Notes under the pieces: generated by a model
What the model was told of the DNA's origin: nothing
The model's database searches: none
The model's input: the letters and a program-made list of their open reading frames with translations, nothing else
Position numbers and translations under genes: made by a program
In this document: piece after piece, positions 1 to 64,000 of the stretch
Layout of the letters: each line of letters begins with the position of its first letter
Numbering within the stretch: the first letter of the stretch is position 1
Assembly: GCA_902785785.1 (NCBI GenBank)
Contig: CADAAA010000008.1
Coordinates: 39,669 to 103,668, forward strand
Length of the DNA: 64,000 nt
DNA from: an uncultured Bacteroidia bacterium
GTDB lineage: Bacteria; Bacteroidota; Bacteroidia; Bacteroidales; UBA932
Direction: 5' to 3'

Positions 1-1050
1 CTTCCCTTGCGCAAGGATATCCAGAACGTTTACGTGACCGGAACAGCCGCTACTGATACATACTCCATGATGGGCAATTATTACGGTATTTCCGACCACT
101 ACAGCACCTATCTCCAGGGTATCGTGAGCAAGGTCAGCGACGGAACCAATGTCAATTACAAGCCGGCTTACACCATCGTACCTACCAGGGATGTCAACCC
201 CGGCAACTATGCCACCGCACAGGCCGCACAGGCTGACTACACCATAATGTTCTTGGGAAACAACGGAACCACCGAAGGCGAGGAGAGCGACGCCATCAGC
301 TCACCCAGCATCGGTGACCGCCTGAGCATAGACCTCCCTGACAACCAGCTGTCCTTCTTCAGGAAAGTTGTGGAGATGCGTGGCAAGAACAACCACCTGA
401 TCGTAGTGGTCACTGGTGGAAGCCCTGTCAATCTCCAGGAGATCGCCGCTGGTGCCGATGCCGTAATCATGGCCTGGTATCCCGGACAGGAAGGCGGCGA
501 CGCCCTTGCGGAGCTCCTCTTCGGAGAGAAGAACTTCAGCGGCAGGCTGCCCATTACCTTCCCCATATCCACCCGTGCGCTTCCCGCATTCAGCGACTAC
601 ACGATGCAGGGACGCACCTACAAGTATATGGCAGGCAATACGATGTATCCCTTCGGATACGGCCTCTCATACGGCAGCAGCCAGTTCGGTGACCTGAGCG
701 TACTCACCAAGAAGCCCAAGCTCGGCAATCCCATCGAGTTCGAGATTCCTGTCACCAATACCGGCAATGTAGAGCGCACTGAGACCGTACAGCTCTATGT
801 TTCCACCCCCAACGCCGGACAAGGAGCTCCTTTCAGCCAGCTCAAGGCCTTCCAGAGGATTACACTCAGGCCTGGCGAGACCCGCACGGTACGCTTTACC
901 GTTACCCCTGACCAGATGGAAGAGTTCGCACGTGACGGAAGTACCAAACTTCTCAAGGGGAACTACAAGTTCACTGTCGGAGCAGCAGCTCCCACCCATA
1001 GGTCCGAGGAGCTGGGCGTTCCGCTCAAGAGCGTAAGCGTCAAGCTTTAA
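1..1050 (+). CDS. Glycoside hydrolase family 3 beta-glycosidase, C-terminal part (5' end outside window)
   Basis: The reading frame is open from base 1, so this is the last 349 residues of a longer protein. It holds the GH3 C-terminal alpha/beta sandwich, recognisable by WYPGQEGGDALAELLFGE followed by SGRLPITFP, and then a fibronectin-III-like domain with the typical LKAFQRITLRPGETRTV stretch. The catalytic (beta/alpha)8 domain with the nucleophile Asp lies upstream of the window. GH3 enzymes release glucose, xylose or related sugars from the non-reducing ends of oligosaccharides. In Bacteroidales they are usually periplasmic, but the signal peptide is not visible here. The two carbohydrate esterases that follow on the other strand suggest plant-polysaccharide breakdown. 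The exact substrate cannot be told. Confidence 0.93.
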   Translation, partial: LPLRKDIQNVYVTGTAATDTYSMMGNYYGISDHYSTYLQGIVSKVSDGTNVNYKPAYTIVPTRDVNPGNYATAQAAQADYTIMFLGNNGTTEGEESDAISSPSIGDRLSIDLPDNQLSFFRKVVEMRGKNNHLIVVVTGGSPVNLQEIAAGADAVIMAWYPGQEGGDALAELLFGEKNFSGRLPITFPISTRALPAFSDYTMQGRTYKYMAGNTMYPFGYGLSYGSSQFGDLSVLTKKPKLGNPIEFEIPVTNTGNVERTETVQLYVSTPNAGQGAPFSQLKAFQRITLRPGETRTVRFTVTPDQMEEFARDGSTKLLKGNYKFTVGAAAPTHRSEELGVPLKSVSVKL

Positions 1051-1054
1051 TGAA

Positions 1055-1083
1055 AAGAGCCTGCTGAGCAGGCTCTTTTTTTA
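1055..1083. terminator. Bidirectional intrinsic terminator between GH3 and CE15 genes
   Basis: A 10-bp perfect stem (1055-1064 with 1068-1077) has a TGA loop, an A-run on its left and a T-run to 1082 on its right. It serves the plus-strand GH3 gene and the convergent minus-strand esterase, which ends at 1081. Confidence 0.85.
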
Positions 1084-2427
1084 TAAGTACTTGGCGAAGA
1101 AGTCCAGGAAATACGGCCAGTTCGGTCCGGCCTCATGGCCGCCGGTATGCTGGCGGAAAGCGATGTCTCCGTCCAGAAGCACGTTGACGCCGGGGAAAAG
1201 ATCGGTACCAAGCCCCTTGAGTCCAAGGAACTCATAGATTGGCGAGGCTTTCGCCGCACTGATGAAAGATCCGTTCATGTCGACCCATTGTTCGGGTTCG
1301 GAAACAGAACCGATGGAAATGAATATCGGCCTGGGCGCGCAGATACCTATCAATTCATGCTGATCTACCGGAAGGTCATCCCAGGAACGGTTCACGTCGG
1401 AATACTTGATCATGTTTCCCGCCACCCAATGGTAGGAGTCCCAGGCACAGGTATTGTCGAGGGTCTCGCCACAGTCGCGGCGCCAGCCGCCTGCGCCGCC
1501 ACGGCCCGACGAGCAGACCATCGCCGTGGCGATGCGCTCGTCGAATGCCATCGTCACAAGCGCAGCCTTGCCGTAGCGCGACACACCTTCGACAGCCACC
1601 TTGGCAGCATTGAAACGGTCCTCTGTCTCGAAATAGTCTATCAGCTTGGACACTCCCCAGCCCCACGCACGCAGGACGCCCCAGTCATCGGGCTTTCGGT
1701 ATTGTCCTTTGTTGCAAAGGCCTATGATGCCTTCGCGAAGACCGTAGCCGCCATCTGGCTGGACGGTATTGGGCAGGATCTGGGCTGCGGCCCAGCCGCG
1801 CTCCAGGACCTGCTGCTGCCACGTCGTCCCTCCGCCCCAGGCAAAGGGCTTTCCCAACATGTATGAGAAATCCAGCACTACAGGGAGATTATTCCCGCTG
1901 CCCTTGCGCCACATCACCTGCGCCTGGATCTCGACGGAGACAGCCGGATACGACGAATTGTCAACAACCCCGCGAAGCTCACGGATGACTATCGGCATCC
2001 CCTCCAGCTCCTCGTCGTACTCCCTGACCACTTCCCAGTCCACAGCCGGGACATTGTCCGGAATACGGCCGTAAACCTCTCTCTCGAACACTTCCTTAAG
2101 TTCAGGTTTACGGATCTTGTACCACATCCGCGCGTTCCTTACCTTACGGCCATCGAAGGTAACGAAAGGATCCGGATAGAAAGGGAAAGGATTGGCTTTG
2201 AGCTCGTCGTAGTTAGGCCTCAACGCCGGATCTTCCGCCTGTCCGTCGCGGCGAGGCTTGGTCTCCCGCACACCTATCTTAGCCTTCATGTCCTCATAGT
2301 CGGCCATGGTGACGCGGTTGAGGCTGTCACGGTCGACATTGCGTCCACCCTGGGCTGACGCGACACAGGACACAAGCAGCATCAAAGCTGCAATCAAATC
2401 GAACGATCTTCCCATCGTCAATGCCAA
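1081..2427 (-). CDS. CE15-like glucuronoyl esterase (alpha/beta hydrolase), secreted
   Basis: The 448-residue protein begins with a hydrophobic signal peptide (about residues 6-25, ending CVASAQ). The nucleophile elbow is GVSRYGK with Ser283. It is followed by SSGRGGAGGWRRDCGE near 306, DQHELIGICAPRP, and a late His in RQHTGGHE, which is the order seen in family CE15. CE15 enzymes cut the ester between 4-O-methyl-glucuronic acid of xylan and lignin alcohols. The usual GCSR elbow is GVSR here, so the Cys that CE15 enzymes often use in a disulfide is replaced. A second Met at residue 5 is an alternative start. The gene lies 14 nt downstream of an acetylesterase on the same strand, so the two are probably co-transcribed. 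Confidence 0.8.
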   Translation of the reverse strand: MALTMGRSFDLIAALMLLVSCVASAQGGRNVDRDSLNRVTMADYEDMKAKIGVRETKPRRDGQAEDPALRPNYDELKANPFPFYPDPFVTFDGRKVRNARMWYKIRKPELKEVFEREVYGRIPDNVPAVDWEVVREYDEELEGMPIVIRELRGVVDNSSYPAVSVEIQAQVMWRKGSGNNLPVVLDFSYMLGKPFAWGGGTTWQQQVLERGWAAAQILPNTVQPDGGYGLREGIIGLCNKGQYRKPDDWGVLRAWGWGVSKLIDYFETEDRFNAAKVAVEGVSRYGKAALVTMAFDERIATAMVCSSGRGGAGGWRRDCGETLDNTCAWDSYHWVAGNMIKYSDVNRSWDDLPVDQHELIGICAPRPIFISIGSVSEPEQWVDMNGSFISAAKASPIYEFLGLKGLGTDLFPGVNVLLDGDIAFRQHTGGHEAGPNWPYFLDFFAKYL

Positions 2428-2441
2428 CGTAGGATCAAGGA

Positions 2442-3923
2442 CTATTCAAGCGTCAGGTAGAACGGTACAAGAGGCAGTCCTTCGACGCCATGGATATTGC
2501 CGGGCTTGAAATCCGCCCAGCCGTAGCGGACGGCGCGCGGATCCTGGACTTCGTCAATGGCGATGCTCATCGTGCCACGGTTGAACGTGACATCCGTCAC
2601 CGGATACCAGACGCCGTCCGCACCGCAGACTTCAAGTCCCTCTATCTCATGCAGGCGGTCTATGCCAGCCGGGCAATTCTCTATTCTCACATTGATCTCG
2701 TTCGGTGGAACCGGACGGGCGAAAGGTGTCGGGCGCTCGCCCTCCTTCGGAGGCTGGCGCTTGAACACCTCCGTAGCCTCCGGCGAGTCGCACGCCACGC
2801 GCTTGAAGCCGTATTCGCGGTTCAACGCAAGATATGCCAGACGGTTTCCTACCGGTTCCTTCTTCGCAGGATGGATATTGTCCGCCTCGAAAGGCTCAAC
2901 CAAGTCATTGGTACAGATTATCCCAGCGTTCGGGATAGCCTTTGCAGCATCGTGCTGTGCCTTGCGCAGACGCGCACCGCTGTCACCGTTGGCCGGGTCG
3001 TACAGATAGGGGGCGATCTCCACCATGTAGAACGGCATAGATGCGTCCTTGTCCCCCCAGTCCTTCCTCCACAGGTTGACGAGGTCGGACATTCGGGCTA
3101 CGAATTGGTCTTCCTTGCCCACGTTGGAGCATCCCTGGTACCAAATGAAACCGCGTCCGGTGTAGCCTCGGACAGGAACCTCCATGGCATAGTACATCTG
3201 GAACGGACGCTGGTAGAAGATCATCTTGTTGACTCCTTCCGGAGAAAGGTCTTCAGTGCCATAGGAAGCCAGTATCTCACGAGGAAGCCAGCTCTCCACG
3301 CGTGCACCTCCCCTTGCAAACGAGACGATGCCGATAGGGATATCCAACACCTGGTTGAGCTTGCGGGCGAAGAAATAGCCGACGGCACTCATCTCAGGAA
3401 TGGTATTGGGATCGGCTCCCTGCCAGCCATCGGTAAGCCTGATCTCGGCGAGAGGTTCGTCGGACTGGTCAGCACGGGCATAGAACATACGGATACGGTC
3501 CCAAGCCGGAGCCTGGGTCAGCAACTCGTTATACCCCTCTATCGGGCAATTGTCAAATCCGCGGATCGGAACCTCCATGTTGGACTGGCCGGAGGCCAGC
3601 CATACCTCGCCGACGAGCACATCATTGATGGTCAGGGAACCGCCGTCACCCTTGATGTCGATCGTATATACCGTATAACCGGCTGCAGGAGTCTTGACAT
3701 ACGCAGTCCACTGGCCTTTGGCATCCGCCTTGGCCTGGTATGCCTTTCCGTCCCAGGAAGGGATGACGGTAACGGCAGCACCCGGGCTGGCGAAGCCCCA
3801 TACGGCGGCATCTGCATTCTGTTGAAGGACCATATGGTCCCCCGTAGGATGACGCAGGGCCAATTCAGCCCGAGCGCTCATGCCGGCAAGCAGCATGAGC
3901 GCAATGATAAAGCATCTTTTCAT
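2442..3923 (-). CDS. Sialate-O-acetylesterase-type SGNH carbohydrate esterase, secreted
   Basis: This 493-residue protein has a clear signal peptide (residues 1-19, ending ARA) and an N-terminal beta domain. The SGNH block I is GQSNM with catalytic Ser114. Further blocks are FARGGARVESWLP and FIWYQGCSN, and a DNIHP motif near residue 350 gives the catalytic Asp/His pair. The family removes O-acetyl groups from sialic acid or from plant polysaccharides such as xylan. Next to a CE15-like esterase and a GH3 enzyme, a xylan or other plant-glycan role is more likely than sialic acid, but that is inference. It is the first gene of a two-gene minus-strand unit. Confidence 0.85.
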   Translation of the reverse strand: MKRCFIIALMLLAGMSARAELALRHPTGDHMVLQQNADAAVWGFASPGAAVTVIPSWDGKAYQAKADAKGQWTAYVKTPAAGYTVYTIDIKGDGGSLTINDVLVGEVWLASGQSNMEVPIRGFDNCPIEGYNELLTQAPAWDRIRMFYARADQSDEPLAEIRLTDGWQGADPNTIPEMSAVGYFFARKLNQVLDIPIGIVSFARGGARVESWLPREILASYGTEDLSPEGVNKMIFYQRPFQMYYAMEVPVRGYTGRGFIWYQGCSNVGKEDQFVARMSDLVNLWRKDWGDKDASMPFYMVEIAPYLYDPANGDSGARLRKAQHDAAKAIPNAGIICTNDLVEPFEADNIHPAKKEPVGNRLAYLALNREYGFKRVACDSPEATEVFKRQPPKEGERPTPFARPVPPNEINVRIENCPAGIDRLHEIEGLEVCGADGVWYPVTDVTFNRGTMSIAIDEVQDPRAVRYGWADFKPGNIHGVEGLPLVPFYLTLE

Positions 3924-3934
3924 AACGAGTGGTT

Positions 3935-4093
3935 TCAGGCCTCTGAGAACTCTTCCTTACCTGCTCCGCAGAGCGGACAGACGAAATCGGCGGGAACATC
4001 CTCCCAAGGGGTTCCGGGGGCTATGCCTCCTTCGGGATATCCGGCTTCGGGATCATACTCCCAGCCGCACAGGTTGCATACATACTTGGTCAT
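3935..4093 (-). CDS. Rubredoxin
   Basis: A 52-residue protein with the two Cys knuckles of rubredoxin, CNLCGW (Cys6, Cys9) and CPLCGA (Cys39, Cys42), and the conserved aromatic/proline core [11 protein letters not shown] and [12 protein letters not shown]. It binds one Fe in a Cys4 site and carries single electrons in the cytoplasm. It is divergently transcribed from a flavodiiron protein 103 bp away, which is its expected electron acceptor in oxygen or nitric oxide detoxification. It was translated directly from the minus strand. Confidence 0.97.
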
Positions 4094-4126
4094 GGCAGTG
4101 CAATTTTATGGTTGTCTATGTATGTA

Positions 4127-4158
4127 CAAATATAGTTATCCAAGTCCATTTCTCAAAA
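4127..4158 (-). promoter_or_regulatory. Bacteroidetes-type promoter of rubredoxin gene
   Basis: Read on the minus strand there is a TTTTG element at 4158-4154, a 19-nt spacer, and TATATTTG at 4134-4127. This matches the TTTG / TAnnTTTG architecture of the Bacteroidetes primary sigma factor. Confidence 0.75.
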
Positions 4159-4166
4159 CAGTTTGC

Positions 4167-4174
4167 TATATTTG
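4167..4174 (+). promoter_or_regulatory. -7 box of the flavodiiron gene promoter
   Basis: TATATTTG lies 23 nt before the flavodiiron ATG. No clear TTTG -33 element is seen upstream. The box is 33 bp from the opposing rubredoxin -7 box, so the two promoters face apart and overlap in their upstream parts. Confidence 0.6.
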
Positions 4175-4196
4175 CACAACTCAACAACCACGTATC

Positions 4197-5381
4197 ATGA
4201 CAGTATCCCTGAACAGCATGGTCAAGTATATCGGAGTCGATGATCTCGACCTTGACCTTTTCGAAAGCCAGTATGTCGTACCCGAAGGAATGTCCTACAA
4301 CTCCTATGTGATCCTTGACGACAGGATCGCCATCATGGACACTGCTGACATCCGCAAGGAAGAGCAGTGGAAGGCCAATCTCGCCGAGGCCCTGGGAGGC
4401 CGCAAGCCCGATTATCTGGTCGTGCACCACATGGAACCCGACCATTCCGCCCTCGTGGCGTGGGTACTGGATGCTTATCCGGGGATCACTCTCGTATCGA
4501 GCGCAAAGGCCGTCCAGATGCTGGGACAGTTCTTCGAGGGGATTGACCTCGAAGGACGCACCAAGGTCGTCAAGGAAGGCGATGTCATCGATCTCGGAAC
4601 CCACACACTGCGCTTCTTTGCCGCGCCCATGGTGCACTGGCCTGAGGTCATGGTATCGTTCGATGCCGCCGACGGAGCGCTCTACAGCGCAGATGCTTTC
4701 GGCAAGTTCGGCGCCCTGTCCAAATGCGGCTTCTACGGCCGTGACGATGACGACTGGGCTTGCGAAGGACGCCGCTACTATTTCAACATCGTGGGCAAAT
4801 ACGGCGCTCAGGTCCAAGCCTTGCTGCGCAAGCTCTCAGACCTGCCTGTCAAGACCATACGCCCGCTTCACGGACCTGTCCTTGAGGATAACTTGGGACA
4901 GTACGTCTCCCTGTATGACACCTGGAGCAAATATGCACCGGAGAGCGAAGGCGTGTTCATCGCCTGCGCATCCATCCACGGAGGCACGCTCAAAGCAGCG
5001 GAGAAGCTCGCCGACATCCTTCGCGCCAAGGGTGCAAAGAAGGTCGTCCTCAGCGACCTCTGCCGCTCCGATGTCGCGGAAAATGTCGAGGATGCCTTCC
5101 GCTACCCGACCATGGTCATTGCTGCATCATCGTATGATGCAGGACTCTTTACTCCTATGTATGAGTTCCTTCACAGGCTTCAGATCAAGGGTTACTCCAA
5201 CCGTCGTGTCGCAATCGTCGAGAACGGTTCATGGGCACCTTCCGCTGCCCGCGTAATGGTAGAGATGGTCGGTGCCATGAAGAACATCGAGCTCGTGGAC
5301 CAGGTCGTCACCATCCGGAGCCGCATGAAAGCCTCGGACATCCCCGCCCTCGAATCCCTCGCCGACGCCGTCCTCGCATAG
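4197..5381 (+). CDS. fprA: Flavodiiron protein (FprA-type O2/NO reductase)
   Basis: The 394-residue protein has an N-terminal metallo-beta-lactamase-like diiron domain with HHMEPDH (residues 77-83) and downstream metal ligands in MVHWPEV and PLHGP. A C-terminal flavodoxin domain starts around residue 250 (VFIACASIHGGT). Flavodiiron proteins reduce O2 to water, or NO to N2O, with electrons passed from rubredoxin to FMN and then to the diiron site; this protects strict anaerobes. The open frame extends far upstream, but the real start is the ATG at 4197 because it follows a -7 box and begins the conserved domain. The divergent rubredoxin supports the assignment. Whether O2 or NO is preferred cannot be read from the sequence. 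Confidence 0.95.
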   Translation: MTVSLNSMVKYIGVDDLDLDLFESQYVVPEGMSYNSYVILDDRIAIMDTADIRKEEQWKANLAEALGGRKPDYLVVHHMEPDHSALVAWVLDAYPGITLVSSAKAVQMLGQFFEGIDLEGRTKVVKEGDVIDLGTHTLRFFAAPMVHWPEVMVSFDAADGALYSADAFGKFGALSKCGFYGRDDDDWACEGRRYYFNIVGKYGAQVQALLRKLSDLPVKTIRPLHGPVLEDNLGQYVSLYDTWSKYAPESEGVFIACASIHGGTLKAAEKLADILRAKGAKKVVLSDLCRSDVAENVEDAFRYPTMVIAASSYDAGLFTPMYEFLHRLQIKGYSNRRVAIVENGSWAPSAARVMVEMVGAMKNIELVDQVVTIRSRMKASDIPALESLADAVLA

Positions 5382-5397
5382 GATAGCGCTGCCTCTA

Positions 5398-5475
5398 AAG
5401 TCAGGCAATATCCCCCCTGAAAAGCTTTTCCGAAGGGAAGAATCACAGCTTTTCAGGGGGGATATCGCCTGACTT
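5398..5475. repeat. Long near-perfect inverted repeat between convergent fprA and glmS
   Basis: Arms of 29 bp at 5398-5426 and 5447-5475 are complementary with one mismatch and enclose a 20-nt loop. It lies between the 3' ends of fprA (5381) and glmS (5489). There is no T-run on either side, so it is not a standard intrinsic terminator. It would still fold strongly in both transcripts and may terminate, protect 3' ends, or be a mobile palindromic element. Confidence 0.85.
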
Positions 5476-5488
5476 GACAGTAACTATA

Positions 5489-7333
5489 CTATTCTACCGT
5501 GACGGATTTCGCGAGGTTGCGGGGCTGATCGACATTGCGGCCCTTGTAGACTGCGATATAGTATGCCAGCAACTGCAGAGGCACAGAGACTATGATCGGC
5601 ATCAGACAGTCGATTACGGCCGGCACTTCAATGACGTAGTCGGTTATGCCGGGCACAGTTGCATCCCCCTTGGCCATCACAGCTATCACCTTACCGCCGC
5701 GGGCTTTGACCTCTTCGATATTGCTGAGCGTCTTCTCGTAAGTCACATCCGGAGTCACGATGGCGACGGTCGGCATCTCGGCGTCGATGAGCGCGATGGG
5801 CCCGTGCTTCATCTCCGCGGCAGGATAGCCCTCAGCATGGATGTAGCTGATTTCCTTAAGCTTAAGCGCGCCTTCAAGTGCAGTCGGATAGTTATATCCG
5901 CGACCGAGATAAATGAAATTGTGCGCGTAAGTGAATATCTTGGCAAGGTCGGCGACCTGACCGCTGAGCTCCAGGACCTCCTTGAGCTTTTCCGGCAGCG
6001 AGAGCAGGCCTTGTGCCACTTCATCGTAGTACTCCTTGCTGACAGTCCCCTTCCTTTCCGCGATGGCAAGTGCCATCATGGCCATGACCGTCACCTGGCC
6101 GGTAAAGGCCTTGGTGGACGCGACGCCGATCTCCGGACCGACATGCACGTAAGTGCCGCTGTCCGTCGCACGGGCTATGCTGGACCCGATCACGTTGCAT
6201 ATACCATAGACGAAGGCGCCTGCCTTGCGCGCAAGTGAAATGGCTGCCAGCGTATCCGCGGTCTCTCCCGACTGCGACACGGCTATCACGATATCGTCCG
6301 GGAAGAGCACGGGATTGCGGTAACGGAACTCCGATGCATATTCCACTTCAGCCGGAATGCGGCAGATATTCTCGAAAAGCTGCTTTCCGATGAGCGACGC
6401 GTGCCAGGAAGTGCCGCAGGCCACGAAGACCACACGGCGCGCGGCCAGCCAGCGGTCGATGTTGTCCCTGATACCAGAGAGTATGACACGGCCGCTGTCC
6501 GCATTGACGCGGCCGCGGATGCAGTCCACGATGGTGCGCGGCTGCTCGTTGATCTCCTTGAGCATGAAGGTGGGATACCCGCCTTTCTCAAGGTCAGAAA
6601 TGGAGATGTCGAGCTTGGTAACCCTGTACTCTGCTTCCTCATTGTCCAAAGTGACAAGCTGCAAAGGTTTTCCCCTTTCGATCACCGCGATCTCACCGTC
6701 TTCGACATAAACTATGTCATGGGTATACTCCACGATCGAGGAAGCATCGGAGCTGATGAAATACTCACCCTTCCCCACTCCGATGGCCATTGGACTGCTC
6801 TGGCGTGCGGCGATTATCTTGTCGTTGTTGCCCTTTTCCACCACGGCTATTGCGTAAGCCCCGACCACCTTCTTGAGAGCGAGCCTGACCGCTTCCTCGA
6901 GGGTGCATCCCTCCGTATCACGGACATATTCGATAAGGTTCACAAGCACCTCCGAATCAGTCTCACTGCGGAAAGTGACCCCGGCCGCAGTCAGCGCATC
7001 CTTCAGCACGCGGTAATTCTCGATGATGCCGTTATGGATCATCGCGATCCGTCCGTCCGCCGAGAAATGCGGATGGGCGTTGGTATCGTTCGGCTCGCCG
7101 TGCGTAGCCCAGCGGGTATGGGCAATGCCTACCGTCCCTGCAGTATCCTTGTCGGCAAGGAAATGCTCCAGGGCATCGATCTTCCCCTTGCACTTGTACA
7201 CGTTGAGCGAGCCGTCGCCGCCCACAAGGGCGACACCGGCGCTGTCATAACCGCGGTACTCGAGCCTGCGAAGTCCCTTGATCAGTATGGGACAGGCATC
7301 CCTGTCACCGATATAACCTACGATTCCACACAT
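5489..7333 (-). CDS. glmS: Glutamine--fructose-6-phosphate aminotransferase (isomerizing)
   Basis: This 614-residue enzyme makes glucosamine-6-phosphate from fructose-6-phosphate and glutamine, the first step to UDP-GlcNAc for peptidoglycan and LPS. After Met removal Cys1 (MCGIVGYIG) is the glutaminase nucleophile, and the N-terminal Ntn domain includes LEYRGYDSAG and HTRWATHGEP. Two SIS sugar-isomerase domains follow (CGTSWHAS, SQSGETADT, and the second half with AEMKHGPIALI). The C-terminus NLAKSVTVE is the canonical end. It starts 3 nt after guaA and appears to be the last gene of the nitrogen cluster. No glmS ribozyme can fit in the 3-nt gap. Confidence 0.98.
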   Translation of the reverse strand: MCGIVGYIGDRDACPILIKGLRRLEYRGYDSAGVALVGGDGSLNVYKCKGKIDALEHFLADKDTAGTVGIAHTRWATHGEPNDTNAHPHFSADGRIAMIHNGIIENYRVLKDALTAAGVTFRSETDSEVLVNLIEYVRDTEGCTLEEAVRLALKKVVGAYAIAVVEKGNNDKIIAARQSSPMAIGVGKGEYFISSDASSIVEYTHDIVYVEDGEIAVIERGKPLQLVTLDNEEAEYRVTKLDISISDLEKGGYPTFMLKEINEQPRTIVDCIRGRVNADSGRVILSGIRDNIDRWLAARRVVFVACGTSWHASLIGKQLFENICRIPAEVEYASEFRYRNPVLFPDDIVIAVSQSGETADTLAAISLARKAGAFVYGICNVIGSSIARATDSGTYVHVGPEIGVASTKAFTGQVTVMAMMALAIAERKGTVSKEYYDEVAQGLLSLPEKLKEVLELSGQVADLAKIFTYAHNFIYLGRGYNYPTALEGALKLKEISYIHAEGYPAAEMKHGPIALIDAEMPTVAIVTPDVTYEKTLSNIEEVKARGGKVIAVMAKGDATVPGITDYVIEVPAVIDCLMPIIVSVPLQLLAYYIAVYKGRNVDQPRNLAKSVTVE

Positions 7334-7336
7334 GGT

Positions 7337-8857
7337 TTACTCCCATTCTATGGTCGCCGGCGGTTTCGAAGATATGTCATAGCATACCCGGTTCACACCC
7401 TTGACATTGTTAATGATCTCATTGCTTACGTTGCGCAGGAAATCCGTCGGAAGTTCGGCCCAGTCGGCCGTCATCGCGTCAGTACTCGTCACTGCTCGAA
7501 GAACTACGGCATGGTCGTATGTACGCTCGTCACCCATGACTCCCACCGTGCGGACGGGCAGGAGTATAGCGCCTGCCTGCCAGATGCGGTCATACAGACC
7601 GTATTCGCGCAGGCTGCGCATGAACACGTCATCCACGTCCTGAAGTATGCGGACTTTCTCCGGCGTGATATCCTCCAGGATGCGAACTGCGAGTCCCGGT
7701 CCCGGGAAAGGTTGGCGGAACACCATGTGCTTCGGCATGCCGAGGCTAAGCCCGACAGCACGTACCTCGTCCTTGAAAAGCCATTTCAGAGGCTCGCAAA
7801 GGCTGAGCTTCATATCCTTCGGAAGTCCTCCGACATTGTGGTGGCTCTTGATGACCTTGCCCGTGATGTTGCAACTCTCGATACGGTCGGGATAGATGGT
7901 CCCCTGGGCAAGCCACTTCGCGCCTTCTATCCTGGCGGCTTCGGCGTTGAAAACCTCAACGAACTTCCGGCCTATGATCTTGCGTTTCTTCTCGGGGTCG
8001 GACACTCCTGCAAGGGCTGACAGGAACTCCTTTGAAGCATCGACTCCCGTCACGTTGAGCCCCAGTTCCTTATAGTCCGAAAGGACATCTTCGAACTCAT
8101 GCTTGCGCAGCAGGCCATGGTTCACGAAGATACAGTTCAACCTGTCCCCGATGGCGCGGTTCAGGAGTACAGCTGCTACCGATGAGTCCACGCCGCCGCT
8201 AAGCCCGAGGACGACCTTGTCGTCACCGAGCATAGTCCGCAATTCCTGAACGGAACTCTCCACAAAGGAGTCGGGTGTCCATTCGCGGCGGCTGCCGCAG
8301 ATCCCGACGACGAAATTCTCCAGCAACTGCCCGCCCTGAAGGGTGTGCATAACCTCAGGATGGAACTGTACTCCCCAGACAGGAGCGTTCCCGCTCTCGA
8401 AAGCAGCAAACCTCACGCTGTCCGTCGAGGCCACCAGACGGTATCCCTCCGGCAACGCGGTGATACTGTCACCGTGGCTCATCCACACTTGCGAAGGGGC
8501 TTCGACGCCCTTGAACAAGCGGCAGGCCGGATCGATGAATGACAGCCCCGCACGGCCATATTCACGCGTACCCACAGGCTCCACACGCCCGCCCAAGGTA
8601 TAGCTCAGGAGCTGCGCCCCATAGCATATGCCAAGCACGGGCAGACGGCCGAGAAAACGCGAAAGATCGGGCCTTGCAGCGTCATCGGCATAGACACTCA
8701 GCGGTGAACCGCTGAGTATGACGCCGATGACATCGCCGTCATCTTCCGGGTAGCGGTCATACGGGAGGATTTCACAGAAGGTTCCAAGCTCCCTGACCCT
8801 CCTGCCTATGAGCTGGGTGGTCTGGGAGCCGAAATCAAGTATGATTATTCTTTGCAT
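7337..8857 (-). CDS. guaA: GMP synthase (glutamine-hydrolysing)
   Basis: The 506-residue protein converts XMP to GMP using glutamine amide nitrogen and ATP. The class I amidotransferase domain has [10 protein letters not shown] (nucleophile Cys) and WGVQFHPEV. The ATP pyrophosphatase domain has the P-loop [11 protein letters not shown], and the C-terminal dimerization domain ends KPPATIEWE. Its first 13 nt overlap the end of the upstream receiver/ATP-grasp gene, and glmS follows after 3 nt. Translation of the three is therefore probably coupled. Confidence 0.98.
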
Positions 8858-11781
8858 TTGATCATTGCCCTGTTCGTCTTTCCGTCGATACAGACCAGGA
8901 GGTCGGAAGGGAAGCGCACATGGCGCAGGTATGCGGTCTCAGAGACCGCAGGGAGAGCGTCAAGCACGCTGAAATCCAGACTATCCTCTGTGTGCGCGAA
9001 AGGATTGACGTTGATGTATCCTACGTTGAAGGATGTAAGATTCTGGAAGAAATGCGTTCCCTGGCTCGGATCTATCTGGAAGTCAGGTAGCGAACACTCG
9101 ACGATGGCCTTGGCCTCGGAGATATCGCTCCAGCGTACCGGCACGCCCAGCGAAGGCTGGCTCGTACCCCATCGGCCGAAGCCGATAAGTATGTAGCCCT
9201 TTCCTTCTTCCAGCATCCTGGTATTGACAGCGGACACTTCGTTCGCCATGTCATGGGTCTTAAGCACATCCCACGCATCTTTCTTCAGATAAACGACGTC
9301 GGAGACGCCCTCCACCCAGCCGGTACCAAGGGCGCAGCCAGAGGTCAAGAAAGCGCCGTCCGTGTCGATCTTGTCCCAGTTGACATCCGCAAAACGGGTG
9401 TCAACCGAGATCGGACGGACCTGCAGTACGTTGAACAACGTACGCCCGTCCGGATCGAAGTCGGCCGCAAACTCGATCTCTACGTTGCACTTCATCTCTT
9501 CCTTGGCTATCTGCAACAGGCGGTCCACGATGTCGGCCACCGGAACCGTGTTGTATTTCAGCATCTGGGCGAAGGTGATATACTTAGGTCCCTCCGGGAA
9601 TGCCGAATCGATCATCCTCATATTGGAGAGATCCCATGTGGACACGACCTTCGAGAACGATTTGAACTTATAGCAATCCACAATGTTCAGTCTCTCAAGG
9701 TTGACGGCGTCGTCGACGGAAGTCCTGAAATGCTCCGGCTGCATGCTGAGCGCCAGCATGGACTTCTGCGTATCCGTCATAGCCAGTTCGGGCGTAGAGA
9801 GCTGCAACGCATGCTTGGGATACTTCGGGGAGAAACGCAGCACCTGCTCACCGTCCACGACGGCCTTTCCGAGGCCATAGGCGATCTTGACTATGCCGTC
9901 TTCGGCCTCCTCATGTCCGACAGGATAGAAGTTGATGGACCGGGCTACACCGGACAATGTCGGGAAGAAATACCCGCCGTCCTCGCTGCCGCAAACCTCC
10001 TGGATGACAATGGCCATCTTCTCCTCGGAAATGACGTTTCCGGACGAGAGGATATAACTCTTGGCTGACGAGAAGAACACGCTCGCATACACGCTCTTGA
10101 TAGCCTTGGAGAGCAGGCGGAGCTGCTGCGTGCTATGCTCGGCCCATGGGATCATATACGTCGAATAAACGCCCGCAAACGGCTGATGGTAAGAGTCTTC
10201 CAAACGCGAGGAAGAACGCACCGCCAACGGACGGCGTACAACCTTGATGAATGCCTTGAGCGAATCCATCAGTTCCTTCGGAAGGTTGGAAGATACGAAC
10301 TCCGACAGCAGGTCGCTGTCGCTCATGTCGGAATCAATGACGTACTTGAGGCCGTTCTCGGAGATGAAACGGTCGAACCAGTCGGTCGTGATGACCAGGG
10401 TACGGGGCACCATCACGTGCACGTCCTCCCACTGGTCGTAGAGGTTGTATTTCTCGAGGATGTTGTTCAGGAACGCCAGTCCGCGCGCCTTGCCTCCGAT
10501 GGATCCGGTACCCAGACGCGAGAACCAGATGGTGTCGTTGAAAGTCTGGGGATCGAACGCCGCCACCACTCCCAGCGCCTGCGAAATGCGGTAGTCGTGG
10601 ATGATCTTGAGATCGTAGCGGCGGTGCGACTCTATGTCCTCATAATCCTCGGAGCGGATGGGATTCAACGCCCTTCCGAGCTTGAATATACCCCTGGAAT
10701 AGAGCCACTTGGAGAGATAGTTCTTGTCCGCAAGGGCCTTGAAGACACCGGGAGGGATAGTGCCAAGGAGCCTCTCGAACTCATAGAGGTTCCTGGCGCG
10801 GCCGATCTCGATGCCCGTCGAAGGATCGACTGCCACGAAGTCACCGAAACCGAACTCGCGTTCGATGTACTCCTCGAGCTCCTGAAGGAGCATCTTGGAG
10901 CTCTTGCGGATGAATCCGACACCGAGCCCCGCAGCCACGGACCTCATGCTCTCCTGGGAAGACTGCATGAGGATGGGCATGCGGGAATTGTCCGTATGGA
11001 TAAGCTTGCAGAGATCCACTCCTGCGTCGATCTTCTCCTCGGAGGGACTGTCGCCCTTGTGAAGGACGAATCCCACGTCGGTGATGACGCCGAGCAGGTT
11101 GGATTTGTATTTCCGGTACAGCGCGACAGCATCGTCGTAGTTGGTGGCCATGAGGATCTTAGGTCTGGCGCGTTTCCGCGCTACCTGCTGCTGCTCGTTC
11201 AGGGTGTCCTTGATGGACTCCTTGTTCTGCTGCAGCACCATGCGGTACAACGCAGGGAGATACGTCGAATAGTAACGTATCGAATCCTCAACGAGCAGGA
11301 TGCCCTGCACGCCGCAGCCGAGCATGTCGTCCTCGGCATTGATCTGGTCCTCCAGGAGCTTGATGATCGCGATGATAAGGTCCGTGGAGTTGTTCCAGCA
11401 GAAGACATAGTCGATGCTGGAGCGCCCGAAGGCCTCGATCTTGCGGTACACCTCCCTGGAGAAAGACGACAGGAGGACGATCGGCATGTCCGGATCGTAC
11501 CCCTTCGCCTTTTCGGAAAAATCGAAAACGCTGATCTCCCCGACGTAATACATGGTGACCACAAGGTCGAAGCGCTCTCCCCCCTCGAAGAGGTTGAGCG
11601 CTTCGGCAGTGGTCTCCACCCGTCGGATCTGCGGCGGGTTGCTGAGGCCGAGTTCCGCATACTCCTGCGCGATCTGCGTTTCGATACGGCCGTCCTCCTC
11701 GAGGGAGAAGCTGTCGTAACTGTTGCATATCAGCAGGATGCTGCGGATACGCCTCGACATGAGTGTCGTGCTGTTCTTCAT
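8845..11781 (-). CDS. Receiver-domain protein fused to a PEP-synthase-type ATP-grasp domain
   Basis: The 978-residue protein starts with a degenerate receiver-like domain (about residues 14-145). A second receiver follows (about 160-325) and keeps every catalytic residue: acidic LLVEDS, phosphoacceptor Asp in GVITDVGF, Ser in LMQSSQ and Lys in FIRKSS. From about residue 420 comes the nucleotide-binding domain of PEP synthase / pyruvate phosphate dikinase, with [36 protein letters not shown] and a late LQVRPIS. The phosphohistidine swivel domain and the PEP-binding barrel are absent, so it cannot be a normal PEP synthase. It sits between gdhA (9 nt upstream) and guaA (13-nt overlap). A phospho-signalled role in nitrogen or carbon metabolism is inference; function is not established. 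Confidence 0.85.
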
Positions 11782-11790
11782 TTATACTTT

Positions 11791-13149
11791 TTATACAAGT
11801 CCCTGGTCGACCATTGCGTTGGCGACCTTGATGAAGCCGGCGATGTTGGCGCCCTTCACGTAGTTGATGTACCCGTCCTCCTCGGTGCCGTACTTGAGGC
11901 AGGCAGCGTGGATGTCGGACATGATCCTGTGGAGCTGGGCGTCGACCTCCTCGGCCGTCCACTTCTGGCGGATGGAATTCTGGGTCATCTCAAGACCGGA
12001 GGTAGCCACGCCGCCGGCGTTGGAAGCCTTTCCGGGAGAATAGAGGATCTTTGCAGCCTGGAACGCCTCGATAGCCTCAGGAGTGCTGGGCATGTTGGCT
12101 CCCTCGGTCACGCAGAAGCAGCCGTTGGCAAGAAGGGTCTTGGCAGCCTCGCCGTTAAGCTCGTTCTGGGTAGCGCAAGGCATGGCGATGTCGCACTTGA
12201 TGCCCCAGGGCTTGGCACCGTCACCGGTATACTGGGCGTTGGGATACTGCTTGACATACTCCTTGATACGTCCGCGAAGGGCATTCTTGAGGTGCTTCAC
12301 GTAAGCAATCTTCTCCTCGTTGAATCCGTCCGGATCATAGATGAAGCCGTCGGAGTCGGAGAGGGTGACGACCTTGGCGCCGAGACGCATGGCCTTTTCG
12401 GCCGCGTGCTGGGCGACATTGCCGGCGCCGGAGACGACGACGGTCTTGCCCTCGAAGGTCTCGCCGCGGGTGGCGAGCATCTCCTGGGCGAAATAACAGG
12501 CGCCGTAACCGGTGGCCTCGGGACGCAGCAGGCTGCCACCCCAGGCGAGGCCCTTTCCGGTAAGGGTGCCGGTGAACTCATCGCGGAGACGCTTGTACTG
12601 GCCGAAGAGGAAGCCGATCTCACGGCCGCCGACACCGATGTCGCCGGCAGGGACGTCGGTGTCCTGGCCGATGTGGCGCTGGAGCTCGGTCATGAAGCTC
12701 TGGCAGAAACGCATGACCTCGGCGTCGGACTTTCCGCGCGGGTTGAAGTCGGAACCGCCCTTGCCGCCGCCCATGGGAAGGGTGGTGAGGCTATTCTTGA
12801 AAGTCTGCTCGAAAGCGAGGAACTTCATGATACTGAGGTTGACGCTGGCATGGAAGCGGATACCGCCCTTGTAGGGGCCGAGGGCGCTGTTCATCTGCAC
12901 GCGGAAACCGCGGTTGATGTGGATCTCGCCCTTGTCATCGGTCCAGGGAACCCGGAACATGATGACGCGCTCGGGCTCGACGATACGCTCCATGATCTTG
13001 TTGTCCAGGAGGTGGGGATAGGCTTCGAGGACGGGAACGACGCTGGTCAGGACTTCCTTGACAGCCTGATGGAACTCGGTCTCACCGGGATTCTTCGCAA
13101 TGAGTTCGGTCATGAAGGACTGAACGTACTTTTCAGCAAACTTAGTCAT
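11791..13149 (-). CDS. gdhA: Glutamate dehydrogenase (hexameric, probably NADP-dependent)
   Basis: The 452-residue enzyme interconverts 2-oxoglutarate plus ammonia with glutamate. Diagnostic stretches are GPYKGGIRFH, LPMGGGKGGSDFNP (substrate and catalytic Lys region), PAGDIGVGGREIG and the Rossmann-type VVSGAGNVAQHAAEK. The length is that of the roughly 450-residue hexameric bacterial class, which is usually biosynthetic and NADPH-linked; the cofactor is inferred from family. It lies 39 nt after ddh and 9 nt before the receiver/ATP-grasp gene in the same orientation, downstream of glutamine synthetase. It thus shares a probable transcript with the other ammonia-assimilating enzymes. Confidence 0.97.
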   Translation of the reverse strand: MTKFAEKYVQSFMTELIAKNPGETEFHQAVKEVLTSVVPVLEAYPHLLDNKIMERIVEPERVIMFRVPWTDDKGEIHINRGFRVQMNSALGPYKGGIRFHASVNLSIMKFLAFEQTFKNSLTTLPMGGGKGGSDFNPRGKSDAEVMRFCQSFMTELQRHIGQDTDVPAGDIGVGGREIGFLFGQYKRLRDEFTGTLTGKGLAWGGSLLRPEATGYGACYFAQEMLATRGETFEGKTVVVSGAGNVAQHAAEKAMRLGAKVVTLSDSDGFIYDPDGFNEEKIAYVKHLKNALRGRIKEYVKQYPNAQYTGDGAKPWGIKCDIAMPCATQNELNGEAAKTLLANGCFCVTEGANMPSTPEAIEAFQAAKILYSPGKASNAGGVATSGLEMTQNSIRQKWTAEEVDAQLHRIMSDIHAACLKYGTEEDGYINYVKGANIAGFIKVANAMVDQGLV

Positions 13150-13188
13150 AATTCGTTTTATTATTAATGGTTACACTACTAACTGTTT

Positions 13189-14088
13189 CTATACAAGCTG
13201 GCGCACGAGCGTTTCGCGGTCACCGGCGAGATAATCGATCACGGGGATTTCGATCATGGTATAGCATCCCGGACGCTGGCGCAGGGCGGCGCGTGCCGCC
13301 ATCACGAGCACCTGGCCCGTAAGGGCGGGATTGTTGATGCTCATGTCGAACTCGAAGTGCTGGTTGTGGGTCTTGCCGGAAACGCCCTTGCGGACAAGAT
13401 TGACGCCGTGTCCCACGTCGTTGAGGTCATCCACGCAGTCGACCTGCTGCACATGGGTCTCGTCATGGACGAAATACGGATCGGCCTTGATGGCGGCTTC
13501 GACCTTCTTGAAATCTACGCCTTCCTCCAGCTCGACATACACCATGCGGCGGTGCAGGCCGGTGCCGATCGGGATAGTGACGCTGAGCGCGTCCTTGACG
13601 CCTTCGATAGCCCTTACGGCCACAGAGTGGCCCATGGAGCGGCCGGGGCCGAAATTGGTGTAAGTGACGCCCTTAGGGGCGAGGCCCTGCAAAAGGGCGC
13701 GGACGACGGAATCGGAGCCCGGATCCCATCCGGCGGAGATGACGCTGACCGCGCCGTTGGCTTCGGCCAGGGGGCCGAGCGCTGCGCGGAGCGCGACGAT
13801 GTCCGTGTGGATGTCGAAGCTGTCCACGGTGTTGATACCCATCGCAAGATACTTCTCCGCATTCTCCTTGACTTTGCGCGAAGGTGTTGCAAGGATAGCG
13901 ACGTCCACATGGTCGAGTTCCCTTATATCGGAAACCACCTTATAGGAGGCAAGCTCGGGGAAGCCTTCGGCCGATCCGCTCCTGCGGACAACGCCGACGC
14001 ACTCCATGTCCGGGGCGGCCTCGACCGCCTCGAGCGAGTACTTGCCGATATTGCCGTAACCGACAATCGCAACTTTGATCTTTTCCAT
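13189..14088 (-). CDS. ddh: meso-Diaminopimelate D-dehydrogenase
   Basis: The 299-residue protein matches Ddh, which makes meso-diaminopimelate directly from tetrahydrodipicolinate, ammonia and NADPH. The N-terminal NADPH site is [13 protein letters not shown]. The catalytic and substrate regions include [26 protein letters not shown] and the C-terminal [14 protein letters not shown]. The reaction fixes free ammonia and supplies lysine and peptidoglycan precursor, which fits its position between glutamine synthetase and glutamate dehydrogenase. The gap to glnA is 29 nt. Confidence 0.96.
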
Positions 14089-14117
14089 GTCTATTATTGT
14101 TAAGAGGTTTACACTGA

Positions 14118-16298
14118 CTAACTTATAAACAGCAGTTCACGGTACTTCGGGAGAGGCCAGAGCCTGTTGTCCACGATCTCCTCGAGGCGGTCGATGGGCT
14201 TGCGCAGGCTGTTCAGGCTCTCCGCGATGTCACGGTAGGCGGAAGCCCGCTCATACGAATCTTCGATGGCATTCGCGGCCTTACGGGCCTTGTGCATCAC
14301 ATCAACGCGGGTGCGGATCTCCTCGATAAGGGCGGACATCTCCATGACGAGATTGCGCTCGGTATCACAGCCTTCGAGGCGGCCGAACACTTCCTTCGTC
14401 AGGGAAAGCTCCTTGAGCAGGTGAGTCTTGTACTCTATGGCGGTAGGGACGATATGGTTGGCCGCCATACGCGCCATCACGCGGGACTCGATCTGCACCT
14501 TCTTGCAGTATGTCTCCCACTTGACATCGCAGCGCGCGGCAATTTCCTTTTCAGTGAAGACACCGGTTTCGGCGAAAAGCGAGATGGCTTCAGGACGAAG
14601 GTAGGCCTTGATCATGTCCGGAACCTTGGTCTCGATGTCGAGTCCGCGGCGGGCCGCTTCCTTCTTCCATTCCTCGCTGTAGCCGTTTCCGTCGAAGCAG
14701 ACGACATCAAGTATGGAGGCGATGATGGGCTTGAGCGTATCCATGACAGCCACATCCATGGCTTTGCCACTGGCAAGGGTCTTGTCCACGTCGAGTTTGA
14801 AAGCAGTCAGCTGCTGCGCAACGGCCGCGTTGAGCGTAGCCATGGCCTCGCCGCAGTTGGCCGAGGACCCGACTGCACGGAACTCGAAACGGTTTCCAGT
14901 GAAAGCGAATGGAGAAGTGCGGTTGCGGTCGGTATTGTCCACGAAGATCTCAGGAATCTCAATGAGGCCAACTCCCCTGCCTTTCTTGCCGGCAATCTCG
15001 ATAGGAGTGTCGGAGGGAAGGTCAAGCAGCTTGCGGAGCACGCCGGTCATTGTACGGCCGAGGAAAGCAGATACAATCGCCGGAGGAGCCTCGTTGGCTC
15101 CAAGGCGGTGTGCATTGGTGGCGCTGGCGATGCTGGCCTTCAGCAGGGCATTGTGCCTCTGCACGGCTGCAAGGACATTGACGAAGAAGGTGACGAACTG
15201 GAGATTGCCCATGGCATCCTTGCCGGGAGCCAGGAGGGGAACTCCCGTATCAGTACCGAGCGACCAGTTGTTGTGCTTGCCGGAGCCGTTGATGCCCTCG
15301 AAAGGCTTCTCGTGCAGCAACACCACGAATCCATGCCTGCGGGCGATGGAGTTCATGAGGTTCATCACCATCTGGTTCTGGTCGTTGGAGAGGTTGCACT
15401 CACCGTAGATCGGAGCGAGCTCGAACTGGTTGGGCGCGACTTCGTTGTGGCGCGTCTTGAGCGGAATACCCAGCCGGTGACCGGCAATCTCGAGCTCACG
15501 CATGAACGCTGCCACGCGCGAAGGGATCGCACCGAAATAATGGTCGTCCAGCTGCTGGTTCTTGGAGGACATGTGTCCCATCAGGGTGCGCCCGGTAATC
15601 ATGAGATCCGGACGGGCGGCGTAGAGCGACTCGTCCACAAGGAAATACTCCTGCTCCCAGCCGAGATAGCAGAATACCTTCCTGACCTCAGGGTCGAACA
15701 TCTGGCAAATGGGCAGGGCCGCATCGGTGACGGCCTTGAGGGCCTTCTTGAGCGGGGTCTTGTAGTCCAGGGCCTCTCCCGTATATGAGATGAATACAGT
15801 AGGGATACAAAGGGTATCGTCCTGGATGAAGACCGGAGAGGTGGGGTCCCAGGCCGTGTAGCCGCGGGCCTCGAAGGTGGCACGGATGCCGCCGCTGGGG
15901 AATGAGGATGCGTCCGGCTCCTGCTGGGCAAGGGACTTGCCGTCGAACTGCTCGATCACGCCGCCGTGACCGTCGTATTCAATCAAGGAATCATGCTTCT
16001 CCGCAGTACCTTCCGTAAGGGGCTGGAACCAATGCGTCACATGAGTGACGTGATGGTCCAACGCCCACTCCTTCATGCCGCGGGCAACGCCGTCGGCAGT
16101 CTCCCTGTCAAGGGGCTTGCTGTTGTCGATGCAGTCGAGGAGGGCTTTCAGCACGTCGGGCTTGAGATACTTGCGCATTTTCGGGCGGTCGAAGACGAGC
16201 TCTCCGTAGTACTCCGAGATCTTCTTTTCGGGGACTTCCACGGGAAGCGCCTTCCTCTCGAAGGAAGACCTGACCAAGTCCAGTCTGTTGCTTTCCAT
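14118..16298 (-). CDS. glnN: Glutamine synthetase type III
   Basis: The 726-residue protein is the large dodecameric GS-III form typical of Bacteroidales, which makes glutamine from glutamate, ammonia and ATP. Features include [20 protein letters not shown] near the N-terminus, [19 protein letters not shown], and [18 protein letters not shown], which carry the metal, substrate and ATP sites. A C-terminal helical region follows. It is the first structural gene of the cluster. Upstream are a TAACTTTG promoter, a Gln-rich 28-codon ORF and an intrinsic terminator that ends 15 nt before the ATG, so transcription attenuation is likely. GS-III genes are also called glnN or glnA3. Confidence 0.98.
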
Positions 16299-16312
16299 AT
16301 TGATCTTAAATT

Positions 16313-16344
16313 AAAAAACCGATTCTTCGTGCTGGAAGAACCGG
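16313..16344 (-). terminator. Leader terminator (putative attenuator) upstream of glutamine synthetase
   Basis: On the minus strand a 10-bp stem (16344-16335 with 16328-16319, one G-U pair) and a CAGCAC loop are followed at once by six T residues (16318-16313). The glutamine synthetase ATG begins at 16298. A terminator placed between a promoter and its own gene implies conditional read-through. The right arm AATCGG could instead pair with CCGGTT at the end of the leader ORF (16397-16392), a possible antiterminator. Confidence 0.75.
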
Positions 16345-16383
16345 ATAATATGCTTTTACAAGTAATCTGCTGCAAATGGCTCG

Positions 16384-16470
16384 CTATCCAACCGGGTGGA
16401 TACGACAACAGACGCCCTGCCAGGACTGGGCCTGGGAGCGCTTCTGCTTTTTCTGGAAACCATTTAACAT
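16384..16470 (-). CDS. Putative glutamine-rich leader peptide
   Basis: A 28-codon ORF (ATG at 16470, TAG at 16386-16384) begins about 17 nt after the predicted transcription start. Residues 6-18 read QKKQKRSQAQSWQ, giving five Gln codons (all CAG) in 13 positions; the peptide ends with two adjacent Cys and HPVG. The sequence also forms stems, such as CCAGG/CCTGG within the Gln region and TATCCA/TGGATA at the stop codon. The layout (promoter, Gln-rich ORF, terminator, glutamine synthetase) is that of an amino-acid attenuator. No ribosome-profiling or homology evidence is available here. The CAG richness could instead come from RNA-structure constraint. Confidence 0.6.
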   Translation of the reverse strand: MLNGFQKKQKRSQAQSWQGVCCRIHPVG

Positions 16471-16493
16471 ATCTTTGTCTAACCAACTACTTA

Positions 16494-16523
16494 CAAAGTT
16501 AGAAAAAATTTTTAAAAACCAAA
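16494..16523 (-). promoter_or_regulatory. Promoter of the glutamine synthetase / nitrogen cluster
   Basis: On the minus strand TTTG (16523-16520), an 18-nt spacer and TAACTTTG (16501-16494) form a Bacteroidetes-type promoter. Transcription would start near 16487, giving a leader of about 190 nt before the glutamine synthetase ATG. Confidence 0.75.
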
Positions 16524-16563
16524 ATATCTTGCGTTTTTTTTCACTTCACCACTCTACTTCTTG

Positions 16564-16596
16564 AAAAAAAGGACCTGCGGGAAATACCCGCAGGTC
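16564..16596 (-). terminator. Intrinsic terminator after nrdG
   Basis: A perfect 10-bp GC-rich stem (16596-16587 with 16581-16572) with a 5-nt loop is followed on the minus strand by seven T residues (16570-16564). It starts right after the nrdG stop codon and separates nrdDG from the nitrogen cluster. Confidence 0.92.
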
Positions 16597-16597
16597 T

Positions 16598-17131
16598 TCA
16601 GTCTTGACGCTGTGATTCGAGGCCCCTGTGCCAGAAACGAGGCGTAATGTCGATGAAACGGCGTCCGGAGGCGCGCATGCGGAACTCGGACCCCTCCGGG
16701 GCCGGTTCGTCCGCGCCGAGGACGCGGTACAGCCGCTGGTTCGTCCCGGGATTGTTCAGCGGCCCGTTCTCAGGGATGTAAGGACCGACCTTGATGTAGT
16801 CGAAAGCCTCCCAGTAAGGGCCGTCGACCTCGCGGCGTCCGCTGTACAGGGCCGGGATGAGTCCCAGGGCCCGGACATGCGCCGCGAGCTCCAGCAACCG
16901 CTCCGGATCCCTCCCCTCTCCGAGGAAAAGGAAACAGTCGATGCCGAAATTGTCCGAGACCAACTGAGAGATGATCTCAGGAGTCAGCTCCTCTCCTATG
17001 TCCTCCTTCAGGAAAGGAGAATGGCAGTCAACGCAATTGCCCCGGCAGTTGGATATGTCCACTGCCAGGGTAACGCGGTCGGGTATCTCCTCCAGTACGA
17101 CGGAGGTCATTTCCGGGACATACTTGATCAT
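16598..17131 (-). CDS. nrdG: Anaerobic ribonucleotide reductase activating protein (radical SAM)
   Basis: The 177-residue protein activates NrdD by making its glycyl radical with S-adenosylmethionine. The [4Fe-4S] motif is CRGNCVDC (CX3CX2C) at about residues 30-37. The longer open frame overlaps nrdD heavily. The ATG at 17131 is chosen because it overlaps the nrdD stop as ATGA, giving translational coupling, and because the conserved domain begins there (MIKYVPEM). A strong terminator follows the stop codon. Confidence 0.94.
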   Translation of the reverse strand: MIKYVPEMTSVVLEEIPDRVTLAVDISNCRGNCVDCHSPFLKEDIGEELTPEIISQLVSDNFGIDCFLFLGEGRDPERLLELAAHVRALGLIPALYSGRREVDGPYWEAFDYIKVGPYIPENGPLNNPGTNQRLYRVLGADEPAPEGSEFRMRASGRRFIDITPRFWHRGLESQRQD

Positions 17132-19302
17132 CTCTCGATGTAGAAGCGCTGGTGAGCCTCCTCCTGACGCATCTCGCTGAAGGACGAGATCCTCTTGAGG
17201 TAGCCGATGACGCGCGTCAGATAGTCGAGGTTGGTGCTGCCGCACTTGGGACAGACGCTGAGGGTATCCTTGCTGATGTATCCGCAGTCATTGCATACGG
17301 TGTTGCGGCAGTTGAAGGTGAAGTAGTTGGTGCCGTAATGCGCAGCGGTATTGAGAAGCCTGCGGTACTGGTCCTTGCTCAGATGCTCGGCGATGTTCAT
17401 GTGCAGGGCTGATCCTCCGTCAAGATACTTGACGAAGTCCTCGCCGTGGAGCTTGAACTTGTCGATCATCGAGAGGCTCTCATCCTCGGGATTGTAGAAG
17501 TAGGAACTGTACATGTTGTGCTTGGGCGACACGAAGTAACCGTCCTTCTTGTCCCACTTGTAGTTCTTGCCGGAGAGGTTCTCGCCGGGGACGAACTCTG
17601 TGTTGAACATGCAGTCCTTCGTACGGTCCTTGCTGTTGCAGACGTTGATGGTCTCGAGCAGGGTGTTGACGAACTCCTTGTAATCGGCATTGGGCGAAAC
17701 CTCCAGCCCGAGGAACTCGGCGGCGTCAGTCAGACCGTTGACGCCGACGGTCAGGTACTGCTTGCGCATGTCGATGAATCCGGCGCGGTAGACGTCCAGC
17801 ATGTCAGCCTTGAGGAAGTCCTTGATAATCTCGTTGAAGGCAGTCTGGTACTTGTGTACGCGTACGGTCTCCTCGGTAACGGCCTCACGGATGTAGGCAT
17901 ACATGAGTTCCTTGTCGTACTGGTCCTTCCTGAGTGCGATTCCGGGAGCGATGGCTTCGTTCTCCTCCTGACGGAAATACTTGCGGGCCGCATCCTGGAT
18001 GAGGCGGTTGAGGTTGATGGTCATGACTGACTTGGAGCCTGTGGCGACCGAAGCGGTACCCATCGAATACTGGTGGGTGGTGTGGTTGTGCCCGTCGTCC
18101 TTCTGGATCTCGTTGCGCAGGCGGCAGCAGCTCGAGAGGCTGTCCGGGCTGTTGGAGATGTAGCAGAAGAAGCTGTGGCCCTTGGCCCACATCTCAGCCG
18201 TGAAATCAGCATACTCCTTATCAGCGTAGTCGTCACCGCCGTCGGTAAGCAGAGCCATGGTCTCGACGGGGAAGGTCAGGATATAGTGGTTGCGCTCCTC
18301 GTTGAACCACTGCATGAAATGCTTCTGCAGCCATGACAGGGTCTCCCAGATAGGAGCGGTCCCGTCAGGGAAACGGAAATCTCCGAACACGCCGTCGAAA
18401 TAAGGCTTGTCGAAATAGCCGATGTTCCAGAACACGGTCTGGTAGCCGCGGTTGCCGGCCGGCATGTTCATGGAATGGACCACCTGCTGGAAGCAGTTGT
18501 CGATGACCTTCAGCAGCGTGCGCTGCTTGGTATTGTTCTCCACGACGTCATCGAGCCTGTGGATGTAGTCATCGCCGTAATCCTTGCGGATGAAGTAGTC
18601 GAGGTACATGAGGAACTCGGGGGTAGCCACGGCGCCCATGAACTGGGACGACACGGAATACACCAAGTTTATGAACTCTCCGCAGAAGGACTTGAGGTCG
18701 GTCGGGGCGATGGACACTCCGCCGAGCTCACGCAGGCCGGAGATCAGGAACGGGTACATGGTGATGGCCACGCAGTAGGGATAGCCGGGAGTGCCGCTCT
18801 CGTCATGCTTGTACAGCACGTGCGACTCCAGGTCGGCGATGTACTGCTGGGCGAGGTTGCGCCCGTACAGGGACTTGATCTTGTCCTGCATGATGTAGCG
18901 GTTCTGCTTGATGTTGTTCTCCTTGTAGAGCTCGTTGCCGAGGGTCACGATGTTCTTGTGCGTGATGTTGGCGTTGGAGTCGAACTTGGAGCCGGTAGCG
19001 GCGTTGGAAGCCTTGATGTAGTCCTTGATGAAGTCGTTCTTCTTGCGCAGGTCCATGCCGCGGTCGAAGGTCTCGATATACTCGAGGGCTACCTTCTTGT
19101 TGATGGACATGAGCGACTCCACGACCTGGCGGCGGATCTCCTGGCTGGAGATCTTGTCGTAGGTGTAGAGGTTGTCGACAATCGAAACGACCACGTCTTC
19201 GGGACATGGCTGGCCCGTGGTCACATATGCCAGCCGGATGCCGTTCATCAGTTTTTCCCGGTCAAACTCCTCATAGGAGCCATTGGTTTTACGGACTTCC
19301 AT
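17128..19302 (-). CDS. nrdD: Anaerobic ribonucleoside-triphosphate reductase (class III)
   Basis: The 724-residue glycyl radical enzyme reduces NTPs to dNTPs without oxygen. It has an N-terminal ATP-cone (VRKTNGSYEEFDREKL), a central catalytic barrel, a C-terminal zinc site built from CRNTVCNDCGY and CPKCG, and the radical motif RVIGYL with Gly700. The ATG at 19302 (MEVRKTNGSYEE) is preferred over an upstream in-frame Met because the ATP-cone begins there and the preceding region looks like structured 5' UTR. It overlaps nrdG by 4 nt. Confidence 0.96.
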   Translation of the reverse strand: MEVRKTNGSYEEFDREKLMNGIRLAYVTTGQPCPEDVVVSIVDNLYTYDKISSQEIRRQVVESLMSINKKVALEYIETFDRGMDLRKKNDFIKDYIKASNAATGSKFDSNANITHKNIVTLGNELYKENNIKQNRYIMQDKIKSLYGRNLAQQYIADLESHVLYKHDESGTPGYPYCVAITMYPFLISGLRELGGVSIAPTDLKSFCGEFINLVYSVSSQFMGAVATPEFLMYLDYFIRKDYGDDYIHRLDDVVENNTKQRTLLKVIDNCFQQVVHSMNMPAGNRGYQTVFWNIGYFDKPYFDGVFGDFRFPDGTAPIWETLSWLQKHFMQWFNEERNHYILTFPVETMALLTDGGDDYADKEYADFTAEMWAKGHSFFCYISNSPDSLSSCCRLRNEIQKDDGHNHTTHQYSMGTASVATGSKSVMTINLNRLIQDAARKYFRQEENEAIAPGIALRKDQYDKELMYAYIREAVTEETVRVHKYQTAFNEIIKDFLKADMLDVYRAGFIDMRKQYLTVGVNGLTDAAEFLGLEVSPNADYKEFVNTLLETINVCNSKDRTKDCMFNTEFVPGENLSGKNYKWDKKDGYFVSPKHNMYSSYFYNPEDESLSMIDKFKLHGEDFVKYLDGGSALHMNIAEHLSKDQYRRLLNTAAHYGTNYFTFNCRNTVCNDCGYISKDTLSVCPKCGSTNLDYLTRVIGYLKRISSFSEMRQEEAHQRFYIER

Positions 19303-19437
19303 TGTGTGTATCTTTCTATATGTTATTACCTTGATGCCGTGGTTAGCAGGGCGGCGGTGCACCGGCCGGGGCCGAAAGGAAACAGACTGCCCGGAAGCAA
19401 TCTGTCAACCTTGCACACATCCCTCACTACAAAAATA
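19303..19437 (-). promoter_or_regulatory. nrdD 5' leader with -7 box and GC-rich stem-loops
   Basis: A minus-strand TATTTTTG (19437-19430) looks like the -7 box; no clear -33 element was found. The transcript leader of about 120 nt contains a 9-bp stem with one wobble pair (19405-19397 with 19390-19382) and GC-rich palindromes such as CGGTGCACCG (19355-19364). The strong structure in front of a ribonucleotide reductase suggests leader-based regulation. No known riboswitch consensus was recognised, and the B12 box was looked for without success. Confidence 0.45.
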
Positions 19438-19656
19438 GAAAGGTTTTGCGCATATAGTGAAAAATACTTTTAAAAGTTATTAACAAATGAATCAACAAAG
19501 AAGTTATATTATTGATTATCAGCCATTCCGATAAAAAACCAATTTAGAAGGATTAAAAATAGAACTTTTTGGAGACAAGCGGCTGCGTACTTCTTGAGGA
19601 AGCGGTTACGAAGATAAGAAAAAACTCTTAAATTTGTGTCGGAACGGAAACATAAC
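19438..19656. other. AT-rich intergenic region with the methyltransferase promoter
   Basis: Between the divergent nrdD and methyltransferase genes the DNA is AT-rich. The only clear element is a plus-strand TAAATTTG -7 box at 19629-19636, 20 nt before the methyltransferase ATG. No ORF or further repeat was supported. Confidence 0.6.
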
Positions 19657-20595
19657 ATGGAGAAAAAGTCTAAACAACGTGCCGGAAGGAACAGGACGAT
19701 AGCATTGTCGGAGGAGGATGACTACCGGCTCGGGCCGAAGGTCCTCCTGCCGGGAGACCTGACGGAGACGCTCCCATTCGCCGACGTGCTTATCAACGGT
19801 GACATCCTCAATGTCCTCTGCCTGCTGCCGGACGCCTTCGCCGACCTCGTCATCGTCGACCCTCCCTACAATCTCACTAAGACCTTCCGCTCCACACGCT
19901 TCTCAGCGATGCCGCAGCAGGACTACGAAGACTATCTCCGGACCTGGTTCCACGGCGTATGCACGAAGCTCAAGCCCGGAGGTTCGTTGTATCTCTGCGG
20001 CGACTGGAAGTGCTCGTCCTCCCTTCAGCGCGTCATGGAAGAGGAGCTGACCGTCCTGAACCGTATCACATGGCAGCGTGAAAAGGGCCGGGGAGCCTCT
20101 TCCAACTGGAAAAACGCCATGGAAGACATTTGGTTCGGAGTTAACGACCCGAATCACTACTATTTCGACGTCGACGCTGTCAAGCTGAAACGGCGCGTCC
20201 TCGCCCCGTACCGCGAGAACGGCATACCGAAAGACTGGGAGGACACCGCCGAGGGCAAATACCGGCTGACGCATCCTTCCAATTTCTGGGACGACATCAG
20301 CGTTCCTTTCTGGTCCATGCCCGAGAATACCGAGCATCCCGCCCAGAAGCCTGAAAAGCTAATGGCCAAGCTCATCCTAGCATCTTGTCCCGAGGGAGGA
20401 GTGGTCTTCGACCCTTTCGCCGGCAGCGGCTCCGCCTGCGTGACGGCGAAGAAGCTCGGCCGACACTACGTCGGGGTCGAGATCGACCGTGGGTACTGCC
20501 TTCTCGCCGCCAAGCGGCTGGAAATGGCGGACACGGACAAACGTATCCAGGGCTTCAGCGAAGGATGCTTCTGGGAGCGTAATTCATTGAAGTGA
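19657..20595 (+). CDS. Site-specific DNA methyltransferase (beta class, N6-adenine or N4-cytosine), orphan
   Basis: The 312-residue protein has the catalytic motif DPPYNL (residues 69-74) before the SAM-binding motif DPFAGSGSACVTAKKLGR (about 252), the beta-class order. An SPPY motif would point to N4-cytosine, whereas DPPY favours N6-adenine. A target-recognition region lies between the motifs. A GTG start at 19636 is rejected because it falls on the last base of the -7 box. No restriction endonuclease, specificity subunit or mismatch nuclease is nearby, so it may be a solitary regulatory or protective methyltransferase. The recognition sequence cannot be read from the protein. Confidence 0.92.
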   Translation: MEKKSKQRAGRNRTIALSEEDDYRLGPKVLLPGDLTETLPFADVLINGDILNVLCLLPDAFADLVIVDPPYNLTKTFRSTRFSAMPQQDYEDYLRTWFHGVCTKLKPGGSLYLCGDWKCSSSLQRVMEEELTVLNRITWQREKGRGASSNWKNAMEDIWFGVNDPNHYYFDVDAVKLKRRVLAPYRENGIPKDWEDTAEGKYRLTHPSNFWDDISVPFWSMPENTEHPAQKPEKLMAKLILASCPEGGVVFDPFAGSGSACVTAKKLGRHYVGVEIDRGYCLLAAKRLEMADTDKRIQGFSEGCFWERNSLK

Positions 20596-21288
20596 TCAGG
20601 CCTCGGAAAGAATCGAGGCAAGGGCTTTCTCAAGCCGCGGCAGCGGTGCGGAGAAATGCGTACCGGGGTTGAACTCGAACACAACGGGAATCTGCTGTGC
20701 TGCAATGGTTTCGGCCACCTCGCGGGTAGCATCCTCGACCTTGGCGACACGGGCATTCATTGTATTCTTCTCGCGCTCTCCCAGCGACAGATAGACCTTC
20801 CGGACCGAAGGGGAAACCTTATGCTTGGCCACCCACTCCGGGAAGCCGTCGTACCACATCGAGCCGGAGACGGACGCGACTTCGGAGAAAGCGTCCGACT
20901 TGTGCGCCGCCCAGACGGCGAAAAGCCCTGACAGGGAGATACCGACAAGTGAGCGCCGGGGAGCGGCAATCTTGAGAGGAGCCTCGACGAACGGGAAATA
21001 GTCGGTCAGCAAGCCAAGGAGGGTCATCCCTGCGCTTCCCTTGAACCACTCCCCTTTCTTAAGTCCTTCGGCGGGCCATGGAGAGAAGCAGTCGTCCCAG
21101 TCGAAACCGGATACATGAACGATCGTACAGTCGAAACTTACGGACATGTCATCCAGCCACTTAAGCTCTTCCTTCGACGGGGCTTCAGGCATGAGAAGAT
21201 AGCATATCCTATCCGATCCTGCAGTGGCGAGGTCGAACTGAAGGGAGTGGTATATGCGCGTCTGAAGCATGCCCGAACAGTTTTCCAT
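20596..21288 (-). CDS. Alpha/beta-hydrolase esterase of the enterochelin-esterase-like type
   Basis: The 230-residue cytoplasmic protein has no signal peptide. Its nucleophile elbow is GISLSG (GxSxxG), and a late NPGTHFS supplies the likely catalytic His. The family contains esterases acting on small or sugar esters; the substrate here is unknown. The ATG at 21288 is chosen over one 24 nt upstream because the -7 box at 21306-21299 would otherwise lie inside the gene, which leaves a very short 5' UTR. Its stop codon abuts that of the convergent methyltransferase with no gap. Confidence 0.7.
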   Translation of the reverse strand: MENCSGMLQTRIYHSLQFDLATAGSDRICYLLMPEAPSKEELKWLDDMSVSFDCTIVHVSGFDWDDCFSPWPAEGLKKGEWFKGSAGMTLLGLLTDYFPFVEAPLKIAAPRRSLVGISLSGLFAVWAAHKSDAFSEVASVSGSMWYDGFPEWVAKHKVSPSVRKVYLSLGEREKNTMNARVAKVEDATREVAETIAAQQIPVVFEFNPGTHFSAPLPRLEKALASILSEA

Positions 21289-21298
21289 CAGTCTTTCA

Positions 21299-21329
21299 CA
21301 AAAATAATACAATGAAAAGAAAAATCAAA
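21299..21329 (-). promoter_or_regulatory. Promoter of the esterase gene
   Basis: The minus strand has TTTG (21329-21326), a 19-nt spacer and TATTTTTG (21306-21299), a near-ideal Bacteroidetes promoter a few bases before the chosen ATG. Confidence 0.7.
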
Positions 21330-21395
21330 CAAGTATTTTCACTAACTTAGCACGTCAAAGAGTATGTTTTATCCAATTATTCAAGTATAACAGAA

Positions 21396-21974
21396 ATGGA
21401 AAACACCAAGAAACCTTTGGTCCTCAATCACGCTGCTGTGCTGGTTGTCGACATGCTTCAGGACTTCGTTTACGGCGCCCTCACTTGTGAAAGGGCCGTC
21501 AACATCGTTCCCGCCACCGCTAAACTTCTCGACGCTGCCCGCGAAGCCGGCATCCCCGTCATCTTCTGCAATGACTGCCACCTGCCGAAGATCGACCGCG
21601 AACTCGAGATCTGGGGCGAGCACGCCATGGCAGGCACCCCCGGAGCCGAGGTCATCCCCGAGCTTAAACTTTGCGACAAGGACTATGTCGTTCCCAAACG
21701 CCGCTACAGCGGATTCTTCCAGACCGATCTCGACATCCTCCTCAAGGAGCTCGGCGTCAATACCGTCATCATGACCGGCCTTCACGCCCACATGTGCGTC
21801 CGCCACACTTCCGCCGACGCCTTCCAGCTCGGCTACGATGTCGTCGTCGCCAAGGAAGCCACAGACTCGTTCACCGAGCAGGATTACGTCTACGGTATCG
21901 ACTACCTCAAGACCTGCTACGGTGCAGATGCTTACTCCAACGACGAGCTCATCGCTGCATTCAAAGCCCTCTAA
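21396..21974 (+). CDS. Isochorismatase-family cysteine hydrolase (nicotinamidase-like)
   Basis: The 192-residue protein has the cysteine hydrolase fold with the catalytic Asp in VVDMLQDF, a mid-protein Lys in the VVPKRRYSGF region, and Cys in GLHAHMCVRHTSADA. Family members hydrolyse nicotinamide, isochorismate or other amides; this one is closest in pattern to nicotinamidase-like enzymes, but the substrate is not certain. A possible -7 box TAACTTAG lies near 21343. The GH43-like gene starts 21 nt after its stop codon, so they may share a transcript without an obvious functional link. Confidence 0.85.
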   Translation: MENTKKPLVLNHAAVLVVDMLQDFVYGALTCERAVNIVPATAKLLDAAREAGIPVIFCNDCHLPKIDRELEIWGEHAMAGTPGAEVIPELKLCDKDYVVPKRRYSGFFQTDLDILLKELGVNTVIMTGLHAHMCVRHTSADAFQLGYDVVVAKEATDSFTEQDYVYGIDYLKTCYGADAYSNDELIAAFKAL

Positions 21975-21995
21975 CTGACTAACACTCAATAACCA

Positions 21996-24128
21996 ATGAA
22001 ACACTACAGACTGCTTATCGCGCTTGCAGTGGCTTGCGCACTGTCTGCCGGCATCTCAGCTAACGCGCAGACCAGGCACACCTTCGCCAATCCCCTCGAC
22101 GTCCTCGTAGGGCATGAGAGAGGCCTCCGCGGAGGCGAGCCCGTCGTCCTCATATTCCAGGACGACTACTACCTCTTCGTATCACATCGCAAGGGCTATT
22201 TCTATTCCAAGGATTTCCAGAACTGGACCTATGTCGACGCGCCGAACTATCCAGCAGGAGTCGTTTCTGTCGTGGAGTTCAACGGCGAGCTCATCGGCTG
22301 CTCGATGAACAACCGCAACGTCTACAAGGCCATAGATCCCAAGAAGGGAGTCTGGGAGAAGATCGGTGAGCTCAGCAGCGACCGCTACGGCGATGCCAAT
22401 CTCTTCGCCGATGATGACGGACGCCTGTACCTGTACTTCGGCTGGTCGCAGATCATGCCGTTCCAGGTGGTGGAGCTCGACACCAAGACCTTCAAGGAGA
22501 AGTCCGCACCCAAGCCGCTGTTCTTCAGCGATATCAAGAACCACGGCTTCGAGGTCCGCAAGCCCGAGGATGTCATCTACTCCATCTTCAACGGCCGCCG
22601 CGAGTACAATCCCGAGGAACTGCCATGGATCGAAGGCCCTTGGATGACCAAGCATAATGGCAAGTACTATCTGCAGTATGCCGCCATCGGCCTCGAGTTC
22701 ATCTCATATTCCCATGGCGTCTATGTCTCCGACAGCCCTACCGGCCCGTTCACTTACTCAGAGCATAACCCTCTGACTTTCAAGACCAGCGGTTTCCAGG
22801 TAGGTGCCGGACACGGCAGCACTTTCCATGACAAGAAGGGCAATCTCTGGACCATCTGCATGATTCCAGCGCACTATGGCGAAGGCGGCCGCGGCTCCGA
22901 GCTCGCGATCTTCCCTACCGCCGTGGACAAGGACGGAGTGATGTATTCCGATACCGGATACGGCGACTATCCCCAGTACTATCCTGCTGACCGCAAGGTC
23001 GGCGGCGCCGACAACTACACCGGCTGGAAACTCCTCTCCTACAAGAAGCGCACGGAGGTTTCCTCCACCTCCGGCAACTATCTCCCGGTCAACGCCCTCG
23101 ACGAGGACTTCCTCACCTGCTGGGCAGCTGAGACCGGCGATCCCGGCGAGTACTTTATGGTCGACCTCGGCGGCATAGCCAGCGTCAACGCCATCCAGAT
23201 CAACTGGGACCACATCGGAGCGCAGCAGGCGGCCCGTCCGGCCGGCGGCATGGGAGCTCCCGGCGCAGCTCCTGCTGCACCCGGCCCTGACACACGCTAC
23301 CAGTGCTACGAGGTCTCCGTCTCCCCTGACGGAAACTTCTGGACCAAGGTCATTAGCAAGCCCGAGAACAACCTCGAGCTCAAGCACGACTACAACGAGT
23401 TCGACACCCCTGTGAACGCCCGCTACATCAAGGTGACCAACATCGCCACCTATGACAACGCCAAGTTCAGCATCAAGGATCTCCGCGTCTTCGGTACCAC
23501 TCCGAACATGAAGACCTCCAAGGTCGCCGACGTCAAGGTCGTCCGCAATCCTCAGGACCGCCGCGAGGCTGACCTCCTCTGGTCACCCGTTCCGGATGCC
23601 GACGGATACGTAGTACGCTACGGCATCGAGCCTAACAAGCTGTACAACAGTTATATCGTGTACGGCAAGAATACCCTTTACATGCACAGCCTGAACACCG
23701 GTCCCGAGTATTATTTCGAGGTCGAGGCCTTTGACGACGGTCTTCCTACCTATCAGGAGAACACCCTCGCCACCCTTGGCAGCGGCGCCGAAATCCAGAT
23801 TGCCAAGCGCGGCGACGGTCCCCGCGGCAACTCCGGCTACCGCCAGGCAGCTGACACCAAGATCCTCATGCTAAAGGACGGTGTGGACGAGTATGTCTTC
23901 GACGACATCGATCCCGGCAACTGGGTGCTCAACCACTCCTATGGTCCCGTCCTCTGGGCCGGCCAGCTGACCGAGAAGGAGTTGATCTCCAACGCAGCCA
24001 ACCCGCAGCCCACCGTCACCGCTACCCTCACCCTTATGGGTGTCGGCACCGAGATCACCAATACCCTCATGATGAAGGTCATCCCCGGAAAGGAGAAGGG
24101 CAAGATCGTGGTGTACCGCACCAAATAA
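21996..24128 (+). CDS. Secreted GH43-like glycosidase with discoidin and Fn3-type domains
   Basis: The 710-residue protein has a signal peptide (residues 1-24, ending ANAQ) and then a five-bladed beta-propeller-like region. Candidate GH43 acids are the Asp of GDANLFADDDGRLYLY and the Glu of WIEGPWMTKHNGKYYL. A coagulation factor 5/8 (discoidin) carbohydrate-binding domain spans about residues 350-510. It is interrupted by a Gly/Ala/Pro-rich insertion (GGMGAPGAAPAAPGPD) around 410-428. A fibronectin-III-like domain (LLWSPVPDADGYVVRYG) follows. GH43 enzymes act on arabinose, xylose or galactose polymers. Localization is probably periplasmic or outer membrane. The precise substrate is unknown. 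Confidence 0.85.
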   Translation: MKHYRLLIALAVACALSAGISANAQTRHTFANPLDVLVGHERGLRGGEPVVLIFQDDYYLFVSHRKGYFYSKDFQNWTYVDAPNYPAGVVSVVEFNGELIGCSMNNRNVYKAIDPKKGVWEKIGELSSDRYGDANLFADDDGRLYLYFGWSQIMPFQVVELDTKTFKEKSAPKPLFFSDIKNHGFEVRKPEDVIYSIFNGRREYNPEELPWIEGPWMTKHNGKYYLQYAAIGLEFISYSHGVYVSDSPTGPFTYSEHNPLTFKTSGFQVGAGHGSTFHDKKGNLWTICMIPAHYGEGGRGSELAIFPTAVDKDGVMYSDTGYGDYPQYYPADRKVGGADNYTGWKLLSYKKRTEVSSTSGNYLPVNALDEDFLTCWAAETGDPGEYFMVDLGGIASVNAIQINWDHIGAQQAARPAGGMGAPGAAPAAPGPDTRYQCYEVSVSPDGNFWTKVISKPENNLELKHDYNEFDTPVNARYIKVTNIATYDNAKFSIKDLRVFGTTPNMKTSKVADVKVVRNPQDRREADLLWSPVPDADGYVVRYGIEPNKLYNSYIVYGKNTLYMHSLNTGPEYYFEVEAFDDGLPTYQENTLATLGSGAEIQIAKRGDGPRGNSGYRQAADTKILMLKDGVDEYVFDDIDPGNWVLNHSYGPVLWAGQLTEKELISNAANPQPTVTATLTLMGVGTEITNTLMMKVIPGKEKGKIVVYRTK

Positions 24129-24131
24129 CAG

Positions 24132-25010
24132 GTGAAGCTTAAGACACGTACTCTGATTCTGCTGAATATTGCCGTCTTCCTTGCCGGATGGACGGGAATA
24201 TTCGGCAGAATCATTTCTTTGGCAGGCCTTCCTCTCGTTTGGTACAGGTCGATGATCGCCCTCGTGACCCTTGCTGCGATACTGCTCCTGGCACGGCGCC
24301 TGCGCAGTGTCACCGCCGCCCAGGCAGCCGCCATCGCAGGCTGCGGCGTGCTGCTCGGTATCCACTGGGTGGCTTTTTTCGCCAGCATACAGGCATCCAA
24401 CGTCTCGGTCGGCGTCGCATGCATCGCCACGTCCTGTTTCTTTACGGCGGTTTTCGATCCTCTGATCAACAGGCACAAACTGTCGTGGAAGGATTTCCTG
24501 ATCAGTTTCATAGCCATCGCAGGCATACTCCTCATCTTCAGTCTGGACGTAAGATACCGCCTGGGCATCGCCCTGGGGCTCCTTTCCGCAGCCGTCTATT
24601 CCGTTTTCTCCATCCTGAACGTCCGCATCGCCCATTCTTCCGGCAAGGACAGTGCGACGATGCTCTTCTATGAACTGATCGGCTGTGTCGTGTTCCTGGC
24701 CCTCTGCATGCCATTCTACGTACGACTCAATCCCGGACTCCCTGCAGTCCCCTCACGTTCCGACTTCCTGAGTCTCCTCGCCCTCGGTTCAGTATTCACC
24801 ATCATTCCTTTCTTGCTGCAGATCCATGCCCTGAAGCACCTTAACGCCTTTACGGTAAACGTCTTCTACAATCTGGAGCCTGTCTACAGCATCCTTTTCG
24901 CCGCCCTCCTGTTCGGGGAGACACGCGAAGTCGGTCCCTCCTTCTGGATAGGGATCTCCCTAGTTGCCATTTCGGTTTTCCTTCAGTCACGCCGGCGGCT
25001 GGCGCACTGA
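24132..25010 (+). CDS. EamA/DMT-family transporter
   Basis: The 292-residue membrane protein shows about ten hydrophobic segments in two repeated EamA halves (for example LGIHWVAFFASIQASNVSVGVAC and the second-half FYNLEPVYSILFAALLFGE). Members export or import small metabolites such as amino acids; the substrate here is unknown. It starts with GTG 3 nt after the GH43-like stop codon, so translation is probably coupled. Its stop codon directly abuts that of the convergent amylase gene. Confidence 0.88.
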   Translation: MKLKTRTLILLNIAVFLAGWTGIFGRIISLAGLPLVWYRSMIALVTLAAILLLARRLRSVTAAQAAAIAGCGVLLGIHWVAFFASIQASNVSVGVACIATSCFFTAVFDPLINRHKLSWKDFLISFIAIAGILLIFSLDVRYRLGIALGLLSAAVYSVFSILNVRIAHSSGKDSATMLFYELIGCVVFLALCMPFYVRLNPGLPAVPSRSDFLSLLALGSVFTIIPFLLQIHALKHLNAFTVNVFYNLEPVYSILFAALLFGETREVGPSFWIGISLVAISVFLQSRRRLAH

Positions 25011-26324
25011 TCAAATCACAATCACAGTGTAATCATAAGGACTGACGGTCAAAGAAATGCCGTCGGGAGAAAGGTTGCATCCCAGGCCGAGATAATCAAC
25101 TGCATGCTGCGGGATGCGGATGCGCAGGCGGGCTGCAGAGCCGGAGAAGTTGCAGCAGAAAAGCATAGTCCCGCCTTCCGAGTGCCGTAGAAAAGCGAAG
25201 TGACGGTCAGGATCGAATCCGTCAGCTGCAGACTGGCAGTAGCACAAATCATAGGTGAGTCCTTCGCTGACGCTGGGATCCAATGCAAACCTCAGGGCAG
25301 CACGGTAACGCTCCAGGACAGCGGTTTCCTCAGCTGTAAGGCTGCCGCCGTGGACATAGGCGCACAGGCGCTGAAGCGATGCCGGTCGCGCGAAATTGAA
25401 AATGCTCGTACGTCCCTCATGTCCCTCCGAAGCATCTACGCCTGTCTCCTGTCCGAAATACAGCATGAACGGAGCGGTATTGAGCATCAGTGACGCACAC
25501 AGGGCTGAATAATCGTCCGGCCTGCCGGCAAACCATGGAGATGCGATACGCTGTTCGTCGTGGTTTTCCAGGAAATTGAGCATCCTGGGCTGGAGGTCCT
25601 GTAGGAACTGCCAGTTCCAGGTGATGGCGCGCGCCGTGCCGTGACCGGCAGTTATGGCACGCAGCACGTCATACAGTCCAGACTTGTCATACAGGTAATC
25701 GAAACGGACATCGTCTATGTACAGGCGATACTTCTCCTTCTGATAAACCTCGGCGATGAAAACGATCTCCGGGAACTCCTCTTTAATCCTGGCTATCAAC
25801 CATTTGAGAAACTCGGGCGGAACCAGCTCCACCATGTCGCAGCGGAAGCCGTCCACCCCTTTGGAAGCCCAGAACCTTACGATCTGATACAAAGCCTCCC
25901 AAGTACCGGACGCCGAATAATCTATCTTGACGGTGTCGGTCCAATCATAGTCGTGCCAGCCGCAGAGGGGTATGCCGCCATGCTTGTCGGAATAGTCACA
26001 ACCGACATGGTTCGGCACGAAATCGATTATCAGTTTCAGGCCGTGGTCATGTATCCTGCGGACGAGCGCCCGGAACTCGGATATCCTCCTCGATGGTACA
26101 TCGGCAAGATACGGGTTGACGTCGTAATAGTCCGAAATGGCATAAGGCGAGCCGGCATCTCCCTTGACGAAAGGCTTGCCGGTGGAATGCCGGATGATGC
26201 CGGTACACCAGACATGACTGATGCCTAGTCCGCGCAGATAGTCGAGGGTAGCGTCGTCCACTGACGACATCCTCCCCTCGCCCCACAGGCGCGGAAGCAT
26301 CTGATAGATAATCGGTTTACGCAT
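25011..26324 (-). CDS. Alpha-amylase family (GH13) glycosidase, cytoplasmic
   Basis: The 437-residue protein carries the four GH13 regions: DFVPNHVG (I), GFRCDMVE with the nucleophile Asp (II), FIAEV with the acid Glu (III) and FLENHDEQR (IV). There is no signal peptide, so it probably acts on intracellular alpha-glucans or oligosaccharides. The ATG at 26324 (MRKPIIYQMLPRLWGEG) is used because the longer frame runs into metX; it lies 1 nt after the metX stop. Placement behind two methionine genes is odd but the spacing says operon. Alpha-amylase and glucosyltransferase activities cannot be separated by eye. Confidence 0.9.
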   Translation of the reverse strand: MRKPIIYQMLPRLWGEGRMSSVDDATLDYLRGLGISHVWCTGIIRHSTGKPFVKGDAGSPYAISDYYDVNPYLADVPSRRISEFRALVRRIHDHGLKLIIDFVPNHVGCDYSDKHGGIPLCGWHDYDWTDTVKIDYSASGTWEALYQIVRFWASKGVDGFRCDMVELVPPEFLKWLIARIKEEFPEIVFIAEVYQKEKYRLYIDDVRFDYLYDKSGLYDVLRAITAGHGTARAITWNWQFLQDLQPRMLNFLENHDEQRIASPWFAGRPDDYSALCASLMLNTAPFMLYFGQETGVDASEGHEGRTSIFNFARPASLQRLCAYVHGGSLTAEETAVLERYRAALRFALDPSVSEGLTYDLCYCQSAADGFDPDRHFAFLRHSEGGTMLFCCNFSGSAARLRIRIPQHAVDYLGLGCNLSPDGISLTVSPYDYTVIVI

Positions 26325-26325
26325 A

Positions 26326-27342
26326 CTACGGCAGCAGCTTGGAGATAATCTCCGTGAGCTGGGCGGTCTCCAGGAGGAAACCGTCATGGCCGAAATTGGA
26401 AGTGATCTCAAGGTATGTCGCTCCGGGGATCAGGGCAGCCCATTTCTCGATATGATGGGGCGGAAAGAGCCCGTCGGTGTCGATTGAGACAACAGTCGTT
26501 CTGGCCTTGATGCGGGAAAGCGCCTTGGCGACGCCGCCGCGACCGCGGCCGACGTTGTTGCTGATGACGGAGGTGCTGACGCTGTTGTAGGAATAAGCGT
26601 CGAATCCCCGGCGGATGATCTTTTCTCCCTGATAGCGCTGGTATGATGCCGCACGGTCGGCAAAGAGTGTATCATCGTCCTGCTCGGCCTGGGTAAGTCC
26701 GTATCCCTGGAAACACCTGTAGGAAATCATCGCCTGCGCGCGGGCGCACTTCAAACCTTCCTCTCCACCATGGATGTCCTCACAGGCCTCGAACGAAGGA
26801 TCGGCGCGGAGAGCCATGCGCTGCGTCTCGACGCTGGCGGTGAGCCAGGGAGTGACGCGCGGCTCGGTCGCGATGAACAGCGCCTGCCTGAAAACCTCAG
26901 GCTCCATGACAGCCCACTCGATGGATTGGAAACCTCCAATGGAACTTCCGATGAGCAGGTCTATCTTCTCCACTCCCAGATGCTTGCGGACAAGGATAGA
27001 TGCATTTATCATATCGCGGACAGTCACCCGTGGGAAGGAAAGCAGATATGGTTTTCCCGTCTTGGGATTGATGGAAGCCGGACCGCTGGAACCATAGGCG
27101 GAGCCGAGCATGTTGACGCAAGCCACGAAATACTTGTCCGTGTCGATCAACTTGCCGCTGCCGACCATCTCCGGCCACCAGTCTTCACAGTCGCTGTTGG
27201 CAGTGAGGGCGTGACATATCCAGATCACGGGCTCGCGGCCGTCATACTCGCGTGGAGAAGTATGGTATGCTATATCGATGCTTTCGAGGCGGTCACCGTT
27301 CTCGAACGTGAAAGGGCCGGCCTTCAGTGTGTGTCCTTTCAT
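26326..27342 (-). CDS. metX: Homoserine O-acetyltransferase
   Basis: The 338-residue alpha/beta hydrolase transfers acetyl from acetyl-CoA to homoserine, the committed step of methionine synthesis. Signatures are CHALTANSD, GSSIGGFQ with the nucleophile Ser, IDTDGLFPP with the catalytic Asp, and NFGHDGFL with the catalytic His. Serine versus homoserine, and acetyl versus succinyl, specificity follows from the usual annotation of this family and the neighbouring metY. Its ATG overlaps the metY stop by 4 nt (ATGA). Confidence 0.95.
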   Translation of the reverse strand: MKGHTLKAGPFTFENGDRLESIDIAYHTSPREYDGREPVIWICHALTANSDCEDWWPEMVGSGKLIDTDKYFVACVNMLGSAYGSSGPASINPKTGKPYLLSFPRVTVRDMINASILVRKHLGVEKIDLLIGSSIGGFQSIEWAVMEPEVFRQALFIATEPRVTPWLTASVETQRMALRADPSFEACEDIHGGEEGLKCARAQAMISYRCFQGYGLTQAEQDDDTLFADRAASYQRYQGEKIIRRGFDAYSYNSVSTSVISNNVGRGRGGVAKALSRIKARTTVVSIDTDGLFPPHHIEKWAALIPGATYLEITSNFGHDGFLLETAQLTEIISKLLP

Positions 27343-28631
27343 TTGCTGAGGGCGGTTTCAATGGCCTGCGAGAGGTCGTTAATGATATCTTCGGGATCTT
27401 CCAGTCCGACACTCAGGCGCATGAGATCCGGCGCGATGCCGGCTTCGCGCAACTGCTCGTCGCTTAGCTGGCGGTGTGTATGCGATGCAGGGTGGAGGAT
27501 GCAGGTATAGCAATCCGCCACATGGGTCTCGATGGTAACGAGTTTCAAGGAATCCATGAACTTGTTGTCCACGGCGCGGCCGCCCTTCAGGGCGAATGCC
27601 ATCACACCGCATGAGCCGTCAGGAAGATATTTCCTGGCCTTTTCATACTGGCTGTCGCCGGGAAGGTCAGGGTAGTGTATCCATGCCACTGCGGGATGAT
27701 TCTTCAAGAAGGTAGCGACCTTGAGGGCGCTCTCTGTATGGCGCTTAACCCTGACGTGCAGCGTCTGCAGGCCGAGATTGAGGTAGAAAGCGTTCTGAGG
27801 GGCCTGTATGGATCCAAGATCACGCATGAGATGTGTCGTGCACTTGGTTATGTATGCCGCCCGGCCGAATCGCTCGGTATAGATGATGCCATGGTACGAA
27901 GCATCCGGGGTGCAGAGGCCGGGGAACTTGTCGGCATGGGCGTTCCAGTCGAAATTGCCGCTGTCCACGATGACGCCGCCGACAGTGGTGCCGTGGCCGT
28001 CCATGTACTTCGTGGTGGAATGCGTCACGATGTCGGCGCCGAACTCGATAGGACGGCAGTGGACGGGAGTAGCAAAGGTATTGTCGATGATCATGGGAAC
28101 CCCATGGGCATGGGCGGCATTGGCGAAGCGCTCGATGTCGAGCACCTGCACGCCGGGATTGGCGATGGTCTCGGTGAAGATGAGCTTGGTATTGGGCTTG
28201 AACGCGGCATCGATCTGCTCGTCTGTAGCGTCATAGTCGATGAAAGTCACGTCGATGCCCATCTTGCGGAAAGTTACGCCAAAGAGGTTGAAGGTGCCTC
28301 CGTAGATATTGTTGGTGGCGATCATATGGTCGCCGGCCTCGCAGATATTGAAACACGCGAAGAAGTTGGCGGCCTGGCCGGAGGAGGTCAGCATTGCACC
28401 CACTCCCCCCTCGAGCGCCGCGATCTTGGCGGCGACCATGTCGTTGGTGGGATTCTGCAGCCTGGTATAGAAATAACCCGGCTCCTCGAGGTCGAAAAGA
28501 CGGCCCATCTGGTCGCTGGTCTCGTATTTGAACGTGGTACTCTGTATGACTGGGATCTGACGGGGTTCTCCCTTCCCGGGGGTATATCCGGCCTGGACAC
28601 AAAGCGTCCCGATATGCGGCTTGTCACTCAT
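27339..28631 (-). CDS. metY: O-acetylhomoserine sulfhydrylase (PLP-dependent)
   Basis: The 430-residue PLP enzyme makes homocysteine from O-acetylhomoserine and sulfide. It belongs to the Cys/Met metabolism family, with the PLP-lysine motif THSTTKYMDGHG and the substrate region IQSTTFKYE near the N-terminus. The ATG at 28631 (MSDKPHIGTLCVQAGYTPG) starts the conserved domain; the longer open frame extends antisense into pfp and is rejected. It is first in the metY-metX-amylase unit. A TAACTTTG -7 box lies 27 nt upstream of the ATG. Confidence 0.96.
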   Translation of the reverse strand: MSDKPHIGTLCVQAGYTPGKGEPRQIPVIQSTTFKYETSDQMGRLFDLEEPGYFYTRLQNPTNDMVAAKIAALEGGVGAMLTSSGQAANFFACFNICEAGDHMIATNNIYGGTFNLFGVTFRKMGIDVTFIDYDATDEQIDAAFKPNTKLIFTETIANPGVQVLDIERFANAAHAHGVPMIIDNTFATPVHCRPIEFGADIVTHSTTKYMDGHGTTVGGVIVDSGNFDWNAHADKFPGLCTPDASYHGIIYTERFGRAAYITKCTTHLMRDLGSIQAPQNAFYLNLGLQTLHVRVKRHTESALKVATFLKNHPAVAWIHYPDLPGDSQYEKARKYLPDGSCGVMAFALKGGRAVDNKFMDSLKLVTIETHVADCYTCILHPASHTHRQLSDEQLREAGIAPDLMRLSVGLEDPEDIINDLSQAIETALSK

Positions 28632-28657
28632 TTTCCGTAGGTATTTTCTAATCCACA

Positions 28658-28708
28658 CAAAGTTAATCGTTATTCGCTGAATTATTATAAAAATTTTTAA
28701 TAAATTTG
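28658..28708. promoter_or_regulatory. Divergent promoters for metY (-) and pfp (+)
   Basis: The minus strand has TAACTTTG at 28665-28658 for metY. The plus strand has TAAATTTG at 28701-28708 for pfp. Neither has an obvious TTTG -33 element; the DNA between them is very AT-rich. Confidence 0.6.
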
Positions 28709-28754
28709 CGTTCCCATTCAACGTGAACAGAATAAACTTTTTATAAAACACACT

Positions 28755-30392
28755 ATGCCAGTCAAATCCAATCTTCAGATCGCCCGTGCGGCATACCAGC
28801 CCAAGCTTCCCCTCGCCCTCAAGGGCGCTGTGAAGGCAGTCGAAGGCGAGGCGACCCAGTCCGTCGGCAACCAGGCCGAGATCAAGGCCCTGTTCCCCAA
28901 CACCTACGGCATGCCCGTCGTGGAATTCGTTCCCGGAGAGGCGGTAGAGTACCCCAAGTTCAATGTTGGTATCATCCTGTCCGGCGGACAGGCCCCCGGC
29001 GGCCACAACGTCATCTCCGGACTTTTCGACGGAGTCAAGTCCCTCAACCCGGACAACAAGCTCTACGGCTTCCTCATGGGCCCCGGCGGACTTGTCGACC
29101 ACAAGTACATGGAGATCACCCCTGAGATCATGGACGAATACCGCAATACCGGCGGTTTCGACATCATCGGCTCCGGCCGCACCAAGCTTGAGGAAGTGGA
29201 CCAGTTCGAGAGCGGCATCAAGATCCTCCGCGAACTCGGCATCAAGGCTCTCGTGATCATCGGCGGAGACGACTCCAACACCAACGCATGCGTACTCGCC
29301 GAGTACTATGCCGCCAAGAAGTACGGCGTACAGGTCATCGGATGCCCCAAGACCATCGACGGCGACCTCAAGAACAGCCAGATCGAAACTTCCTTCGGCT
29401 TCGACACCGCCTGCAAGACCTACAGCGAGCTCATCGGCAACATCGAGCGCGACTGCAACTCCGCCCGCAAGTACTGGCATTTCATCAAGGTGATGGGCCG
29501 CAGCGCCTCCCACATCGCCCTTGAGTGCGCCCTCCAGACCCAGCCGAATATCTGCCTCATCTCCGAAGAGGTCGAGGCCAAGGAGCAGAGCCTGGACGAG
29601 ATCGTCGCTTACATCGCCAATGCCGTCGCCGCCCGTGCTGCACGCGGTGACAATTTCGGAACCGTAATCGTGCCTGAAGGACTCATCGAGTTCATCCCCG
29701 CCATCAAGAAGCTCATCGCCGAGCTCAACGATACCCTCGCCACCGACGAGGCCAAGTCCGTCGCCCGCGAAAACCAGATCGAGTACGTGAAGGCACACCT
29801 CAGTGCCGCCAATCTCGCCACCTTCAATTCCCTGCCCGCCGGTGTCGCCCGCCAGCTTGCGCTGGACCGCGACCCTCACGGCAATGTCCAGGTGTCCCTC
29901 ATCGAGACCGAGAAGCTCCTCTCCGAGATGGTCGGCAAGAAGCTTGATGAGATGAAGAAGGAAGGCAAGTTCGTCGGCAAGTTCGCCGCACAGCACCACT
30001 TCTTCGGTTACGAAGGCCGTTGCGCAGCTCCGTCCAACTTCGACGCAGACTACTGCTACTCACTCGGTTACAATGCATCCAGGCTCATCGCCTGCGGCAA
30101 GACCGGCTACATGTCCGTCATCCGCAACACCACCGCTTCCGCTGACAAGTGGATCGCCGGCGGAGTCCCCATCACGATGATGATGAACCTCGAGAAGCGC
30201 AGCGGAAAGATGAAGCCCGTCATCCGCAAGGCTCTTGTCGAACTCGACGGAGCCCCGTTCAAGTATTTCGCCGCCAACCGCGACGACTGGGCTCTCAACA
30301 CCCGTTTCGTGTATCCCGGAGCCATCCAGTACTGGGGTCCTTCGGAGGTATGCGACCAGCCTACCATGACCCTCAAGCTTGAGCACGAATAG
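28755..30392 (+). CDS. pfp: Diphosphate--fructose-6-phosphate 1-phosphotransferase
   Basis: The 545-residue enzyme is the long PPi-dependent phosphofructokinase form common in Bacteroidales and plants. It interconverts fructose-6-phosphate and fructose-1,6-bisphosphate using pyrophosphate in place of ATP. Seen are ILSGGQAPGGHN, GGDDSNTNA (an Asp where ATP-dependent enzymes have Gly), PKTIDGDLKN with the catalytic Asp, and MGRSASH. It is monocistronic, with its own -7 box and a strong terminator. Confidence 0.96.
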   Translation: MPVKSNLQIARAAYQPKLPLALKGAVKAVEGEATQSVGNQAEIKALFPNTYGMPVVEFVPGEAVEYPKFNVGIILSGGQAPGGHNVISGLFDGVKSLNPDNKLYGFLMGPGGLVDHKYMEITPEIMDEYRNTGGFDIIGSGRTKLEEVDQFESGIKILRELGIKALVIIGGDDSNTNACVLAEYYAAKKYGVQVIGCPKTIDGDLKNSQIETSFGFDTACKTYSELIGNIERDCNSARKYWHFIKVMGRSASHIALECALQTQPNICLISEEVEAKEQSLDEIVAYIANAVAARAARGDNFGTVIVPEGLIEFIPAIKKLIAELNDTLATDEAKSVARENQIEYVKAHLSAANLATFNSLPAGVARQLALDRDPHGNVQVSLIETEKLLSEMVGKKLDEMKKEGKFVGKFAAQHHFFGYEGRCAAPSNFDADYCYSLGYNASRLIACGKTGYMSVIRNTTASADKWIAGGVPITMMMNLEKRSGKMKPVIRKALVELDGAPFKYFAANRDDWALNTRFVYPGAIQYWGPSEVCDQPTMTLKLEHE

Positions 30393-30411
30393 CCGTAGGC
30401 TATACCCGTCA

Positions 30412-30458
30412 TTGAAAAAGCCGCCGTTTCCATCGTGAACCGGCGGCTTTTTCAATTT
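30412..30458 (+). terminator. Intrinsic terminator after pfp
   Basis: A perfect 15-bp stem (30412-30426 with 30441-30455) with a 14-nt loop ends in a T-rich stretch. It separates pfp from the ligA operon. Confidence 0.88.
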
Positions 30459-30465
30459 AAATGGC

Positions 30466-30473
30466 TATATTTG
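30466..30473 (+). promoter_or_regulatory. -7 box of the ligA operon promoter
   Basis: TATATTTG lies 17 nt before the ligA ATG. Its -33 position falls within the pfp terminator stem and shows no clear TTTG. Confidence 0.6.
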
Positions 30474-30474
30474 A

Positions 30475-32580
<2,106 letters not shown>

Positions 32581-32588
32581 CGCCCGCC

Positions 32589-33599
32589 ATGAATATCAAG
32601 AGGATCAAGGATGCATCGTACAAGCTTTTCGGTGACCAGCTATGGGAGCTGAACACGGAAGGCCTGTCCGGCATCCGGCGCAGGATAGTCCGTTTCATCA
32701 AGCTCATCCGCATCACTTTCAACACCTTCGCTGAGCAGAGGATGGGATTCCAGTGCGTTGCACTGAGCTATTTCTCCGCCCTCGCCATAGTCCCGTTCGC
32801 CGCCTTCATCTTCGCCGTGGGCGGAGGCCTCGGCGTGGACGACAAGCTCTCCGAACTGGCCCACAACATACTCCCGAGCAATCCCGAATTCATCGACACT
32901 GTCCTGGACAAGGCGGGCAACATCGTCCATATCGCACAATCGGGCATAGTGGGAGTGATTGGTGCTCTCGCGTTCCTTTGGACTATCATCTGGCTCTTCT
33001 TCCAGGTTGAACGGGTTTTCAACAACGTCTGGGGCATACGCAAGATTCCGCGCAAGCTTTACACTCGTTTCTCGTTCTATTTCCTGGCCATGTTCCTGGC
33101 CCCGTTCATAGTGCTGATGTTCGGTGCCGGTATCGCGATCTATTCCAATATCACGAGCCTCGTCGGTATCCATGTGCATATCGCTGAGGTTTCCGGTTTC
33201 ATGACCTTCCTCGGATGGGTGGTGTTCTATGCGGTCGCCGTATTCACCTTCTCGGCGATGTACAAGTTCATACCGGCCCCAAAGGTTTATTACAGGAACG
33301 CCTTCATCGCCGCCCTGGTATCGGGATTCATCTTCGTGCTCTTCCAGTTCGTGTACCTGAAGACGCAGATATTCGTCACCCGCCTCAACGCGGTCTACGG
33401 AGTCCTCGCAGCCATCCCGCTCTTCCTCATGTGGCTCAACTACAGCTGGCAGATCGTCATTTACGGAGCTCAGCTCTGCTACGGCATACAGAACGTTGAC
33501 AGTTATCATATCCCTGAGGGCCGTCTGAAGGACTTCACCCCCATGTGGGACCGCCTCAGGGAAGAAATGAAAGAAGACAAGGAGGAAGAAAGCATATGA
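32589..33599 (+). CDS. YihY/BrkB-family inner-membrane protein
   Basis: The 336-residue protein has about six transmembrane helices. It shows the family stretches GFQCVALSYFSALAIVPF, VERVFNNVWGIRK and FLMWLNYSWQIVIYGAQLCYG. The family was once named ribonuclease BN by mistake; its true role is unknown, though transport is suspected. Its stop overlaps the rsh start as ATGA. Confidence 0.9.
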   Translation: MNIKRIKDASYKLFGDQLWELNTEGLSGIRRRIVRFIKLIRITFNTFAEQRMGFQCVALSYFSALAIVPFAAFIFAVGGGLGVDDKLSELAHNILPSNPEFIDTVLDKAGNIVHIAQSGIVGVIGALAFLWTIIWLFFQVERVFNNVWGIRKIPRKLYTRFSFYFLAMFLAPFIVLMFGAGIAIYSNITSLVGIHVHIAEVSGFMTFLGWVVFYAVAVFTFSAMYKFIPAPKVYYRNAFIAALVSGFIFVLFQFVYLKTQIFVTRLNAVYGVLAAIPLFLMWLNYSWQIVIYGAQLCYGIQNVDSYHIPEGRLKDFTPMWDRLREEMKEDKEEESI

Positions 33600-35800
33600 G
33601 TTTTTCAAAGTTCACGCAGAAGGACTACGACCTCATAAACCAGGAGTATGAAGGGCTGAAGGAAGTGGCCGCCCGGCGTTGCCGGACGGACGCGGAGATG
33701 GCACTCGTCCAGAAAGCTTTCGAATTCGCCAACGAAGCACACAAGAACGTTCGCAGGCGCTCGGGCGAGCCGTACATGCTCCATCCTATCGCTGTCGCCC
33801 GCATCGTCGTCGAGAGCATCGGCCTCGGCTGCAAATCCATCTGTGCCGCCATCCTCCACGATGTAGTCGAAGATACAGACTTCACCATCGAAGACATACG
33901 CAACCTCTTCGGGGACAAGATAGCCTCGCTCGTCGACGGCCTGACCAAAATCAAGACCGTTCTCGACAACGAGAACAAGAAGGACAGTCATTTCAACCAG
34001 GTCGACACCCTACAGGCAGAGAACTTCAAGCGTATCCTCCTCACCCTCAACGACGACGTCCGTGTCGTCCTCATCAAGTTGGCGGATCGCCTGCACAACT
34101 GCAGGACCATCGAGTTCATGCCGGAGCACAAGCGTGACAAGGTCCTCAGCGAGACAATGTTCATCTTCATCCCCCTCGCCCACCGCCTCGGTCTCTACGA
34201 GGTTAAGTCGGAGATGGAGAACATCTGGCTCAAATACAAGGAGCCCGATGCCTACCGCGAGATATCCCAGCGTATCGACGAGAGCGTCGTGGACAAGGAC
34301 AAGAGCATCGACGAGTTCATCGCCCCCATCTCGGCTGCCCTGACGGATGCCGGATTCAAGTTTGAGATCAAGAAACGCATAAAGACACCCTATTCGGTCT
34401 GGAACAAGATGAGGACCAAGAACGTCGAGTTCGAGCAGGTTTACGACCTCTACGCCGTCCGCATCATATTTACCCCTCCGGCAGATTCCAAGGAGACCGA
34501 ACGCAACCAATGCTACCACATCTTCTCCATCATCACCGGCATTTACAAGTACCAGCCCAGCCGCGTGCGGGACTGGGTACGACACCCGAAGAGCAACGGC
34601 TATGAGGCCCTCCACTGCACCCTGATGAGCCAGATCGGTATCTGGATCGAAGTCCAGATACGGTCAAAGCGCATGGATGACATCGCGGAGAAGGGTATCG
34701 CAGCCCACTGGGCCTACAAGAACGAAGGCTATGTCGGCGAGAACGACAGCGAGATGGACAAATGGCTGGCCAAGGTCAAGGAGATCCTCGTCAGCCCCGA
34801 TGTGGGAGCCCTCGAGCTTCTCGACATCATACACAACGACCTGGTCAGCAGCGACATCATAGTCTTCACTCCCAAGGGTGAGCAGAAATCCATCCAAAAA
34901 GGCGCTACGGCGCTGGATTTCGCATACCTCATCCACACCCATATTGGGAACAAGGCCATCGCCGCAAAGGTCAACATGAAGCTCGTTCCCCTGTCGTACG
35001 TACTCCATACCGGAGACCAGGTGGAGATCATCACGGCCCAGAATGCCCGTCCCAAGATGGAGTGGCTCCAGTTCCTTGTCACCAGACACGCAAGGAACAT
35101 CGTCATAGAGAGTTTCAAGGACAACCGCGATGAGATTGCGGCACGCGGACGCCAGATGTTTGAGAATGAGCTTTCCGCCAACGGCATCCCCAAGACCAAA
35201 AGGAACGTGCAGCGCATACTCATTTCCGCACAGGTCCACGATGTGGACGAGTTCTACTTCCGCCTCGGGCTCGGAGTCATCAAGCCGGGGACAATAATGA
35301 AGGCTATCTTCCCCGAAGTTACCCCGGTCACTTCGATGCGCCCGGAGCATCTCAAAGTCAAGACCGACGAACTTGCCGGCAGGAAATATGTACTGGCATC
35401 ATGCTGCAATCCCATTCCGGGCGATCCCATCCTTGGTTTCAAGACTCCCGACGGCGTCGTGACCATCCACAAGAAATCCTGTTCGGTGGCGGGAAGCATG
35501 GCATCCAAATACGGAGACATGGTGGTCATCCCCGAGTGGGACATGTCGGACGGCAGCCAGGCGTTCCCAGTGCGCATCTCACTCCGCGGCATCGACAAGG
35601 TCGGCTTGCTGAATTCCATCTCGCACTACATTTCCGAAGTGCTCGGAGTGAACATGCGCAAGATCTACCTCGGATCCGAGGACGGGATCTTCGAGGGTTA
35701 TATAGAGCTCCTTGTCCATGACAAGGAAGTGCTCGATTCGATCATCCAGAACCTGGGCAGCATAGACGGCATCCAGAAGATCGTCAGAACTGATATATGA
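33596..35800 (+). CDS. RelA/SpoT-type bifunctional (p)ppGpp synthetase/hydrolase
   Basis: The 734-residue protein makes and degrades the alarmone (p)ppGpp. The HD hydrolase domain has MLHP (His63) and HDVVED (His88, Asp89). The synthetase domain covers about residues 240-380. A TGS domain (DIIVFTPKGEQKSI) and a C-terminal ACT domain follow. Intact HD residues argue for hydrolase activity, as in Rel/SpoT proteins. The ATG at 33596 is chosen because it overlaps the yihY stop by 4 nt and begins the conserved protein. The next gene also overlaps by 4 nt. Confidence 0.95.
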   Translation: MSFSKFTQKDYDLINQEYEGLKEVAARRCRTDAEMALVQKAFEFANEAHKNVRRRSGEPYMLHPIAVARIVVESIGLGCKSICAAILHDVVEDTDFTIEDIRNLFGDKIASLVDGLTKIKTVLDNENKKDSHFNQVDTLQAENFKRILLTLNDDVRVVLIKLADRLHNCRTIEFMPEHKRDKVLSETMFIFIPLAHRLGLYEVKSEMENIWLKYKEPDAYREISQRIDESVVDKDKSIDEFIAPISAALTDAGFKFEIKKRIKTPYSVWNKMRTKNVEFEQVYDLYAVRIIFTPPADSKETERNQCYHIFSIITGIYKYQPSRVRDWVRHPKSNGYEALHCTLMSQIGIWIEVQIRSKRMDDIAEKGIAAHWAYKNEGYVGENDSEMDKWLAKVKEILVSPDVGALELLDIIHNDLVSSDIIVFTPKGEQKSIQKGATALDFAYLIHTHIGNKAIAAKVNMKLVPLSYVLHTGDQVEIITAQNARPKMEWLQFLVTRHARNIVIESFKDNRDEIAARGRQMFENELSANGIPKTKRNVQRILISAQVHDVDEFYFRLGLGVIKPGTIMKAIFPEVTPVTSMRPEHLKVKTDELAGRKYVLASCCNPIPGDPILGFKTPDGVVTIHKKSCSVAGSMASKYGDMVVIPEWDMSDGSQAFPVRISLRGIDKVGLLNSISHYISEVLGVNMRKIYLGSEDGIFEGYIELLVHDKEVLDSIIQNLGSIDGIQKIVRTDI

Positions 35801-37623
35801 TGAAGAGAAGTATATTGTCAAGGTTTTTTCCGGTCATCCCCGTCGCGCTCGTGCTGGGCTCGATGATGTTCTCGCATTCGTGCGCGAACACCACCAAGGC
35901 CCCGTCGGGCGGCGTCAAGGACACGATCCCTCCCCGGATCGTCAAGTTCTCGCCTGAGCACAAGTCGGTGAACGTTCCGGTGCACGGCACCTCCATCACC
36001 TTTACATTCGACGAGTACGTGACCATCAAGAAGGCTTCCAACATCGTACTCTCCCCTCCCCAGTCGCGCCCGCCAAAGAGCAGGCTCAAGGGCAAGTCCG
36101 TGGTAGTGACTTTCGAGGAGGACCTCCTGCCTGACATGACATATACGCTGGACTTCATCGACGCCCTTGCAGACAACAACGAAGGGAACGTTTTCCCCGG
36201 ATTCACTTATGTGTTCTCGACGGGAAATACCATAGATTCCCTGATGCTTACCGGCACAGTGCAGGACTGCAATACATTGGACCCCGTCAAGGGTATCACA
36301 GTCATGCTGTACAAGGACCACGCTGACTCTGCGGTGATGCTCAGCAAGCCCTTCGCCGTCACCAAGACCGATGACTGGGGATTCTTCTGCATCCGCAACA
36401 TCAAGGACACCTCCTATCGCCTTTATGCGGTCAAGGACGACAACGGGAACAACATCTATGACCCATCCGACAATGAACTGATCGCATTCGTCGACTCGCC
36501 GGTTCGTCCTGTAACGGTGGTGAACGATACGCTTCCCGAAGTCAAGAAACTCGACATGCAGGATACGTTGGCATGTCTTGCCCGGAAGAGCGAATACGAG
36601 ATGCCTCTGTTCAGGGAGAAACCGAGCCGTCAGGCCATCGTCCGCAACGTACGCGTCTCCGACCGTTCCTCTTTTATCACGTTCAACGCACCCAACGCCC
36701 ACATCGACTCGATGTGGATCCGCGGCGTCCCCGCCGGCAAGCTCATCACCCAGTTCAACATCCAGCGCGACAGCCTGGAGGTTTGGATAAATGACAAGGG
36801 CCGCCAGCCGGACACTCTGCACATGTTCGTGAACTACCGCAAGACCGACTCGGTCGGGAAGGCTGTCCCCACACTGGAACATGTCAAAATATACTACAAG
36901 CCGGAGGACGGTTCTGGAAAGTCTACCGGAACCGCATCCAGAAGTTCAAGAAGGGACATACGGCATGAAGACACAATATGTGTCTACAAACTGGAGGTAG
37001 AACCGGAGACTGTTGAGCAATACGGGTATACGCTGGAATTCACGTACCCTATCATCAACGAAGGCTTCGATTCACTCAGGCTCCTTTCGGTCAATCCCAG
37101 GCAGCAGGAGGAAGCCATGAAGTACAAGGTCATCCCGGACAGCACCAATATCAGGAAATTCACCATCATGCCCGAAGGCAAGCTGCTCACCGGTTACGAC
37201 TATATCCTGAAAGTGCCTGCACGCCGTTTCAGGGATATCAACGGATTCTACAACGACAGTACGGAAGTCAAGGTTAGCCTGCCGACCGACGAGAAACTCA
37301 GTACCCTCAACCTTGTCATGACAAATGTCCATCAGAAGTACATAATAGATTTCCTGACGGAAAAACGCGACAAGGTCCTGCGCCAGTACATCATCGACAG
37401 TGACCGTACCCTCAGTTTCCCGTACCTGCAGGCAGGGACCTACTGCATCCGCATCACGGAGGACAAGAACCGCAATTCCATCGTGGATTCCGGCTCGCTG
37501 CTCCAGCACCGCCAGCCGGAGAAAGTCAAGTTCTTCAAGATCAAGGACGACTTCCGTTTCGAGGTCATGGAAGCTGCAGAGATCGAGCAATCAATAGACG
37601 TAGGGGAATTATTCAAGGATTGA
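35797..37623 (+). CDS. Ig-like (Big_5) domain lipoprotein
   Basis: The 608-residue protein has an N-terminal hydrophobic segment (about residues 10-27) followed by HSCANTTKAPSGG, a probable lipoprotein cleavage site with lipidated Cys30. The next region (DTIPPRIVKFSPEHKSVNVPVHGTSITFTFDEYV) is the bacterial Ig-like SbsA/Big_5 fold. Later parts are beta-rich with no recognised enzyme motif. Such proteins are common in Bacteroidales envelopes and of unknown function. It overlaps rsh by 4 nt and the outer-membrane protein gene follows 3 nt after its stop. Confidence 0.8.
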   Translation: MMKRSILSRFFPVIPVALVLGSMMFSHSCANTTKAPSGGVKDTIPPRIVKFSPEHKSVNVPVHGTSITFTFDEYVTIKKASNIVLSPPQSRPPKSRLKGKSVVVTFEEDLLPDMTYTLDFIDALADNNEGNVFPGFTYVFSTGNTIDSLMLTGTVQDCNTLDPVKGITVMLYKDHADSAVMLSKPFAVTKTDDWGFFCIRNIKDTSYRLYAVKDDNGNNIYDPSDNELIAFVDSPVRPVTVVNDTLPEVKKLDMQDTLACLARKSEYEMPLFREKPSRQAIVRNVRVSDRSSFITFNAPNAHIDSMWIRGVPAGKLITQFNIQRDSLEVWINDKGRQPDTLHMFVNYRKTDSVGKAVPTLEHVKIYYKPEDGSGKSTGTASRSSRRDIRHEDTICVYKLEVEPETVEQYGYTLEFTYPIINEGFDSLRLLSVNPRQQEEAMKYKVIPDSTNIRKFTIMPEGKLLTGYDYILKVPARRFRDINGFYNDSTEVKVSLPTDEKLSTLNLVMTNVHQKYIIDFLTEKRDKVLRQYIIDSDRTLSFPYLQAGTYCIRITEDKNRNSIVDSGSLLQHRQPEKVKFFKIKDDFRFEVMEAAEIEQSIDVGELFKD

Positions 37624-37626
37624 GAG

Positions 37627-38481
37627 ATGAAAATCGGAGTTAAACAATATATCCTTCTGGCCTTCCTGCTCCTCTGCACCGGCCTGTCCTCCCCGGCTGC
37701 CAATGACAGGAAGCCGAAGCGGGATGCCGGACGGGACACCCTTTACACGGACATTTATCTGGATACCGTGAACATAAGCAAGGTTTCCCTGCCCAACGAC
37801 TACATGATGATAGGCTTCGAAGCCGGAGCCGGATACAACCGCATGCAGTTCAACCCACCCTATTCCCAGAGCTGGAGGTTTTCTCCCGAGTATTACGAGC
37901 TCACGTTCACGAGATACAGCAAGATGTTCGGATACATGCCCTATTTCGGTTTCCAGCTCGGCTTTGCATACGGTCACGAGGGTTACAAGATGGAGATGAA
38001 CGAGGAGACCGGATACATATCGACCATCAGCGGAGCTACCGAATGCGTATACGATATAGCCGAGATCCATACTCTTGCCCATTTCCATTACGACATAGGT
38101 CATGTCAAGGTCATGCTCAACATCGGACCGTATGCGGGTAAACGCCTGAGGATAGAAAGGATAGGAGGTTTTGTCGACGAAGATATAGTACATAGCTTCC
38201 TGGATACCGACAGGCGCTTTGATTTCGGTGCGAAAGCCGGTGCCGGTCTCGCACTGGCATTCGACCCAGTGGAGTTCCATATCAACGCAAAGGTCAGGTA
38301 CAGCTGGTCCAATCTTTATAATCCGGACTATCTCAGCCCGTATTATTATTCCTTTGCATACCCTTTGGACGTAATGGTTACAGCCGGTCTGCACTTCCAT
38401 ATCTCAAGGAAGACGGGAAAGACCAATGCCATGCTCCGCAAGGAGGCCAGGACAATCGTATTCGGGGAGGAAAAGAAATGA
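37627..38481 (+). CDS. Predicted outer-membrane beta-barrel protein of unknown function
   Basis: The 284-residue protein has a signal peptide (residues 1-25). The rest alternates aromatic-rich beta strands (IGFEAGAGYNRMQF, YFGFQLGFAYG, FGAKAGAGLALAF, DVMVTAGLHFHIS), the pattern of a small porin-like barrel such as those in the PorT-like group. No catalytic motif is seen. It lies between the lipoprotein (3-nt gap) and ispG (4-nt overlap), so it is co-expressed with them. Confidence 0.65.
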   Translation: MKIGVKQYILLAFLLLCTGLSSPAANDRKPKRDAGRDTLYTDIYLDTVNISKVSLPNDYMMIGFEAGAGYNRMQFNPPYSQSWRFSPEYYELTFTRYSKMFGYMPYFGFQLGFAYGHEGYKMEMNEETGYISTISGATECVYDIAEIHTLAHFHYDIGHVKVMLNIGPYAGKRLRIERIGGFVDEDIVHSFLDTDRRFDFGAKAGAGLALAFDPVEFHINAKVRYSWSNLYNPDYLSPYYYSFAYPLDVMVTAGLHFHISRKTGKTNAMLRKEARTIVFGEEKK

Positions 38482-39806
38482 AAACCTTGGAAGTCAGATG
38501 CGGTAATGTCACTATCGGCGGAGGTCATCCCGTCGTAGTGCAGACCATGTGCAACACCCATACGGACGATGTGGAAGCGACATTCCGTCAATGCATAAGG
38601 ATGGCAGAAGCCGGTGCGGAGATCATCCGCATAACCGTCCCTGGACAGAGAGAAGTCGGAGCCATAGCCGAAGTCAGGAAACGTCTCCAGGCCGAAGGCA
38701 TCGATACACCTATCGTGGCCGACATCCATTTTTCCTCTGCTACTGCCATTGCCGTGGCACCGCTGGTGGACAAGGTACGTATCAACCCCGGCAATTTCCA
38801 CAGGGATCACGAACAGGCTCGCCAGGAATTCGCACGTCTTCTCGAGGTATGCAGGGATCACGGCACTGCCATCCGCATCGGCCTGAACCACGGATCGCTC
38901 GGCACATATATCACGGAGAAATACGGCAACACACCATTCGCCATGGCCAAGGCTGCGATGGAATGGGTAGACATGTGCATCGACGCGGATTTCCTGCAGA
39001 CAGTCGTGTCCCTGAAAGCCAGCAACACTTCAGTCATGGTGGAAGCATACCGCCTGCTTGCCGGAATGATGCAGGAAAGGGGCGTCGTTTTCCCTTTGCA
39101 TGTCGGCGTGACGGAAGCGGGCAACGGCGACTCCGGACGCATCAAGTCCTGCGTAGGCATCTCTTCCCTGCTCTCAGAAGGCCTGGGTGATACCGTCCGT
39201 GTCTCCCTGACCGAAGACCCTGTGAACGAGATCCCTGTCGGCCGTTATCTGTCAGACCGTTACGGAGGACGCACCGCATCCAGCATGGTCAGGCTGGGTC
39301 TTAACGGCCGCTGCGCGGTCGCGGAGTATCACGCCCCGTCCAGGGAGAAACTCCTGTTAGACGCATCCTGTGATTTTGGCAAACGCCTTTTGGACAAGGA
39401 ATTGGATGAGGTCAGCTTTACAGGTACATATATCCGGGACGGCAAGGAAGTATCCGTGGAGGAATCGGGCTTCGGAGCATACCTGTCCGACGAACTGATG
39501 CAAGCTGCACGCCGCAGGTTCTACAAGCCGGAATACATAGCCTGTCCCGGTTGCGGACGTACGATGTACGACCTGCAGGGAGCCTTCGAGGAAGTAAAAC
39601 GACGCACCTCGCATCTTCATGACGTCGTAATCGCCGTGATGGGATGCATAGTCAACGGCCCCGGCGAGATGGCCGACGCTGACTGGGGATATGTCGGAGA
39701 GGGAAACCACAAGGTGTCCATCTATCACGGCAAGGAACCGGTCCTGCGCCATGTTCCGGACACCGAGGCGGTAGACCGCCTGCTGGAACTTATAGAAGGG
39801 CGATGA
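38478..39806 (+). CDS. ispG: 4-Hydroxy-3-methylbut-2-enyl diphosphate synthase with a shortened insert
   Basis: The 442-residue enzyme converts MEcPP to HMBPP in the non-mevalonate isoprenoid pathway. The TIM-barrel half has VQTMCNTHTDD, VADIHF and RINPGNF. The C-terminal [4Fe-4S] half has CPGCGRTMYDLQ and VAVMGCIVNGPGE. Bacteroidetes and plant IspG normally carry a large A* domain (total above 600 residues), while the simple bacterial form is about 370. This one is intermediate, with only about 90-100 residues (roughly 260-350) between the halves. It ends the ligA operon and overlaps the convergent psd by 17 nt. Confidence 0.95.
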   Translation: MKTLEVRCGNVTIGGGHPVVVQTMCNTHTDDVEATFRQCIRMAEAGAEIIRITVPGQREVGAIAEVRKRLQAEGIDTPIVADIHFSSATAIAVAPLVDKVRINPGNFHRDHEQARQEFARLLEVCRDHGTAIRIGLNHGSLGTYITEKYGNTPFAMAKAAMEWVDMCIDADFLQTVVSLKASNTSVMVEAYRLLAGMMQERGVVFPLHVGVTEAGNGDSGRIKSCVGISSLLSEGLGDTVRVSLTEDPVNEIPVGRYLSDRYGGRTASSMVRLGLNGRCAVAEYHAPSREKLLLDASCDFGKRLLDKELDEVSFTGTYIRDGKEVSVEESGFGAYLSDELMQAARRRFYKPEYIACPGCGRTMYDLQGAFEEVKRRTSHLHDVVIAVMGCIVNGPGEMADADWGYVGEGNHKVSIYHGKEPVLRHVPDTEAVDRLLELIEGR

Positions 39807-40443
39807 CTGTCTCGCAGGCGCGCACATTGTCGCCTACTTTGACCTTGATGTCAGCATCTGTGGGGAAGAACATGTCTATGCGGCTTCCGAACTTGATGAT
39901 GCCGCACTGCTCCCCCGCCTTGGTATGCATACCCGGCTCTGAATAGCACACGATCCTGCGTGCGAAAAAACCAGCCAACTGCTTGAACATCATATCCTTG
40001 CCGCCGTCAGTACGGATTGCCGTACATGCGTGTTCATTATCCTCGGAAGCCTTGGGCTTGAAAGCCAGGAAATGCTTTCCCGGATGATACTTGTAGTATG
40101 TCACTACACCGTCAACTGGCCAGAAATTGGCATGGACGTCAAAGAAATCCATGTAGATCGACACCTGGATGCACTCCCTCTTGAGGAACTCCGGTTCGTA
40201 GACCTTCTCATTGATCACGATGCGTCCGTCCGCCACGGCAGTTACGATATGCTCCGAACCTGCTCTCTCGCGTTGCGGCACCCTGAAAAACAATGTCTGC
40301 CATACGACAAGCGCCAGGATGAGAGCAGAAAGCAGCCAGAAAACCCAGGGACTATGGATGATCAGGCGGAACAGAATTATAAGAACGGCACCGATGATCC
40401 AGGCCAAGGCTACGGATCCGTATGAGTCGTGGTCTATGTGCAT
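39790..40443 (-). CDS. psd: Phosphatidylserine decarboxylase (short, archaeal-type)
   Basis: The 217-residue enzyme makes phosphatidylethanolamine from phosphatidylserine. It has two N-terminal transmembrane helices (about residues 8-50), the catalytic-core DFFDVHANFWPVDG, and the self-cleavage site FGSRIDMF, where the Ser becomes the pyruvoyl group; the classical motif is LGST. The short length fits the type usual in Bacteroidales. It starts 3 nt after cdsA, so the two phospholipid genes are co-transcribed. Confidence 0.95.
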   Translation of the reverse strand: MHIDHDSYGSVALAWIIGAVLIILFRLIIHSPWVFWLLSALILALVVWQTLFFRVPQRERAGSEHIVTAVADGRIVINEKVYEPEFLKRECIQVSIYMDFFDVHANFWPVDGVVTYYKYHPGKHFLAFKPKASEDNEHACTAIRTDGGKDMMFKQLAGFFARRIVCYSEPGMHTKAGEQCGIIKFGSRIDMFFPTDADIKVKVGDNVRACETVIALL

Positions 40444-40446
40444 GGG

Positions 40447-41274
40447 TCAGAGCAGGTTGAGCAGTGAAAGGTATATGGCGCCAGCCGGGACGGCAAAGAT
40501 GGCGCTGTCAAATCGGTCGAGCATGCCGCCGTGTCCGGGAATGATCCTGCCCGAATCCTTGACTTCGCAGGCACGTTTCCACTGGGATTCGAACAAATCA
40601 CCGTAAACACCGGCGATGTGCATGATCACAGCCATTATGATGCCGTGTATCACAGGAAGCTGCAGCAAACCTGTCATCCTGAGCACCAGCGTGGCAAGTA
40701 CGGCGAAAGCCATGCCTCCCCAGAATCCCGCCCAGGATTTCTTGGGGGAGATCTCCGGCCATAGCTTCTTGCCGTATTTCTGTCCCAGAGTACATCCAAC
40801 GGCAAACGCCCCAATATCCGAACACCAGATGATGACGAAGAAGCAGAGCAGGAGCAAAGCATTGAACTCGCCTCCCTGGAAAGCTATAAGATTGGCAAGG
40901 GTAAGCGGAGCAGCAATGTAGAGCAGTCCGGTATAGATGTGCGACAGCCGCTTGAAATCGGCGCGGTCCTTGGCGTACAACGAACTGATCATCAAGATGA
41001 TGACCGGAACCATTGTAAGACCGAGGAACTTGCCCGAAACATGGAATGCACAGTTCAGGAACACGAGTATGAACATGATGCATCCGGCCAGGATAGCCAG
41101 GACCTGCTGGGTACGGTACTCATCCCCGATGGTCATACGGTAGAACTCCATCATCATGACGGTCATGATGAAAAGGACCAGGACTGCGAACAGGAACTTG
41201 TCCACCAGGAGCCCCGCCAGCATGATAAGGACGAAGCCGATTCCGGACATGGTGCGGACTGTAAGGTTATTCAT
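40447..41274 (-). CDS. cdsA: Phosphatidate cytidylyltransferase
   Basis: The 275-residue inner-membrane enzyme makes CDP-diacylglycerol, the precursor of phosphatidylserine. It shows about seven transmembrane helices and the CDP-DAG synthase signature KDSGRIIPGHGGMLDRFDS near the C-terminus. The ATG at 41274 overlaps the ftsH stop by 8 nt; longer starts would run further into ftsH and lack the family N-terminus. The product feeds the pathway completed by the adjacent psd. Confidence 0.95.
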   Translation of the reverse strand: MNNLTVRTMSGIGFVLIMLAGLLVDKFLFAVLVLFIMTVMMMEFYRMTIGDEYRTQQVLAILAGCIMFILVFLNCAFHVSGKFLGLTMVPVIILMISSLYAKDRADFKRLSHIYTGLLYIAAPLTLANLIAFQGGEFNALLLLCFFVIIWCSDIGAFAVGCTLGQKYGKKLWPEISPKKSWAGFWGGMAFAVLATLVLRMTGLLQLPVIHGIIMAVIMHIAGVYGDLFESQWKRACEVKDSGRIIPGHGGMLDRFDSAIFAVPAGAIYLSLLNLL

Positions 41275-43279
41275 CGCTCGCGGTATTTTCAGCCGGGTTC
41301 TCGGCCGCTTCTGCATTGTCCTCTGCCGCAAGTCTCTCCTCGCCGTGCTTGCCGGCCTTGGGGCCGAAGATGGCCTCGATATCCTCGGCCATGATGACTT
41401 CCTTCGTAATGAGCTGCTGCGCAAGCTTTTCCAGTCCCTCCCAATTCTCGAGGAGGAGCTTGCGCGTACGCTCGGTCACCTTGTCGACCAGATCCTTGAC
41501 CTCGGAGTCGATGAGCTCCGCCGTCTTTTCGCTGTAAGGCTTGGTGAGGTCGTATCCGTCTGACATGTTGTAGAAGGAGAGGTTTCCGACCTTCTCGCTC
41601 ATACCGTAGTATGTGACCATGGCATAAGCCATCTTGGTCATGCGCTCGAAGTCATTGAGGGCTCCCGTACAAGGGACACCGTCATTGATGATTTCCTCGG
41701 CGACACGGCCTCCGACAAGGCAGCACATGTCGTCCAAGAGATCCGAACGGGAGATCATGACTTTCTCATCAGGCAGGCTCCAGGTCAGTCCGAGGGCCTG
41801 TCCGCGAGGGATGATGCTGACCTTGAGAACAGGATCGCAACCCGGCAGGAGCCATCCGGCAACTGCATGTCCGGCCTCATGATATGCGGTGAGGCGTTTC
41901 TCCTCGGGACTCATGATGGTCTTCTTGCGCTCGATGCCTCCGACCACGCGGTCAACTGCATCGGAGAAATCCTGATTGTCAATATCTGACTTGCCCTTGC
42001 GGGCAGCGGTCAATGCTGCTTCGTTGCATACATTGGCGATGTCGGCTCCCGAAAAACCTGGAGTATTCTTGGCAATGAGATCGAGATCGAAGTCCTTGGA
42101 GAGCTTCAGGCCCTTGATATGGACCTGGAAGATGTCCTTGCGCTCGTTGAGGTCGGGCAGCGTGACATGTATCTGGCGGTCGAAACGACCTGCGCGCATC
42201 AAGGCCTTGTCGAGGATGTCCGCGCGGTTGGTCGCGGCCAGGACGATGACCCCGGAATTGGTTCCGAAACCGTCCATCTCGGTAAGGAGCTGGTTGAGGG
42301 TGTTCTCACGCTCGTCGTTGGACGAGAAGCCGACATTCTTGCCGCGGGCACGTCCTACCGCATCGATCTCGTCGATGAACACGATGCACGGAGCTTTCTC
42401 CTTGGCCTGCTTGAAGAGATCGCGCACGCGGGACGCGCCCACGCCGACGAACATCTCCACGAAGTCGGAGCCGGAGATGGAGAAGAACGGGACGTTCGCC
42501 TCGCCGGCGACGGCCTTGGCCAGAAGGGTCTTGCCAGTGCCCGGAGGGCCTACGAGCAAGGCTCCCTTCGGGATCTTGCCGCCGAGGGCTGTGTATTTCC
42601 GGGGATTCTTGAGGAAATCAACAATCTCCATGACTTCCTCCTTGGCGCCGTAAAGGCCCGCTACATCCTTGAAGGTCACGTTGTTCGTACCCTTCTCGGC
42701 GAGCTTTCCGGTGGACTTTCCGACATTGAAAATGCCTCCACCGCCGGCACCGCCGCCACCCATGTTGCGGCTCATGCCGCGGAACATGAATACCCACATG
42801 AGGATCAGCAGGAGCGGGAAGATAATCCACTCTAGGATATCCGCCCACGCCCGGGAATCGTTCTCCATGATGATCTTGACCTGCTGGTCCTCGGGGAGCG
42901 ATGCATTGAGTTCGCCGAACTCCTTCTCAGCGTCGAAACGCGCCGAAACAAGGAATGTAAGATGAGGGGAACGGGCCGGAACCTGCCCTCCCGGATACTT
43001 GTCGGCGTATTTGGCCAGCCTTTCGGGCTTGATGGTGATCGTGCCCTTATAGTCATTGCGGACGAAATGGATCTCCTTGATGTCCCCCTGCCGGAATATG
43101 GACTGCACTTCCGCCCATTCGATCTTGGCCGGCTGCGTGCCGTTCTGGCTGAACAGCATCCAGCCGATAGCAAGGATCAGGAGGATATAGAACCAAGAGA
43201 AATTGATCCTTACGCGGACAACCTTCCGCTTAGGATCTTTCCCGTCCTTCCTGTCGTTGTTTTCAGAATTCTCTGCCAT
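41267..43279 (-). CDS. ftsH: ATP-dependent zinc metalloprotease FtsH
   Basis: The 670-residue membrane protease degrades misfolded and regulatory membrane proteins. There are two transmembrane segments (about 27-45 and 150-168), a short Gly-rich stretch after the second one, the AAA domain with Walker A GPPGTGKT and Walker [11 protein letters not shown], the second region of homology, and the zinc motif HEAGH. It lies between rsfS (4-nt gap) and cdsA (8-nt overlap). Confidence 0.98.
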
Positions 43280-43283
43280 GATA

Positions 43284-43676
43284 TCAGTCTTCTTCCTCCT
43301 TTGCGTCTTTCTTGGCGGCTGGCTTCCTCCTCTCCTTGTAAACCTTCTTCGGAGCGTCTGCCCAGAGGTCCTCGAGCCGGTAGAACTCCCGGTACTGGGT
43401 CAGGAAGACATGCACGACGATATGCCCGTAGTCGAGAATGATCCAGAAATCGTTTTCCAGGCCCTGGGTGCGCAGGGGCTTCATGCCGAGCTCCTCGCGT
43501 GCCATTTTCATGATGTTGTCGGCGATGGCCCCCACATTGGTGGTGGAGCCGCCGTCACAGATCACGAAATAGTCGGCGATGGAGGAACCGACAGGTCTGA
43601 GGTCGAGGGAAACAACGTTCTGCCCTTTCTTGTCGAGAATGGCATCCGCGATGACGCGAAGGTCGTGTGTAATCAT
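43284..43676 (-). CDS. rsfS: Ribosome silencing factor
   Basis: The 130-residue protein belongs to the RsfS/Iojap/DUF143 family, which binds L14 on the 50S subunit and blocks subunit joining in poor nutrition. The core YFVICDGGSTTNVGAIAD and the C-terminal DFWIILDYGHIVVHVF...YREFYRLEDLWADA are diagnostic. A Lys-rich tail follows. It is the first gene of the rsfS-ftsH-cdsA-psd unit. Confidence 0.95.
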   Translation of the reverse strand: MITHDLRVIADAILDKKGQNVVSLDLRPVGSSIADYFVICDGGSTTNVGAIADNIMKMAREELGMKPLRTQGLENDFWIILDYGHIVVHVFLTQYREFYRLEDLWADAPKKVYKERRKPAAKKDAKEEED

Positions 43677-43693
43677 ATAATCTTGAAAAGTGT

Positions 43694-43713
43694 TAAATTT
43701 GCAAACAAATATA
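43694..43713. promoter_or_regulatory. Divergent -7 boxes for birA (+) and rsfS (-)
   Basis: The plus strand has TAAATTTG at 43694-43701 and the minus strand has TATATTTG at 43713-43706. The two boxes are only 4 bp apart, so the promoters overlap and RNA polymerase could not occupy both at once. No clear -33 TTTG is seen for either. Confidence 0.6.
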
Positions 43714-43730
43714 CTACAAAAAATCCACCA

Positions 43731-44348
43731 ATGGAAAAACTGACTGACATAAGATGGTATGATACTGTCGAATCGACCAACGACGAGGCCAGGAGGCTCA
43801 TCGGGAGCCTTGACAATCTGTCAGTCATAGCGGCCCGCTGTCAGACCGCGGGCCGCGGGCAAGGCGACCATAAATGGCACAGCCTGCCGGGCGAGAACCT
43901 CACTTTCACCGTCGTGTTGAAGTTCGGGGAGAACGGCCTCGCTCCGCTTGCAGCCCGCGATGCGCTGCTCATTACGGAGACCGTAACCCTGGCACTTCGG
44001 CTGTACCTTGAGGAAAAGGGTATAAAGATACGGATAAAGTGGCCCAACGACATATATACCGGCGACCTGAAGATTTGCGGCATACTCATCGAGAACATAC
44101 TCCACGGGCAGGACATCGCTTCAAGCATAGTCGGCATCGGCCTCAACCTCAATCAGACGGAATTCCCCAAGGACCTGCCCAATCCTGTATCCATAGCCTC
44201 ACTGACAGGCGCCCATTACGACCCTGCTGCGGAACTGTTAAGCTTCCACTCGGTCCTTTCGGCATGTGCCGAAAAAACAAATACCGCCGAAGGACGGCGG
44301 TATCTGGATGACTGTTTCAAGGAATACGTCTTCAATCTCCCTTCATGA
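43731..44348 (+). CDS. birA: Biotin--[acetyl-CoA-carboxylase] ligase, catalytic-only
   Basis: The 205-residue enzyme attaches biotin to carboxylases via biotinyl-AMP. Motifs are VESTNDEARR, the biotin/ATP loop AGRGQGDHKW, and IKWPNDIY with the catalytic Lys. There is no N-terminal helix-turn-helix, so it is a class I ligase without repressor function. The ATG at 43731 follows its -7 box; the longer open frame runs antisense to rsfS and is rejected. The last 17 nt overlap the convergent rpe gene. Confidence 0.94.
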   Translation: MEKLTDIRWYDTVESTNDEARRLIGSLDNLSVIAARCQTAGRGQGDHKWHSLPGENLTFTVVLKFGENGLAPLAARDALLITETVTLALRLYLEEKGIKIRIKWPNDIYTGDLKICGILIENILHGQDIASSIVGIGLNLNQTEFPKDLPNPVSIASLTGAHYDPAAELLSFHSVLSACAEKTNTAEGRRYLDDCFKEYVFNLPS

Positions 44349-44988
44349 CGGCGATCGTCGCGACGGGATCCGGACTTTTGAATACGGCACTTCCCGCCAC
44401 CACTATATCTACACCGGCATCGAACAAGGAAGCGGCGTTGGACTCATCCGCTCCGCCGTCTATCTGCACAAGGCAGTCAAGCCCGCGACGGACAATCTCC
44501 GCCTTGACGGCTTTCACCCTGTCGTAGGTCGCAGGGACAAGCTTCTGCCCTCCGAAACCTGCGAAAACCGACATCACAAGGATATAGTCGGCATGGTCCA
44601 GGTAAGGGAACACATCCTCGACGGGAATGTCGGGATTGATGGCCAGTCCGGCCTTCATCCCGAGGCTGCGTACCTTGTCAAGCAGCCTTGCGGGGCTCTT
44701 GCGGGCCTTCCTCGCAGCTTCGAGGTGGAAGGAAAGCATGCTCACCCCGGCCTTGGCGCAACGCTCGAAATACTTGTCGGGATTGATGATCATGAGATGG
44801 GCGTCCATCGGCTTCTCTGCTATGCGGGCGACAGCGTCCAATACAGGGAAACCGAACGAGATGTTCGGCACAAGCGTGCCGTCCATCACGTCGAAATGGA
44901 TGATGTCCGCATGGTCATTGACCAGGCGGATGTCCTTCTCCAGATGCAGGAAATCGGCGGAAAGGATGGAAGGAGCCAGCAGTCTCAT
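44332..44988 (-). CDS. rpe: Ribulose-phosphate 3-epimerase
   Basis: The 218-residue TIM-barrel enzyme interconverts ribulose-5-phosphate and xylulose-5-phosphate. It shows LAPSILSADF, HFDVMDGTLVPNISFG with the metal His/Asp, MDAHLMI, and the phosphate site QIDGGADESNA. It starts 1 nt after pepD on the same strand. Confidence 0.97.
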   Translation of the reverse strand: MRLLAPSILSADFLHLEKDIRLVNDHADIIHFDVMDGTLVPNISFGFPVLDAVARIAEKPMDAHLMIINPDKYFERCAKAGVSMLSFHLEAARKARKSPARLLDKVRSLGMKAGLAINPDIPVEDVFPYLDHADYILVMSVFAGFGGQKLVPATYDRVKAVKAEIVRRGLDCLVQIDGGADESNAASLFDAGVDIVVAGSAVFKSPDPVATIAVMKGD

Positions 44989-44989
44989 C

Positions 44990-46414
44990 TTACTTGAAAT
45001 TCACGGCGACATCCTCGAGGAGGGCGACGAACTTGTCCAGTGATGCCAGGTCCATCCTCTCACCGGGTGCATGTACGCCAAGGAGGGTCGGGCCGAAGGA
45101 AATCATGTCGAGATCGGGGAATTTCTCAAGGAAAAGCCCGCACTCGAGACCGGCGTGGATAGCCTTGACTATAGGCTCAACGCCGAAAAGGCGCTTGTAG
45201 GACTCCACGCACTCATGAAGGATATGCGATTGAGTATCAGGCTTCCAGCCAGGATACTCATACTGGTGTACGACCTCGGCTCCGGCCGCTTCGAAATTGG
45301 CGCGGACCTTAGCTGCGATCATCCTCTTGGCGGAGGTGATGGAGCTGCGCTGGCTGGTCACGACCGTCACCTCCCCGTGCTCGGTCATACGGACCGAAGC
45401 GAGGTTGGTGGAGGTCTCCACGAGTCCCTTGATCTCCTGGCTCATCGCCTGCACTCCGTGAGGGCAGGTAAACAGCGAAGTGATGAGCCTGCGGGCGCAG
45501 TCGCCGTCGATGGCCTTCTCGTTCAGGAAGGCGGGAGCGGAAGCGAATACGACGTCCGGATCGCTGACGGCGAACTCCGCCTTGACATCCCTGCCGAACG
45601 CTGCAAAGCGGGCGGCGGTGGCCTCAGGGTCGGGAACGGCTATCACAGCCTCGCACTCGCGTGCGATGGCGTTCGGCTTGTTGCCGCCCTTGATCAGCAG
45701 CAGCTGGAGTCCGAACGGCAACTCGCTGTAAAGGAAACGGGCCATCTGCTGCACGGTATTCATGCGCTCTTTGTTGATGTCCTCGCCGCTGTGACCGCCG
45801 ACAGCTCCGGAAATCGAGAGTTTAAGCCTGTCATAACCGTCCTTGCGGTTCTCCGTACCATACTTGAAAGTAATCTTGGTGTTGAGACCGCCGGCGCAGC
45901 CGATGCAGAACTCCCCTTCCTCCTCGGAATCGAGGTTGATGAGGGTCTTGCCGGTGAAGAATCCCTGTTCAAGCGCCTCGGCGCCGTCCATGCCGGTCTC
46001 CTCGGAAATGGTGAACAGACACTCGATCTTTCCCATAGGGAGGTCGCTTTCCAGCAAAGCGAGGGACGCAGCTATGCCGATGCCGTCATCGGCGCCCAGC
46101 GTAGTATCCTTGGCTATCATCCAACCATCCTCGACCACATAGCGGATCGGGTCCTTAGAAAAGTCATGCTGCACGCCTGCGTTCTTCTCGCAGACCATGT
46201 CCTGATGGCCCTGGAGCACGATTGTCGGGACGTTTTCCTTGCCGGGAGCGGCTTCCTTGGTGATGAGGACATTGCCGGTAGCGTCGGTCTTGCATGCAAG
46301 ACCGTGAGAAGCGGCAAATGACTGCAGGTAGGCAGTCATCGGCTCTTCGTGTCCGGATTCCCTGGGGATCTCCGTTATTTTCTTGAAATGTGATAATACT
46401 GAATCCGATGTCAT
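44990..46414 (-). CDS. pepD: Cytosol nonspecific dipeptidase (aminoacyl-histidine dipeptidase, M20C)
   Basis: The 474-residue metallopeptidase hydrolyses a range of dipeptides. Zinc-ligand motifs of the M20 family are [24 protein letters not shown] and HAGLECG. It has no signal peptide. Spacing of 9 nt from dnaA and 1 nt to rpe suggests a three-gene unit. Confidence 0.95.
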   Translation of the reverse strand: MTSDSVLSHFKKITEIPRESGHEEPMTAYLQSFAASHGLACKTDATGNVLITKEAAPGKENVPTIVLQGHQDMVCEKNAGVQHDFSKDPIRYVVEDGWMIAKDTTLGADDGIGIAASLALLESDLPMGKIECLFTISEETGMDGAEALEQGFFTGKTLINLDSEEEGEFCIGCAGGLNTKITFKYGTENRKDGYDRLKLSISGAVGGHSGEDINKERMNTVQQMARFLYSELPFGLQLLLIKGGNKPNAIARECEAVIAVPDPEATAARFAAFGRDVKAEFAVSDPDVVFASAPAFLNEKAIDGDCARRLITSLFTCPHGVQAMSQEIKGLVETSTNLASVRMTEHGEVTVVTSQRSSITSAKRMIAAKVRANFEAAGAEVVHQYEYPGWKPDTQSHILHECVESYKRLFGVEPIVKAIHAGLECGLFLEKFPDLDMISFGPTLLGVHAPGERMDLASLDKFVALLEDVAVNFK

Positions 46415-46423
46415 TGCGCTGTA

Positions 46424-47851
46424 TTATTTGTCTACAGGCACAAGCATCTTACTGATATCGGTGATGTACTGCTTGAAGCTCTTGTCCGTGGACATCAAAT
46501 CCGAAACAGTAGTACATGCATGCAGCACTGTAGCGTGGTCCTTTCCTCCCAGCTCTGCGCCTATGGTCGCGAGGGAACAATTGTCGATGAGGTTGCGGCT
46601 CAGATACATTGCGATCTGCCTGGCCTGGACTATCTGACGCTTGCGCGACTTGGAGAGAAGCGTGTCGCGGGTGATATTGAAATACTCGCATACTACGCTC
46701 TGCACCCTGTCGATGGTGACGCCTTCCTTCTCCGTTCCTACGATCTTCTCCGTAATGTTCAGTACAAGGTCGATGGTCGCCTCTCGGTGCGTGAGGGTGG
46801 CGTGGGCTATCAGGGAGATGAGGGCTCCCTCAAGCTCGCGGAAATTGGACTTCACGCGCGTAGCCAGGCACTCGAGAACCTTGTCGTCTATGGCGACTCC
46901 CTCCCTGAAGGCGCGGGCCTTGAGCATGGCGAGCCTGGTAGCATAGTCCGGGCGCGTGAGCTCGGCCGAGAGTCCCCACTTGAAGCGCGACAGCAGCCGC
47001 TCCTCGAAGTTCTGAAGATCCACAGGAGCACGGTCCGACGTGAAGATCAGCTGCTTGCCAGTCTGGTGCAGATGGTTGAAGATATTGAAGAAAGCGTTCT
47101 GCGACCCCTGGCCGATAAGGTCCTGGATGTCGTCCACGATGAGGACATCCATCTTCATATAATAGGCAAGGAAGTCGGTGAGCTTGTTGCGGACGTTGAC
47201 GGCGTCCATGTACTGGGTCTTGAATTCGTTGCCGGTGACGTAGAGCACCACGAGCTCCGGATACTTCTCCTTGATCGCTATGCCGATGGCCTGGGCGATA
47301 TGGGTCTTGCCAAGGCCCGGACCTCCGAAGAGGAACAGGGGGTTGAACGGAGTCTTGCCCGGAGCGGCGGAGATGTTGAGCCCCGCAGTGACGCCCATCT
47401 TGTTGCACTCCCCTTCCACGAGATTGCCGAAGCAGTAAACGGGATTGAGGCGGGGATTGACCTTGACCTTCTGGAGGCCGGGATAGACGAGCGGACCGGG
47501 ATTGTTCGCGGGATTGTACGTACTGACCGAAACGGTGCGGTTGACCGGGGGCAGGCCCTGTGATGCGGGATAACGCATGGGCTGCTCGGCCTTGACGGGA
47601 TGCACGAGGTACACCAGGCGCGCATCGGCGCCGATAACCCTCTTGAGAGTCTTCTTGATGATGTCAAGATAGGCTCCTTCGAGGTACTCGCGGAAGAAGT
47701 CCGTCGGCACTTCGACCGTCAATGTGGAATCAAGCATCGACACGGGCCTGATCGGTTTGAACCAGGTCTCGAACTTCTGTGGCTCAATCAGCTGCTCGAT
47801 GATGCGCAGGCAATTGTTCCAGACGTCGATATGTCTATCTTGAATTTGCAT
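46424..47851 (-). CDS. dnaA: Chromosomal replication initiator DnaA
   Basis: The 475-residue protein has the N-terminal domain I (WNNCLRIIEQLIEPQKFETWFKPI), the AAA+ core with Walker A FGGPGLGKTH and Walker B VLIVDDIQ, and a C-terminal DNA-binding domain with GGKDHATVLHACTTV that recognises DnaA boxes. The ATG at 47851 is used because the alignment-like start MQIQDRHIDVWNNC lies there; the longer frame adds an unlikely leader. A weak CAATTTTG (-7-like) is about 20 nt upstream. Confidence 0.97.
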   Translation of the reverse strand: MQIQDRHIDVWNNCLRIIEQLIEPQKFETWFKPIRPVSMLDSTLTVEVPTDFFREYLEGAYLDIIKKTLKRVIGADARLVYLVHPVKAEQPMRYPASQGLPPVNRTVSVSTYNPANNPGPLVYPGLQKVKVNPRLNPVYCFGNLVEGECNKMGVTAGLNISAAPGKTPFNPLFLFGGPGLGKTHIAQAIGIAIKEKYPELVVLYVTGNEFKTQYMDAVNVRNKLTDFLAYYMKMDVLIVDDIQDLIGQGSQNAFFNIFNHLHQTGKQLIFTSDRAPVDLQNFEERLLSRFKWGLSAELTRPDYATRLAMLKARAFREGVAIDDKVLECLATRVKSNFRELEGALISLIAHATLTHREATIDLVLNITEKIVGTEKEGVTIDRVQSVVCEYFNITRDTLLSKSRKRQIVQARQIAMYLSRNLIDNCSLATIGAELGGKDHATVLHACTTVSDLMSTDKSFKQYITDISKMLVPVDK

Positions 47852-48076
47852 TGTGGTCTTGTTCGTGAATGCAAAATTGGGTGAAAAAAAGTTCATAAAA
47901 AACCTTTTTCACTATTGTATGTAAAAAATATTTTCCGTATATAAGCATTTAGGAGAGGGCTAAATGCTTAATCTTTAAAGAGCGGATTTTCAGATATTTA
48001 AAAACGCTCCTTTTCGTAAACGATTGATTTTCGGACGCATCTTTATTTAGATTAATTCTAAATTAGAGGCGAATCC
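47852..48076. other. AT-rich intergenic region upstream of dnaA with inverted repeats
   Basis: This 225-bp stretch lies between the amidase stop and the dnaA start, both on the minus strand. It holds a perfect 11-bp inverted repeat (47942-47952 with 47960-47970, 7-nt loop) and a weaker one (47977-47984 with 48005-48013, one bulge). It is AT-rich, but no TTATCCACA-type DnaA box was found, so it cannot be called oriC. Confidence 0.6.
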
Positions 48077-49210
48077 TCATTTGACGCGCGTGCAGCCGTT
48101 GTCATCTACCTTTACGAGGAAAGCGTCGGGATATTTCGCCTTGATTTTCCTATAATCTTCGCGCGCTTTTCCGAGGTCTTCCGACACCCCTATGACATAC
48201 TTGTTGAGAGTCGGAGTGCTGACGCATCTGGGCTCGTATCCCAGGAAATATCTATCCTTGGGATCCATGTTTTTCCTGGTGGCCAGGACCTGGGTACCGT
48301 ACCACACTTCGGAGGACGGGGCGGGAGCGGCGGAAACCTTTTCCGCTGCGGGATCCGGCTGCGAAGGCTCGGCCTCCTTTCCGGCACCGACGCTCTCGTC
48401 ATACAACTTCTTATATTCCGTAAAAGCCTCCGCGAGCCTTTGGGCTATCCTGTCAAGATTCCTGGAAGAACGGAGCGCCTCAAGGTCCGTCGGATTTGAA
48501 ATGAAGCCAAGCTCCAGGAGGGCCGCCGGCATAGAAGCGAGACGCAGCACGGCGAAATTGTTCTGGCTGATGCCGTTGCTTTTACGGATGGGGCCTCCCG
48601 CCAGCTTCTTGTCAACAAGCTGGGCGAAAAGTATGCTCTGCTCGCGGTATGCGTTGGTCATGAGATGGAGGAATATGTCCGACTCCGGGTCCTTCGGATC
48701 GAATCCCTGGTAAGTCGTCGAATAGTCGTCCTCCAACAAGATAACGCTGTTCTCCCTCTGGACCACGTCCATATTCATGGCATAGGTATCCTTGTTCTTA
48801 TCGGTAGAGGGGCCGAGGAGATGCACGGAATAGCCGTTGGGTGATGTCTTCTCGCTGGAGTTGATATGTACCGAGATGAAGAAATCAGCATTGTTGTTGG
48901 TCGCAAACTTGGCCCTGTCGATGAGGGGAACGAACACTTCGTCCTTTTCGCGGGTCATGAGGACCTTGACGCCTGGATTGAGGTCCTCTATCTTTTTCTT
49001 AAGGAGCTTGGATATCTCGAGCGTAAGCCTTTTCTCATATGTCTTCCTGTCCTTGCTTATGGCTCCGGCGTCCTTCCCGCCGTGACCGGGATCTATGACG
49101 ACGGTGCGCAATCCCAGCGCTCCGGAGTCCTGGGCGGAAGCCCGCTGGAGACCGCAGGAAAAGCCTGAGGCAAGGATTGCGGCACAGTATATGATAGCTT
49201 TCAAATTCAT
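48077..49210 (-). CDS. N-acetylmuramoyl-L-alanine amidase (Amidase_3), secreted
   Basis: The 377-residue enzyme cleaves the stem peptide from peptidoglycan during cell separation. A signal peptide (about residues 1-26) precedes the Amidase_3 domain, with VVIDPGHGGKDAG (zinc His), a mid-domain Glu, and SVHINS and LLELGFISN blocks. The C-terminal 70 residues after an Ala/Pro-rich linker resemble a SPOR-like septal peptidoglycan-binding domain. The ATG at 49210 starts the signal peptide; the longer frame is antisense to the LptD-like gene. Confidence 0.92.
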   Translation of the reverse strand: MNLKAIIYCAAILASGFSCGLQRASAQDSGALGLRTVVIDPGHGGKDAGAISKDRKTYEKRLTLEISKLLKKKIEDLNPGVKVLMTREKDEVFVPLIDRAKFATNNNADFFISVHINSSEKTSPNGYSVHLLGPSTDKNKDTYAMNMDVVQRENSVILLEDDYSTTYQGFDPKDPESDIFLHLMTNAYREQSILFAQLVDKKLAGGPIRKSNGISQNNFAVLRLASMPAALLELGFISNPTDLEALRSSRNLDRIAQRLAEAFTEYKKLYDESVGAGKEAEPSQPDPAAEKVSAAPAPSSEVWYGTQVLATRKNMDPKDRYFLGYEPRCVSTPTLNKYVIGVSEDLGKAREDYRKIKAKYPDAFLVKVDDNGCTRVK

Positions 49211-49242
49211 CTTCGGACTTTGGTAAACTTGGAAATAAGTCT

Positions 49243-49250
49243 TACATTTG
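49243..49250 (+). promoter_or_regulatory. -7 box upstream of LptD-like gene
   Basis: TACATTTG fits TAnnTTTG and lies 25 nt before the preferred TTG start at 49275. A second, imperfect TACTTTG follows at 49251. Confidence 0.5.
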
Positions 49251-49274
49251 TACTTTGCAAATTTAGGAAAAAAA

Positions 49275-52016
49275 TTGCGTTCAAAGAACATCATATACTT
49301 GTTTGTGACGTTTTTGCTCGTCCTTTTGAGCAGTACCGTCCTTCCGGCCCAGAACGACCGCCGGTCCCGCCGCCAGGCAAGGCGCGCGAGCCGTACGGAG
49401 ACGGTCGCTATGCCGGAGTCTTTGGCGCTTGATTCCCTTGACACCATAGCCCTCGATTCCCTTGCATTCAGCAGGGACTCCCTCCACAGGGCCGATTCAC
49501 TCCACAGGGCAGATTCCCTTTCACTCCTTGGCAAGAGTTCCCTGGACCAGCCGGCTTTCTCCGGCGCGAAGGATTCCATCATCGAGGTGTTCACCGACGG
49601 TAAACGCATGGTATACTACTACGGAGATGTCAAGGTCACCTACCAGAACATGGAGCTGACCGCCGCTTACATGGAGTATGACATGACCACGGGCGAAGTC
49701 TTTGCGCAAGGCGTACAGGATCCTGAGACAGGAGAATGGAGCGGCCTCCCCGTCATGAAACAGGGCAAGGACCAGTATGAGATGGAGAAAGTGAGGTACA
49801 ACTTCAATTCGAAGAAGGCCCGCATCACCAACATGACCACCACAGACGATGAGGGTATCCTTCACGGACGGAACATCAAGATGATGCCTGACAGGTCCAT
49901 CAACATCACCAACGGCCAGTACACCGTCTGCGATGCGGATGAGCCGCACTACTATCTCTCCCTCAGTTCGGCAAAAGTCATCACCAAACCCACGCAGAAG
50001 ACAGTCTTCGGTCCGGCCCATCCCGTGATCGAAGGTGTCCACCTCCCCATAGCCCTCCCCTTCGGATTCATCCCGAAGAAGCCGCAGCGCGCCACCGGAA
50101 TGCTCATGCCGACTTTCGGCGAGGAGCAGGCCCGAGGCTTCTACGCGCGCGACGCGGGTATGTATTTCGTATTCGGTGACTACCTCGACCTTTCGGTTAC
50201 CGGAGATGTCTATACCCTCGGCTCGTGGGCTTTGGACGTCAACTCCAGGTACAAAGTGAACTACAAGTTCAACGGCAGTTTCTCGGCCACGTATTCGAAC
50301 GACCAGAAAGGAGAGAGGGGCAGCAGCGACTTTTTCCAGAGCCGCAACTTCGGATTGAAATGGTCGCATACGCAGGATCCCAAGGCACATCCCGGCCAGA
50401 CATTCTCGGCGTCAGTCAATTTCTCCAGCCCGTCGAACAGCAAGTACAACTCCCGCTCGGTAAACGAAGCGCTACAGAACCAGGTATCCTCATCCATCTC
50501 GTTCTCCAGGAACTGGAACGGAAAGGTCAACCTCTCGATCAACGCGCTGCACAGCCAGAACTCCAGGGACAGTTCGTATACGTTCACGCTCCCTAACGTC
50601 ACCTTCTCAATCAGCACGTTCTACCCTTTCAAGCAGAAGAACAGGGTCGGCAAGGAAAAGGCATACGAGAAGATATCCTTTGGATACGCCACTTCGCTTC
50701 AGAACAAGATCAACTTCAAGGCCTCGGAGTTCGGTCAGGAAGGTTTCCTGAACCGTTTCCAGAACGGCATGACGCACAACTTCTCCATCGGGCTTCCGTC
50801 CTTCACTCTGTTGAACTACCTGAATTTCAACCCCTCGGTATCGTACGGGCAGAACTGGTTCTTCAAGAAGTCGGAGTACGAATACAATCCAGAGACCGAC
50901 CAGGTGGAAAGGGTTGAGGGCAAGCAGTTCGGCACCCTTGGCATCACACAGACGTATTCGGGCGGAATCTCCATGAGCACTCGTCTGTACGGTATGTTCA
51001 ATTTCGGCAAGTATCACCGGATACAGGCTATCCGCCATGTCATCTCCCCGAGCGTGAGCATGTCTTTCAGCCCTGACCTCGGCAAGGCATTCAACGGCTA
51101 CCGCACCCTTCACTATACAGACAGGAACGGACAGGAGATGGACTACGAATACAACATCTATTCGGGACAGATGTACTCCCCACCCGGTAAGGGACGCGGA
51201 GCCAACGCCAGTTTCTCCATCGCCAACAACCTTGAAGCCAAGGTCCGCGATTTCGCCGACACGACCGGCAACGGATCCAAGAAAGTCAAGCTGCTGGACC
51301 AGCTGAACCTGAACGGATCGTACAATTTCCTGGCGGACTCGTTGAAACTGAGCAACATAGGCGTAACGATGTCCACTTCCATATTCGGAAAACTCAGTGT
51401 GAGTGCCAATGCCAACTTCGACCCCTATGCCATCAATGAGAGGGGCCAGAAAATCAACAAGTTCAATGTCCAGGTAGATCCCGCACATCTCATGCGCCTG
51501 ACGAACGCCAGCGCTTCGATGTCGTATTCATTGACAGGAAAAGGTTCCATGAACGGCGATGACGGCAGGAATGGTGCGGCGACGGATTACTACCAGAGGA
51601 TATACTATCATCCGGTCACCGGAGAGTACATCCCCGGGGGATGGCTGTACTATACCAATCCCAACAGTCCCTGGTCCCTGAATTTCAGTTATTCCTTCAG
51701 TTATTCCAAATCCTATGCGTATACCAACGAGCAACTGACTGTCAAGAACAGGTATACGCAGACGCTCAGCCTTTCAGGAAATCTCAAGCTCACGCCGAAG
51801 CTAGCGATCACTGCGAGTTCGGGCTTCGACCTCATGGCCCTGAAGATCACTACGACGCAATTCAGCGCTACATACGACCTGCACTGCTTCAACATAGCCG
51901 TCTCATGGGTGCCGACCGGCCAGTGGAAGTCCTACAGCTTCCGCATAGCCGCCAACTCCTCCACCCTTTCCGACCTGCTGAGGTTCAAGAAGAGCAGCAG
52001 CTATTGGGATAATTAG
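49275..52016 (+). CDS. lptD: LptD-like outer-membrane LPS assembly protein
   Basis: The protein of about 913 residues has a signal peptide (IIYLFVTFLLVLLSS then VLPAQ) and a disordered Ser/Asp/Leu-rich region with a tandem DSLHRA repeat. An OstA-like beta-jellyroll follows (VFTDGKRMVYYYGDVKVTYQNMEL), then a long barrel with many alternating strands and a final aromatic stretch ending SSYWDN. LptD inserts LPS into the outer leaflet. No ATG begins the frame. TTG at 49275 is preferred because another TTG at 49248 falls within the promoter; the exact start is uncertain. The usual LptD Cys pairs are not evident. Confidence 0.82.
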   Translation: MRSKNIIYLFVTFLLVLLSSTVLPAQNDRRSRRQARRASRTETVAMPESLALDSLDTIALDSLAFSRDSLHRADSLHRADSLSLLGKSSLDQPAFSGAKDSIIEVFTDGKRMVYYYGDVKVTYQNMELTAAYMEYDMTTGEVFAQGVQDPETGEWSGLPVMKQGKDQYEMEKVRYNFNSKKARITNMTTTDDEGILHGRNIKMMPDRSINITNGQYTVCDADEPHYYLSLSSAKVITKPTQKTVFGPAHPVIEGVHLPIALPFGFIPKKPQRATGMLMPTFGEEQARGFYARDAGMYFVFGDYLDLSVTGDVYTLGSWALDVNSRYKVNYKFNGSFSATYSNDQKGERGSSDFFQSRNFGLKWSHTQDPKAHPGQTFSASVNFSSPSNSKYNSRSVNEALQNQVSSSISFSRNWNGKVNLSINALHSQNSRDSSYTFTLPNVTFSISTFYPFKQKNRVGKEKAYEKISFGYATSLQNKINFKASEFGQEGFLNRFQNGMTHNFSIGLPSFTLLNYLNFNPSVSYGQNWFFKKSEYEYNPETDQVERVEGKQFGTLGITQTYSGGISMSTRLYGMFNFGKYHRIQAIRHVISPSVSMSFSPDLGKAFNGYRTLHYTDRNGQEMDYEYNIYSGQMYSPPGKGRGANASFSIANNLEAKVRDFADTTGNGSKKVKLLDQLNLNGSYNFLADSLKLSNIGVTMSTSIFGKLSVSANANFDPYAINERGQKINKFNVQVDPAHLMRLTNASASMSYSLTGKGSMNGDDGRNGAATDYYQRIYYHPVTGEYIPGGWLYYTNPNSPWSLNFSYSFSYSKSYAYTNEQLTVKNRYTQTLSLSGNLKLTPKLAITASSGFDLMALKITTTQFSATYDLHCFNIAVSWVPTGQWKSYSFRIAANSSTLSDLLRFKKSSSYWDN

Positions 52017-52026
52017 TTTTTTTCGC

Positions 52027-52080
52027 TATCTTTGCACTTGAAATCTTCAAGTGCCGTCCTTTATTTCGGACGCCTTTTTA
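52027..52080 (+). promoter_or_regulatory. rho promoter and leader with operator-like palindrome and terminator-like hairpin
   Basis: TATCTTTG (52027-52034) is the -7 box. A 9-bp inverted repeat with a 3-nt centre (52034-52042 with 52046-52054) covers the likely transcription start. A second 5-bp stem (52055-52059 with 52068-52072) is followed by CC and a T5 run, like a weak intrinsic terminator. The arrangement suggests feedback control of rho. Confidence 0.5.
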
Positions 52081-52098
52081 TCCTACAAAATCAAAATA

Positions 52099-53907
52099 AT
52101 GCCACACACTCTGTTTGAACTGAGTACCATGACCAGAGAGCAGCTTGAATCTATCGCTGCCGAGCATGGAGTAAAGAATGTAAAGAAAATGGACATGGAG
52201 CCCCTCGCCTTCGCCATCCTGGACGCCGAGGCCAAGGAGGAGTCCCTCAAGCCCGTTCCCGATAAGCCCAAGGCCAAGAGAGGCCGTCCCAAGAAAGAAT
52301 CCCCTTCAGCCTCCAAGGCCGCTCCAGAGGCCGTAAAACCGGCTTCTGAAGCCAAGCCGGACGAAGCGCCCAAGGCTGCCGGCAAGAAGGCCAAGACCAA
52401 GGCCGCTCCGGCCAAGGAGGCCGAGGCCAAGGCTGCGCCTGCCGAGGCTGCTCCCGCGGAGCAGGCCCCTGCGGCCGCAGACAAGCCGAAGACCAAGCGC
52501 GGCCGTCCCAAGAAGGCCGAGCAGCCGGCGGCTGCCGAGCCCGCAGCATCCGAAACTCCTGCACCCGAAACCACAAATGCTCCCGCTCCTGAAGAGAAGG
52601 AGAACAAGGGCGAGCAGCAGCAAGGCCAGCGCAAGCAGCCCCAGCAGGGCCAGGGATTCCAGCAGAACGGTCAGGCCCAGAACGGCCAGCAGAAGCGTCC
52701 CCAGCAGCAGCCCCAACAGCAGCAGAGGCCCCAGAAGCAGGTCATTGAGTTCGAAGGCACCGTAGAAGCAACGGGCGTGCTCGAGATCATGCCGGACGGT
52801 TACGGATTCCTCCGCTCGTCCGATTACAACTACCTGAACTCCCCCGACGACATCTATGTCTCCCAAAACCAGATCAAGGCCAATGCCCTAAAGTCCGGAG
52901 ACACTGTCACCGGAGAGATCCGTCCTCCCAAGGAGGGAGACAAGTATTTCCCGCTCGTGCGGATCAAGTACATCAACGGCCGCACCCCGGAGTTCATCCG
53001 CGACCGCGTGCCTTTCGACTTCCTCACTCCCCTCTTCCCGGACGAGAAATTCAACCTCACCGGAGGCCGTTCAGGCCGTGACATTTCCTGCCGCATCGTC
53101 GACATGTTCGCCCCTATCGGCAAGGGCCAGCGCGGCCTCATCGTCGCCCAGCCGAAGACCGGTAAGACCATGCTCCTCAAGAGCATAGCCAACGCCATCG
53201 CCGAGAATCACCCCGAGGTATACGAGATCGTGCTCCTCATCGACGAGCGTCCCGAGGAGGTCACCGACATGCAGCGCAGCGTCCGTGCCGAGGTCGTCGC
53301 CTCGACCTTCGACGAGCCCGCTGAGCGTCATGTCAAGGTAGCCAACATGGTCATCGAGAAGTCCCGCAGGCTTGTCGAGTGCGGGCACGACGTAGTGATC
53401 CTGCTCGACTCCATCACCAGGCTTGCCCGTGCATACAATACCGTTCAGCCGGCTTCCGGAAAGGTTCTTTCCGGCGGCGTGGACGCCAACGCCCTGCAGA
53501 AGCCCAAGCGCTTCTTCGGCGCGGCCCGCAACATCGAAGGCGGCGGTTCTCTCACCATCATCGCCACGGCCCTCACCGAGACCGGATCCAAGATGGACGA
53601 CGTCATCTTCGAGGAGTTCAAGGGTACCGGCAACATGGAGCTCCAGCTCGACCGCAACCTCTCCAACAGGCGCATCTTCCCTTCTGTCAACGTGCTTCTC
53701 TCAGGCACCCGCCGCGACGACCTGCTCCTTGACAAGGGCACCGGCAGCCGCATCTGGATACTCCGCAAGCTCCTCGCCGACATGACCCCCATCGAGGCGA
53801 TGAACTTCATGCTCCAGCTGATGGACGAGTACAAGACCAACGAAGACCTCCTGGACAACATGAACAAGGTCAATCCCCGGGAGGCCAAGTATTACGATAC
53901 CTATTAG
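52099..53907 (+). CDS. rho: Transcription termination factor Rho with long disordered N-terminal insertion
   Basis: The 602-residue hexameric RNA helicase terminates transcription. Residues 1-45 form the usual N-terminal helical domain. Residues about 55-215 are low complexity: two AT-hook-like repeats KRGRPKK, an Ala/Lys/Pro/Glu stretch, then a Gln/Asn-rich tract. The cold-shock RNA-binding domain follows ([15 protein letters not shown]), then the ATPase with QPKTGKT Walker [14 protein letters not shown] and the bicyclomycin-region [12 protein letters not shown]. Large disordered insertions are known in Bacteroidetes Rho and have been tied to condensate formation in Bacteroides. The ATG at 52099 starts the conserved domain. 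Confidence 0.97.
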
Positions 53908-53913
53908 TCCGTA

Positions 53914-54408
53914 ATGACGCTTCCGGAGTCTTTCGATCCAGCCGAGCGCGGAGAACGCGCGAAGGATTGTTTCCTTCAGGGCTATAATTGCTGCCAGGCC
54001 GTCCTGCTGGCTTTCGCGGACATACTTGGAGCTGAAGGTCTTGCTGACGAAGACTTGCTCAAGACGATCGGATCGGGTTTCGGAGGCGGTTTTGCGCGCA
54101 TGCGCGAAGTTTGCGGCAGTTTCAGCGGCTGCACGATCATGGCCGGATTCATCCGCCCGGCGGTCACGCCGGGGCTGGAGGAGCGCAAGGCAAACTATGC
54201 GCTCGTGCAGGAGATGGCCGCCGCATTCCGCGAGCGCAACGGCGGCAGCATCGTCTGCGGCGAGTTGCTCGGCCTGCGCGGGCACAAGCCTGAAGGTCCC
54301 ACACCGTCCGAACGTACAGAGGAGTTTTACCGGAAACGTCCCTGCCCCGAGATCATCAGGAATGCAGCGATCATCGTTGCGGAGAAAATGAAAGAAGCAG
54401 CCCTTTGA
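53914..54408 (+). CDS. C_GCAxxG_C_C-family redox-like protein
   Basis: The 164-residue protein shows the conserved-cysteine pattern of this family: GYNCCQAVL near residue 27, GSGFGGGFARMREVCGSFSGC around 50-70, a CGELLG Cys, and a late CPEII Cys. The function is unknown; metal or cluster binding or redox transport is often suspected. It starts 6 nt after rho, and a terminator overlaps its 3' end. Confidence 0.85.
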   Translation: MTLPESFDPAERGERAKDCFLQGYNCCQAVLLAFADILGAEGLADEDLLKTIGSGFGGGFARMREVCGSFSGCTIMAGFIRPAVTPGLEERKANYALVQEMAAAFRERNGGSIVCGELLGLRGHKPEGPTPSERTEEFYRKRPCPEIIRNAAIIVAEKMKEAAL

Positions 54409-54428
54409 GGACTGCTTCTTCTCTTTTT
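54392..54428 (+). terminator. Intrinsic terminator after rho / C_GCAxxG_C_C unit
   Basis: A 9-bp stem (54392-54400 with 54412-54420) with an 11-nt loop containing the stop codon is followed by CTCTTTTT. Confidence 0.8.
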
Positions 54429-54445
54429 ATTGCTGACCTGACGGT

Positions 54446-55441
54446 TTAGAGAGCCTGTGCAACGGCGACGGCGACAGCAACGGTAGCGCCGACCATAGGG
54501 TTGTTGCCCATGCCCATGAAGCCCATCATCTCGACGTGGGCAGGAACGGAGGACGAGCCTGCGAACTGAGCGTCGGAGTGCATGCGGCCAAGGGTATCGG
54601 TCATACCATAGGAGGCGGGACCGGCAGCCATGTTGTCCGGATGGAGGGTACGGCCGGTACCACCGCCGGAAGCCACGGAGAAGTACTTCTTGCCCGCGAG
54701 AACACGCTCTTTCTTATACGTGCCTGCAACAGGATGCTGGAAGCGGGTAGGGTTGGTGGAGTTGCCGGTGATGGAGATATCGACATTCTCCTTCCAGAGG
54801 ATGGCGACACCCTCGCGGACGTCGTTGGCACCGTAGCAGCGGACACCGCCACGGACACCGTCGGAATAACGCTTCTCGCTGACAACCTTCAGCTCACCGG
54901 TGCCATAGTCAAACTCGGTCTGAACATAGGTGAAACCGTTGATGCGGGAGATGATCTTGGCGGCGTCCTTGCCGAGGCCGTTGAGGATCACGCGAAGGGG
55001 CTTCTGGCGCACCTTGTTCGCCATTTCGGCGATCTTGATGGCGCCTTCGGCGGCTGCGTAGGACTCGTGGCCGGCGAGGAAGGCGAAGCACTCGGTCTCC
55101 TCGGAGAGGAGGCGGGCGGCGAGGTTGCCGTGGCCGAGGCCGACCTTGCGGTCGTCAGCGACGGAACCGGGGATGCAGAAGGCCTGGAGGCCCTCACCGA
55201 TGGCCTCGGCGGCCTCGGCGGCGGTCTTGACGCCCTTCTTGATAGCGATGGCGGCTCCTACCACATAAGCCCACTTCGCATTCTCGAAGCAGATCTTCTG
55301 AGTGTCCTCGCACATCTTGTACGGGTCGATACCCTTGGCATCGCAGATGGCCTTGGCCTCATCGATGTCCTTGATACCGTATTTGTTGAGAGCTGCATTG
55401 ATCTGATCGATGCGACGCTCGTAGCTTTCGAAAAGTGCCAT
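54446..55441 (-). CDS. GGGtGRT protein (conserved, function unknown)
   Basis: The 331-residue protein carries the name-giving motif SGGGTGRTLHP near residue 270 and further conserved stretches AFLAGHESYAAAEGAIKIA and SDGVRGGVRCYGANDVREGV. No enzyme is established for the family. It is found next to a NifU-like protein, as here (6-nt gap), which suggests a shared role in iron-sulfur or sulfur chemistry; this is inference. It has no signal peptide and is rich in Gly and Ala. Confidence 0.88.
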   Translation of the reverse strand: MALFESYERRIDQINAALNKYGIKDIDEAKAICDAKGIDPYKMCEDTQKICFENAKWAYVVGAAIAIKKGVKTAAEAAEAIGEGLQAFCIPGSVADDRKVGLGHGNLAARLLSEETECFAFLAGHESYAAAEGAIKIAEMANKVRQKPLRVILNGLGKDAAKIISRINGFTYVQTEFDYGTGELKVVSEKRYSDGVRGGVRCYGANDVREGVAILWKENVDISITGNSTNPTRFQHPVAGTYKKERVLAGKKYFSVASGGGTGRTLHPDNMAAGPASYGMTDTLGRMHSDAQFAGSSSVPAHVEMMGFMGMGNNPMVGATVAVAVAVAQAL

Positions 55442-55447
55442 AGTCTC

Positions 55448-56140
55448 TTACTCTTTGCGGGGGTCGATATACTTCACTGCATCCTTGAAACGGCCATAGG
55501 TGCCTTTGGCCTTCTCGATGGCCTCGGGACCGGAAGCGCCGGCCTTGAGGGCGTCCATGAGCTTGCCGAGGTTGACGAACTCGTAGCCGATGACTTCGTT
55601 GTCGGCGTCGAGGGCCATGCGGGTGCAATAGCCTTCCGTCATCTCGAGATAACGGGAACCCTTGGCCTTGGTGCCGAACATGGTACCCACCTGGCTGCGG
55701 AGGTTCTTGCCGAGGTCCTCGAGGGAACCGCCGACGGGCAGACCGCCCTCGGAGAACGCGGACTGTGTGCGTCCGTAGACGATCTGGAGGAACAGCTCGC
55801 GCATCGCCGTGTTGATGGCGTCGCAGACGAGGTCGGTGTTGAGAGCCTCGAGCAGGGTCTTACCCGGGAGAATCTCAGACGCCATGGCGGCGGAGTGCGT
55901 CATGCCGGAGCATCCGATGGTCTCTACGAGAGCCTCTTCGATGATGCCGTCCTTGACGTTGAGGGTGAGTTTGCAGCAACCCTGCTGCGGAGCACACCAG
56001 CCGATACCGTGGGTAAGGCCGGAAATGTCCTTGATCTCTTTTGCATGCACCCATTTTCCCTCCTCGGGGATCGGTGCGTTGGCGTGGTTGGCGCCCTTTG
56101 CAACGCAGCACATCTGCTGCACTTCCTTTGTGTAAATCAT
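55448..56140 (-). CDS. NifU-like iron-sulfur scaffold-type protein, partner of GGGtGRT
   Basis: The 230-residue protein resembles the NifU/IscU N-terminal scaffold fold: CAPQQGCCKLTL, GCSGMTHSAAMASEILPGKT and a DLVCDAINTAMRELF region provide cysteines, and a further Cys-pair QQMCCVAKGANHANAP is at the N-terminus. No cysteine desulfurase is near. A TAAATTTG -7 box lies at 56188-56181. The next gene is GGGtGRT. It is likely involved in cluster or metal handling, but the client is unknown. Confidence 0.8.
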   Translation of the reverse strand: MIYTKEVQQMCCVAKGANHANAPIPEEGKWVHAKEIKDISGLTHGIGWCAPQQGCCKLTLNVKDGIIEEALVETIGCSGMTHSAAMASEILPGKTLLEALNTDLVCDAINTAMRELFLQIVYGRTQSAFSEGGLPVGGSLEDLGKNLRSQVGTMFGTKAKGSRYLEMTEGYCTRMALDADNEVIGYEFVNLGKLMDALKAGASGPEAIEKAKGTYGRFKDAVKYIDPRKE

Positions 56141-56180
56141 ATAAGCAAATATGGTGTTAAAACATTTGTTCTCTATTCTG

Positions 56181-56188
56181 CAAATTTA
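56181..56188 (-). promoter_or_regulatory. -7 box of the NifU-like / GGGtGRT operon
   Basis: The minus strand reads TAAATTTG, 41-48 nt before the ATG at 56140. No clear -33 TTTG is visible. Confidence 0.55.
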
Positions 56189-56236
56189 ACAATTCTACCA
56201 TAAATTACCAACGGATTTTTCGTAACTTCGCATGTC

Positions 56237-57715
56237 ATGATGAACATTTCCAATACCATCTGCGCTCCGGCGACTTCCGTCGGCGCCGGGGCCGTCTCGA
56301 TAATCCGCGTCAGCGGGCCTGACGCGCTCGCCGTAGCCGACAAAGTCGTAGCTTTCCGGCACGGTTCCTGTGCTGCTGCCCAAGGCTACACCCTGAAGTA
56401 TGGAACCGTCGAAGGCGTCGATGACGTGCTGGTCTCCGTCTTCCGCGCTCCCCACTCGTATACAGGTGAGGATTCCGTGGAGATATCCTGCCACGCATCC
56501 CCGTTTATCGTGGAGCGCTTAATGCAGCTGCTGACCGAGGCCGGCGCCGTCCCGGCAGAGCCGGGCGAATTCACGCGCCGGGCCTTTGCCAACGGCAAGA
56601 TGGACTTGGCACAGGCCGAAGCGGTAGCCGATCTGATAGCCTCTTCGAACGAAGCTTCCCATCATGTAGCGATGCATCAACTGAGAGGAGGTATATCCAC
56701 TGAATTACAGCAACTTCGCTCACAACTTATCGACATTACGTCACTGATGGAGCTCGAGTTGGACTTCAGTGAAGAAGAAGTTGAATTCGTAGACCGTAAC
56801 CAATTGATATCCTTATTGGATTCGGTACTTTCCCATATCCGGAAACTGACTGATTCGTTCCGTCTTGGAAATGCCATCCGTCGCGGAGTCCCAGTCGCCA
56901 TCGTCGGTGCGACTAATACCGGCAAGAGTACTCTGCTGAATGCCCTCCTCGGAGAAGACCGCGCCATCGTCTCACCCGTCGCGGGCACTACGCGCGATAC
57001 AGTCGAGGAAGTGTTCAACATCGACGGCACCGCCTTCCGTCTCATCGATACGGCGGGCATCAGGCAGACATCCGACGAGATCGAGAGCATCGGTATCGAC
57101 AGGACCTTCGAGAAGATGATGCTGGCTGATAGTGTCATCGCCGTCTTCGATGTCAACTCCCCTGTCGAGAGTCTGTGCTCCGAGTTCCGGGACATCCTTT
57201 CAAGAGTCAATCTGAAGAGTCAGCAGCTCATCATTGTGCTCAACAAAGCGGATCTTCTTGAAGGTTTCGAAGAGGCTCGGCCAAGCTTCGCTTCAGGCAA
57301 GCTTTCGGAGGTTGAAAACGCGTCAAATCGAGCGACTTTGGCGGTCAACAAAATTGTTACCGAATTAAACAAAATTGTTTCATTAACTGATAATAAGGTA
57401 GATATCGTTATACTATCCGCAAAATCCGGTTTGAACCTCGAAAGGCTCTCTCAAGCCCTTTCCAGCCACCAAAAGGCCCGTATTGCTAATGCCGGAACCG
57501 CCACTTTGGTAACAAATGCGCGTCATTTCAACGCGTTGAATGCCGCCTCCCGCGCCCTGACTCTCGCCCGTTCCGGCATCGCCTCACACACCCCTACCGA
57601 CCTGGTCTCGCAGGATATCCGCGAAGCCCTCTACTACCTCGGCACCATCACCGGTGAGGTCTCCACTGAAGAAGTCCTCGGCAATATTTTTAAAAAGTTC
57701 TGCATCGGCAAGTAA
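56237..57715 (+). CDS. mnmE: tRNA modification GTPase MnmE
   Basis: The 492-residue protein, with MnmG, makes the cmnm5 modification at U34 of tRNAs. It shows the N-terminal formyl-THF domain (TICAPATSVGAGAVSIIRVSG), the G domain with VGATNTGKSTLLN (G1), DTAGIRQT (G3) and NKAD (G4), and the C-terminal FCIGK whose Cys is catalytic. Alternative Met codons at the start make little difference. The last 18 bp, coding for FCIGK and the stop, are the likely attachment site of the downstream element. The G domain has an AT-rich patch with a duplicated 12-mer at 57347-57379. Confidence 0.97.
   Translation: MMNISNTICAPATSVGAGAVSIIRVSGPDALAVADKVVAFRHGSCAAAQGYTLKYGTVEGVDDVLVSVFRAPHSYTGEDSVEISCHASPFIVERLMQLLTEAGAVPAEPGEFTRRAFANGKMDLAQAEAVADLIASSNEASHHVAMHQLRGGISTELQQLRSQLIDITSLMELELDFSEEEVEFVDRNQLISLLDSVLSHIRKLTDSFRLGNAIRRGVPVAIVGATNTGKSTLLNALLGEDRAIVSPVAGTTRDTVEEVFNIDGTAFRLIDTAGIRQTSDEIESIGIDRTFEKMMLADSVIAVFDVNSPVESLCSEFRDILSRVNLKSQQLIIVLNKADLLEGFEEARPSFASGKLSEVENASNRATLAVNKIVTELNKIVSLTDNKVDIVILSAKSGLNLERLSQALSSHQKARIANAGTATLVTNARHFNALNAASRALTLARSGIASHTPTDLVSQDIREALYYLGTITGEVSTEEVLGNIFKKFCIGK
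57698..57715 (+). other. Probable attachment site (att) at the 3' end of mnmE
   Basis: TTCTGCATCGGCAAGTAA codes for the conserved Cys-terminal end of MnmE and its stop. The Salmonella island SGI1 is known to integrate at the same 3' end of this gene (trmE/thdF), at an 18-bp site nearly the same in sequence. Element DNA with an integrase begins directly after it here. The matching second copy should lie beyond the window. Confidence 0.55.
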
Positions 57716-57806
57716 ATCAATTAGTTACGACTTTCTGTCTAAAGCTCAACTTTAACTGATTGCAACTGAAACTAGCTGAAATTCAAAATCCGGAAAGGGG
57801 TTATTG

Positions 57807-57846
57807 CTAGTTTGACTTGAGGTCAGTTAAGTTTGACCTAGTTTGA
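57807..57846 (+). repeat. Direct repeats of AGTTTGA near the element end
   Basis: AGTTTGA occurs at 57809-57815, 57830-57836 and 57840-57846; the first and third are extended to CTAGTTTGA. The spacing and place next to the attachment site suggest recombinase or excisionase binding. Confidence 0.6.
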
Positions 57847-57860
57847 GCTAGTGAGCACTT

Positions 57861-58114
57861 TGGCACACGGGGTGGCACACGTGTGCCAGCGTGTGCCAAG
57901 AAAAAGGCCGTTTGGCACAAAAACTTACCGATACGGGGGCGCAGATAAAGTGTTTTGTCGTCGATAAACACTGCTATGTCATAGTTCTTGATGACTCCGG
58001 ACAAGCCCCCTGGATCTCTTTCTTTTTACCATCAAGATATTGATTTACAACTCTTCCAGAGGTGTAATCAACATTGTGTGCCAGCCGTGTGACATTTACC
58101 GCTCTCGTGTGCCA
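57861..58114. repeat. TGGCACAC motif array (likely integrase arm-type sites)
   Basis: TGGCACAC is at 57861-57868 and 57873-57880. Its complement GTGTGCCA is at 57881-57888, 57891-57898, 58076-58083 and 58107-58114. A one-off copy is at 57913-57920, and a partial GTGTG is at 58087. Copies two and three join into the 16-bp palindrome TGGCACACGTGTGCCA. Clustering in both orientations beside an integrase gene is typical of arm-type binding sites. Confidence 0.75.
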
Positions 58115-58304
58115 AAATCGACGAATTCGGCGGATTTGAATTTCGCAAATGTTAAGATGTTTCCGGAGGATTTTTGAATACATTTTTGTTTGGGTAAAAT
58201 AGTTTAATCATAACCAAAAATCATTGATTTTGATTTCGTTATAAACTATTGTAAAACAATGGTTTAAGAAAATACTAAAGTTCCATTCAAAATTCCTTTT
58301 CAAA

Positions 58305-58336
58305 TTTGTGTAATTGACCCAAAGTGCGTATATTTG
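58305..58336 (+). promoter_or_regulatory. Promoter of the integrase gene
   Basis: TTTG (58305-58308), a 20-nt spacer and TATATTTG (58329-58336) match the Bacteroidetes consensus. The integrase ATG is at 58410, leaving a 5' UTR of about 65 nt. Confidence 0.75.
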
Positions 58337-58409
58337 CAGTGGGATTGGATGCGTGCAGGAAAGGTCTATGCACGGTCTTTGGGGTTTAATTCATATAATA
58401 GTTTTGACT

Positions 58410-59576
58410 ATGGCTAATGGAACCACAGTGAATGCCGAACAGTTGGTGAAGTTACGCAAGAGGACGAGCGCCAGCGGGAACACGATCCTGTTCCTGGATT
58501 ATGTCCAGTTCGGCGAAAGGGTCCGGGAAAGCATTGGTTTGACCCTCCTTCCCGGAAGCACCCTTGCCATCAAGGAAAAGAACCGCCTTACCATGTCTAA
58601 GGCGCAGGCCATCCGGCTTGAAAAGGAGAAGCAGCTGCTTCACGGGAATCGTGACCGAACGAATCAAGGCAGCAAGACTCTCTTTCTCCCCTACTACAGG
58701 CTCCTCCTTGAGGACAGAAAAGCCAACGTAGGCAACTGGGGCAACTGGCGCAGCTGCCTCAAGTATCTGGAGATCTACTGCAAGGAGTCAACCACCTTCG
58801 GCGATATTACGCCCCGCTGGGTGCAGGGATTCAAAAGCTTCCTCGATACTGTGGAGAAAGATACGTTCAAGGTATCCAACACACCGAGGAACGGGGAATT
58901 CAACGGACTGTCCCAGAACTCTAAGGTATCGTACTTCAACAAGTTGAAAGCCTGCCTGAACCAGGCCTTCAAGGACGGGATCATCAATTCCAATCCTGCC
59001 GATGCGGTACAGGGATTCAAGGCTTCTGAGGCGGAACGCCAGTATCTTACTATGGAAGAGGTAAAGAAACTCTCCGAGACGGAGTGCCGCGACCCCTACC
59101 TTAAACGCGCCTTTATGTTCGCCTGCTTCACGGGGTTGCGCAAGAGCGACATCCAGAAACTGACCTGGAGCGAGGTTCGCAAGTTCGACAAGTACACGCG
59201 GCTGGTCTTCAAGCAGAAGAAGACCGGCGGACAGGAGTACCTCGACATCCCCAAAGCAGCCGAGAGGTATCTGGGCGTCCAAGGCGACGCTGCGCAGACG
59301 GACAAGGTCTTCCCGCATTTTAGGTATGATGCCTACACCTCCGTAGAATTGCGCCGCTGGGCCCTCTCCGCTGGCATCACGAAGGATTTCACCTTCCACT
59401 GCAGTCGGCATACGTTCGCGGTCATCCTTCTCAGCTCAGGTACCGACATCTACACCGTCTCGAAGCTTCTGGGACACCGCGAGATCTCCACTACCCAGAT
59501 ATACGCCCACCTGATTGATTCGCGTAAGCAGGAGGCGGTGAACAAGATTTCCACTATCTTTGACTCCATGGATTAG
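58410..59576 (+). CDS. int: Tyrosine recombinase / integrase of integrative element
   Basis: The 388-residue protein has an N-terminal arm-binding region, a SAM-like core-binding domain (about 100-195) and the phage integrase catalytic domain. Catalytic residues visible are Arg in FTGLRKSD, His-x-x-Arg in HCSRHTF, His in LLGHREIS and the Tyr nucleophile in TTQIYAHL. It resembles the integrases of Bacteroides conjugative and mobilizable elements. The ATG at 58410 follows a consensus promoter; the longer frame starting at 58314 runs through the -7 box and is rejected. It sits next to the probable att site in mnmE, so it likely drives integration there. Confidence 0.95.
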   Translation: MANGTTVNAEQLVKLRKRTSASGNTILFLDYVQFGERVRESIGLTLLPGSTLAIKEKNRLTMSKAQAIRLEKEKQLLHGNRDRTNQGSKTLFLPYYRLLLEDRKANVGNWGNWRSCLKYLEIYCKESTTFGDITPRWVQGFKSFLDTVEKDTFKVSNTPRNGEFNGLSQNSKVSYFNKLKACLNQAFKDGIINSNPADAVQGFKASEAERQYLTMEEVKKLSETECRDPYLKRAFMFACFTGLRKSDIQKLTWSEVRKFDKYTRLVFKQKKTGGQEYLDIPKAAERYLGVQGDAAQTDKVFPHFRYDAYTSVELRRWALSAGITKDFTFHCSRHTFAVILLSSGTDIYTVSKLLGHREISTTQIYAHLIDSRKQEAVNKISTIFDSMD

Positions 59577-59600
59577 AAACATTATTGGAAAGGAGGCCAT

Positions 59601-60635
59601 ATGGAAATCACAAGACAGAAAACGGTCATCAACACGGCCCTTCTGCGCAAGCATTCCTGGAATGTCTGCTATGCCATCATGGTCGGGAATGACAACCTTC
59701 TCAATCTGGCTCTGGTGGACTGCCTCGACTACGAAGAACTCGCCGACGAAATCATTTCGTATGTTGATACAGACAAGGACCGTCTCCTTTATGAGCCGCT
59801 CATGCAGCTCACGGATTCGAAAACGATTAGGGAATATCTTGACTCCGACCATGAACACCAGCAATATGACGATATCCTCAGGAAACTCGCCGACACGCTG
59901 GACAAGTTAAGGGAATATGGGAATAAACTGTACCGGGGCATAAGTGGCCAGCTCACGCCGTTCTTTTGCAATGAGAAGTCGGAGGCGCTGCTGCAGCGGG
60001 CCGTCGATGCCGGGCTCCTTACGGAAGACTTCATGCCCGCCAAGGGTACGGAGCGCTTCCAGCTCAAGTTGATAGCGACCGCTTTCAACGCAATCATGGG
60101 ATACGGAGTGCGGGACAAGTGGTGCCACTTCCAGGAGCTTTGGGGATGTGATTCTCACCGAAGCATTATCCCACTGACCAAGGGGAAGGCAATCTATGAA
60201 ATCGCCCAGTTGTATCCGGAGGCGAACCTGTGGAGTCTCGTGATACCGAAGACCAATCAATCCAAGCTGAAGACCGACCTGTCCGAGAAACAGGCGACCA
60301 AGCTATTCCAACTCCTTCGCCGCATGGGGTACATCGAGAAGCATACACGGGTTGAGAACTTCCTCTCTATCCTGGACTTGTCGGATTATCCCTATTCCCC
60401 CATCAACTGGACCTCGGAAGGTAAGAACTCCCTCGTCTATCTGGCCATGGTGCTCTTCAAGCCGCTTAATCCGGACATCCACAAAAAGGTCTGCGACTGT
60501 TTTACCTACAACGGTCACCCGCTGAATTATAGCACCCTAAAGACTCAGGGCAGTTACGTGATGAAACGTCGGGATAAGTTCGACTTTGTCGTCGTGATTG
60601 ACGGAATCATAGCGCTTGCAAGGAATGAACAGTGA
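59601..60635 (+). CDS. Hypothetical protein of the integrative element
   Basis: The 344-residue protein is not recognised. It is mixed alpha/beta without signal peptide or membrane segments. The middle holds a long charged, predicted helical stretch (about 85-115) and the C-terminal third looks like a small winged-helix type fold (TKLFQLLRRMGYIEKHTRV). It has an unusually strong Shine-Dalgarno (AAAGGAGG at 59589-59596), rare for Bacteroidetes chromosomal genes. It lies 24 nt after the integrase. A regulatory or recombination-accessory role is possible but unsupported. Confidence 0.7.
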   Translation: MEITRQKTVINTALLRKHSWNVCYAIMVGNDNLLNLALVDCLDYEELADEIISYVDTDKDRLLYEPLMQLTDSKTIREYLDSDHEHQQYDDILRKLADTLDKLREYGNKLYRGISGQLTPFFCNEKSEALLQRAVDAGLLTEDFMPAKGTERFQLKLIATAFNAIMGYGVRDKWCHFQELWGCDSHRSIIPLTKGKAIYEIAQLYPEANLWSLVIPKTNQSKLKTDLSEKQATKLFQLLRRMGYIEKHTRVENFLSILDLSDYPYSPINWTSEGKNSLVYLAMVLFKPLNPDIHKKVCDCFTYNGHPLNYSTLKTQGSYVMKRRDKFDFVVVIDGIIALARNEQ

Positions 60636-60735
60636 TATATCGTACTATGGTGTTGCTTCGAGCAAATCACAAACACCATGTTGAATATAAAACATAAGAC
60701 AGAAATGGAAAACGAATCCTATTTCATCTCTCTTT

Positions 60736-61479
60736 TTGAGCGGTAAACAGTCTCATTCTAAAAGAGGTGCCTATGCAGGCGACGAAGGGCTTTTCTGCCT
60801 CTGGCAGGAAGCCCTTTCCATGTTCAAGAAGTGTGTCCTGGAATGTGGCGTGTCCTACGACCGTTTCCGTGACGACTTCATCAACTCCCATACCTTCCAC
60901 AATGTGAAGAATCCCGCCACCCGGAACGACCACCTGGTCAATCTCGGGAGGATCGCGGCTCTGTTGATGTTCCGTGAAGACCTGGTTAGGAAGTACTACT
61001 CCAGAGAGACCGACCACGAAACATTCCTCTCTTGTATGCGTGATCTGATGCTGGATGGTGGCAAGACCAAGGCGAGGACTCTCAACTTCGAGTGCTTCTT
61101 CAGTGACAAGGTGCTCTCCCTTCTGGCCCAGGCGGCCAACGACATCCCCCTTTTCAAGCGGCCCGTCTCACCACAGGATATGGCGCTGCTCTTCAACGAG
61201 TGTTCGGCCAACGACGAGGATCCTCTCGTCGCCAACAGGAACACCGTCGTTGCGTACTTCTTCTCCCAGATGAACAGCTTCGGCTTGATCACGGCTAACT
61301 ACCAGCTTGTGATCTCAACCAATCGGCTGATTATGGGTTCAACGGGGCGCAACTACATGACCCAGCACGACCTGTCAGTCGCCCTCATCCGGTACGGATC
61401 GAAGGATCGTCCGGCAAAGACGCGCATTGACAGATGGGTCGATCTCATAAGAACTGCAAAAAATTCTATAAAAGAGTAG
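60736..61479 (+). CDS. Hypothetical protein of the integrative element, start uncertain
   Basis: This 247-residue, largely helical protein is not recognised. Its open frame begins with a TTG at 60736. Upstream, ATG at 60705 opens a different frame that encodes MENESYFISLFER and stops at 60746. The two frames meet at a T5 run (60733-60737). Skipping one base there would join the ATG-initiated peptide to the main protein. The true start may therefore involve a +1 frameshift, a base-calling or real indel, or plain TTG initiation. No domain, signal peptide or membrane segment was seen. Confidence 0.65.
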   Translation: MSGKQSHSKRGAYAGDEGLFCLWQEALSMFKKCVLECGVSYDRFRDDFINSHTFHNVKNPATRNDHLVNLGRIAALLMFREDLVRKYYSRETDHETFLSCMRDLMLDGGKTKARTLNFECFFSDKVLSLLAQAANDIPLFKRPVSPQDMALLFNECSANDEDPLVANRNTVVAYFFSQMNSFGLITANYQLVISTNRLIMGSTGRNYMTQHDLSVALIRYGSKDRPAKTRIDRWVDLIRTAKNSIKE

Positions 61480-61540
61480 TATTTGAGTAACAGTTCGTTT
61501 GCTACTACTATTTGAAGTGACACTTTAGCATAGTGCGATA

Positions 61541-61578
61541 TACCTTTGCCCTCCGTAAGCCCTTCGCTTTCGGGGGGC
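61541..61578 (+). promoter_or_regulatory. -7-like box and hairpin upstream of the HTH gene
   Basis: TACCTTTG (61541-61548) resembles a -7 box. A hairpin with an 8-bp outer stem including one wobble (61548-61555 with 61571-61578) and a 4-bp inner stem (61557-61560 with 61566-61569) overlaps the predicted start of transcription. It may instead terminate the preceding gene. No strong T-run follows. Confidence 0.4.
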
Positions 61579-61608
61579 AATTTCGTTTCACCTTAAAGTA
61601 TATCGCGT

Positions 61609-62067
61609 ATGGAATTCAGTTCAAATGAGATTCTCAAACTGATCGAGAGGGCCAGCGGTATTCCGGACTTCCTCAGCAAGAAAACGGACATCGAACTCCT
61701 ACTTGGAAAGTTCCAGTCTGTCGAGGAATACCTTGCCCGGTTCGGCTCCCTGGATGAGCTCGTCACCTTCTTCAAGCGTATCGAGGAGAAGATGTTCATG
61801 TTGAAGACCTTCCTGACCACGGAGGAGGCCAGCAAATTTGTTGGGGTGAGCGTATTCACCCTGAGGGAGGCCGTGAAGAAAATGCAGCTCCCGGTCTACA
61901 CGCCGCCAGGGAAGGGCTACCTATTCTTTAGGGAGGATCTGGAGGAATGGTTGGGACGCTTCAGGAACCCCTCACGCGAGGAACTTGAAGGAGATGCCAA
62001 TGTTCCGGTCCTTTCCCCCAGCGAGCTATTCACGAAGCACGACCGCCTCTCCCAGAAGCAGATATAA
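61609..62067 (+). CDS. Helix-turn-helix protein, excisionase-like
   Basis: The 152-residue protein has an N-terminal helical part (coiled, about residues 1-65) and then a MerR/excisionase-type winged helix: FLTTEEASKFVGVSVFTLREAVKKMQLPVYTPPGKGYLFFREDLEEWL (about 67-115, quoted in parts by its key features TTEEAS, SVFTLREAV and the GYLFFREDLEEWL wing). In Bacteroides elements such proteins act as excisionases or regulators near the integrase. Its place between integrase and replication genes fits that role. Confidence 0.8.
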   Translation: MEFSSNEILKLIERASGIPDFLSKKTDIELLLGKFQSVEEYLARFGSLDELVTFFKRIEEKMFMLKTFLTTEEASKFVGVSVFTLREAVKKMQLPVYTPPGKGYLFFREDLEEWLGRFRNPSREELEGDANVPVLSPSELFTKHDRLSQKQI

Positions 62068-62093
62068 GTTTAACGAATTATGCACAACATATC

Positions 62094-63173
62094 ATGGAAT
62101 CAAGAATCACCCGCGAGAATTTCCACAAGATTTGGGAACAGATACTCATCCATGTCGGCGACCAGTTCGCCACTCCGCCAGTGGTCATCAAAATAAATGG
62201 TTCGGTCATCAGCACGCTGGGCAACTTCAGCGCTTCGACCGGTAAGGGCAAGTCGAAGAAGACCTTCAATGTCTGCGCCATCGTCGCCGCAGCCTTGTCC
62301 AACCGGAGGATCCTTAATTACGAACCGACCTTTCCCGAAGGCAAGCGCAGGGTCCTGTACTTCGATACGGAGCAGAGCGCCTATCACTGTCACAAGGTCC
62401 TGAAGAGAATCAACGAGTTGGCAGGACTTCCTTCGGACCAGGAGAACGAACGCCTGGAGTTCGTGATGCTACGCGAGTACTCCCCTCTTGACCGACGGCA
62501 GATCATCGAGCTCGCCTTGTCCGAGCGGCCGGATGTCGGCCTTGTCATCATTGACGGACTGAGGGATCTTCTCTTTGATATCAATTCTTCAACTGAGTCT
62601 GCGGAAGTGATTGGCCTGCTGATGAAATGGACCAGTCAATACAATCTCCACATCCATACCGTCCTGCACCTGAACAAGGGCGACGACAATGTCCGCGGCC
62701 ATATCGGAACGGAGCTCAACCACAAGGCCGAGACCATCCTCCAGATATGCAGGAACGAGAAGGACGACAGAATCAGCGAGGTACATGCGGCTCTCATCCG
62801 CGACAAGGAGTTTGCACCCTTCGCCTTCATGATCAATAAGAAGGGCTTGCCTGAGAGAGTCGAAGGGCTGGATCTCAGACACAGACCCAAGAGGGAGTTC
62901 AATTATAGGACGATGCCCGAGGAGATGCACCGGAAAGCGCTGGACATTGTATTCGGCATAACTGCGGAGAACAAGACCCCCGTTCCGGTTGCATCTGCCA
63001 CCAAGTTGATAGACCTGCTTATGGAGGCTTATAAGAAGGTTGGTTACGACAGGAAGAAGAACTGTCATTACAACCTCCGGCAGTTCCTTCTCGACAGGGA
63101 TATCATTCAGCAAACCCATCAGGGATTCGTGTACAACCGGGATTTCCACCTTGACGATTCGGATGAGAAGTAA
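62094..63173 (+). CDS. RepA-like AAA/P-loop ATPase of the integrative element
   Basis: The 359-residue protein has a RecA/RepA-like P-loop: the Walker A is ASTGKGKSKKTF (about residues 47-58) and Walker B VGLVIIDGLRDLL (about 143-155). A HTVLHLNKGDDNVRGHIGTELNHKAETIL block resembles the RepA/DnaB-like motif with the arginine sensor. The C-terminal part (about 300-350) looks like a small winged helix. In Bacteroides mobilizable elements this gene precedes a primase and is thought to support plasmid-like replication. The extra Lys after the P-loop is unusual. It starts 26 nt after the HTH gene. Confidence 0.82.
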   Translation: MESRITRENFHKIWEQILIHVGDQFATPPVVIKINGSVISTLGNFSASTGKGKSKKTFNVCAIVAAALSNRRILNYEPTFPEGKRRVLYFDTEQSAYHCHKVLKRINELAGLPSDQENERLEFVMLREYSPLDRRQIIELALSERPDVGLVIIDGLRDLLFDINSSTESAEVIGLLMKWTSQYNLHIHTVLHLNKGDDNVRGHIGTELNHKAETILQICRNEKDDRISEVHAALIRDKEFAPFAFMINKKGLPERVEGLDLRHRPKREFNYRTMPEEMHRKALDIVFGITAENKTPVPVASATKLIDLLMEAYKKVGYDRKKNCHYNLRQFLLDRDIIQQTHQGFVYNRDFHLDDSDEK

Positions 63174-63310
63174 GGTTGTTTGTTTGGTTTGGTGGGCATA
63201 TAGGAATCAAACAACCAAACATGCGGAAAGCGCTGGCATATTTGGGCGTCGTCGATGTACAATCCGCCCTATATCACAATCAAAAAAACAGCATGTAAAA
63301 CCAGTCAGTT
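63174..63310. other. Intergenic region with alternative hairpins before the primase
   Basis: The T/G-rich left arm (63174-63192) can pair with the right arm (63207-63221) in two exclusive ways: 63174-63182 with 63208-63216, or 63181-63189 with 63213-63221 (both 9 bp). No consensus promoter box was found. It could be a regulatory RNA switch or part of an origin for the element. Confidence 0.4.
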
Positions 63311-64000
63311 ATGAGTTTCTATGAATTGAAGGAGATTCCGATCACGGACCTCCTTACCCATCTAGGGCATAAACCGGTCTCCAGTGCGAAGGGCGGAAGG
63401 CAATGGTTCTATCACTCCCCTCTCCGGGAAGACAACAATGCCTCTTTCTGCGTGTCCTCGGACAAGAATCTATGGTATGACTTCGGCACGTCAAGGGGCG
63501 GGAACGTCATCGACCTCGCCAGGGCATTGAACGACAACTGTCCGTTCAAGGTTGCGGCGACCTGGCTTGAGGAGCAGAGCCGGGGATTCAAGCAGGGCCC
63601 TCCCCTGACGGCATCCATTGTCAGTAGCGGTCCTTTGCGTCCGGAGACAGAGATGGAGAATATTCAGGTCCAACCCCTGACAAGCAAGGCCCTCATAGGC
63701 TATCTCTGGTCCCGAGGCATACCTGCCGAAATCGGCAGGCGGTACTGCAAGGAGGTTCAGTACGACGTCCGTGACCGTCATTTCTTTGCCCTTTGCTTCA
63801 TGAATATCCTTGGCGGGATGGAGATTCGGAATCCCTTCTTCAAGGGTTCATACGGGGTCAAGGCACCCAGCGTCATCACGCTGAGCAAGTCGGAGCGCAC
63901 ACCATCCTGCTGCGTCTTCGAGGGATTCATGGATTTCCTGTCCTACCAGACGCTTCTGGCCAGGTACAACGACCTTGTGATCAATCCGGTTCCCAGGGAT
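63311..64000 (+). CDS. DNA primase of the integrative element (3' end outside window)
   Basis: The frame is open for 230 codons from ATG 63311 to the window edge. The first 90 residues resemble the CHC2-type primase N-terminal domain (FYHSPLREDNNASFCV, then LWYDFGTSRGGNVIDLA), but the zinc-ligand Cys/His positions are replaced by Tyr, Asp and Ser. From about residue 205 the Toprim motif CCVFEGFMDFLSY appears with the catalytic Glu and Asp. It would prime replication of the excised element together with the RepA-like ATPase. A relaxase is usually encoded further along, outside this window. Confidence 0.85.
   Translation, partial: MSFYELKEIPITDLLTHLGHKPVSSAKGGRQWFYHSPLREDNNASFCVSSDKNLWYDFGTSRGGNVIDLARALNDNCPFKVAATWLEEQSRGFKQGPPLTASIVSSGPLRPETEMENIQVQPLTSKALIGYLWSRGIPAEIGRRYCKEVQYDVRDRHFFALCFMNILGGMEIRNPFFKGSYGVKAPSVITLSKSERTPSCCVFEGFMDFLSYQTLLARYNDLVINPVPRD

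Follow-up and report, generated by a model that had tools for sequence, protein, structure and literature searches.

A putative leader-peptide attenuator rich in glutamine codons precedes glutamine synthetase and related ammonia-assimilation genes in gut Bacteroidales

Leader-peptide attenuators of trp, his, leu, thr, ilv and phe genes are known in Proteobacteria and Actinobacteria. Nitrogen control in bacteria, on the other hand, is usually ascribed to sensor proteins and transcription factors. Glutamine riboswitches are cyanobacterial ligand-binding aptamers that lack a Gln-rich coding leader, and both these families and the T-box are included in Rfam. Beyond the classical cases, leaders of the same logic, likewise recognised by leader comparison, have been described in the accessible portions of two papers, namely His leaders before hisS/hisZ in bacilli (PMC2965389) and a Cys upstream ORF before cysS in Rhodobacterales (PMC8632094), the latter also mentioning cyanobacterial glutamine riboswitches. 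The leaders described here differ from both in amino acid, phylum and genes, and the main text of PMC2965389 contains no word starting with gln, glutamine or Bacteroid. Within the same phylum and following the same logic, leader-peptide attenuation before amino-acid operons has been noted in Flavobacterium psychrophilum, with no Gln leader mentioned in the available text (PMC9723704), and attenuation of this type in the phylum is also mentioned in available parts of PMC7366714. Our literature search, which covered few subscription journals, returned no Gln-sensing leader-peptide attenuator, so an earlier prediction may exist.

The window analyzed here is a 64-kb stretch of DNA from an uncultured member of the Bacteroidales. 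Based on its sequence and that of its relatives, an element on its minus strand very probably acts as a ribosome-mediated transcription attenuator, sensing charged tRNA-Gln (joined by tRNA-Asn in sister operons) and controlling ammonia assimilation. Similar to the classical attenuators, it combines an ORF carrying codons for the end product with a protector, a candidate antiterminator and an intrinsic terminator. It differs from them in its Gln (or Gln and Asn) codons, in its host family within the Bacteroidales and in its targets, which are glutamine synthetase, asparagine synthetase, glutamate synthase, glutamate dehydrogenase (GDH), PII and an ammonium transporter. What is new is the sensed amino acid and the nitrogen regulon, while the mechanism itself resembles that of trp and his attenuators. 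The features of the locus are as follows.

16494..16523, minus strand: putative Bacteroidota-type promoter, TTTG (16523-16520), 18 nt, TAACTTTG (16501-16494)
16384..16470, minus strand: leader ORF of 28 codons, predicted product MLNGFQKKQKRSQAQSWQGVCCRIHPVG; Gln/Asn-dense ORFs are also found in homologues
16455-16453, 16446-16444, 16434-16432, 16428-16426 and 16419-16417, minus strand: CAG codons of the leader (codons 6, 9, 13, 15 and 18)
16366..16412, minus strand: predicted outer protector helix P1b, TCTGTTG (16412-16406) with CAGCAGA (16372-16366)
16382..16404, minus strand: predicted inner protector hairpin P1 around the stop codon, -5.8 kcal/mol
16339..16393, minus strand: candidate antiterminator, 16393-16384 paired with 16348-16339, the terminator's left foot
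16313..16344, minus strand: predicted intrinsic terminator, stem 16344-16319 (10 pairs, -13.0 kcal/mol) and T6 16318-16313, ending 15 nt 5' of the glnN ATG (16298)
14118..16298, minus strand: glnN, glutamine synthetase type III (PF12437 GSIII_N, 3.7e-73; nearest solved structure PDB 3o6x, 3.7e-268)
13189..14088, minus strand: ddh, diaminopimelate dehydrogenase, second gene of the putative operon (TIGR01921, 367 bits, cut-off 180.6)
11791..13149, minus strand: gdhA, glutamate dehydrogenase, third gene of the putative operon (PF00208, PF02812)

Reading 16523-16299 on the minus strand confirms the arrangement reported by a sequence-only reading of this DNA: a Bacteroidota-like promoter, the ORF with its five CAG codons, a stop-codon hairpin and a terminator follow one another before the ATG of type III glnN. 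The promoter layout matches what we take to be the Bacteroidota consensus, and a sigma-70 scan returned no promoter. The motif TAnnTT[TG][GC] precedes 49 of the 52 Gln/Asn leaders of glnN, including that of the window (shuffled expectation 10.8). Because the gene upstream of the leader stops before a strong terminator-like stem (16596-16572), the leader probably begins its own transcript. Folding of the 192-nt leader gives z = -2.99. Taking one ORF of 12-60 aa per stop codon, the two strands of the window yield 960 short ORFs, of which two contain at least five Gln in 14 residues. When short Gln/Asn-dense ORFs with a terminator behind them were sought, the glnN leader was the sole match. The three genes behind the leader are separated by gaps of 29 nt (glnN/ddh) and 39 nt (ddh/gdhA), and their order is also kept in locus L270. 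This order (11791-16298) ties diaminopimelate dehydrogenase to ammonia assimilation.

For comparison, glnN upstream regions were gathered from members of the same genus, family and order, together with named genomes. The named glnN record whose protein is identical to that of the window belongs to RUG470, a MAG of an uncultured Bacteroidales bacterium; several records of relatives carry the name Candidatus Cryptobacteroides. From 243 loci, 224 were usable and formed 163 upstream clusters; left out were four with <150 nt upstream, 14 in which the glnN start was not located and, on purpose, L242. A terminator (score ≥24, no more than 170 nt from the ATG) was identified in 71 of the 163 clusters, with none in the other 92 by the same criterion. 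ORFs were not picked by composition, and those with at least five Gln in 14 residues were counted as Gln-dense. Such an ORF is present in 39 of the 71 terminator-bearing clusters, compared with a mean of 0.15 and a maximum of 1 in 20 rounds of shuffling, and in 3 of the 92 clusters without terminator. Asn-dense ORFs occur in 14 of the 71 (0.35 shuffled), and the next residue, Ser, reaches 8 of 71 (3.6 shuffled). With Gln and Asn pooled, 52 of the 71 clusters carry a leader, a somewhat low count because the terminator finder chose another hairpin in L052 and L162 and because eight loci in five clusters have a Gln/Asn-dense ORF but lack a terminator that reaches the score of 24 (among these, the stems of L066 and L129 have poor tails). 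A terminator is present at 47 of the 78 usable named loci, and 37 of these combine it with a leader. These counts support the attenuator interpretation that the sequence-only reading had put forward. When 118 loci were scanned in full on both strands, five matches were obtained, all before glnN or asnB, three of them known beforehand.

The leader peptides before glnN vary widely, as exemplified by MKYNLYSQQQEQQQSQNQQVPGASWCV, MSFVVLNNNNQNNNQNQQVLIASV and MSYNRSYAFAQFQGQQQSWRSSSCVHRSTAR. Their Gln codons are CAG in 294 cases and CAA in 2, which is not special to leaders, as five genes of the window show a CAG:CAA ratio of 72:1. Leaders that keep the stems and lose the Gln codons or the ORF, regarded in the sequence-only reading as a sign of a structural riboswitch, are exceptions; mostly the opposite is seen. 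The exceptions comprise L123, L127, L128 and L131, which are rich in Asn with Gln few or absent, the weakly enriched leader of L093, and L114, L089 and L112, where a GGCTGG-type terminator is kept and a Gln/Asn-dense leader is absent. In L114, L123, L127, L128 and L093 the terminator and CCAGCC are retained despite Asn-rich, weakly enriched or unenriched peptides. A further set of loci (L006, L007, L063, L065 and L070) has a strong terminator right before glnN and no intervening Gln/Asn leader; these terminators may respond to another signal or be remnants.

The genome to which the window belongs contains three Gln or Gln/Asn leaders, located before glnN-ddh-gdhA (the window), asnB-glnN-gltB-gltD and glnK-amtB. 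Its second glnN sits 3' of asnB and 5' of gltB and gltD, the last named from its domains and place. The asnB leader, MTNLFIISANFKQQFVSENSQNSQNNKLYLVLPVG, and the leader of the PII gene glnK, which is followed by amtB, MINIFTITANFKQQLVSENSQNSQNNNAVSCLAGRIR, each contain Gln and Asn codons and are each followed by a terminator. On the reverse strands of L332 (glnK) and L242 (asnB), the leader DNA is near-identical from the ORF through the terminator, which points to recent copying of the whole attenuator. This genome also encodes a glutaminyl-tRNA synthetase (GlnRS, 697 bits), so that tRNA-Gln charging can directly report free glutamine.

Within the family, Gln/Asn leaders are also found before glnK in L292, L327 and L329, before glnN of other genera in L277 and L279, and, in L300, before a porin-like gene (named by eye) that is followed by glnK and amtB. 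In one genome from another family of the order, leaders lie in front of glnN (L131) and of a porin-like gene plus glnK (L347). In L337 (523-1212) a porin-like gene, again assigned by eye and without a Pfam or NCBIfam match, lies between the leader and glnK-amtB. Leaders were identified at 3 of 30 PII loci from the family and 2 of 30 from the order, the window's own genome included; on visual inspection, four further weak matches in L345, L349 and L351 were dismissed as spurious. Scanning 20 stretches with second glnN copies revealed an AsnB start in five, three of which have a leader (L242, L258 and L246) and two of which have none (L251 and L253). The asnB start in L251 (genome G700) is 96% identical to that of the window's genome, has the end of another gene in front and lacks a leader of its own; this asnB may be part of an upstream operon. 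Gln/Asn leaders are not general in the order, since none was found before glnN in the best 28 of 192 order-level genomes with a match (L132-L159) and only two of the 30 order-level PII loci carry one.

Leaders for other amino acids exist in the same genome and family. Directly in front of the genome's own hisG lie a His leader, MSRNAHTTLGHHHHSER, and a terminator (L263, reverse strand 1216-1269). The model R1 led to a His-rich leader before hisG (L304) and a Leu-rich leader before leuA (L301) elsewhere in the family, as well as, in genus g15, to Trp-rich leaders of a TrpB-like gene (L280, L282-L288), one of them being MNAQVNNFFFWRAWFWQ. The genes 3' of L304, L301 and L282 were checked. Leaders whose His, Leu or Trp codons match the product of the downstream gene indicate that this family employs ribosome-mediated attenuation repeatedly. 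R1 brought in 32 loci, 19 of them without a clear leader. By downstream gene, R1 loci include five with glnN, eight with the trpB-like gene and one each with glnK, a porin-like gene, leuA and hisG; among those remaining, two come from the trpB-like genus and are truncated or located differently. In the window's own genome R1 gave two weak matches, neither with a leader, and missed all three of its leaders. No leaders were found at the genome's thr and phe genes.

These observations bear on whether the RNA itself could be the sensor, that is, whether a ligand-binding riboswitch or T-box-like RNA recognizes glutamine or tRNA-Gln while the ORF is incidental. The main leader class does contain conserved RNA stretches and helices, as such a sensor would. 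Stems and RNA sequence nevertheless differ between leader classes while Gln/Asn density persists, and the His, Leu and Trp leaders reached through R1 are what would be expected if codons set specificity. An Rfam search of the whole window yielded nothing at gathering score, and the region 16250-16600 searched at E up to 5 gave four weak unrelated matches, with glutamine riboswitch and T-box not among them. The window leader and the cyanobacterial glutamine riboswitches are alike in being RNA leaders that couple glutamine to glutamine synthetase expression; the window differs in its Gln-rich coding leader and its lack of an Rfam match. We therefore consider direct sensing by RNA highly improbable and favor a ribosome-mediated attenuator.

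Such an attenuator needs a leader that is read by ribosomes. In the window, a short and apparently translatable ORF, a criterion for attenuators, lies between promoter and first gene. Of 207 distances between non-adjacent CAG triplets, 150 are divisible by three; CAG spacings in control regions, which consist mostly of coding sequence, are likewise in phase (58 of 108). Indels in multiples of three make up 5 of 5 in the ORF and 8 of 62 in the spacer for pairs at least 80% identical, 11 of 16 and 33 of 171 for pairs at 75% identity, and 274 of 781 and 490 of 2491 across all 259 pairs, the pairs overlapping in each comparison. The sequence-only reading had proposed aligning glnN leaders to see whether the Gln-rich frame, with synonymous changes, and the terminator are conserved. 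The Gln-rich ORF and the terminator do recur, whereas the synonymous excess is absent: substitutions in the leader ORF show no third-position excess (256/237/205 by codon position), and codon differences in the Gln/Asn core are synonymous in 48 and nonsynonymous in 194 cases. Outside Gln/Asn, no peptide conservation was found across glnN leaders. An unconserved sequence is usual for leader peptides whose only role is being read.

The freedom of the peptide to vary also speaks against the leader ORF being a regular small gene, Gln-rich and with a terminator of its own, in which case glnN expression would depend on a different promoter or on leaky termination. An ORF and a terminator alone would appear identical under that explanation, and the asnB and glnK leaders of the window's genome share their roughly 30 first codons almost completely, so that the peptide is kept at least between two recent copies. 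In this very pair, however, a single base that differs past the Gln/Asn core gives the peptide another C-terminal end and another stop, without affecting the core, the antiterminator or the terminator. Together with the conservation of complementary RNA strands, this makes a small gene of independent function very unlikely, and the leader is better explained as part of an attenuator.

The RNA architecture was analyzed in an alignment, A1, of 31 leaders from 48 references (52 leaders before filtering), with 17 divergent or near-duplicate sequences omitted. The A1 counterpart of the window's terminator is paired in 98.1% of cells. The antiterminator of A1, in which CCAGCC close to the stop codon meets GGCTGG in the left arm of the terminator, is paired in 97.8% of cells, inner protector P1 in 86.5% and outer P1b in 77.9%, percentages which lean toward structures derived from the same sequences, as these three elements were named by the analyst and then counted. 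Slid controls in A1 gave lower pairing and lower covariation scores for all four elements. Within A1 the antiterminator shows no covariation, P1b has no more two-sided pair changes than shuffled or slid controls do, and RNAalifold recovered the terminator only.

Sixteen representatives, chosen by the analyst for their differing arms, were used for swapping antiterminator regions and terminator arms. Own combinations scored better than swapped ones (permutation P = 5e-5) and above the mean of the others in 14 of 16, with the named strand not the best match in L010, L038, L088 and L208. Less directed tests gave weak results: duplex energies were -12.9 for own and -12.6 for swapped partners (own better in 31 of 53), with a median rank of 15 among 100 shuffles, and a second test reached p < 0.1 in 22 of 52. 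Individual duplexes range from -12.2 kcal/mol in L010 and -13.4 kcal/mol in each of the asnB and glnK leaders of the window's genome to -6.5 kcal/mol in the window itself. Judged by sequence, relatives retain the strands of protector, antiterminator and terminator, but the antiterminator of the window itself is weak.

Two pairings suggested by the sequence-only reading can be placed within this architecture. TCTGTTG with CAGCAGA, put at 16413-16407 and actually beginning one position later (16412-16406), is the outer part of the protector: P1b is found at the same offset in the window, in L161, where both sides have changed, and, in shorter form, in L052. A window-type antiterminator is also possible in these two relatives. 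CCGGTT, which lies at 16395-16390 rather than 16397-16392, can indeed pair with the terminator right arm as suggested, but the pairing kept throughout the class involves the left arm.

With a mock ribosome placed at the last Gln/Asn codon, the antiterminator formed in 5 of 10 leaders (L010, L060, L034, L109 and L027). In L131 it formed only with the ribosome at earlier codons, and it was absent from the folds of the window, L090, L123 and L161. With the mock ribosome at the stop codon, it formed in none of the ten. Equilibrium folding preferred the terminator at every ribosome position tried, so that the switch, if real, must be kinetic. P1 and P1b fit the model of a protector whose 5' strand could be covered by a stalled ribosome, the 5' strand of P1b in the window beginning 4 nt past the last Gln codon.

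The DNA contains the ORF with its codons, the terminator, the complementary strands and sister operons of the same layout. At the level of sequence, the features of an attenuator appear to be present; the antiterminator is well supported for the class and a weak candidate in the window. We hypothesize that RNA polymerase would initiate at the putative promoter about 17 nt 5' of the leader ORF, with a ribosome translating the ORF behind it. If Gln-tRNA is ample, the ribosome would reach the stop codon and mask the antiterminator strand, allowing the terminator to form before glnN. If no ribosome is loaded, the P1b/P1 protector would sequester the antiterminator strand, and termination should result as well. 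When Gln-tRNA is scarce, the ribosome would stall on the CAG codons and mask the 5' strand of the protector. The freed antiterminator strand could then pair with the terminator left arm, and polymerase would read through into glnN-ddh-gdhA.

The leader might instead act on glnN translation or through Rho rather than intrinsic termination. Translational control by a leader peptide has a precedent in tetQ of Bacteroides. Against this, a stem with a T-rich run lies between Gln/Asn leader and gene in all 52 leader-bearing clusters counted among the 71 with a terminator, and the stem in the window ends in six T close to the ATG. Control at either of these other levels is accordingly extremely unlikely in our estimation, and intrinsic termination governed by the leader ribosome remains the preferred reading.

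The genes preceded by these leaders match a set known to respond to nitrogen in a rumen bacterium. According to the accessible text of PMC5552732, amtB, glnK, asnB, glnN-2 and gltBD of Prevotella ruminicola 23 shift about 27- to 69-fold with ammonium supply and gdhA 2.2-fold; PII is the only regulator named there, and the direction of change is given inconsistently. In the family studied here, the ammonia-assimilation regulon appears to be wired via the glutamine (and asparagine) codons of leader peptides. We are evenly divided on whether central nitrogen control in this family operates without a dedicated DNA-binding regulator for these operons, with charged tRNA read in leader ORFs setting transcription of glnK-amtB, glnN, gltBD, gdhA and asnB. 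If true, glutamine and asparagine supply would govern the genes for ammonium uptake and for glutamine, glutamate and asparagine synthesis. In this group of gut Bacteroidales, ribosomes running short of glutamine, or of asparagine, probably turn on the genes of ammonia assimilation.
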